From positions 1 through 26,569 of IMG/VR virus record IMGVR_UViG_3300048770_000022: a stretch of 26,569 bases of DNA. One strand, 5' to 3'. How positions within the stretch are numbered: the first letter of the stretch is position 1; the number at the start of each line of letters is the position of its first letter. The translations under genes and the position numbers were made by a program. The notes under the pieces are model-generated. The model was not told where the DNA came from and did not search any database. It worked only from the letters and a program-made list of their open reading frames with translations. Positions 1 to 26,569 of this stretch are shown piece by piece. This DNA comes from a virus.

Positions 1-1602
1 GACGGTGCTTCCAATGCTTAGAGTGCCTGTTGTAAGAGCAGTACCTATGGAAATTGATCCACCTGTTTGGGTATTACCAATCGTAATTACGTTAGCAGCT
101 GTTCCGCCAATCGCAATAGTCTTAACTCCTGTAGCACCAGTACCGATATTGATTGCATAAGCTCCGGTACCTGTGGCTATATTTACAGTCTCAGTACCAC
201 CAGACGAATTGCCTGACAAGATATTGACGGCATGTGTTCCTGCTGTCATTGCACCTGTCATTAGGTTTATGGTAGAGTTCTGTGCTGTAGCACTGGTATT
301 TACGCTTGTCGTATTTGCTGCGCCTGTTCCGCCACCTATTAGGGTAGTGGAAGCTCCTGCGCCTCCTTGAATTATCACAGTAGATGATGCGCTTGAAGAT
401 CCTAGAGTAATCGCTGTGGCGCCTGTTTGTGCTGTTCCACCAATTACTATTGTGCCTGAAGTTGTGCTTGCGCCAATTGCATATGTAGAGCTTGTCACGC
501 CATCTAAAGTGAAACCAGCTGAACCAACTTGCAGAGTCATTTGCGTTGCGCCAGTGACGTTTCCGATAGTTATGATTTTTGCGACGGCATCGTTACCGAT
601 TGTAATTGCGCCTGTACCTGTAATAACAGTGTAAATACCATTAGTGGTTGTTAGTGTTGTTCCGCCCGTTCCTGTATTAACGTTTACAACAGATCCTGCT
701 GTGATATTACCTAAAGTAATTGTCTTGGCTGCGGCGTCTGTTCCTATGTTGATGGCTCCTGTGCCTGTCAAAACGTTGAGTATGCCGTTAGTAGTATTGA
801 TAGAACTTGCTGCTGTACCTGCATTTATAACGACAGCGGTTGCGCCGGTAACGTTACCAATAGTTACTGTGTGAGCAATAGCGTTTGTACCAAGATTAAG
901 GCTTGTTCCTGTCCCAGTATTTAAGGCTATGTTTGTCGTAGCCGTGCTATTACCAGCTACAATTGTTCTCGTTCCTGCTGTACCTAGGTTGATGGCATCA
1001 TTATTGGCGTCTGTACCAAGGCTTAAAGTAGCCAATCCGCCAGTTAAAATTGTTGCCGATCCGCTTAGCGATGATAGACCGCTTGCACCTAGTGTCGTAA
1101 ATGATCCTGTAGACCCAGCAACAGGAATCCCGTTTGCTAATGCATAGGCTAAAGAAGCCGGATTAATTGCATAGTTTGTTGTTAGTAGCCCTGCAAGCGC
1201 CTGTGCGTTTGTCGCGAGGAAAGTATATCCCTGTAATAAAGTAGTTGCAGGTACACCAGCTCCAGCAACAATAGCAGCAACAACCGTTGCCACGTCGTTA
1301 GATAGGGGAACATAAGCCCCAGCAGGAGCATTGCCGTTTTGAAGTTGCGAAAGTGTAGCTAATCTCACCTCTCCAAATGTAGACGTGGTAGCAGGAGGAG
1401 CCGAACCTTGATTCCAACGCCCTGCTCCCGAGGTTTGATAAAGAACGGGAGGTTGAACGCTGTTATCTTGCCATTCTACGCCCGGATTCCAGATGTCATT
1501 AACAGTGGGAGGTCTGTTTGCCATGATGAAAACTGGATTAGTGAACGCATCGACTGGAAAGGCGAACGGTGGATTGGCGCTATTAAATGCTGAAAAGCCC
1601 AT
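1..1602 (-). CDS. Tail fibre / receptor-binding protein, beta-strand repeat type (partial, 3' end outside window)
   Basis: An open frame of 534 codons runs from an ATG at 1602 to the left edge without a stop, so the C-terminus is missing. A Shine-Dalgarno AAAGGA lies about 7 nt upstream. The first 100 or so residues are non-repetitive (MGFSAFNSANPPF..., with GEVRLATLSQLQNG), and suit attachment to the virion. From about residue 180 the protein becomes an almost pure Gly/Thr/Ala/Ile/Asn repeat, with units such as TGTGAINIGTDAAAKTITLG and the related TGTGAITIGNDAVAKIITIG. Such repeats are typical of beta-helical or beta-prism fibre shafts. It is the last gene seen of the minus-strand structural block, after the ejection proteins, where P22-like phages keep their adhesin. 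The call as a fibre is inferred from composition and position. Confidence 0.75.
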   Translation of the reverse strand, partial: MGFSAFNSANPPFAFPVDAFTNPVFIMANRPPTVNDIWNPGVEWQDNSVQPPVLYQTSGAGRWNQGSAPPATTSTFGEVRLATLSQLQNGNAPAGAYVPLSNDVATVVAAIVAGAGVPATTLLQGYTFLATNAQALAGLLTTNYAINPASLAYALANGIPVAGSTGSFTTLGASGLSSLSGSATILTGGLATLSLGTDANNDAINLGTAGTRTIVAGNSTATTNIALNTGTGTSLNLGTNAIAHTVTIGNVTGATAVVINAGTAASSINTTNGILNVLTGTGAINIGTDAAAKTITLGNITAGSVVNVNTGTGGTTLTTTNGIYTVITGTGAITIGNDAVAKIITIGNVTGATQMTLQVGSAGFTLDGVTSSTYAIGASTTSGTIVIGGTAQTGATAITLGSSSASSTVIIQGGAGASTTLIGGGTGAANTTSVNTSATAQNSTINLMTGAMTAGTHAVNILSGNSSGGTETVNIATGTGAYAINIGTGATGVKTIAIGGTAANVITIGNTQTGGSISIGTALTTGTLSIGSTV

Positions 1603-1645
1603 AAATGATCCTTTGGTTTAATTTAACCCTAAAATTTTATTTGAT

Positions 1646-2320
1646 TTATTGCAAGCGTTGATATGCATATCCGCCTTGCCTAATCAGATTGTAAAAAGCT
1701 GCTCCTAGGCTAGGCTGCTTGCCTGTCCACCATCGACCGTGCTCATTCTGCCCGTTAGTAGCTGCTGGCACAGCTCCCTGTCTAAATGTGTTGAAAACTC
1801 CAGCTGGAACCCCCGAATATCCATACACACCGCCATTTTGGAATCTGACCATTAACTGACCATTTTTAGGGTTGTACCTAAACCCATAAATATTGCTGCT
1901 ATTGATGTCTGCATGTGGTATACCTTCCGGTGAAGTCGGCTGCTGTCCAGGTGGCATTCTCTGTTGTAAGTCCGCGATCGTCTGTCTTAACTGCGTTGGA
2001 TTGCGAAGCAATGCATTCAGCGCAGGATCTGGAAACGTGCGTAAATACCCCACAAACGCCGTTTCGTCACCGGCTGATAGTTGCCATAGCAAATCTACGC
2101 CTACAGGTTCAGGGCCACGCGCTGGCGGTTCTACAGGTGGACGCTGCCCGATCTCCGATTGCAGCTGGTCCATTCTTTGCGTTGTCGCATTTATAGCCTG
2201 CGCTAAAACCCCCTGGAATTCATCGGATAAGACTTCGCCACTTGCAATAGTGTCTTGTACACCCTGCAGAATGCGCATAAGAGCTTCTCTTAACTCTCTT
2301 ATTTCGTCTTCCGGATTCAT
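1646..2320 (-). CDS. KTSC-domain virion-associated protein
   Basis: 224 aa. The N-terminal 65 residues are charged and helical (MNPEDEIRELREALMRILQG), followed by a proline-rich linker (PPVEPPARGPEPV). The last 85 or so residues resemble the KTSC domain, a short fold first noted at the C-terminus of lysyl-tRNA synthetases and common in phage proteins: SSNIYGFRYNPKNGQLMVRF, then GGVYGYSGVPAGVF. The start codon overlaps the preceding stop in a TAATG junction, so translation is probably coupled. It sits between ejection-type proteins and the tail fibre, and is probably a minor virion or assembly protein; the biochemical role is unknown. Confidence 0.6.
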   Translation of the reverse strand: MNPEDEIRELREALMRILQGVQDTIASGEVLSDEFQGVLAQAINATTQRMDQLQSEIGQRPPVEPPARGPEPVGVDLLWQLSAGDETAFVGYLRTFPDPALNALLRNPTQLRQTIADLQQRMPPGQQPTSPEGIPHADINSSNIYGFRYNPKNGQLMVRFQNGGVYGYSGVPAGVFNTFRQGAVPAATNGQNEHGRWWTGKQPSLGAAFYNLIRQGGYAYQRLQ

Positions 2321-3048
2321 TATTTTCCTAGTCGTTTAGTTAAATCCTGTAAGGCCTCCATTAAATCTTGCTGATTCTTCGAGACGGGCGCTTGTTGTTG
2401 CGTTGCCGGTAATCCTGCTTGTTGCGCCGCCATCTGTTGTGGTGACGCTTGCGCCTGCGCTTGCGCTTGCTGTTGCCCTGCCTGCTGAGGCATTTTTCTT
2501 CCGCCTTTATTCATTCCCTTATACATCTGTCCTACTAGCTCTATGAAGTCCTCTCCTGTATCCGCCTCTATTTTGTCTATAGCTGCCTTAAATTTTGCCT
2601 GATTCGAAGGTACGTTTTTAGCAACAGCTGCGGCTGTTGCTGGCTCTTCCCCTTGACTTAACCAATGCTCAATAAACGCCTGTAAATCGGGAGAATATTG
2701 ACCTATGTCAACTTGCTGATTCGTTTTCTTTTTAGGCTCTTCCTCTTTTGGTTGAACCTTATCTTTAAGTAAATTCAGACCTTCTTTTATGTCTAATCCC
2801 ATGTCTCGACCTTTCTTGAGGAAATTGCCAATCTGAGGGCTTAATTTGCTAATGCCTTTAACGGCTAAATCTAAGGGTATATGCTCGCTTAGAAAAGGCG
2901 CTATCTTTGATGCCATCTTTAAACCTGCTGCACCAACTCCTGCCCCTAAAACGGCACTAACACCTGATTTAACAAGACCGCTTGATCTCTGTGATTTTCT
3001 AATTTTTTCTTCTGCTGCCTCTTCATCCGGTCTTAAAACACTTGACAT
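2320..3048 (-). CDS. Putative internal/ejection protein, Gln/Ala-rich C-terminus
   Basis: 242 aa from the ATG at 3048 (MSSVLRPDEEAAEEK). This start has a Shine-Dalgarno TTGGAG six bases upstream and forms a TAATG overlap with the previous gene, so it is preferred over the in-frame TTG at 3060. A Gly/Ala stretch near residues 28-45 (SAVLGAGVGAAGLKMA) is a possible membrane-active helix. The C-terminal third is rich in Gln and Ala (AQAQAQASPQQMAAQQ). The second-last position in a four-gene block before the tail fibre matches the ejection-protein block of P22-like podoviruses. There is no sequence-level proof of function. Confidence 0.5.
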   Translation of the reverse strand: MSSVLRPDEEAAEEKIRKSQRSSGLVKSGVSAVLGAGVGAAGLKMASKIAPFLSEHIPLDLAVKGISKLSPQIGNFLKKGRDMGLDIKEGLNLLKDKVQPKEEEPKKKTNQQVDIGQYSPDLQAFIEHWLSQGEEPATAAAVAKNVPSNQAKFKAAIDKIEADTGEDFIELVGQMYKGMNKGGRKMPQQAGQQQAQAQAQASPQQMAAQQAGLPATQQQAPVSKNQQDLMEALQDLTKRLGK

Positions 3049-4412
3049 TAGAAACTCCAATTTATGGGTAGAATAAGAATATCTGCCCAGTTAGGTAATA
3101 TCCCTGCTGCACCTTCCGTTAATTCTCTGCGCTGTCTTGGATTTAACATAATCTGGTCTTTATCTTCTCCTAATTGCTCAAAAAACGCATTTTGATCAAA
3201 CATGGGATCTTTATGACTAAGGTCTCTAGCTATAGCTAAAAGGCTATCATCGGATGTTAATAGTTTCTCTATTTCTACAGCCTGTTTTCTTGCATTGCTC
3301 GCGTTATCTGCTCGAGAGCTCATAAATTTGGTTGGCTTATATTGTTCCACGTGTTTCACAATATTCTTATTTCTTGGATAAGCTTTATAGGCAGCACCTT
3401 GAGCAGACATGCCTAAATCCGTTTTCAATGTGTTATAAAACTCTTCTTTGTTTCCTGCTTTGTCGTATATGTCTTGGAATTCGTCAAGTTTTTTATTGAA
3501 TGATTTATTGTCTATAAGTATAGGTAAGGCCCAATTTGTATCGGCTGTGAACGCTTTTAAGTCAGTTTTTGATTTAGCAAAATCGAGAGCTTTTGTAGTC
3601 CACTTGTTTACCACATCGTCCACCGATGCCTTTGGATTTGTCCTTAATTCTCTTTCCATACCTCTTTCTAAACCGACTAAACTTTCGCCTATGATATCTT
3701 TAAAAACACCTTTTCCCTCTTTCTGTAATTTCGTTTCAAGTTGCCCCCTAAATTTCGTTTGAGCCTCTGCTTGTTGCTGCTTAAAATATGTGTCTTTTTC
3801 CTGTTCACCAATAGGCTGTGCGCGCTCCCTCTGCTCGTTATCCGCTGCTATTGCTTGAGCTTCTGGCACAGTAATATTTGGCCTATCTTCTAAAATCTGA
3901 CCTATTTCCTGATCTCTCCTTTCGGGTGTCCAAGCAGGGATAGGAACAGCTGCTGGCCTCAATGGGTTTTCCTGCACTATTTGAGGCTGACCTGGTTCCT
4001 GTGATATCTGCCCGCGCTCTGGTTGTTCCGAGATCGGTTGTTGCTGTACATTTCTTCTTTGTCCTAGGTTAGCAAAGTCATTTTGCCCCATTTCTCCACG
4101 TGTTGGTGCTTCAACCTTTTCTCTTTCTCTTTTCGTTCCAGTTCCTTTTTTGGCGTAAGACTCTCTTGATGACTCGTCTTTTGCCAACTGTCCGAAAGTT
4201 TCGATCATTTGGGGGGTGATGCCAGGAATCTTGTAAAAATCCACTGCTTTCTGAAAAGGACTTTTACCCTTGCTTTCCTTTTCAAACTTTTCCAAACCAG
4301 AAGATAGGCGGTAGCGATCTATCTCTTTAGGAACGGATTCAGCTAGGCCTTTACCAAATCCTTTGCCAAGTCTTCCGCTGATCGATCCTTGCTGTTCGAT
4401 TATTTGTGGCAC
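3048..4412 (-). CDS. Putative DNA-ejection / internal virion protein
   Basis: 454 aa starting at a GTG (4410-4412) with Shine-Dalgarno GAGGA five bases upstream. The N-terminus has the glycine-rich pattern GRLGKGFGKGLAESVPKE, then a helical segment and a phrase PGITPQMIETFGQLAKD that recurs in internal proteins of environmental podoviruses as far as I recall. The middle is polar and Pro/Gln-rich (about residues 100-220). The C-terminal half is predicted to be helical and charged. It has no membrane segment and no catalytic motif that I can see. Position between 4420-5052 and 2320-3048, with stop-start overlap at 3048, supports a role as one of the proteins packaged in the head and injected with DNA. 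Confidence 0.5.
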   Translation of the reverse strand: MPQIIEQQGSISGRLGKGFGKGLAESVPKEIDRYRLSSGLEKFEKESKGKSPFQKAVDFYKIPGITPQMIETFGQLAKDESSRESYAKKGTGTKREREKVEAPTRGEMGQNDFANLGQRRNVQQQPISEQPERGQISQEPGQPQIVQENPLRPAAVPIPAWTPERRDQEIGQILEDRPNITVPEAQAIAADNEQRERAQPIGEQEKDTYFKQQQAEAQTKFRGQLETKLQKEGKGVFKDIIGESLVGLERGMERELRTNPKASVDDVVNKWTTKALDFAKSKTDLKAFTADTNWALPILIDNKSFNKKLDEFQDIYDKAGNKEEFYNTLKTDLGMSAQGAAYKAYPRNKNIVKHVEQYKPTKFMSSRADNASNARKQAVEIEKLLTSDDSLLAIARDLSHKDPMFDQNAFFEQLGEDKDQIMLNPRQRRELTEGAAGILPNWADILILPINWSF

Positions 4413-4419
4413 AATATCC

Positions 4420-5052
4420 TCACCGGTTCAAAAAGTTTGGTAGTCCAAATTTGCTAGATCCACCACCAGACGATTGTGGCGCACCTGTAGATCCTTTATT
4501 GCTAATCATTCCTGTTGCCTGATTAGTCAGCCAACTGGTAGCTGCCCCAGCTATTGGGCCTCCAAATGCAGTGGCCGCTGCTCCTAATACAGGAGCGGCA
4601 TAATCTAGCAATCCCCCTGTGCCTGGTTGATGAATATTTTCGCTGTATTGTCCCAAAGATTGTTGACCAATATTTGCTAGACCTGCCGCTCCTTGTTGTC
4701 TTAATTGAGCTCTCATAGCTCCCAAACGTTCACTAAGATCTGTTCCAGCACTAACACCTGCATTCCTAAATCCACTACTAGATAATCCACCGCTTCCCAT
4801 GCCAGCAAACTGCTCGCTTAATCCAGGTATAATCTGCTCATTGAATTGCCGCATTTCAGGAGCTTGCATCGCTTGGTAATTCTGACCATTTGGATTCATT
4901 AGATCTTTATAATATGCCCCCAAATCTCCCCATACCCCCCCCCCTTCTTTACCCTGTGCTACATCTGTCAACTGGTTTAAGCCTTTTTCTTGACTAGGAA
5001 GTAATGTGCTTTGCTGATAGTTTTTAGCTTTATCACCGGTAAAAAATCCCAT
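4420..5052 (-). CDS. Putative internal/ejection protein with glycine-rich C-terminal hydrophobic segment
   Basis: 210 aa, ATG at 5052 preceded by AGGAG about 7 nt upstream. The N-terminus is polar (MGFFTGDKAKNYQQSTLLPS). The middle contains GMGSGGLSSSGFRNAGV and an Ala/Gln helix. A hydrophobic Ala/Gly segment (AAPVLGAAATAFGGPIAGAA) lies near residues 150-170, and the tail is Ser/Gly-rich. This layout is usual for small head-packaged pilot proteins of podoviruses. The gene contains a run of ten G on the coding strand encoding GGG at about residue 37-39; a length change in that run would destroy the frame. Function is inferred from context. Confidence 0.5.
   Translation of the reverse strand: MGFFTGDKAKNYQQSTLLPSQEKGLNQLTDVAQGKEGGGVWGDLGAYYKDLMNPNGQNYQAMQAPEMRQFNEQIIPGLSEQFAGMGSGGLSSSGFRNAGVSAGTDLSERLGAMRAQLRQQGAAGLANIGQQSLGQYSENIHQPGTGGLLDYAAPVLGAAATAFGGPIAGAATSWLTNQATGMISNKGSTGAPQSSGGGSSKFGLPNFLNR
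4935..4944. repeat. Homopolymer C10 (G10 on coding strand) inside a CDS
   Basis: Ten consecutive C on the plus strand, read as GAA GGG GGG GGG GTA in the ejection-type gene 4420-5052. It is the only G/C run of this length I see in the window. Such tracts change length easily by slipped-strand mispairing and are also a common site of sequencing error. Confidence 0.95.
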
Positions 5053-5053
5053 A

Positions 5054-5533
5054 TCAAATCTCCTGTATGTATTCGCAAACTATTATAGACCTGTCAAACA
5101 CCTGCGGCGAAGTTATCACGAAAGAGGCGCTATTCATTAAAACGCTATTTCCACTTATCCTTAGAGCCGTAAATGTAGATGAATTAGTACCACAGCACCA
5201 AAGGTCAATCAGAGTAAAGTTTATATCAAACACTATACTGTGAGGTATTGTGTTAGCGCCTATTATCAAAGGTCCTGAGTTAAAAGATGTCCTAAGAATC
5301 TGTCTAGTCTGCAATGGCGTTGCGTTTTGCGGCACAACAGGAGTTGCTGGGATAAAAGCATTTCCACTTAAAAGCTCTTCGTCTAAATACCACCCTATCG
5401 TGCGTATATTTACGGCGTTGCTGATCTTCTTTAGATGCTCTACAAGAAACTGTCTGCCTTCTTCCCACTTTTCGGGAACCATATCATAAACCGGAACAAA
5501 ACTTTCCAGGTTCTGACTATCCATTGGAGTCAT
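5054..5533 (-). CDS. Conserved phage tail-region protein of unknown function
   Basis: 159 aa, ATG at 5533 in a TAATG overlap with the stop of the upstream gene. The N-terminal half contains WEEGRQFLVEHLKKISNAVN followed by IRTIGWYLDEELLSG, a pattern I associate with uncharacterised proteins in the tail modules of gut and aquatic podoviruses. The C-terminal half is beta-rich (GPLIIGANTIPHSIVFDINF). There is no catalytic motif or signal peptide. Its place between a fibre-like protein and an ejection protein suggests a minor tail component. Confidence 0.5.
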   Translation of the reverse strand: MTPMDSQNLESFVPVYDMVPEKWEEGRQFLVEHLKKISNAVNIRTIGWYLDEELLSGNAFIPATPVVPQNATPLQTRQILRTSFNSGPLIIGANTIPHSIVFDINFTLIDLWCCGTNSSTFTALRISGNSVLMNSASFVITSPQVFDRSIIVCEYIQEI

Positions 5534-6126
5534 TAATTACCTACTGCTATCCAAAATACGTTTAAAGGGAATATTCCAGAACTACATCGCATATTAAATC
5601 CTGTTGTTGTAGGATATAAAGCCATTGCAGTAGATTGAAAAGCTATACTTACGCTATTAGGTGTTGCTAAAACCCCAAAACAAGCAGTTGGAAAAGGTGT
5701 CGTAAAAACAACTGGAGTTGATGCTGTACTGGCCATGGACACATTACCCCATTGCAATATCATACCACCAAATAAAGCTGTCTGTCCGCTAAATGTTGGA
5801 GGAGGGCCAAGAACTCCAATTGCGGAAAATATTCCCGTGATTTGGTTGACTATCCCGTTATTTTCGTTCCTCCAAAATGCTTGAGTAACCCCTAAAGCCT
5901 CTTTAGTGTAAATAGCTCCTTCATCCACTAATGTAATCGGATCAACCAGCAGCTCGGGATAGGTAGATTGCAAATGCTTGCCTGATTTTCCCGTTGTATC
6001 GCTAAACTTATAGTGATCCACACCAAAGCGCAAGTCTAGAGCTTGGTTATTGCTAAGCAGCTGCGGCTGACTTGTAGTGTCCAAGAAGTCCCCAGGCTGC
6101 GGAATCTGTGGCAAAAATGCGGCCAT
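5533..6126 (-). CDS. Tail fibre-like protein with gp53-like C-terminal receptor-binding fold
   Basis: 197 aa, ATG at 6126 with GGAG in the leader. The N-terminal 75 residues (MAAFLPQIPQPGDFLDTTSQ) may attach to the virion; the DHYKFSDTTGKSGKH segment is typical of tail-associated proteins. The C-terminal 80 residues follow the pattern of the small beta-sandwich at the tip of many phage fibres: ILQWGNVSMASTASTPVVF, a central FPTACFGVLATPNSV, then TTGFNMRC and a final VFWIAVGN. This is the layout of the gp53-like tail-fibre C-terminal domain. It may be the short receptor-binding component beside the long fibre at 1-1602. Confidence 0.65.
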   Translation of the reverse strand: MAAFLPQIPQPGDFLDTTSQPQLLSNNQALDLRFGVDHYKFSDTTGKSGKHLQSTYPELLVDPITLVDEGAIYTKEALGVTQAFWRNENNGIVNQITGIFSAIGVLGPPPTFSGQTALFGGMILQWGNVSMASTASTPVVFTTPFPTACFGVLATPNSVSIAFQSTAMALYPTTTGFNMRCSSGIFPLNVFWIAVGN

Positions 6127-6138
6127 CTTATCTTCTCC

Positions 6139-8685
6139 TTAAAAGCTTAAGCGCCCACCTGGTCTTTGCCAGATGATTTGCGCATCAATTTGTACATCTG
6201 ATTCTTGCTCTATGCCATTCATTTGAGCGTCCGATAGCGTGTATTCTAAAGTCAAAAACTGAGCTCTAGTAGCGCAGAAAACGCGTTGCCAAGTTTTTGT
6301 ACTGTTAGGTATGCCTAGACCAAATTGCGGTGGAGTTGTAGGGATCGTGCTGTTGAAAAACGTATCAGGATCTTCATTGTATTCAATATTGTTCTCCGGA
6401 AGAGTATTTGTAGGGCTATTTTCGTTGTAATTTTGGTACATATTAAGAGTAATCGCCCCGGCATTTGTAGTGGGCATAAGAAGGTCTAAATATCCAATCT
6501 GAATGTTTTGACCTTGATCTGCAAAACTGAATTTCTTGCTTTGTATAACAAAGTTATCTCTTATTGATATTAGACCGCCCCCAATATATCCGGTTTCGTT
6601 ATCAATAAATGGAACATTAAAAGCTAGTAAAGTTTTGCTGTATGTATATAAAGTAAATGTGTTTACTCCTGTCACAACAATAGCAAAGACATTACCGTTT
6701 AGAGCCTTTGCAAATGGCGTTCCGGTGGGAATATTGGAAATGCTAATCACAAAACCGGTCTGCATATTGTGATTCGGGCTTGTTATCCGTACAGGAGCTG
6801 ACACATATCCGGTTATGGCACTGATGAATAAGCTAGGATCATTAGTTGATAATCCGCCATCAATACTTTCCCCCACATACTCAACAAATCCTTGTTGATT
6901 ACCTGCCACAATGTCTAAAATAAGAGCAGGTCGGTTAGCCCAGGTGAAATTGCATTGCGCCCACGGTTGATGAGTATTTGCCCATGTGCGGTTTGCAGGA
7001 GGCTGAAAGGTGCCAAAGCACGTTAAAGAGTCGTTAAATATAGCCCAGGAGTCATTATCGTAGTTGTATACTAGACGATGATCCGGATAAAGATTGCTTG
7101 TTCCTGCAAAAGGGTATGTCCAATAAGCCAGTTTAGAAACAAAATCCCTGATACCATGCACGCGCCTTGTGCCATTATTTAAATTGCTGAAGTTGAAAAC
7201 CAAATCTGGTATTTTAACGTCAATACGGTTGCTCTTAAAGCTATCGCATTCCACAATCCCTTTGTCTCCTACTCCTACGAGGCTCGTGTCAAATTGAACG
7301 GCACTAAATGTACTAAGTGAGCCTAATTCAGTATTCACTTTTTCAATTTGGAAAGGTGCAATCGAGTGGCCAGTATACCTAAGTTGCCACGTGCTTTGCT
7401 CGCAATATATAACTAAGTTGTCTCGCACATATCCAACCGAAACAATGTTTTCAGTAGTCGGGATGTCAAGAAACCCACCTTTTCCTCTAATGTCATCACG
7501 CCACGCTGTTGCCACAACATCTGTCACAATAGCGCTGACAGTGTCGAAAGGATTCCCTATTTCCGCCCATCGAATACGTTGACGATATCGCAAACTAGCT
7601 CCAAGACTTGTCCCCTCTTCGGTATTAAACGCCACCAATCGGCCTCTATAAGGTAGCAAAACAAGGCATTGAGTCAGAAAGTTACCTGCCGAATCAATAG
7701 AAGGAGCAAAATCAACCCATGCTGTCCCATCTGTATAACGGATAGGATCTCCTGCGATTCCGCTGAAATTCGTAACCCAGAATACTTTAATGTTGTTTTT
7801 GCTTATCCAGTAGTTTGTTGACCAGAAGAATTGATAGTCTGTCCCTGTCCAAACAGTCCCAGGAATATATTCTCTCCAGGATGTACCTACGTATTGATAG
7901 GCGTAGACTTGGTCGAAAGCGATCGTCACGACAGAGTTGATATTATTTAAATCTTTCGTACGAAGTCCCATCACAGGATAACCGGGATAGTAGTTATAGG
8001 CTAAAGTGACCAATTGCCCATTTCCGCCGGTATACGTTAATGTCACAACGCCTGTAATGTAATTTATCGTACCGCTATTTCCGGGTGTTAGGCTTGTTAA
8101 AGTACCATTTCCTTGATCTGCAAAAGTCACGGCTCCAATCGTAAATATAACGCTTCCTGGTACCAGAGTTGCGAAAGGCTCATCTAAAGCGCGATTACTT
8201 GTGAAAGTACCTCCGGAAATGTATGCTCCAAATCCTGCTGCACTAACAAGTACTGTGAAATTGAAAGCATCCACAACTGTTATCGTGAATCTAGCATTGT
8301 ACCCAGTTGCCCCAACTACTCCGGAAATGACTACTTGGTCGCCCGTGGTCAATCCGTGGGCATATTTCGTTGTAACTTGACCGGGATTTGCGTTATTTGC
8401 GGCAACAATATATCCCGTCATAGTCAAGATAGTAAATGACCAAGGAGATGTGCCAGAAGTAAACCAATAAACAGCAGGCAGATTGCGCTGTAGCCTTCCA
8501 AGCAACTCATAGCCTTGACGGCGCTTGATGCGATCGCGCCACACATAAGCGTTCTGCAATATAGGGTAAGCATCTTGAGGGATGGTAAAGTTCTCTCTGG
8601 ACTGCACCAAACCGGCTTGAGGCACTTGAATGTATTGCGGCTGATATGGTGTCACCATCCCCCCTGGTTCCAACTCTGGTTCCAT
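6139..8685 (-). CDS. Tail hub / packaged-DNA stabilisation protein (P22 gp10 / T7 gp12-like)
   Basis: About 848 aa. Near the N-terminus it has FTIPQDAYPILQNAYVWRDR followed by IKRRQGYELLGRLQR, an opening typical of podovirus tail-hub proteins. The centre carries beta-propeller-like phrases (VGYVRDNLVIYCEQSTWQL, GVGDKGIVECDSF, YWTYPFAGTSNLYPDHRLVY, YNYDNDSWAIFND) that match the stabilisation-protein family. Two segments resemble FCCH-like beta inserts (HGLTTGDQVVISGV near residue 110; FVISISNIPTG near residue 640). The start is uncertain: ATG 8685, ATG 8658 (overlapping the upstream stop as ATGGTGA) or TTG 8709 are all in frame, and none has an ideal Shine-Dalgarno. It directly follows the adaptor gene, as the tail hub does in P22-like phages. 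Confidence 0.65.
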   Translation of the reverse strand: MEPELEPGGMVTPYQPQYIQVPQAGLVQSRENFTIPQDAYPILQNAYVWRDRIKRRQGYELLGRLQRNLPAVYWFTSGTSPWSFTILTMTGYIVAANNANPGQVTTKYAHGLTTGDQVVISGVVGATGYNARFTITVVDAFNFTVLVSAAGFGAYISGGTFTSNRALDEPFATLVPGSVIFTIGAVTFADQGNGTLTSLTPGNSGTINYITGVVTLTYTGGNGQLVTLAYNYYPGYPVMGLRTKDLNNINSVVTIAFDQVYAYQYVGTSWREYIPGTVWTGTDYQFFWSTNYWISKNNIKVFWVTNFSGIAGDPIRYTDGTAWVDFAPSIDSAGNFLTQCLVLLPYRGRLVAFNTEEGTSLGASLRYRQRIRWAEIGNPFDTVSAIVTDVVATAWRDDIRGKGGFLDIPTTENIVSVGYVRDNLVIYCEQSTWQLRYTGHSIAPFQIEKVNTELGSLSTFSAVQFDTSLVGVGDKGIVECDSFKSNRIDVKIPDLVFNFSNLNNGTRRVHGIRDFVSKLAYWTYPFAGTSNLYPDHRLVYNYDNDSWAIFNDSLTCFGTFQPPANRTWANTHQPWAQCNFTWANRPALILDIVAGNQQGFVEYVGESIDGGLSTNDPSLFISAITGYVSAPVRITSPNHNMQTGFVISISNIPTGTPFAKALNGNVFAIVVTGVNTFTLYTYSKTLLAFNVPFIDNETGYIGGGLISIRDNFVIQSKKFSFADQGQNIQIGYLDLLMPTTNAGAITLNMYQNYNENSPTNTLPENNIEYNEDPDTFFNSTIPTTPPQFGLGIPNSTKTWQRVFCATRAQFLTLEYTLSDAQMNGIEQESDVQIDAQIIWQRPGGRLSF

Positions 8686-9740
8686 CCTTGACTTTGTATC
8701 GTGCTGCAAAAGATCGTGCTGTTGCGTTGAAACAATTCCTCTGTGGCTTGCCTCTCAAGGATAAGATCCTCTTCCCTATCCAAGCTTTGGGCCAAGTTGG
8801 CTATGCCTGCAAGATCTTGACGATCTTCAAGCACTAGGATAGATGCCATTATAGCTATCCATTTCCACCATTGATTTAGGATGGGGCTGTCATTAGTAGC
8901 CATAAACTGCACTGGCGTTAAGTAAGTCTCCATTTCAATCTTATGCGTAAGCTTTGGTATGGGGCGTATTGTTATCTCATTATTCCAAAACAACAAGCTA
9001 AAAGGTCTACCTGTCGTGTATTGCGATACAAAGCAAGTTATCTTTGTTGCTGCTGCCGGTGTGTATCCTGTGCCTGTAAGATCGAAAGACATTAGGCCCG
9101 TCACATAGTTGACGGTACCGATAACTATTTGCTTCATATCTCCTGGATTGCCCAAGTTTGCATTGTGCATGCCGGGAATAGATGGGACAAAAGGGGCGGG
9201 AGGTATCTGGATTGTCTGGGTATAGAGCGGAACTATCGTGACCGGATTAGGCAAATCTAGCAATAAAACACCGTTGCCATCGTCGCTAATACGAATAGCC
9301 ACCCCTGAATTGTCCACCGCGCCGATTGTGACCTCTTTAGAAAGGAAAGGAGTTTGAGACACCGTAAAAGTAAATGCCTGAGTTACCCCATCGCCCTGGG
9401 CAACATTATTGTAAGTTGGCCAGCGTGGCCACATGTTAAAGAATTGCGTGCGGTCCTTGAAGAAGCTAGCGTCAATGCCATCTACATACACGGGAGCACG
9501 CACGCCCTGATTGTAGTTCACATTTAGAGGGTATCGGTCGATATTAGGAGCGGTATAAAACGTGTACACGCTACGCAAGAGGTCGCTTTTGATGGCATTT
9601 GGAAAATTGTTGAAATAACAATCATTGATGTACCCATCTAGGTCAGCAGTCTTCAAAGCCGATTCGGATGCAGACGCGGTAAGGCGCCGCACTTTTTTGC
9701 GTATGGCGAGGAGGGTTGAATCGGCTTGGGTGACTGTCAT
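8652..9740 (-). CDS. Head-to-tail adaptor (connector) protein
   Basis: 362 aa, ATG at 9740 with AAGG well placed upstream. The N-terminal 60 residues form a helical region (KKVRRLTASASESALKTADL, then DGYINDCYFNNFPNAIKSDL). The C-terminus returns to helices: WWKWIAIMASILVLEDRQDL, then SLDREEDLILERQATEELFQ. Helix-insert-helix is the layout of P22 gp4/T7 gp11-like adaptors that bind below the portal. A beta-rich insert of some 200 residues makes it about twice the size of the minimal family. Position between the capsid genes and the tail hub agrees. The last residues (SQGWNQSWNQGGW) overlap the start region of the next gene. Confidence 0.6.
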   Translation of the reverse strand: MTVTQADSTLLAIRKKVRRLTASASESALKTADLDGYINDCYFNNFPNAIKSDLLRSVYTFYTAPNIDRYPLNVNYNQGVRAPVYVDGIDASFFKDRTQFFNMWPRWPTYNNVAQGDGVTQAFTFTVSQTPFLSKEVTIGAVDNSGVAIRISDDGNGVLLLDLPNPVTIVPLYTQTIQIPPAPFVPSIPGMHNANLGNPGDMKQIVIGTVNYVTGLMSFDLTGTGYTPAAATKITCFVSQYTTGRPFSLLFWNNEITIRPIPKLTHKIEMETYLTPVQFMATNDSPILNQWWKWIAIMASILVLEDRQDLAGIANLAQSLDREEDLILERQATEELFQRNSTIFCSTIQSQGWNQSWNQGGW

Positions 9741-9760
9741 ATCTTTACCTTATTTTTCGG

Positions 9761-9780
9761 ATGTAAAGCGCGCTTTACAT
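9761..9780. repeat. Perfect 20-bp palindrome between two head genes
   Basis: ATGTAAAGCGCGCTTTACAT, a perfect palindrome filling half of the 39-bp gap between the adaptor gene (start 9740) and the upstream gene (stop 9780-9782). As RNA it would fold into an 8-bp stem with a CGCG loop. No U-tract follows on either strand, so it is not a normal intrinsic terminator. It could be an operator, an RNA processing site or a partial terminator. A related site, TGTAAA-GCGGT-TTTACA, is at 24348-24364. Confidence 0.9.
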
Positions 9781-10184
9781 TAGAAGGACGTGCTAACAAA
9801 TTCATGAATCCGTTGCCCTGGCTGATCCACTAGCAACGCTTTTCCGTGTGCATCTAAAAGCCCTGACATTCTCTTTGGAATCCTTCGTTTGTCATTAACT
9901 TCATCTACTAGCCCACGCGGCACGTCATATTCTTGATCGGGGATAAAGTTCCACATTTGAATAGGATCTCCTGCCCATCTCATGTAAGGTCGGCTAAGGC
10001 GTTCGTTTGCGCCTCTATGGTTAATGTAGCGTACTTTCACTATTTTGCTGTCGTGTGCTTTTTGCTTTTGGCATTCGGCTTTCGTTTTAGCATCCATCTT
10101 CGCGAAATCGTCAAAAGGGACTGAGTTAGCCAACACATTAATGAGGCCATGTTTTTCACCTGTTGCGGTCTCTAGTTCTTTCAT
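9780..10184 (-). CDS. Conserved phage head-region protein of unknown function
   Basis: 134 aa, ATG at 10184 overlapping the preceding stop (TAATG). The most distinctive segment is YINHRGANERLSRPYMRWAG followed by DPIQMWNFIPDQEYDVPRGL, which reads like a small compact beta domain. The N-terminus is charged and helical (MKELETATGEKHGLINVLAN). There are no transmembrane or signal features. Between the capsid-related genes and the adaptor it may be a head-completion or decoration factor, but no family could be named from sequence. Confidence 0.5.
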   Translation of the reverse strand: MKELETATGEKHGLINVLANSVPFDDFAKMDAKTKAECQKQKAHDSKIVKVRYINHRGANERLSRPYMRWAGDPIQMWNFIPDQEYDVPRGLVDEVNDKRRIPKRMSGLLDAHGKALLVDQPGQRIHEFVSTSF

Positions 10185-10561
10185 TAATTTCCTATGCTCC
10201 CGTTAAGGTTTTGGAAAGGTAGCCATTTTGTAGTATTATCATACTGTTTGTTTTTGCTCCCCGAGTAGGTCACTGTTGCAGGCTGTTCGGTGCCGGCCGC
10301 AGGAATCACAAAGGGATCAAAAATGGTTGAATCGATATCAACCAAAAAGTTAAATCCATTTACTTCTAAGATCGTGCCCGTCATTTGGTCTAACTGCGTC
10401 ATGCCATAGCTGCTAGGCACGCTAAAATGCAGGTTTTGGCCCGATAGGTACATATTAGCCTCTTGTACAGTCACAACCATCGGATAAGACTGCGAGATAG
10501 CAGCTATATCAAGAAATTGCGGTACAAGATAGCAAGGCGGTAAATAGATGTTGTTTGCCAT
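10184..10561 (-). CDS. Small head-associated protein sharing a domain with the 350-aa protein at 11198-12250
   Basis: 125 aa. The core GQNLHFSVPSSYGMTQLDQM-TGTILEVN, followed by FLVDIDSTIFDPFVIP, aligns with GMKIHFSVPKSFSMPEIDQL-TGTITAVN and VTVNIDSTGFGTFMWP in the protein two genes upstream, so the two share a homologous beta-rich domain. The start codon overlaps the stop of the HNH gene (TAATG). If the HNH gene is a later insertion, the two related genes were once adjacent, which suggests a tandem duplication. Likely a capsid decoration or auxiliary structural protein; the function is inferred. Confidence 0.55.
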   Translation of the reverse strand: MANNIYLPPCYLVPQFLDIAAISQSYPMVVTVQEANMYLSGQNLHFSVPSSYGMTQLDQMTGTILEVNGFNFLVDIDSTIFDPFVIPAAGTEQPATVTYSGSKNKQYDNTTKWLPFQNLNGSIGN

Positions 10562-11145
10562 TATGGTTTTAAATCCATTAGCTTACCGTGTTTATGGTTA
10601 TGGCATATCCTACACAGCCATTGAACATCCAAAGGCTTCGAATAGTCTTCATGGTGTCCATGCGGTTTACACTCTTTCATACACACCTCACATTTGTCTG
10701 GTCTTGTAAGATAACCCGATCTAACAGCACATCGAGCAATCTTTCTAGCTCTATCTTTGAAGATATCACACTCTTTTCTAGATTTCCCGTATCGCTCGTT
10801 TCGTTTTAACTTATATTCTGGTTTTTTATTTCTCTCTTTTGTGTATTCCCTAACTTTAAGTCTATTTTTAGAATTCCATTCGGATTGGACTTTTCGATAT
10901 TCTATAGGGTTTTTTTCTCTTAAAATCCTACTTCTCCCTGTCTTGTCTTCTCTGTTTTTTTCATGATTCTTTAAATAGCTTTTTTTGTTAGCTAACCTAG
11001 CTCTAGATCTATCCTTATCAAGATATTCTCTTTTTCTCTTGTTATAGCAATTCTTACACTCGCCTGTTATCCCAGATTTTGTAGCATTTGTCTTGAGGAA
11101 TTCTTCCTCGCTTTTTTCGACCTTACACTTTGTGCACTTTTTCAT
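10561..11145 (-). CDS. HNH endonuclease with N-terminal zinc finger (free-standing homing type)
   Basis: 194 aa. An N-terminal CxxC-22-CxxC finger (C4, C7, C30, C33; MKKCTKCKVEKSEEEFLKT) is followed by a long basic helical region rich in Lys and Arg (residues 35-145), then a C-terminal HNH nuclease core: C152/C155, HGHHEDYSKPLDVQWLC near 162-178, and C178/C181 with HNHKH at 182-186. The metal and catalytic residues expected of the family are present. It interrupts the run of structural genes, between two genes sharing a domain, as expected of a homing-type mobile nuclease gene. The Shine-Dalgarno AAGGGG lies in the stem of a hairpin (11149-11174), and a promoter lies just upstream. The next gene starts inside its stop codon. 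Confidence 0.85.
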   Translation of the reverse strand: MKKCTKCKVEKSEEEFLKTNATKSGITGECKNCYNKRKREYLDKDRSRARLANKKSYLKNHEKNREDKTGRSRILREKNPIEYRKVQSEWNSKNRLKVREYTKERNKKPEYKLKRNERYGKSRKECDIFKDRARKIARCAVRSGYLTRPDKCEVCMKECKPHGHHEDYSKPLDVQWLCRICHNHKHGKLMDLKP

Positions 11146-11148
11146 ATA

Positions 11149-11174
11149 GATGACCCCTTGTTAAAGAGGTCATC
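11149..11174 (-). promoter_or_regulatory. Hairpin sequestering the ribosome binding site of the HNH gene
   Basis: On the minus strand GATGACC (11174-11168) pairs with GGTCATC (11155-11149), with a further CTT/AAG inner pairing after one mismatch and a 4-nt loop. The Shine-Dalgarno AAGGGG (11159-11154), 8 nt from the ATG, lies in the 3' arm. In a read-through transcript from the capsid promoter the site would be masked. Confidence 0.65.
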
Positions 11175-11201
11175 ATACACTAAAAGTCATATCCCTATCA
11201 A
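11172..11201 (-). promoter_or_regulatory. Sigma70-type promoter for the HNH gene, overlapping its hairpin
   Basis: TTGATA (11201-11196), 18-bp spacer, TATGAT (11177-11172). Transcription would start near 11165, inside the hairpin loop, so the resulting mRNA lacks the 5' arm and leaves the ribosome binding site free. The -35 box overlaps the stop codon of the upstream gene. Confidence 0.5.
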
Positions 11202-12250
11202 GACTCTAGTTTATAAGAGCACCAATTAATCGTATCCAAGGCTGATCCAGCAGGGCTATTAGCGCCGGCAGCGATTAACATGTAAGGAAGGAATATGGCT
11301 GAATGAAAGCTCTGATGTTGAAAATCATAACCCCAGGTCACTGGAGGGAGTGGCGTTGGGAAGTATGATGTTTGAGCACCAGCAGGGGCAAATGTCGCAA
11401 ATAAAGACGCAACAGGAGATAGTGTAGTAAGTGGCCACATGAAAGTACCAAATCCAGTGCTATCAATGTTTACAGTCACATTATAAGCGCCAATATTGCC
11501 CGTTGCTGCCACAGCATTAACAGCCGTGATTGTTCCAGTTAGCTGGTCAATCTCTGGCATGCTAAAGCTTTTTGGTACGCTAAAGTGTATCTTCATGCCG
11601 ACAACGTAAATAAGGCTAGGATCAACCGACGTGCTGACCACAGCTTGAGTTGCGTTGGAAATATTTGTGATATACAAATACTCAGGATCTACAGACAGAG
11701 TTTTCGAAACGCGTCTTGTAAAACCAGCTGTAGCAGCAGAAAGGCCGTTCGCCGTGATGTTAGCCAAACCAAGCAAAGTGTATCCTGATCCAGATACGCT
11801 TGAGATTTGGTAAACGCCACCTGCGATAGTTAGGTCACCTACTGTATTGTAAATACGTAAATAATCACCTTCCAGATAGGTATTGGTCTGTGTTACCACC
11901 GCTGGGTTAGCTAAAGATATCGCTGTAATGGCATTTGGCGCTTGATTTTCGACAAATGGTGCTTTTGTTACATACGTGAACCCATTGCTAACCGTAGAGG
12001 TAGAAAACTTATCAATTTGGATAACGCTAGATCCAGCTTTACGCCATCTCAGGCCGTCGTTTACAGCAGATTGACCAAGCCCGAATTTAGGACCAAACCA
12101 CTCTCCGCCTACGCAAACAGTACCTGTAAGTGCCATTTGGGTAATGTTCCAGGTACGGAAATAATCCGCTGAGCTTGGAAGATTGACCACTTGATTTATT
12201 GCAGTAGCGCCTTGAGTGAAGGAACCACCATCTAAAATAGTAAAAGGCAT
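11198..12250 (-). CDS. Head-associated structural protein (capsid decoration-like)
   Basis: 350 aa, ATG at 12250, ten bases after the capsid stop. Composition is beta-rich, low in charge and high in Thr/Ser/Ala/Val, typical of a virion surface or auxiliary head protein (MPFTILDGGSFTQGATAINQ at the start). Residues about 110-180 form a beta unit (EGDYLRIYNTVGDL). Residues about 215-270 carry the domain shared with the 125-aa protein at 10184-10561. The C-terminus (FHSAIFLPYMLIAAGANSPA, ending WCSYKLES) is more hydrophobic. The position immediately after the major capsid gene favours a decoration or head-stabilising role. No enzymatic motif is visible. Confidence 0.5.
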   Translation of the reverse strand: MPFTILDGGSFTQGATAINQVVNLPSSADYFRTWNITQMALTGTVCVGGEWFGPKFGLGQSAVNDGLRWRKAGSSVIQIDKFSTSTVSNGFTYVTKAPFVENQAPNAITAISLANPAVVTQTNTYLEGDYLRIYNTVGDLTIAGGVYQISSVSGSGYTLLGLANITANGLSAATAGFTRRVSKTLSVDPEYLYITNISNATQAVVSTSVDPSLIYVVGMKIHFSVPKSFSMPEIDQLTGTITAVNAVAATGNIGAYNVTVNIDSTGFGTFMWPLTTLSPVASLFATFAPAGAQTSYFPTPLPPVTWGYDFQHQSFHSAIFLPYMLIAAGANSPAGSALDTINWCSYKLES

Positions 12251-12260
12251 AGCTGACCTC

Positions 12261-13220
12261 CTATAGATATTGTGTAACGTTTAGGCCGCTGATCCAGTTT
12301 TGGTTTGTAATCGCACGCGCAATCGCAAACTTAGCATACAACTGGGAGTTTTGTGCCACGCTAGATACAACGTAGGGAGGACGATAGCCTAGAATTGCGC
12401 TATAGTTGTTCTGCTCGATTTTAGCTACTGCTTCCAAACCAAACATGGGAATGGTATAGATAGGAGCGCCTTTAAGCGATGCCCCTGGGATCTTTGCGCC
12501 TTTAGAGCTTACAAAGAACCGGAAGCGAGATACTTGGCAATACTCTTCAGGGCGGATATGCTCTTGCATGCCAGGGTAAAATGCCTTTAGAAGTACCCCT
12601 TGAACGTTTTGCAAGTCATTTGTCAAGTCTGTAGAAGCTAGTGCAATGAAAGCATCGCGAACGCCAGCTGTGCCATATTGATTTGTTGCGTCAATACCGG
12701 ACAACATACTGCGAGCGTCATTGCCAAGCAAGATACGTTCGATATTGTTGACGTCATTGCGAGAGATGTTTGATGGTTGATCGCCAGATAGACCGCCAAC
12801 AGCGTTGATATAAGATACGGATGAGGAGTAAAGATCGCGCATTAGCAAATCTTCTTTCTCACGAACCCACTGCCCTAGAAGTGCTGTGAATTTAGTAAGA
12901 ACTTTGTCGTTCTCGTATAGAGTAACTTGCTCGTTTACAACGACTGTTTTAGCATAGATTTCCATCTGCGCATCAATGTCTGAACGAACAACAACTTCAG
13001 GAGCTGGATCGATACCGGAACCGTCAAGTTGACCGCCATCAGTAGATAAGCGCTCATAACGTGACATGCGTGTGACTTTACCGATATGCGCTTCTGCATA
13101 GTGAAGGTCGCAACCGAAAGAGTGAATAAGATTGAACATTGGAGTCGACAATAGGTCTTCAGAGAACTGAACGGGCAGCTCTGGAGCCATATTGTTGATA
13201 TTTGTGATGCCTGTGGCCAT
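12261..13220 (-). CDS. Major capsid protein, N4-gp56 family-like
   Basis: 319 aa, ATG at 13220 with AAAGGGG upstream. The sequence carries the usual landmarks of the N4-gp56 group of HK97-fold capsid proteins: an N-terminal helical stretch (PVQFSEDLLSTPMFNLIHSF), the segment GKVTRMSRYERLSTDGGQLD, a helix-rich spine (YENDKVLTKFTALLGQWVRE), a GSGIDPAPEVVVRSDIDAQM stretch, and a late GAPIYTIPMFGLEAVAKIEQ strand region. Length is on the short side for the family. It follows the scaffold in gene order with the lysis-like cassette in between, and has its own strong promoter and a structured leader, as expected for the most abundant product. Confidence 0.8.
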   Translation of the reverse strand: MATGITNINNMAPELPVQFSEDLLSTPMFNLIHSFGCDLHYAEAHIGKVTRMSRYERLSTDGGQLDGSGIDPAPEVVVRSDIDAQMEIYAKTVVVNEQVTLYENDKVLTKFTALLGQWVREKEDLLMRDLYSSSVSYINAVGGLSGDQPSNISRNDVNNIERILLGNDARSMLSGIDATNQYGTAGVRDAFIALASTDLTNDLQNVQGVLLKAFYPGMQEHIRPEEYCQVSRFRFFVSSKGAKIPGASLKGAPIYTIPMFGLEAVAKIEQNNYSAILGYRPPYVVSSVAQNSQLYAKFAIARAITNQNWISGLNVTQYL

Positions 13221-13248
13221 AACACACCCCTTTAAGGTGGTCTGTATT

Positions 13249-13266
13249 TGCTAGATTAGTCTAGCA
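13249..13266. repeat. Small hairpin in the capsid gene leader
   Basis: TGCTAGA-TTAG-TCTAGCA, a 7-bp inverted repeat with a 4-nt loop, 29 nt upstream of the capsid start codon. It may protect the 5' end or tune translation of the capsid mRNA. Confidence 0.6.
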
Positions 13267-13306
13267 TGTACTTGGCGAGAGTGGGGTCAGCCTGCGTGGC
13301 GAATGC

Positions 13307-13348
13307 GAAAACAGCCGACGCTAGCGAAGCGTATGAACAGCTGTTTTC
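13307..13348. repeat. Nested inverted repeat at the capsid promoter start site
   Basis: Outer arms GAAAACAGC (13307-13315) and GCTGTTTTC (13340-13348) enclose a second hairpin ACGCT-AGCGA-AGCGT (13318-13332). The right arm directly abuts the -10 box and would include the predicted start near 13342, so as RNA the outer stem is mostly absent from the promoter's own transcript but present in read-through from the upstream cassette. It could be an operator or a read-through hairpin. Confidence 0.6.
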
Positions 13349-13377
13349 AAGATAGGATTATATCGGGATTATGTCAA
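13349..13377 (-). promoter_or_regulatory. Strong sigma70-type promoter for the capsid gene
   Basis: Consensus TTGACA (13377-13372), 17-bp spacer, TATCTT (13354-13349) on the minus strand. The -35 box directly follows the TAG stop of the gene at 13378. The leader to the capsid ATG is about 120 nt. Confidence 0.7.
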
Positions 13378-13587
13378 CTATTTCTTATTCCTCTCTTCGA
13401 TGGCACATAGGCGACCATGGAAGTCTTTCATTTCGGATTGTATGCTAGCAAGCATGTCTTTCGTCCAATTCTCTAAAGATCTGTGATCAGCTCTAGATTC
13501 GCTGCGTGACCATAAGAAAAGTGTTATTGCAACACCCATTAGAGCAAAATTTGAAGCTATAATAGCTGCCACATGTGTCCATTCCAT
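13378..13587 (-). CDS. Small membrane protein with DFHGRLCAIEE tail (lysis-type cassette)
   Basis: 69 aa, ATG at 13587, AGGA in the leader. One transmembrane helix (VAAIIASNFALMGVAITLFLW, residues about 6-26) is followed by a charged cytoplasmic or periplasmic helix ending in SEMKDFHGRLCAIEERNKK. The same tail occurs in the early-operon protein at 23331-23519, and a diverged form occurs in the neighbouring 13774-13995. Together with the lipoprotein gene upstream it makes a three-gene membrane cassette that could act in lysis (holin or spanin-like), but no known family is clearly matched. Confidence 0.6.
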   Translation of the reverse strand: MEWTHVAAIIASNFALMGVAITLFLWSRSESRADHRSLENWTKDMLASIQSEMKDFHGRLCAIEERNKK

Positions 13588-13588
13588 A

Positions 13589-13777
13589 TTACATCCTATC
13601 CTTTTTTAAGCAAAAACAATCGGGATCATGCACGAAAGAATCCCCCGCATGATTCCAATGATTATTTAATCTTATATAAGTATGTCCATTGTGATGCAAC
13701 GTTTCTAATTCGACCATTTTCTCATCTCCACATCCTAAAAAAAATAAGGAACATAAAATAAAACAGATAATTTTCAT
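13589..13777 (-). CDS. Small lipoprotein (outer-membrane spanin-like candidate)
   Basis: 62 aa. The N-terminus MKIICFILCSLFFLGCGDEK is a lipoprotein signal: a basic residue, a hydrophobic core, then FLGC with the acceptor Cys at residue 16. The mature part is about 47 residues and polar, with several His and two late Cys (DPDCFCLKK). The start overlaps the stop of the membrane protein gene at 13774 in an ATGA junction. A small lipoprotein next to a single-pass membrane protein with a charged helix recalls an Rz/Rz1 spanin pair. It lacks the proline-rich mature part of classical Rz1, so this is only a possibility. A lipoprotein implies a Gram-negative-type envelope if the spanin idea is right. 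Confidence 0.6.
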   Translation of the reverse strand: MKIICFILCSLFFLGCGDEKMVELETLHHNGHTYIRLNNHWNHAGDSFVHDPDCFCLKKDRM

Positions 13778-13995
13778 TTTCTGTTCCTCTCTTGCTCGTG
13801 ATAGTACATAAGATGTGCTTTGAAATCGGCATCATTTCTTTCAAGTTTCCCATGGAAATAACGGATTTCATCTTGTATAGACTTGATATCTCCTCTGATA
13901 GCGTTGTGTAAAGAAACGGTAATTACAAATATTGTGAGCATAATAATCATGTTTGATCCTAAGATCATGATCACCTGTATCCAGGTATTATACAT
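13774..13995 (-). CDS. Single-pass membrane protein with coiled-coil tail (inner-membrane spanin-like candidate)
   Basis: 73 aa, ATG at 13995 with AAGGA upstream. A transmembrane helix (IMILGSNMIIMLTIFVITVS, about residues 9-30) precedes a charged helix (RGDIKSIQDEIRYFHGKLER) and a basic end (EQERNRK). SIQDEIRYFHGKL lines up with SIQSEMKDFHGRL of the gene two positions downstream, so they are probably paralogues. It is the first gene of the cassette after the promoter at 14081-14109. The topology (N-terminal helix, extended charged helix) would suit an i-spanin. Confidence 0.6.
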   Translation of the reverse strand: MYNTWIQVIMILGSNMIIMLTIFVITVSLHNAIRGDIKSIQDEIRYFHGKLERNDADFKAHLMYYHEQERNRK

Positions 13996-14025
13996 AACAT
14001 TCCTTTTGTTATCCCCTGTGAAGAG

Positions 14026-14072
14026 ACACGGCAGGCGTAGGGTTTCGCTTTTCGGATGCCTCCTAGCCGTGT
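14026..14072 (-). promoter_or_regulatory. Structured leader before the membrane-protein cassette
   Basis: ACACGGC (14026-14032) and GCCGTGT (14066-14072) form a 7-bp stem; AGGC (14033-14036) with GCCT (14058-14061) extends it, or TAGG (14038-14041) with CCTA (14062-14065) forms an alternative inner stem. The minus-strand RNA also contains a perfect AGGAGG not followed by a start codon. The two exclusive pairings suggest a switchable or protein-bound leader. Confidence 0.45.
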
Positions 14073-14080
14073 GGATGGAC

Positions 14081-14109
14081 AGTATATCAGTTTTATGAGA
14101 TTAAATCAA
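14081..14109 (-). promoter_or_regulatory. Sigma70-type promoter for the membrane-protein cassette
   Basis: TTGATT (14109-14104), 17-bp spacer, TATACT (14086-14081). The -35 box overlaps the stop codon of the 57-aa gene, the same compact arrangement as the capsid promoter. Confidence 0.6.
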
Positions 14110-14279
14110 TCTTCTTTCGTTATTTGATACTCCATGAAAAGTGACATGCATTTTAGTAAAGCTCTTATGCATGTCGGTGGGTGAGCACCTCCATCACAAA
14201 GTTTATCCACTTCCTCCATTTGCTTTACCAGATCTTCTTTAGCCCGCTCGTTAGCGTATGGTTTCTTTATTTTCATCAT
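14106..14279 (-). CDS. Small conserved-looking protein downstream of scaffold
   Basis: 57 aa (MMKIKKPYANERAKEDLVKQ, then MEEVDKLCDGG). The start ATG overlaps the scaffold stop (GGATGATG) and AAAGGTGG serves as Shine-Dalgarno; either of two tandem ATGs may be used. It is charged and helical, with three Cys (DKLCDGG, PPTCIRALLKCM). Tight coupling to the scaffold gene and a promoter beginning exactly at its stop support a real gene. Function unknown. Confidence 0.6.
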   Translation of the reverse strand: MMKIKKPYANERAKEDLVKQMEEVDKLCDGGAHPPTCIRALLKCMSLFMEYQITKED

Positions 14280-14968
14280 CCACCTTTCATCGTTTTTTGC
14301 ATACGTGCCCAGTTATCTGCCCGTCTCTTATCATCTAACTTTTGCGGTGCGCTATCACCCGTGGGTGTTGCTCCAGGCACAGCCATGCTTTGAGGCTTAT
14401 TAAAATTACGCTCTGCCTTGGCTGCGTCTTTAGAGCTGTCTGTATTTGGCACGAACCTCTTTACGGCCTTGTATATGTTATTCCACTTGTCGAAGCTGTC
14501 CTCTTGCATACCAAAAGCTGCTGCCACTTCTGGATAGTGGTATTCCATATAGTCGAGATTTTCTTTCGTGCACACTTGATTAAAGTCTTTGTAGGTACTC
14601 TGCAATCGGTTTGGTACTTCTGCTTTCTCGCGTTCCATCCGTTGTTGCTGATATTCCCTTTCCCTAGCCTGTATGCGCTGCTCTATCTTATGTTCTATGC
14701 GCTGATCTTCCGTCATGTCCTCTTGCGATTGCTGTTGCTGTGGTTGCTTCTTGTCCAGCAACGCTTCCATAGCTGCCTTTAAAGCTACTGCTTCTGCTTG
14801 ACTCTTGGCGGCTGCTTTAGCGTTTTCTTCTGCAACCTTCCTCTCGTTTTCTCTGACTTCCCTAAACTTGCGCCAATTTATTTGTTCTTGAGTGTCGGCT
14901 GGTGCTTGCGCTTGAGCGGCATTTTGTGTATTATCTGGCTGTACTTTAACATCAGTTTGAGGCTGCAT
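14276..14968 (-). CDS. Scaffolding protein
   Basis: 230 aa. An Ala/Gln/Pro-rich start (DNTQNAAQAQAPADTQEQIN) leads into a long highly charged helical region (residues about 28-120, including EVRENERKVAEENAKAAAKS and QQQSQEDMTEDQRIEHKIEQ), and a basic C-terminus (KLDDKRRADNWARMQKTMKGG is near the end). Acidic-basic helical composition, lack of Cys and position between portal and capsid are the hallmarks of phage scaffolds. A Shine-Dalgarno GGAG lies five bases upstream, inside the oppositely oriented gene that begins at 14969; the two ATGs are back to back (CATATG). Confidence 0.7.
   Translation of the reverse strand: MQPQTDVKVQPDNTQNAAQAQAPADTQEQINWRKFREVRENERKVAEENAKAAAKSQAEAVALKAAMEALLDKKQPQQQQSQEDMTEDQRIEHKIEQRIQAREREYQQQRMEREKAEVPNRLQSTYKDFNQVCTKENLDYMEYHYPEVAAAFGMQEDSFDKWNNIYKAVKRFVPNTDSSKDAAKAERNFNKPQSMAVPGATPTGDSAPQKLDDKRRADNWARMQKTMKGG
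14924..14952 (+). promoter_or_regulatory. Candidate promoter for the antisense alpha-CTD-like gene
   Basis: TTGTGT (14924-14929), 17-bp spacer, TAACAT (14947-14952) on the plus strand, inside the 5' end of the scaffold gene. Start would be near 14959, giving a leader of about 10 nt with GAGG before the ATG. It is a weak match to consensus. Confidence 0.3.
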
Positions 14969-15265
14969 ATGACTCCGGAAGATGGGTTATTAATAGAGGA
15001 TCTGGAAAAAGATCCTGAGTTTAGTAAGATTGATATACAAAAAGAGCTTTCACATTACCGTGAAGTGGTCGGATATATGGGTGCAAACGCTCCAATAGGT
15101 GTGTTATGTCTTCCTAGGGTTATCGAGAACATCCTTGCTAAGAACGATATTGTTAGAGTTTATGACCTTATCAACTATAAATTGGATGGGATCAAGGGAC
15201 TCGGTGTGGAGCGGATTGACTTGATTAGGGCTCGCTGCGACGAGTTCTTTTCGATGCCGATTTAA
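14969..15265 (+). CDS. Alpha-CTD-like helix-hairpin-helix protein on the opposite strand of the head operon
   Basis: 98 aa, ATG at 14969 with GAGG six bases upstream. Residues 1-40 are acidic and helical (DLEKDPEFSKIDIQKELSHY). Residues about 42-95 resemble the C-terminal domain of the RNA polymerase alpha subunit: PIGVLCLPRVIENILAKNDI, then VRVYDLINYKLDGIKGLGVE and RIDLIRARCDEF. The GIKGLGVERIDLI hairpin (74-86) matches the DNA-binding helix-hairpin-helix of that fold, and the L-x-L-P-R...N-x-L pattern occupies the place of the family's first helix. It fills a 135-bp space that lacks a minus-strand gene, but its 3' part overlaps antisense the last 54 codons of 15104-15766. It could bind DNA near promoters or contact host polymerase. 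The family likeness is judged by eye. Confidence 0.6.
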   Translation: MTPEDGLLIEDLEKDPEFSKIDIQKELSHYREVVGYMGANAPIGVLCLPRVIENILAKNDIVRVYDLINYKLDGIKGLGVERIDLIRARCDEFFSMPI

Positions 15266-15766
15266 GTACTCGATTTCGGACGGTAGATCGCAACCGCTTT
15301 CCTTGCGAATGTAAGGCCAAAATTTTAGAGCATAGAACGCATCGCACCATCCCTTCATCTTATGCCAAGATGGATGCACAACAGTGCATTCGCTCAACTC
15401 TGCCATCGTTGCTGCATTAGGAAGGCACCAAAGCCTCTTCGTAATGACTCCAGAGACTTTGTTGTAAAGGAAAATGGTTTGCGAAGGCCTTGGAGACGGC
15501 ATGTAAAGCATGGCGAAAAACTTTCTTCGCATCACGTTGGATATCAGAGGATCTGAAGCCAGGACGTATCCAATGCAATACTCGTCCTCAGCAAAGATCG
15601 GATTATGTCTGTCTGCGCATATATAAAGCTGCTCCTCAATGTCCTTTGTCAGGGCCATTGCTATTTCCATAGATTCGTATTTAGATCGATCGCTGGAAGC
15701 GATCATTGATAGCTCTCCAGCGGTCTTTCTATTATTAACTTCGGTTTTAAAATCTATTATATTCAA
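15104..15766 (-). CDS. Conserved phage protein between portal and scaffold, function unknown
   Basis: 220 aa from a TTG at 15766 that overlaps the upstream stop (TTGA). An in-frame ATG at 15706 (MIASSDRSKYESMEIAMALT) has a strong GGAG about 8 nt upstream and may be the true start, giving 200 aa. Landmarks are RRKFFAMLYMPSPRPSQTIF, VITKRLWCLPNAATMAEL and HPSWHKMKGWCDAFYALKFW, a pattern seen in uncharacterised genes next to podovirus portals as far as I recall. No catalytic motif is visible. Its last 54 codons are overlapped antisense by the plus-strand gene at 14969-15265, an unusual arrangement for a phage structural block. Confidence 0.55.
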   Translation of the reverse strand: MNIIDFKTEVNNRKTAGELSMIASSDRSKYESMEIAMALTKDIEEQLYICADRHNPIFAEDEYCIGYVLASDPLISNVMRRKFFAMLYMPSPRPSQTIFLYNKVSGVITKRLWCLPNAATMAELSECTVVHPSWHKMKGWCDAFYALKFWPYIRKESGCDLPSEIEYLNRHRKELVAASPNQVNPLHTESLDPIQFIVDKVINSNNIVLSKDVLDNPRKT

Positions 15767-16035
15767 TGGTCTGTCTCGTTTACTTTTACGTGAGTGCAGG
15801 GGCGTATTTTGGCAAGCTTAGGGTTCATCTCATTTCCGGGGGCATTAGTGTACATGCTTTTTCTACTAAACTGCTGTTCCCAGTGTTCTCCTGGGATAGC
15901 GCGTTTGCTACCCTTTGCAGGCACTGAGTCGTTTGGCCCATGGTCATCATGATGGACTTTAGGCCCCTCTAGCTTATCTTTAGTCATAGGAGCACGACCC
16001 AATTGCGCCATGCCTGGTCCTAGTTTTTTAGCCAT
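15763..16035 (-). CDS. Small basic phage protein, function unknown
   Basis: 90 aa from ATG 16035 (MAKKLGPGMAQLGRAPMTKD), with AGAGG five bases upstream; the longer in-frame start overlapping the gene at 16043 is unlikely. The protein is His-rich (KVHHDDHGPNDS) and otherwise polar (GEHWEQQFSRKSMYTNAPGN). Its stop overlaps the TTG of the next gene. It lies in the conserved small-gene cluster between portal and scaffold. No function can be assigned. Confidence 0.55.
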   Translation of the reverse strand: MAKKLGPGMAQLGRAPMTKDKLEGPKVHHDDHGPNDSVPAKGSKRAIPGEHWEQQFSRKSMYTNAPGNEMNPKLAKIRPCTHVKVNETDH

Positions 16036-16042
16036 ATAACCT

Positions 16043-16249
16043 CTAGTGTTTAGCTTGATGCTTCTTTGCGTAGTTTGCAAGACCTGCACCTGCTCTGTCA
16101 AGATCCTCTGGATTACCAAACTCAGTGGCGTATTTCAAACCGCAACATGGGTTTGGTTGCCCGAGGTCTTTTTCGTTGTGTTCCTTGGGCATACGTGCCC
16201 CTCTCATTCCACCGCGTTCGGTCGAATCATCGTTTTTTTCCCGTGCCAT
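16043..16249 (-). CDS. Small conserved phage protein after portal, function unknown
   Basis: 68 aa (MAREKNDDSTERGGMRGARM, then PKEHNEKDLGQPNPCCGLKY and ATEFGNPEDLDRAGAGLANY). The PNPCCG pair and the GNPEDLDRAGAGLANYAKKH end give it a compact, conserved look. The gene begins three bases after the portal stop. It probably belongs to the head module as an assembly or minor virion protein, but nothing in the sequence shows an activity. Confidence 0.55.
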   Translation of the reverse strand: MAREKNDDSTERGGMRGARMPKEHNEKDLGQPNPCCGLKYATEFGNPEDLDRAGAGLANYAKKHQAKH

Positions 16250-16251
16250 AA

Positions 16252-18294
16252 TTATACTCCTGCCATTTGTGTGGCTTTTTTAGCTTCTTCTGCTTCATTC
16301 GCTTTTCTTATAGCTTGTGCCATCTCCCAAGCGTTTTTAAATGTAGTCATATCGAGAGTCTCTAACTCAATCATCATCTTGACAAGGTTTAATTCGCTCT
16401 CGGTTCTCTCATGTTCGGCCTTGGCTGAGTTGTCATTCATCTTGCTTAAACGCTCCTGCGCGCTCGCCATAAGGTCTTTCTCGCGAGCTAGATCGACACG
16501 GGCTTTAGCATACTTGGTCATGATCTCAGACTGATCCTTTTTAGCCATCTGTTCGGCTTGTTGCTGCGCTTGTTGAGCCTGCTGCTGCTGCTCTTCCTGC
16601 ATGTCCTGTTCTACTTGCTTCTTGTTTGTAATAAAAGCGGCTCGCACAATAGACTTGTTGGCGATTGGAATACCGATCTCACGGAAGTGGAGGAGTTGCT
16701 GCAATTCCATCTGTCTCTGACTCGTAGAATAGTTACCCTCTTCAACCGCAACGGAATACTTGAGTGAATGAGATGTGAAAAATCGAGGATCGGGTTCTCG
16801 TCCAAGTATGGAAGCAATCTTACCGCGCGAAAAATTCTTTCGGATAGCTTGTAGACGTATCTTGCCGTAGAGTCGCTGTGTGTAATCAGACTTGTCAAGT
16901 ATACCTTGCAAAGTGACGATGCCCGCGGACTGGCGCAGCATAGAGAGAATTCCCGCTTTATCATCTGTTGCGCTTCCAAGTAACTCTTCGTTGACTCCGC
17001 TAATTTTTGTAATATCCTCACTAAGGCTCCTAGATAGTTCAATAACCGATTGTGGTATCCCTTGTGGTTCTAACCTCTGAATCTCACTTGGCAGTCTACC
17101 AGCTTTAAGAGGTATCAGGCAACCATTTTGTGTTTGACGAAATGCTTTAGGATCAACCACGGCATCAACTGGGTATATCCAAGCGTTTTGTACCTGGGAT
17201 TGTAACAAATCAAGTTCGATAACTTTACGCATGTTGTAGAGATATTGCGCATCCCTGAGATTTCTGACAACGCCCATTTGTCTCCAAGCATAGGACTGGA
17301 TATCAGGAAAATGATAACAGTGATGAGGCACGAAAGGGTAGGGGTCGATATTCAGCAGGTTCTTTCCATGGTAGAGAATATGATCTCCTAAGCTAAGTAT
17401 AAGCTTTACTGTGGGTACTTGCACCTTCTTAGTGATGAGCCAGGGCTGCATTCTGAGCACTTGCTCCATCATGTCATCTTGATCTTCCTCGTCCTCTTCC
17501 CATTCGACGCTCTCACCACTCTTGGGATCAAGTACAATTGTAGCCTCACGCGTTGTACGGTAATGGACTTCATCGTAGGCAAATAGGCGGTTAGTAGCAA
17601 GATTGAGTAGTTCAGCCTGTAAGGGAAACCGGCCATCCTTAGCTCCTCCAGCACGCATTTTTTCGATTTCATTAGCTCGACCAGGTAAAAGGGATTTAGC
17701 TGCTGTTTTTGTAAGCCAGCGCCTGCGCCAAATAAAAGTACAGTCTGTTAAGTCCATCTTACGATAGTAGGGATCAATCAAATAGTTCGGACTAGCCACA
17801 GAATCGGTAAAAAGATCTCCAGAAATGGGGTCAAGGGTATAGTCAGGGTAGAGATGTAGCAAATTAGATCCAACGTCAAGTGATCCCTCAAAACTTTGGC
17901 TGAAATACTCTTGAAATCCATCACGATCTTCGCTCCATTTTAAGACTTTGTTGAAGTCGTCTGCGAGTGTATCAGTGTCATTGATGGGTATTGTAATAGT
18001 TGATTTGCGGTTTTTACGCTGATATCCTGCGATCATATTGATGTGTCGCATGATTAGATTGAAAAAGAATCGACGGCTTTGATAGTAGTTGTTATCGCCA
18101 TAGACCATGGACCAAAGCGTTTGATCCCCAGCTTTAAATCGCCTATCGATTGCACCCTGTATCCAATATGAACTGTTTTGAGGATAGCTCGAGAGGTAGA
18201 AGTGATCCTTCATAGCCTTTAGATTAACGCTTCCACTGTCTGATGGGTCGACGTAACCTAGTGAAAAGCCTGCTTGCGACTCATATGATCCCAT
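16252..18294 (-). CDS. Portal protein, P22-like
   Basis: 680 aa, near the 725 aa of P22 gp1. The N-terminus has YWIQGAIDRRFKAGDQTLWS and NYYQSRRFFFNLIMRHINMI followed by AGYQRKNRKS, the classical beginning of P22-type portals. The middle contains DVGSNLLHLYPDYTLDPISG, LIDPYYRKMDLTDCTFIWRR and PFVPHHCYHFP. A region KISGVNEELLGSATDDKAGI precedes the tunnel part. The C-terminus (residues about 565-660) is a Gln-rich coiled coil (EEQQQQAQQAQQQAEQMAKK) corresponding to the barrel. It forms the dodecameric DNA gateway and docks the terminase encoded upstream. The start has AGG about seven bases upstream. Confidence 0.85.
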   Translation of the reverse strand: MGSYESQAGFSLGYVDPSDSGSVNLKAMKDHFYLSSYPQNSSYWIQGAIDRRFKAGDQTLWSMVYGDNNYYQSRRFFFNLIMRHINMIAGYQRKNRKSTITIPINDTDTLADDFNKVLKWSEDRDGFQEYFSQSFEGSLDVGSNLLHLYPDYTLDPISGDLFTDSVASPNYLIDPYYRKMDLTDCTFIWRRRWLTKTAAKSLLPGRANEIEKMRAGGAKDGRFPLQAELLNLATNRLFAYDEVHYRTTREATIVLDPKSGESVEWEEDEEDQDDMMEQVLRMQPWLITKKVQVPTVKLILSLGDHILYHGKNLLNIDPYPFVPHHCYHFPDIQSYAWRQMGVVRNLRDAQYLYNMRKVIELDLLQSQVQNAWIYPVDAVVDPKAFRQTQNGCLIPLKAGRLPSEIQRLEPQGIPQSVIELSRSLSEDITKISGVNEELLGSATDDKAGILSMLRQSAGIVTLQGILDKSDYTQRLYGKIRLQAIRKNFSRGKIASILGREPDPRFFTSHSLKYSVAVEEGNYSTSQRQMELQQLLHFREIGIPIANKSIVRAAFITNKKQVEQDMQEEQQQQAQQAQQQAEQMAKKDQSEIMTKYAKARVDLAREKDLMASAQERLSKMNDNSAKAEHERTESELNLVKMMIELETLDMTTFKNAWEMAQAIRKANEAEEAKKATQMAGV

Positions 18295-18326
18295 GCATTA
18301 CCTATTTTTATTAAAAATAAGATATA

Positions 18327-18575
18327 TCACATGACACTGTGTTTGTCACGCTCTACTTTTTCGCGAGTTTTTGCATTGTAGAAACCGTATTCAGGCATAA
18401 CATTAATTACATCACGCTTTCTTTTTGCTATTACACCGGCTTTTCTGTGACAATCTAAACACACATTTCTTCTGCGTTTGTTTTTATAGGGAGATGGGAA
18501 AAAACTCAAGTGCTTAAGTTTGTTGCAATTCTGGCAATTGTGCATATAATCTTCAAGTCGAGGTGTTGGATTCAT
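18327..18575 (-). CDS. Small zinc-finger protein related to the HNH N-terminal finger
   Basis: 82 aa. Finger C14-x2-C17-x21-C39-x2-C42 (MHNCQNCNKLKHLSFFPSPY, then VCLDCHRKAG), the same CxxC...CxxC layout as the first domain of the HNH protein at 10561-11145 and of 24123-24338. The rest is basic (VIAKRKRDVINVMPEYGFYN). No HNH core follows. The ATG at 18575 lacks a Shine-Dalgarno; ATG 18545 (residue 11) directly before the finger is an alternative. It lies between terminase and portal with an intergenic gap upstream that holds a candidate small RNA. It could be a nucleic-acid-binding protein or a decayed or split mobile nuclease. Confidence 0.55.
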   Translation of the reverse strand: MNPTPRLEDYMHNCQNCNKLKHLSFFPSPYKNKRRRNVCLDCHRKAGVIAKRKRDVINVMPEYGFYNAKTREKVERDKHSVM

Positions 18576-18578
18576 AAG

Positions 18579-18607
18579 TTGACGTAACCGATTTTATATG
18601 CTATAAT
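18579..18607 (+). promoter_or_regulatory. Near-consensus plus-strand promoter in the TerL/zinc-finger gap
   Basis: TTGACG (18579-18584), 17-bp spacer ending in TGC, TATAAT (18602-18607): a perfect -10 with extended -10 TGn. No plus-strand coding gene follows for 3 kb; a terminator-like signal follows after about 60 nt. Confidence 0.7.
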
Positions 18608-18612
18608 TCACA

Positions 18613-18674
18613 GCGTAACGCCGAAACTCGGAATCTCGACGTTATCTATACCCTATCGGTATTGTTTTATTTTT
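18613..18674 (+). ncRNA. Candidate small RNA, about 62 nt
   Basis: Predicted from promoter (18579-18607) to U-tract (18663-18674). The RNA has a stem TAACG/CGTTA (18616-18620 with 18640-18644) enclosing CCGA-AAC-TCGG (18621-18631), and then the terminator hairpin. It lies wholly between the TerL stop (18697) and the zinc-finger gene start (18575), on the strand opposite both. No ORF of use is inside. Target unknown. Confidence 0.45.
18648..18674 (+). terminator. Intrinsic terminator-like signal of the candidate small RNA
   Basis: ATACC (18648-18652), 5-nt loop, GGTAT (18658-18662), followed by TGTTTTATTTTT. The stem is short, so efficiency is uncertain. A second stem GGGCAC-TTCG-GTGCCC (18677-18692) with a stable CUUCGG tetraloop follows but has no U-tract. 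Confidence 0.5.
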
Positions 18675-18696
18675 CAGGGCACTTCGGTGCCCACTC

Positions 18697-19971
18697 TCAA
18701 AAGTAACCTCCTGATCCAGTTCTACCAAAAGGATCGCCATCATCACCAAAGATCTCGCGTTTGATGTCATCAATAGATCGATTGTCATTGCGATGCGAAA
18801 GCTCTCCTCGAGGGAATTCAGAGCAAATTGCGTACCTTAAAGCGTCTAGGATGTGGTCGTTTACCTTTAGTGGCTTATCCTCTCCCCTGTCAGCTGCTTT
18901 AGGGTCCCAGGCGTAGGATTGGATGTGCTCCAGCAAAGTCTTGCATCCGGCTTGAATGGCTATTGTCTTTTGTCCGATAAACTTTGAAGTATGTTTAATA
19001 CCGAGCAACACATCATTGTTTGCGTCAAGTACAGGTAAGTTACGCCTGCGTAGCTCGAGCTTAAAACTGGCGGCGGCAGGGTCAACATAAATCTTTTGAA
19101 TCTCTTTATATCGCACAAAGTTTTCCACATCATCCGCAAGCTCTGCATCAGTCTTTGAGCGTCCCTTTTTCGCACTGTCATAGTAATACTCCTCTGTCAC
19201 TCGTATTTGAGGCCATATGTTGCTAATCTTTACGATAACTGCGGCCGTAGCATTAGTTGTGCCATAGTCAATGCCACAGATAGAATAGACCGAATTTGAA
19301 GTCTCGTTTTCATAGATGTTGTCTTGGTCGAAGTTGTCATATACGAGACCGTGTGCAGCTGCCCATTCGCCAAGAATATACCGCTTGAACCACATACCAG
19401 TATACTCACGTTTAAGAGACTCTTTATAATCATTTTTTAAACTCGGGTTATCATCTAGATGAAAGTTCCAAGTCGCAACATTGAGGTCTTGAGAACGGTC
19501 AATGTACTCTTTTTTAAGCCAGTGTGCGGGTCCTTCTGGATTGCATGTAGCCAATAATTGTGCCCCAGGTATAGAGAGGCGTGATAAAAGCATACGCCAA
19601 AAGGGCGCTGGTATACAAGTTGCCTCGTCGACATAAGCGCAAGCGAGCGTAGCACCCTGAATGCGACGAACCGCTCCTTCGTCATGCGCCCCAACAAAAT
19701 ATATATTACGCCCATACAGCTTGGTCTCGGTGGTTTTGGTGGAAGGTGGGGAGAACCCAAGGAATTTGTATAGTTCCAATAAAACGTTTCTTTGAATAGT
19801 GTCACGGTTGACTCCTATGATCATTACATTGCCCTGAGGGCCATTCTTGATTAGATCAATAAGCTTGAGTATGCTTGAGTAGGTTTTTCCAGATCGAACA
19901 GCTCCCACCCATATGTTTAGGCGTTTGTTAGCTTCCTGGAATGATAGGATTTGCTTATCACTTAATGGCAT
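18697..19971 (-). CDS. terL: Terminase large subunit
   Basis: 424 aa, ATG at 19971, overlapping the small-subunit gene by 14 nt. ATPase domain: Walker A GAVRSGKT (23-30), Walker B ACAYVDEAT (about 110-118, D115 E116), and the coupling motif TCNPEGPAHW (142-151). Nuclease domain: GIDYGTTNA (D235), KIYVDPAA (D297) and NDHILDALRY (D372, D376), the acidic triad of RNase H-like headful nucleases. All key residues are present and the length is normal. With TerS and the portal it packages DNA into the prohead. It is the firmest call in the window. Confidence 0.95.
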   Translation of the reverse strand: MPLSDKQILSFQEANKRLNIWVGAVRSGKTYSSILKLIDLIKNGPQGNVMIIGVNRDTIQRNVLLELYKFLGFSPPSTKTTETKLYGRNIYFVGAHDEGAVRRIQGATLACAYVDEATCIPAPFWRMLLSRLSIPGAQLLATCNPEGPAHWLKKEYIDRSQDLNVATWNFHLDDNPSLKNDYKESLKREYTGMWFKRYILGEWAAAHGLVYDNFDQDNIYENETSNSVYSICGIDYGTTNATAAVIVKISNIWPQIRVTEEYYYDSAKKGRSKTDAELADDVENFVRYKEIQKIYVDPAAASFKLELRRRNLPVLDANNDVLLGIKHTSKFIGQKTIAIQAGCKTLLEHIQSYAWDPKAADRGEDKPLKVNDHILDALRYAICSEFPRGELSHRNDNRSIDDIKREIFGDDGDPFGRTGSGGYF

Positions 19972-20476
19972 CTGTTTTTAACTTATTGGCATGAAGCCAA
20001 TCCAATAGGGATGTTATTGTTGTGTCGTTGGGGGTCGTAGCTTTGTTTTTTTCATTGGCCGCTTTCTTATCATATTCGTAATCAATTTTTCTCTTATCTT
20101 TTTCAAATTCCTGATCGTCAATCTCCTTGAAATAAATCGGCAAAAACCTGTTCCCATATGACTGATGAAGTTTTTCGTTTGTGAGTATCTTATATCCAAT
20201 CCAGTCTTTCATTTTCTCGTAATAAGGAAGAAAACAACCTCTTTCGCAAATTGATTTCCATTGAGACCTAGCTATATTTTTGTATTGAGAATAAAATTGT
20301 GACATATGAACTATGTTGCTTTTTGACTCATCTTCTTTTTTCATCCATGCAAGCATTTCTTCGCCGAGCACCAATAGATCTTGATCGGCATATCCTGCAT
20401 TTGGCGGCCTACCATGTCCCACAGCGTTTTTATTACCTATGGGAGCCCCATTATTTTGTTTGCGCTTAGGACGCAT
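19958..20476 (-). CDS. terS: Terminase small subunit
   Basis: 172 aa, ATG at 20476. The N-terminal RPKRKQNNGAPIGNKNAVGH followed by GRPPNAG is the glycine/asparagine-rich start common to many small terminases. The middle is helical and aromatic (HMSQFYSQYKNIARSQWKSI, then YYEKMKDWIGYKILTNEKLH), the C-terminus charged (QEFEKDKRKIDYEYDKKAAN). Its stop lies inside the TerL start. It should recognise the packaging site and load TerL. The identity comes from the N-terminal pattern and position. Confidence 0.75.
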   Translation of the reverse strand: MRPKRKQNNGAPIGNKNAVGHGRPPNAGYADQDLLVLGEEMLAWMKKEDESKSNIVHMSQFYSQYKNIARSQWKSICERGCFLPYYEKMKDWIGYKILTNEKLHQSYGNRFLPIYFKEIDDQEFEKDKRKIDYEYDKKAANEKNKATTPNDTTITSLLDWLHANKLKTDAIK

Positions 20477-20615
20477 TATTTCCCAGCCTTTTTAATGTAG
20501 GGCAGTTCATATTTCTACATTTTAACCATTGAGGACCTTCTCTGTTTACCCTAAAACTTCTTAAATAATGGTCACACGATGTACATTTATGTTTAGTCAA
20601 CCTACCCTTCCTCAC
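20466..20615 (-). CDS. 49-aa zinc-ribbon protein
   Basis: A short gene starting at GTG (20613-20615) that overlaps the stop of the upstream gene in a GTGA junction and ends 11 nt inside the TerS start. The translation contains KHKCTSCDHYLRSFRVNREG and QWLKCRNMNCPTLKR, giving CxxC-18-CxxxxC, the spacing of a zinc ribbon. Overlaps at both ends and the conserved Cys layout argue for a real gene. Its role may be nucleic-acid binding or as a small partner of host or phage factors. Confidence 0.65.
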   Translation of the reverse strand: MRKGRLTKHKCTSCDHYLRSFRVNREGPQWLKCRNMNCPTLKRLGNNAS

Positions 20616-20824
20616 TTCCCAGCCTTTTTTTTGAGATCCGCTGCGATCTTCGCGCGTTTCTTAGCAAACTTCTCATCAAGTTTAGCCTCAGCCAAATTGT
20701 CAGCTTTATTTGCTCCCGTGGAGTGTTTAGCCCTAGCGCTTGCACCACGGCCTTCTGTATGTGCAAGAGTGGAAAATGTTTTTTCACGTTTTGCTGCTTT
20801 GAGATCGTCACTTTTTTTGCTCAC
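20612..20824 (-). CDS. Small basic protein, function unknown
   Basis: 70 aa from a GTG at 20824 overlapping the upstream stop (GTGA). Very Lys/Ala-rich (MSKKSDDLKAAKREKTFSTL ... KFAKKRAKIAADLKKKAGK), helical, probably nucleic-acid-associated. It sits at the head of the packaging genes. No family recognised. Confidence 0.5.
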   Translation of the reverse strand: MSKKSDDLKAAKREKTFSTLAHTEGRGASARAKHSTGANKADNLAEAKLDEKFAKKRAKIAADLKKKAGK

Positions 20825-21012
20825 AATGTTTCATCCGTTAATTCCATATCCAAAGGGTGTTTATCAAGTAAATCCCCTAATTTCAACACTAAATCATAGC
20901 GTGGATGCATATTTCTCACCCTGCATTCAAAGAGGCACTGGTTGATAAATTGTATTTCGCCGCGCTCTAACTTTATAGTTATTTTTGTATGTTTGTCGAT
21001 GTATTTAACCAA
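20821..21012 (-). CDS. Small protein of unknown function
   Basis: 63 aa from a TTG at 21012, with AAGG eight bases upstream, overlapping the 3' end of the zinc-finger gene by 34 nt; no in-frame ATG precedes residue 35. Sequence features include KITIKLERGEIQFINQCLFE and YDLVLKLGDLLDKHPLDMEL, a strand-then-helices pattern. Its stop TGA overlaps the GTG of the next gene. Translational coupling on both sides makes it likely to be real. Confidence 0.5.
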   Translation of the reverse strand: MVKYIDKHTKITIKLERGEIQFINQCLFECRVRNMHPRYDLVLKLGDLLDKHPLDMELTDETL

Positions 21013-21392
21013 TCTCTCTCTACCTTCGTTGTTTTAAATCGCGGCCACAACCTTTCTCGCCATTGATGATTGAGATTTTTAACCTTCTTTTTAACCTTCC
21101 CATATGAAGCTAAAGCCCTTTTGATACGCCTATTTTCGCAGTATCCACGAGAATGAGAGCGGCAATAAGCTCTCCATTCTGCCATTCCCCATTCGCTTTG
21201 CTTTCTCTTCTTCCATGCTTTATTGTTGGCTCTACGTTTGTCTAGATTCTTTAGTCTAGATTTCTTGTCGATCTCTTTGTGTCTTTCGAGGTTTGTAAGT
21301 CTCCAGTATTTTGTGCCACATTTTTTTGCACAGAATATCTTCTTTCCTTTTTCTGGGAATTGAGTTCCACAGACAACGCATTCTTTTTGCAT
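20979..21392 (-). CDS. Basic zinc-finger protein (probable C-terminal part of a -1 frameshifted gene)
   Basis: 137 aa from an ATG at 21392 that has no Shine-Dalgarno. The beginning is a CxxC-12-CxxxC finger (CVVCGTQFPEKGKKIFCAKK), followed by a very basic region (KSRLKNLDKRRANNKAWKKR, then KRALASYGKVKKKVKNLNHQ). It resembles the first part of phage HNH-type proteins without an HNH core. A better start lies in the other frame at 21433 (MADFKGTQLDLFDTCKK), with AAAGG six bases upstream; reading C AAA AAG at 21383-21389 with a -1 shift gives a continuous protein of about 151 aa. Either programmed shifting, a frameshift mutation or a sequence error could explain this. Confidence 0.6.
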   Translation of the reverse strand: MQKECVVCGTQFPEKGKKIFCAKKCGTKYWRLTNLERHKEIDKKSRLKNLDKRRANNKAWKKRKQSEWGMAEWRAYCRSHSRGYCENRRIKRALASYGKVKKKVKNLNHQWRERLWPRFKTTKVERDWLNTSTNIQK

Positions 21393-21433
21393 GTATCAAA
21401 TAAATCCAATTGAGTACCTTTGAAATCTGCCAT
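21383..21433 (-). other. Upstream frame with clamp-binding motif joined by -1 shift site
   Basis: ATG at 21433 with a good Shine-Dalgarno opens MADFKGTQLDLFDTCKK, which contains QLDLF, a match to the QL[SD]LF beta sliding-clamp binding motif. The heptamer C-AAA-AAG (21389-21383) lies in this frame. A -1 shift continues into ECVVCGTQ of the zinc-finger frame. Without a shift this frame runs on in low-quality sequence to 21251. Confidence 0.5.
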
Positions 21434-21487
21434 ACCCAACCTTTCGGTTATGCCGAATAGTTGAAAAGACGCTCCAGCTGTCACCCA

Positions 21488-21517
21488 ATCATATCATATG
21501 CAGGGCCGCACGGTCAA
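21488..21517 (-). promoter_or_regulatory. Minus-strand promoter for the packaging/head operon (proximal)
   Basis: TTGACC (21517-21512), 18-bp spacer, TATGAT (21493-21488). Lies 55 nt before the ATG at 21433. The -35 box is inside the imperfect palindrome at 21510-21534. Confidence 0.5.
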
Positions 21518-21534
21518 CGGGTGCGTCAAACCGT
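21510..21534. promoter_or_regulatory. Operator-like imperfect palindrome
   Basis: ACGGT-ca-ACG-ggtg-CGT-caa-ACCGT: two matching half sites in inverted order, overlapping the -35 of the proximal minus-strand promoter. It would suit a dimeric repressor or activator such as the ribbon-helix-helix protein encoded downstream. Confidence 0.45.
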
Positions 21535-21552
21535 AAAAATTACGCCATCTCT

Positions 21553-21580
21553 ATCATACCCATCCATGTGGATAAGTCAA
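21553..21580 (-). promoter_or_regulatory. Minus-strand promoter (distal) in the divergent control region
   Basis: TTGACT (21580-21575), 16-bp spacer, TATGAT (21558-21553). Its -35 abuts a DnaA box and lies 20 bp from the -35 of the plus-strand promoter. Confidence 0.5.
21567..21575 (-). promoter_or_regulatory. Perfect DnaA box
   Basis: TTATCCACA on the minus strand, inside the only long divergent intergenic region and next to an AT-rich stretch (21578-21600). A single box is not proof of an origin, but the place is suitable for DnaA-based control or replication start. Confidence 0.4.
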
Positions 21581-21599
21581 TTAAAATAAATTTTCTCTA

Positions 21600-21628
21600 T
21601 TGCAAAAAAGGTAGAGATATGCTATAGT
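21600..21628 (+). promoter_or_regulatory. Plus-strand promoter of the small-gene (early-type) operon
   Basis: TTGCAA (21600-21605), 17-bp spacer ending in TGC, TATAGT (21623-21628): extended -10. It shares the ATATGCTATA core with the small-RNA promoter at 18579-18607. The leader to the first gene is about 90 nt. Confidence 0.7.
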
Positions 21629-21702
21629 ATTGGTATCAAAGCGAGACTCCCCGATAGCAAAAGCTTGACGGTCGCAGCAGCAGAGATAAGGGATCTAATA
21701 TA

Positions 21703-21729
21703 ATGCAAAAAATTTGGGATGTAATATGA
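21703..21729 (+). CDS. Possible 8-codon leader peptide
   Basis: ATG at 21703 with AAGGGA nine bases upstream encodes MQKIWDVI and ends in a TGA that overlaps the ATG of the next gene (ATGA). The only good Shine-Dalgarno of the leader serves this mini-ORF, so it could couple translation of the 65-aa gene. It may be chance. Confidence 0.3.
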   Translation: MQKIWDVI

Positions 21730-21923
21730 AATCACTAACGCGCTTCATCAACAAAATGAATTCGCGTATCGAAAAGATACGTGAAGAAAAAGAAAACTCT
21801 GCTGACTGCGATTGGGAATCCGATATCGATGCGTTCTATGGCAGAAAGAAGCAAGTCACAGTGACAACTTTTGACTATGATTTCTTAAGAGATGAATACA
21901 AAACATACACAATATGGGTTTAA
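21726..21923 (+). CDS. First gene of the early-type operon, function unknown
   Basis: 65 aa from ATG 21726 (MKSLTRFINKMNSRIEKIRE, then EKENSADCDWESDIDAFYGR). The first half is a charged helix, the second half a probable beta hairpin (KKQVTVTTFDYDFLRDEYKT). As the promoter-proximal gene it is likely to be made early after infection; such genes often act on host functions, but no motif shows this. Confidence 0.55.
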   Translation: MKSLTRFINKMNSRIEKIREEKENSADCDWESDIDAFYGRKKQVTVTTFDYDFLRDEYKTYTIWV

Positions 21924-21925
21924 AA

Positions 21926-22153
21926 ATGAGCGATACAGTAGGGCAAATAAAACAAGAGCTGCAATACGCGTTAGACGACATAGTCAAGTTACGCGCCGAA
22001 ATCAGAGATGAAGTGCTAAAAATTGAGGAAGATATGAAAAGATTTCCTGGATCGAAAGATCATCAGATTGCTTGTCACAAAAAAAAAACTTATCAATCAA
22101 TGGGTTTGAGTTTTGCAGAAGCAATCTTAAGGAAATGGATAGATACACTATGA
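21926..22153 (+). CDS. Small coiled-coil protein containing an A10 tract
   Basis: 75 aa from ATG 21926 (MSDTVGQIKQELQYALDDIV, then KLRAEIRDEVLKIEEDMKRF); an in-frame ATG at 21914 overlaps the previous stop but has no Shine-Dalgarno. The first 45 residues are a clear heptad-type helix. The sequence HKKKTYQ is encoded across ten A (22079-22088). A -1 slip there opens a frame that runs uninterrupted through the next gene, the ribbon-helix-helix protein. Stop and next start overlap as ATGA. Confidence 0.55.
   Translation: MSDTVGQIKQELQYALDDIVKLRAEIRDEVLKIEEDMKRFPGSKDHQIACHKKKTYQSMGLSFAEAILRKWIDTL
22079..22088. repeat. A10 tract, possible slippage site
   Basis: Ten A inside CAC AAA AAA AAA ACT. 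It contains the classic A-AAA-AAA heptamer in frame. Runs of nine or more A also provoke RNA polymerase slippage in bacteria. Confidence 0.8.
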
Positions 22154-22308
22154 AGCATACACCGAATAACTCATACTTGACGATATATATACCTAAAGAT
22201 ACCGTGGACTCTTTTAGAGCCCATTGTGCCAGTCACGGGTATGTTATGAGTAAGACGATAGCGATCTTGATTGAAGAATACCTTAGAAAGGAGAAAGGGG
22301 ATGGCTAA
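22150..22308 (+). CDS. Ribbon-helix-helix DNA-binding protein
   Basis: 52 aa, ATG 22150 overlapping the previous stop (ATGA). NSYLTIYIPKDTVDSFRAHC gives the N-terminal strand (LTIYIP) and helix A; GYVMSKTIAILIEEYLRKEK gives the turn and helix B of an Arc/CopG-type fold. This is full length for a minimal family member. It is probably a dimeric transcription regulator, and the operator-like palindromes in the nearby control region are possible targets. Confidence 0.7.
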   Translation: MKHTPNNSYLTIYIPKDTVDSFRAHCASHGYVMSKTIAILIEEYLRKEKGDG

Positions 22309-22504
22309 CATCGAGCAATTCGACTTATTTTTACCGATACCCGATGACCTGGATTTCTTAAAGGCAGATTTCAAAAAAGTTAGGGATTCGGCTGAGAAGG
22401 TGCGTAAAAAGCAGTTTGCATTGATCGGCGAGATCAAGAAGATGCAGATTGAGCTTACTCAAAGACTGGAAGTAATCGAACATAACATTTGTAGGGGTGG
22501 ATGA
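22301..22504 (+). CDS. Small helical protein, function unknown
   Basis: 67 aa, ATG 22301 with AGGAG and AAAGGGG upstream; the upstream in-frame TTG is not needed. MANIEQFDLFLPIPDDLDFL starts the protein, then a long charged helix (KADFKKVRDSAEKVRKKQFA). A coiled coil is likely to residue 60. Overlaps the ribbon-helix-helix gene by 8 nt. Confidence 0.55.
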   Translation: MANIEQFDLFLPIPDDLDFLKADFKKVRDSAEKVRKKQFALIGEIKKMQIELTQRLEVIEHNICRGG

Positions 22505-22773
22505 TGGAGAGAATGTGGAGCGTTGAGCTTAATATTGACGATAAAGAATTAAATAATTGCTCTTGGCATATAGATAAACTTAACAAAACATTAAAAAATA
22601 ACTTAAGAAGATATATCTATAAAGAAAAAGTTCAAAGATGGGTGTTAATCGGAATATGTTATTCATACGAGGAAGCACACAAACTTACGTCTGAGTTGAT
22701 GGACGCGATAGACACTATTAGGAACGAGAAGGGCTTTGAATTTCAAAATGGGGAACAAAATGACAAATCTTAA
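22501..22773 (+). CDS. Small protein of unknown function
   Basis: 90 aa, tandem ATGs at 22501 and 22504, the first overlapping the previous stop. Contains MWSVELNIDDKELNNCSWHI and VQRWVLIGICYSYEEAHKLT, a mixed alpha/beta pattern of about 80 residues. The end overlaps the start of the Lar-like gene. No family recognised. Confidence 0.55.
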   Translation: MMERMWSVELNIDDKELNNCSWHIDKLNKTLKNNLRRYIYKEKVQRWVLIGICYSYEEAHKLTSELMDAIDTIRNEKGFEFQNGEQNDKS

Positions 22774-22993
22774 AGCGTGCCCATTTTGCAGAAGCGAAAA
22801 AGTATTTAACGCGACTGACCATGGCTACCCCCATCAAACTTTTTGGGTCGAATGTGAAGAATGCGTGTGCAAAGGTCCAAGATGTCCTAACAAAGTGGAT
22901 GCAGTACACGATTGGAATAATCGGCATGAGCAGGCAGGTATCATAAGCCCAAAAAACGCCAAGAACGAAAACGGGATATACTACAGATCATAA
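22760..22993 (+). CDS. Lar-like (restriction alleviation family) zinc protein
   Basis: 77 aa from ATG 22760, with GGGGA six bases upstream (two earlier in-frame starts lack this). LKACPFCRSEKVFNATDHGY, a second Cys pair in WVECEECVCKGPRCP, and the closing AVHDWNNRHEQ follow the pattern of Lar-family small proteins: CPFC, central CxxC, and a W-N-x-R end. Lar of the Rac prophage modulates the type I restriction-modification system. Whether this one does is unknown, as the fold is widely used in phages. Confidence 0.65.
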   Translation: MTNLKACPFCRSEKVFNATDHGYPHQTFWVECEECVCKGPRCPNKVDAVHDWNNRHEQAGIISPKNAKNENGIYYRS

Positions 22994-23005
22994 AGGATGT
23001 AAATA

Positions 23006-23329
23006 ATGAAAAGTTTAAATGATGATTTTATATACGAAGAAATTTGCAAGATAGCCGACTTGGTAATAGAAATTGAAGAAGTAACAAATGAAACTATTTC
23101 CAAGGAAGTTTTTGACTATGCGACTACATGTAAAGATAAATTCATGGAACAGGTAGAAAAACGATTATCCTTATGCAAAACAGAAGGAGATGTTTATTTT
23201 GTAAAGGAAAGCACTTTCAATTTTTTACTTTTTGCTATGAGAAAAGTTGTCTCCGATTTAAGCGATGAGGCTATTGAGTATACGGCAAACGCAGTGAGAG
23301 ACATAATTTTAAGTTTAAAAAGGAAATAA
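23006..23329 (+). CDS. Helical early-operon protein, function unknown
   Basis: 107 aa, ATG 23006 with AAAGGATG upstream. An all-helical acidic protein (FIYEEICKIADLVIEIEEVT, STFNFLLFAMRKVVSDLSDE, EYTANAVRDIILSLKRK). No membrane segment, no motif. It is the largest gene of the plus-strand operon. Confidence 0.55.
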   Translation: MKSLNDDFIYEEICKIADLVIEIEEVTNETISKEVFDYATTCKDKFMEQVEKRLSLCKTEGDVYFVKESTFNFLLFAMRKVVSDLSDEAIEYTANAVRDIILSLKRK

Positions 23330-23330
23330 G

Positions 23331-23519
23331 ATGGATTGGATACAAGCGCTATCACTTTTCGCAGCAAACGCGGGGTTAATTTTCTGGTTTCGTGCGGAAT
23401 CAAGATCTGATACACGCATGATGCTTGGAGTGATAAATAGCATAAAAGATGAGATGAAAGATTTTCATGGTCGTTTGTGTGCCATAGAAGAAAAAAACAG
23501 AAGAGGAAGAAGGAGATAA
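23331..23519 (+). CDS. Small membrane protein with DFHGRLCAIEE tail (early-operon copy)
   Basis: 62 aa, ATG 23331 with AAGGAAA upstream. A short hydrophobic helix (ALSLFAANAGLIFWF) then SRSDTRMMLGVINSIKDEMK and DFHGRLCAIEEKNRRGRRR. It is a paralogue of the late-operon protein at 13378-13587: the twelve residues MKDFHGRLCAIE are identical, and both have SRS/SES-type residues after the helix. Having one copy in each transcription unit suggests different timing of related membrane functions, for example a pair of effector and antagonist. Confidence 0.6.
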   Translation: MDWIQALSLFAANAGLIFWFRAESRSDTRMMLGVINSIKDEMKDFHGRLCAIEEKNRRGRRR

Positions 23520-23522
23520 ATA

Positions 23523-23627
23523 ATGTGTTGGCCAGAATGTATTTTTAATTGCTGTTTGTTAATTTGCGGAACATTGCTTGTGCTAGTTTGCTTATCAAAT
23601 ATAAGAGAGATTTGGAGAAGAAAATGA
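23523..23627 (+). CDS. 34-aa membrane miniprotein
   Basis: ATG 23523 with AGGAG about eight bases upstream, stop overlapping the next ATG (ATGA). The translation MCWPECIFNCCLLICGTLLV followed by LVCLSNIREIWRRK is a single transmembrane helix with five Cys and a positive C-terminal end. Good start signals and coupling argue for a real gene despite the size. Confidence 0.6.
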   Translation: MCWPECIFNCCLLICGTLLVLVCLSNIREIWRRK

Positions 23628-23770
23628 GCAAAACCTTAAGGGAAATGATGGAAATGTACATGCGCATGACAAACGAACAAGCGGCCTATGTATCTAACTA
23701 CACAAAACACATCAAGCTCTCTAACGTCGCATATCAGATGGCGATGCACAAGCGTCCTATTCATCGCTAA
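23624..23770 (+). CDS. Last small gene of the early-type operon
   Basis: 48 aa, ATG 23624 with GGAG upstream (MSKTLREMMEMYMRMTNEQA, then AYVSNYTKHIKLSNVAYQMA). Met-rich and helical, basic end. The 3' end overlaps the convergent gene 23757-23879 by 14 nt, and no terminator is visible between the two operons. Confidence 0.5.
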   Translation: MSKTLREMMEMYMRMTNEQAAYVSNYTKHIKLSNVAYQMAMHKRPIHR

Positions 23771-23879
23771 TCCACCACTCAAGAAGGCGGTAGTAAGTCC
23801 AAGCTGCCGTCCAAATTATTCCCCAGCATATAAGCGAAAAGAAGGCCATCGAAAGTAAAGCCGCTAAGAGCATTTTCAT
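23757..23879 (-). CDS. 40-aa membrane miniprotein
   Basis: ATG 23879 overlaps the preceding stop (ATGA). The sequence MKMLLAALLSMAFFSLICWG followed by IIWTAAWTYYRLLEWWISDE is one long hydrophobic helix with an aromatic, acidic end. No homologue is recognised; similar miniproteins occur as holin accessories or exclusion factors. Confidence 0.55.
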   Translation of the reverse strand: MKMLLAALLSMAFFSLICWGIIWTAAWTYYRLLEWWISDE

Positions 23880-24178
23880 TTAATTTCCTGAAGATCGTGC
23901 ATTTTTTTTTTCACGTCTATAATATCCTTCTCGATGTTGTCCAAATACAAATCTATCTCTTTTATGATTTTCCTGTTTTTAGGTAACCATCTCCAAAAAT
24001 TTGATAGCATTTGCACACGTCTGTTTTGCCATCCATCGTGCTCAAATCTTAGCCTATTAAGCTCATACCTAAGCTGTCTTTCTTGATCTGCAAACTTACG
24101 ACTAGTGTAGGATAAGGGTAGTTCATCCACGCCAATGCCTAACGGTGTACTTGCTATCGGGATTGTATGACATATCAC
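23876..24178 (-). CDS. Coiled-coil protein, function unknown
   Basis: 100 aa from ATG 24178, overlapping the zinc-finger gene by 56 nt. A GTG at 24130 near that gene's stop is a possible alternative start (84 aa). The protein is helical and charged (RKFADQERQLRYELNRLRFE, KNRKIIKEIDLYLDNIEKDI). It has VKKKMHDLQEIK near the end, encoded across an A10 run; a -1 slip there would stop within eight codons. Confidence 0.5.
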   Translation of the reverse strand: MICHTIPIASTPLGIGVDELPLSYTSRKFADQERQLRYELNRLRFEHDGWQNRRVQMLSNFWRWLPKNRKIIKEIDLYLDNIEKDIIDVKKKMHDLQEIK

Positions 24179-24338
24179 AGCTATTGCTTGTTATGATTTC
24201 AGCCTCTGTGCGAGATCTGGCCGATCTTTCGCAGATTTTGCATGCAGACTTTGGACACCCACGTATACGATTATATTCCCACATGTTCTTCTGGACTTTG
24301 CATTTTGAGCAGATTCGTGTGGGTACATATTCTGTCAT
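24123..24338 (-). CDS. Small zinc-finger protein related to the HNH N-terminal finger
   Basis: 71 aa, ATG 24338 with AGG six bases upstream. Finger C10-x2-C13-x19-C33-x2-C36 (RICSKCKVQKNMWEYNRIRG, then SACKICERSARSRTEAE), near-identical in layout to the first domain of 10561-11145 (CTKCKVEK ... CKNC). No nuclease core is attached. It is the third member of this finger group in the window. Confidence 0.55.
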   Translation of the reverse strand: MTEYVPTRICSKCKVQKNMWEYNRIRGCPKSACKICERSARSRTEAEIITSNSCDMSYNPDSKYTVRHWRG

Positions 24339-24347
24339 GATAACCTG

Positions 24348-24364
24348 TGTAAAGCGGTTTTACA
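24348..24364. repeat. Palindrome related to 9761-9780
   Basis: TGTAAA-GCGGT-TTTACA, 6-bp arms, ten bases upstream of the zinc-finger gene start. The arms and the GCG core equal those of the perfect palindrome at 9761-9780, suggesting a shared binding site. Confidence 0.5.
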
Positions 24365-24403
24365 TCTGGGCATTCAATTTCAGATTATGTATCCGCACGG
24401 GAT

Positions 24404-24568
24404 TTACGGCAAAGGGTTTTCTTTAACACCCCATACATACCCACTTTTAACGCTTAGGTGCCCGCGCGCGACTTCATCGACCTTTTGCTCAATGCCGGGA
24501 TAATGTCGAAGCTTGGGCGTTTTAATGCAGCAGCAAAGATAACGGCGTAGGCACTCACAGATTTTCAC
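24404..24568 (-). CDS. Small Cys-rich basic protein
   Basis: 54 aa from GTG 24568 with a very strong Shine-Dalgarno AAGGAGG seven bases upstream. The start MKICECLRRYLCCCIKTPKL has five Cys in the first 14 residues; the rest is polar (YPGIEQKVDEVARGHLSVKS, then GYVWGVKENPLP). The gene overlaps the stop of 24555-24674 by 14 nt. The signal strength makes the gene credible; function unknown. Confidence 0.55.
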   Translation of the reverse strand: MKICECLRRYLCCCIKTPKLRHYPGIEQKVDEVARGHLSVKSGYVWGVKENPLP

Positions 24569-24674
24569 TCTTCCCCTCCTTTCTTTCGTGGTATTTCTCG
24601 AGCATAACTATAGCCATATACCTGTTGGCTAATTGTCGCTCAGGCTGTGCGACTTTGTGCCACCGCTGTGACAT
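24555..24674 (-). CDS. 39-aa protein of unknown function
   Basis: ATG 24674 begins two bases after the upstream stop (TAATAATG). The product MSQRWHKVAQPERQLANRYM, then AIVMLEKYHERKEGKSENL, is helical and basic. It carries the next gene's Shine-Dalgarno in its last codons, which suggests coupling. Confidence 0.45.
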   Translation of the reverse strand: MSQRWHKVAQPERQLANRYMAIVMLEKYHERKEGKSENL

Positions 24675-24676
24675 TA

Positions 24677-24937
24677 TTATATCCATCCAGTTTTTCCTAA
24701 ACCGTAGTATGGGCTTTTGTGACCATTATTCTTTAACGCATACCACGCTTTATCCTGATGATCACAAATTTTGTTAGATAAAAGCTTAAGCACATTATGT
24801 AAATCCTTACACTCATTCCCATTAACCGAATATGCTGTGTAAAACTTATCCATCCAAGGTTCTAAAAGTTTCTGTGCTTTGAGTAGATCATTAGCTAAGG
24901 ATTCATGTTCCTCTAGTGTGAAAGGTATTTTTTTCAT
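24677..24937 (-). CDS. Small helical protein, function unknown
   Basis: 86 aa, ATG 24937 in a TAATG overlap with the preceding gene. MKKIPFTLEEHESLANDLLK and AQKLLEPWMDKFYTAYSVNG, then LHNVLKLLSNKICDHQDKAW: an all-helical small protein without recognisable motif. Probably part of the replication/early transcription unit to which 25199-25834 belongs. Confidence 0.55.
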   Translation of the reverse strand: MKKIPFTLEEHESLANDLLKAQKLLEPWMDKFYTAYSVNGNECKDLHNVLKLLSNKICDHQDKAWYALKNNGHKSPYYGLGKTGWI

Positions 24938-25188
24938 TACTTTCCCTCCGTCCTTTTGTCTATCGCGTCGTCTATCTGTTGCCTAGTCAGACCAGCTGCT
25001 TCTAATTCTGCATAGGCTGCCTTTTCTTCATCCGTAAACCAACGATCGTCCATTCCACCTGATTCTTCTATCATGAAGAATAGACCTTTGGCGGACAAAG
25101 AAATATCCCTACTTTTTGCCACGCATCTATCAACCTGAACATAAGGACAGGGCATTCTTTTGACTCTAACAATTGATCCTTTGTTCAT
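24937..25188 (-). CDS. Small protein resembling the N-terminal module of phage replication winged-helix proteins
   Basis: 83 aa from ATG 25188, with AAAAGGAAA upstream; the longer in-frame start at 25296 would overlap the previous gene by 98 nt and is rejected. PYVQVDRCVAKSRDISLSAK followed by GLFFMIEESGG is the phrase with which many phage replication initiators begin (a basic residue pair, then LS-x-KAKGLL). Here it is followed by a helical end (EKAAYAELEAAGLTRQQIDD). It may be a truncated relative or a regulator of replication. Confidence 0.5.
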   Translation of the reverse strand: MNKGSIVRVKRMPCPYVQVDRCVAKSRDISLSAKGLFFMIEESGGMDDRWFTDEEKAAYAELEAAGLTRQQIDDAIDKRTEGK

Positions 25189-25198
25189 ATTTTCCTTT

Positions 25199-25834
25199 TT
25201 AGTGTTTTCTTGCTCGGGCCCAAACGAACCGGAACAAGTTTTTGATTTTATTGCCTTTATTGTAATACCACCTTGCATCTTCGACCGCTTCGACAAGTTG
25301 ATGCTCAGAGAAATTTTTGGCTAAATTCCTTGCGTCCTCTAAGGGTATAGCTTTTAGGTTTAAGCAGGCAGGAATGGGAATTTCTGGCTCTTTTTCCTGC
25401 TCTGGTTTTTTTATTTGGGTACTGCCCTCTGTACTATCATAATTTTTTACTGCATTAGGAGGTATGCATAATACGGGGACATTCTGAGTGACAATCGGGG
25501 TGACATTCCGTGTGACATTTGCATAAGTAGAGTTAAGAAATATTTTATTGTTATATAGATCTAAATTTTGCAACTCTTTAGGCATTTCATAAAGGTTGCT
25601 TTGATATCCCCTCTTGTCATGTGATAGCCAACCCTGGCTTTCGAATAATGCTATCGCTCTTTTTGCGTGTCGTTCACTGCAATTGCAAAATTCTGCGATC
25701 GTTATGAATGACGGGAAACAGTGCATGGAGTTGCGGAAAAACCACTGTAAGTAACTGAATATCTTACGGAAAGTTTTGGATAGCCTGATAACGCCACGTA
25801 AAAAAGATTCTAATAGGGATGATAAATTTTGCAT
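25199..25834 (-). CDS. Replication-initiator-like winged-helix protein
   Basis: 211 aa. Residues about 20-85 form a winged helix-turn-helix: FRKIFSYLQWFFRNSMHCFP, SFITIAEFCNCSERHAKRAI and ALFESQGWLSHDKRGYQSNL, the pattern of phage and plasmid replication proteins. A variable Thr/Asn/Pro-rich linker (about 95-150) leads to a C-terminal helical part (NLAKNFSEHQLVEAVEDARW, then YYNKGNKIKNLFRFVWARAR), comparable to the C-terminal tail of DnaD-like or lambda O-like proteins. ATG 25834 has no good Shine-Dalgarno and lies eight bases from the palindrome at 25842-25864, which could repress translation or transcription. Confidence 0.55.
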   Translation of the reverse strand: MQNLSSLLESFLRGVIRLSKTFRKIFSYLQWFFRNSMHCFPSFITIAEFCNCSERHAKRAIALFESQGWLSHDKRGYQSNLYEMPKELQNLDLYNNKIFLNSTYANVTRNVTPIVTQNVPVLCIPPNAVKNYDSTEGSTQIKKPEQEKEPEIPIPACLNLKAIPLEDARNLAKNFSEHQLVEAVEDARWYYNKGNKIKNLFRFVWARARKH

Positions 25835-25841
25835 ACATGCT

Positions 25842-25864
25842 CGATTAATTGTTGAAATTAATCG
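25842..25864. promoter_or_regulatory. Operator-like palindrome upstream of the replication gene
   Basis: CGATTAATT-N5-AATTAATCG, perfect 9-bp arms. It overlaps the -35 of the plus-strand promoter and lies in the leader of the minus-strand gene, so one bound protein could control both directions. The XRE-type protein at the right edge is a candidate ligand. Confidence 0.7.
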
Positions 25865-25881
25865 CGTAGATGAGATAGACT
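25852..25881 (+). promoter_or_regulatory. Candidate plus-strand promoter for a small RNA
   Basis: TTGAAA (25852-25857), 18-bp spacer, TAGACT (25876-25881). The -35 is inside the palindrome. Confidence 0.4.
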
Positions 25882-25882
25882 G

Positions 25883-25911
25883 ATGTTACATTATTCATCT
25901 ATCTTCGTTAA
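25883..25911 (-). promoter_or_regulatory. Candidate minus-strand promoter of the replication operon
   Basis: TTAACG (25911-25906), 17-bp spacer, TAACAT (25888-25883). The start would be near 25876, giving a leader of about 40 nt that contains the palindrome. Confidence 0.4.
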
Positions 25912-25955
25912 CGCGAAGGTTTAAAAGCCAGGCTCGTTACCTGGCTTTTTTATTT
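25888..25955 (+). ncRNA. Candidate small RNA, about 68 nt, with two hairpins
   Basis: From the promoter at 25852-25881 to the strong terminator. The RNA would have a hairpin CTTCG-TTAACG-CGAAG (25903-25918) followed by the terminator stem. It has no ORF. It lies in the gap between two minus-strand genes, like the candidate at 18613-18674. The alternative is that only the terminator matters. Confidence 0.3.
25923..25951. terminator. Strong intrinsic terminator, partly bidirectional
   Basis: AAAAGCCAGG (25923-25932), 7-nt loop, CCTGGCTTTT (25940-25949) with a run of six T on the plus strand. On the minus strand it also ends in TTTT, so it can stop transcription from the gene at 25985-26332 before the replication operon. 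Confidence 0.85.
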
Positions 25956-25984
25956 GTTTAGTCTATAGAAATCGTTAGTTAAAG

Positions 25985-26332
25985 TCAAGTGTAACTTCCG
26001 TTTGTCGGTGCATGTATTCTGTCCCTCATTAGACAAAATACGTGGGTCTTGTCCCCTTTATTATCAAATTCTTCTTCGAAGCCTAAAGGCTTCATCAATA
26101 CCAAATATTTACCGTCGCTCATAATCTCAGTTGTGACGACAAATCCTTCCTGTTCGAGCTCCCTTAAGTTTTTGAGCGCTCTTTTTGTGTCATCGGACAT
26201 CGGAAAAGAGATCGGAATGTAAGGGCAGCATCGAGTAGGGCTATCAAAATAGTGCGCGCAAAGCTGCACAAAACCGTGGAAGTGCTCAGGGATTCGATCT
26301 GAGCACTCTCTGCAAAAATATACGTTAATCAT
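25985..26332 (-). CDS. Cys/His-rich small protein, function unknown
   Basis: 115 aa, ATG 26332. The N-terminal 40 residues are Cys/His-rich (VYFCRECSDRIPEHFHGFVQ, then LCAHYFDSPTRCCPYIP) and may bind zinc; the rest is a helix and strand unit (DTKRALKNLRELEQEGFVVT, then SDGKYLVLMKPLGFEEE). The latter recalls a small winged-helix-like end. The gene is followed by the terminator at 25923-25951. No family named. Confidence 0.5.
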   Translation of the reverse strand: MINVYFCRECSDRIPEHFHGFVQLCAHYFDSPTRCCPYIPISFPMSDDTKRALKNLRELEQEGFVVTTEIMSDGKYLVLMKPLGFEEEFDNKGDKTHVFCLMRDRIHAPTNGSYT

Positions 26333-26354
26333 AATTTTATCCGAAAAGTTGAAT

Positions 26355-26569
26355 TTAAGCTTTGTCGTTGTTTTCGTCTAGCTTTTTCGTTTTACGTCTC
26401 GTATATATGAGATCTTCGAGTGTAACCTTTCCGTCTGTGGCTAACGCAATTAATTTGACTGAGCTTTTCCTGGGCGGATGCGTCTTGTTCAAAATATTAT
26501 ATATAGTTATACGAGTTATTCCGCACTTATCTGCAAAATCTTGCACCGTTATTTTTTCCTTTTCTAGGT
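26355..26569 (-). CDS. XRE/Cro-type helix-turn-helix regulator (partial, start outside window)
   Basis: The frame is open to the right edge; EKITVQDFADKCGITRITIY, then NILNKTHPPRKSSVKLIALA and TDGKVTLEDL is the standard Cro/CI-type helix-turn-helix with the following helices. A GTG at 26546 could be a start but falls in the middle of the first helix, so the true start is probably just beyond 26569. The C-terminus (YTRRKTKKLDENNDKA) is basic, then acidic. Typical phage regulator of the early genes; it may bind 25842-25864. Confidence 0.7.
   Translation of the reverse strand, partial: LEKEKITVQDFADKCGITRITIYNILNKTHPPRKSSVKLIALATDGKVTLEDLIYTRRKTKKLDENNDKA

Follow-up and report, generated by a model that had tools for sequence, protein, structure and literature searches.

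The C-terminal domain of the bacterial RNA polymerase (RNAP) α subunit, the α-CTD (Pfam PF03118), is represented by structures from Thermus (1doq), E. coli (3k4g and 1lb2), and B. subtilis (1z3e). Small proteins with the same predicted fold, annotated as RNA polymerase α C-terminal domain-containing, are found in Mycobacterium phage Mithril (A0A5Q2WLP1), Rhodococcus phage Finch (A0A2P1JY10), and uncultured Caudovirales (A0A6J5MNY7). We found no description of phage-encoded α-CTD proteins in the literature searched, and tblastn of the Thermus α-CTD against INPHARED gave no match at 0.01. Antisense overlapping gene pairs, in which the two strands of a shared DNA stretch each encode a protein, have been described for gene 10/olg1 of Pseudomonas phage Fc02 (PMC9936078) and for pop/ompA of E. 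coli (PMC7103648). Of the gene overlaps annotated in viruses, 6.6% are antisense, and the median for the −0 frame is 114 nt (PMC8903798). Whether antisense ORFs of prokaryotes and their viruses encode functional proteins is disputed (PMC7457138).

The locus analyzed here combines both themes. It lies in a 26,569-base virus record from IMG/VR (hereafter the window, meaning the whole stretch of DNA analyzed), which encodes a P22-type portal, a terminase large subunit, and, according to a weak match, a major head protein. A plus-strand gene in the head region encodes a protein that shares with the bacterial α-CTD the predicted fold over residues 42–95, the helix order, and the helix-hairpin-helix (HhH) hairpin G77xG79. 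It differs from the bacterial domain in that it is a free-standing protein of 98 amino acids with a different N-terminal helix and no α-NTD, and in that it has no conserved counterparts of R265, K298, and E302. The invariant P42 and L48 and the near-invariant C47 and R63 are the family's own. Compared through search matches alone, the protein is ~18–24% identical to the three annotated phage proteins. Two further entries from uncultured Caudovirales in BFVD, A0A6J5LGC0 and A0A6J5LGT9, are 40–41% identical and thus members of the family; they were deposited as uncharacterised, and the entries as returned carried no description of function, strand, or overlap.

Like the Fc02 and pop/ompA pairs, the present pair yields two proteins from opposite strands of one DNA stretch. 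Unlike them, it overlaps partially and tail-to-tail in dozens of diverged lineages, both frames show selection, and the fold of one product is recognisable. Together with flanking negative controls, these properties make the locus an unusually clean natural test. As far as we could find, the combination, its universal conservation in the lineage, and the two-sided evidence for selection are new.

The antisense gene is conserved in an uncultured phage group

The gene occupies positions 14969–15265 on the plus strand, with 98 codons and a stop in an uninterrupted frame (protein P0001). Its ATG directly abuts the start of the putative scaffold gene on the minus strand (14276–14968) in the arrangement CAT/ATG. 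The label "scaffold" reflects the position between the portal and major capsid genes and is without a family match. A Shine-Dalgarno-like TGAGGC (14957–14962, +) places GAGG 6 nt before the ATG, so that the original prediction of a 98-codon gene with a ribosome-binding site, back to back with the scaffold start, was confirmed. So was its description as the sole plus-strand gene in about 21 kb, as all other gene-like ORFs between positions 1 and 20476 lie on the minus strand. Among the relatives, 15 of 26 carry a Shine-Dalgarno core 4–13 nt upstream of the start, compared with a background of 19% in control windows (P = 1.2e-5). Seven relatives have AGG-N(1-4)-CCT between the two divergent starts, where AGG is readable on each strand. 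A simple promoter/terminator scan was uninformative and revealed no promoter at the locus. A scan with position weight matrices gave a tentative, weak sigma-70-like candidate, TTGCGC-17-TATTAT (approximately 14906–14934, +), whose −10 element ends 34 nt upstream of the ATG, and a weak sigma-70-like excess within the scaffold gene (mean z of 0.60 ± 0.23 vs. −0.14 ± 0.14 in control stretches).

When the plus-gene protein alone served as the query, three contigs were found. The portal query yielded 25 contigs, and tblastn detected the gene in these wherever the contig spans the spot. A profile search with a 20-member alignment of the plus-gene family resulted in 51 loci, in all of which the gene is antisense. 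A search with an alignment of orf220, the overlapping minus-strand gene, was independent of the plus gene; 192 relatives were reported, of which 80 were kept. The plus gene was present in 78/78 newly fetched orf220 loci, always on the strand opposite orf220, and it adjoins the scaffold gene in every relative where this was checked. Gene and strand are thus conserved across the related phages, and relatives at 35–95% identity have an unbroken plus frame. Stop codons that interrupt the plus frame while the minus strand stays intact were not encountered in the relatives examined; the lone exception among these to an intact frame is one contig (L078/G006) with an apparent frameshift. We conclude that the plus gene belongs to the core genes of an uncultured group of tailed phages with a P22-type portal.

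No relatives were found among the INPHARED phages, and a scan of GTDB genome contigs with a single peptide pattern revealed none either. The larger relatives of the group measure about 38 kb; in one of 38.8 kb, an exact end repeat of 121 bases points to a probably complete genome. No integrase was found in the nine records searched, in which the positive control was detected.

Both strands of the overlap are under selection

Outside orf220, selection acts on the plus frame over 45 codons. Substitutions among relatives cluster at the third positions of plus codons, including in the portion that overlaps no other gene, and in this portion the single-base codon differences comprise 930 synonymous vs. 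491 nonsynonymous changes in the plus frame.

The remainder of the gene shares its DNA with orf220 (15104–15766, −), a conserved head-block protein. The last 54 plus-gene codons (codons 46–98 and the stop) are antisense to the 3′ end of orf220, including its own stop, and the two frames are codon-in-register (15104–15265, both strands). This feature was absent from the original prediction. The overlap measures 162 nt in the window and mostly 126–135 nt in relatives, and the codon-in-register arrangement was found in 52 of 53 loci. It is this antisense frame that most readily gives long spurious ORFs. For this reason, we randomized the synonymous codons of one gene and compared the observed with the expected conservation of the other frame.

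Across 32 diverged lineages, the minus-frame identity in the overlap was 0.424, compared with an expected value of 0.252 ± 0.005, and four minus-frame stops were observed instead of the 92 expected. The four observed stops probably terminate orf220 itself in lineages where the overlap is shorter. The control beside the overlap was flat, with 0.273 observed and 0.268 expected. The reverse test gave a plus-frame identity of 0.556 vs. 0.272 ± 0.005 in the overlap and of 0.270 vs. 0.270 in the control outside it. A second set of 51 lineages, which shares part of its contigs with the first, yielded a minus-frame identity of 0.491 vs. 0.264, one stop vs. 148, and a control of 0.236 vs. 0.229. Shared ancestry alone is insufficient as an explanation because it would have raised the controls as well. 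Since each frame is conserved beyond the constraint imposed by the other while the controls stayed flat, both strands code. The overlap therefore represents true dual coding, with selection keeping both frames.

The minus-frame residues with the most extra constraint form two motifs, approximately H-R-E-x-L-I-K-A-G-C and F-D-F-S-K. The latter sits in the C-terminal tail of orf220 (residues ~182–220), which is predicted to be disordered (AlphaFold, pLDDT ~40). A TTA or CTA codon, located at or beside the invariant Leu56 of the plus-strand protein, faces the orf220 stop in many relatives. The orf220 protein also contains an invariant PxPRPxQ; searches with it gave no PHROG match, no PDB sequence match, and no convincing fold match.

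The protein is predicted to adopt an α-CTD fold

Residues 42–95 had been proposed to resemble the α-CTD with its HhH, a view supported by the family profile, by matches in Pfam and NCBIfam, and by comparison of structures. The best PDB match of the family profile was 1doq (E = 0.0073), and the first ten sequence matches were all RNAP α or α-CTD chains. The best family member matched PF03118 with 1.8e-4; two of the 20 members match this model, and the match of G008 is below the curated cut-off. The NCBIfam model of RNAP α was matched by two members (0.0039 at best), and one member matches HHH_5 at 0.036. The window protein as a single sequence gave no Pfam match, and a PHROG search with it returned nothing useful.

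The AlphaFold model has a pLDDT of 87–93 by block over residues 41–90. Its top PDB matches in Foldseek were α-CTDs, with a probability of 1.00 and an rmsd of 1.1–1.2 Å over 55–57 residues. No Foldseek E-value is better than 0.035, which is weak but expected for a domain of 57 residues. RAD51-type HhH domains also appeared in the fold search, at weaker E-values than the α-CTDs. At the level of the fold, these data show that the plus-gene protein has a predicted α-CTD-like domain with an HhH. The domain is preceded by a conserved helix (HYR, residues 23–38).

The DNA-contact residues of the α-CTD are mostly not retained

In 77 non-redundant members, P42, L48, and L56 are invariant, and Y30, C47, E53, R63, G77, and F93 are near-invariant. 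Positions were mapped through a HMMER alignment to the E. coli α-CTD, whose DNA-contact residues we take to be R265, N268, C269, G296, K298, S299, and E302. In this assumed numbering, G296 alone of the seven is kept. The equivalent of N268 is Asn in 20 of the 77 members, those of R265, K298, and E302 are variable or replaced, and the S299 position is mostly Arg, the well-conserved R82. The GxG hairpin is conserved, and the net charge of the last 60 residues, which form the domain, is about 0. In the 98-residue protein, a short helix alone precedes the domain, without the α-NTD and the flexible linker of the canonical α subunit. The binding of UP elements, as envisaged in the original prediction, is therefore unsupported: R265, K298, and E302 are not kept, N268 occurs in about a quarter of the members, and S299 is replaced by Arg.

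One relative, G004, encodes a second, canonical α-CTD-domain protein of 139 amino acids at another place in its genome (L166: 1554–1973, +; about 11053–11472 in G004). It matches PF03118 with 3e-18, retains R265, N268, C269, K298, and S299 as judged by eye, and has a long C-terminal extension. As this canonical protein keeps most of the DNA-contact residues, their loss is specific to the antisense family, and the two proteins are distinct.

Possible function of the antisense gene

We tentatively favor a separately transcribed regulator with an α-CTD fold that acts by contact with the host transcription machinery and is expressed opposite the head genes. The free-standing protein with its added conserved N-terminal helix would be produced from its own plus-strand promoter, which may lie, most simply, inside the scaffold gene; separate transcription is needed because the gene is antisense in the head operon. 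The protein may mimic or partner the host α-CTD, with sigma region 4, an activator, or a different RNAP-associated factor as its target. It would thereby adjust host or phage transcription rather than read UP elements. Protein contact is likelier than sequence-specific DNA binding because the UP-element set is lost and the domain is near neutral, whereas Y30, C47, E53, and R63 are almost unchanged across the family. Contact with sigma or activators and a redirection of the host polymerase had been proposed from the sequence and are possible. More generally, an apparently undescribed phage family that keeps the α-CTD fold and drops the DNA-contact residues suggests an action on host transcription through protein contact. 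A search for a phage-encoded single-subunit RNAP gave no match, and its control gave none either.

The plus-strand mRNA and the late head mRNA would be complementary over the 3′ end of orf220 and the start of the scaffold gene, so that the regulator and the head genes should differ in timing and damp each other. A doubtful extension of this model is that an α-CTD mimic fixed antisense in the capsid block works as a switch, either ordered or mutually exclusive, in which the regulator would redirect or restrain the host RNAP before late transcription, late transcription would shut the regulator off, and two-strand coding would lock the layout.

Among the alternatives, an HhH protein that binds phage DNA (or RNA) in replication, recombination, or packaging and merely shares the α-CTD fold has a modest chance of being correct. 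DNA binding by HhH domains does not require an R265 equivalent, and the conserved GxG hairpin and R82, the HHH_5 match, the RAD51-type domains in the fold search, and the location in the packaging/head block all agree with such a role. However, α-CTDs outrank other HhH proteins in both the sequence and the fold searches, the domain is near neutral, and the gene, being antisense to the head genes, is off their transcript. The antisense orientation at every locus likewise speaks against an accessory protein of head assembly or of the virion with orf220, the portal, or the scaffold as its partner, since structural genes of a head block are normally co-transcribed. Such a protein, for which the shared DNA would mark a functional pair, would explain the joint conservation with orf220, which it always adjoins and overlaps, and a neutral domain with conserved surface-type residues, but the fold is that of a transcription domain, and we consider this role unlikely. 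Very improbable is a moron-like autonomous gene for host takeover, exclusion, or a defence-related task that happens to use the α-CTD fold: an autonomous transcription unit, oriented against the late operon that contains it, fits the moron layout, but morons are typically sporadic, whereas this gene occupies one fixed spot in 78/78 loci and is locked into a dual-coding overlap. Finally, the chance that the frame is a shadow ORF, or conversely that the orf220 tail is a meaningless read-in, is negligible: the codon-in-register frame easily gives such ORFs, but selection on the 45 codons outside orf220 and the codon randomization within the overlap rule out both, barring a nucleotide-level constraint (e.g., RNA structure) that mimics both frames.

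Other features of the head region

The major capsid gene, unbroken in the window (12261–13220, −), is split in several relatives at different residues (~99, 118, 136, and 183), for example in L005 (9382–11145) and L080 (13285–14509). The breaks contain sub-threshold matches to group I introns, with E-values of 6e-5 (L005) and 0.0018 (L080). The L005 insert also carries an ORF on the opposite strand (9781–10275, −) that, by eye, resembles a LAGLIDADG homing endonuclease. The Rfam int-alpA RNA (RF02996) was detected downstream of the scaffold gene within the head block (window 14013–14073, −) with 42.1 bits compared with a gathering score of 35.8, and also in L005 (8529–8589).

Between the portal gene and orf220 (window 15763–16249, −), two small ORFs of 118 amino acids (TTG start) and 68 amino acids share 77 nt. 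Matches to each of them occur in many relatives, and the start of the 118-residue ORF is uncertain. Endonuclease-like ORFs with PHROG matches to endonuclease or endonuclease VII are inserted in the structural block at 10561–11145 (−) and 18327–18575 (−).
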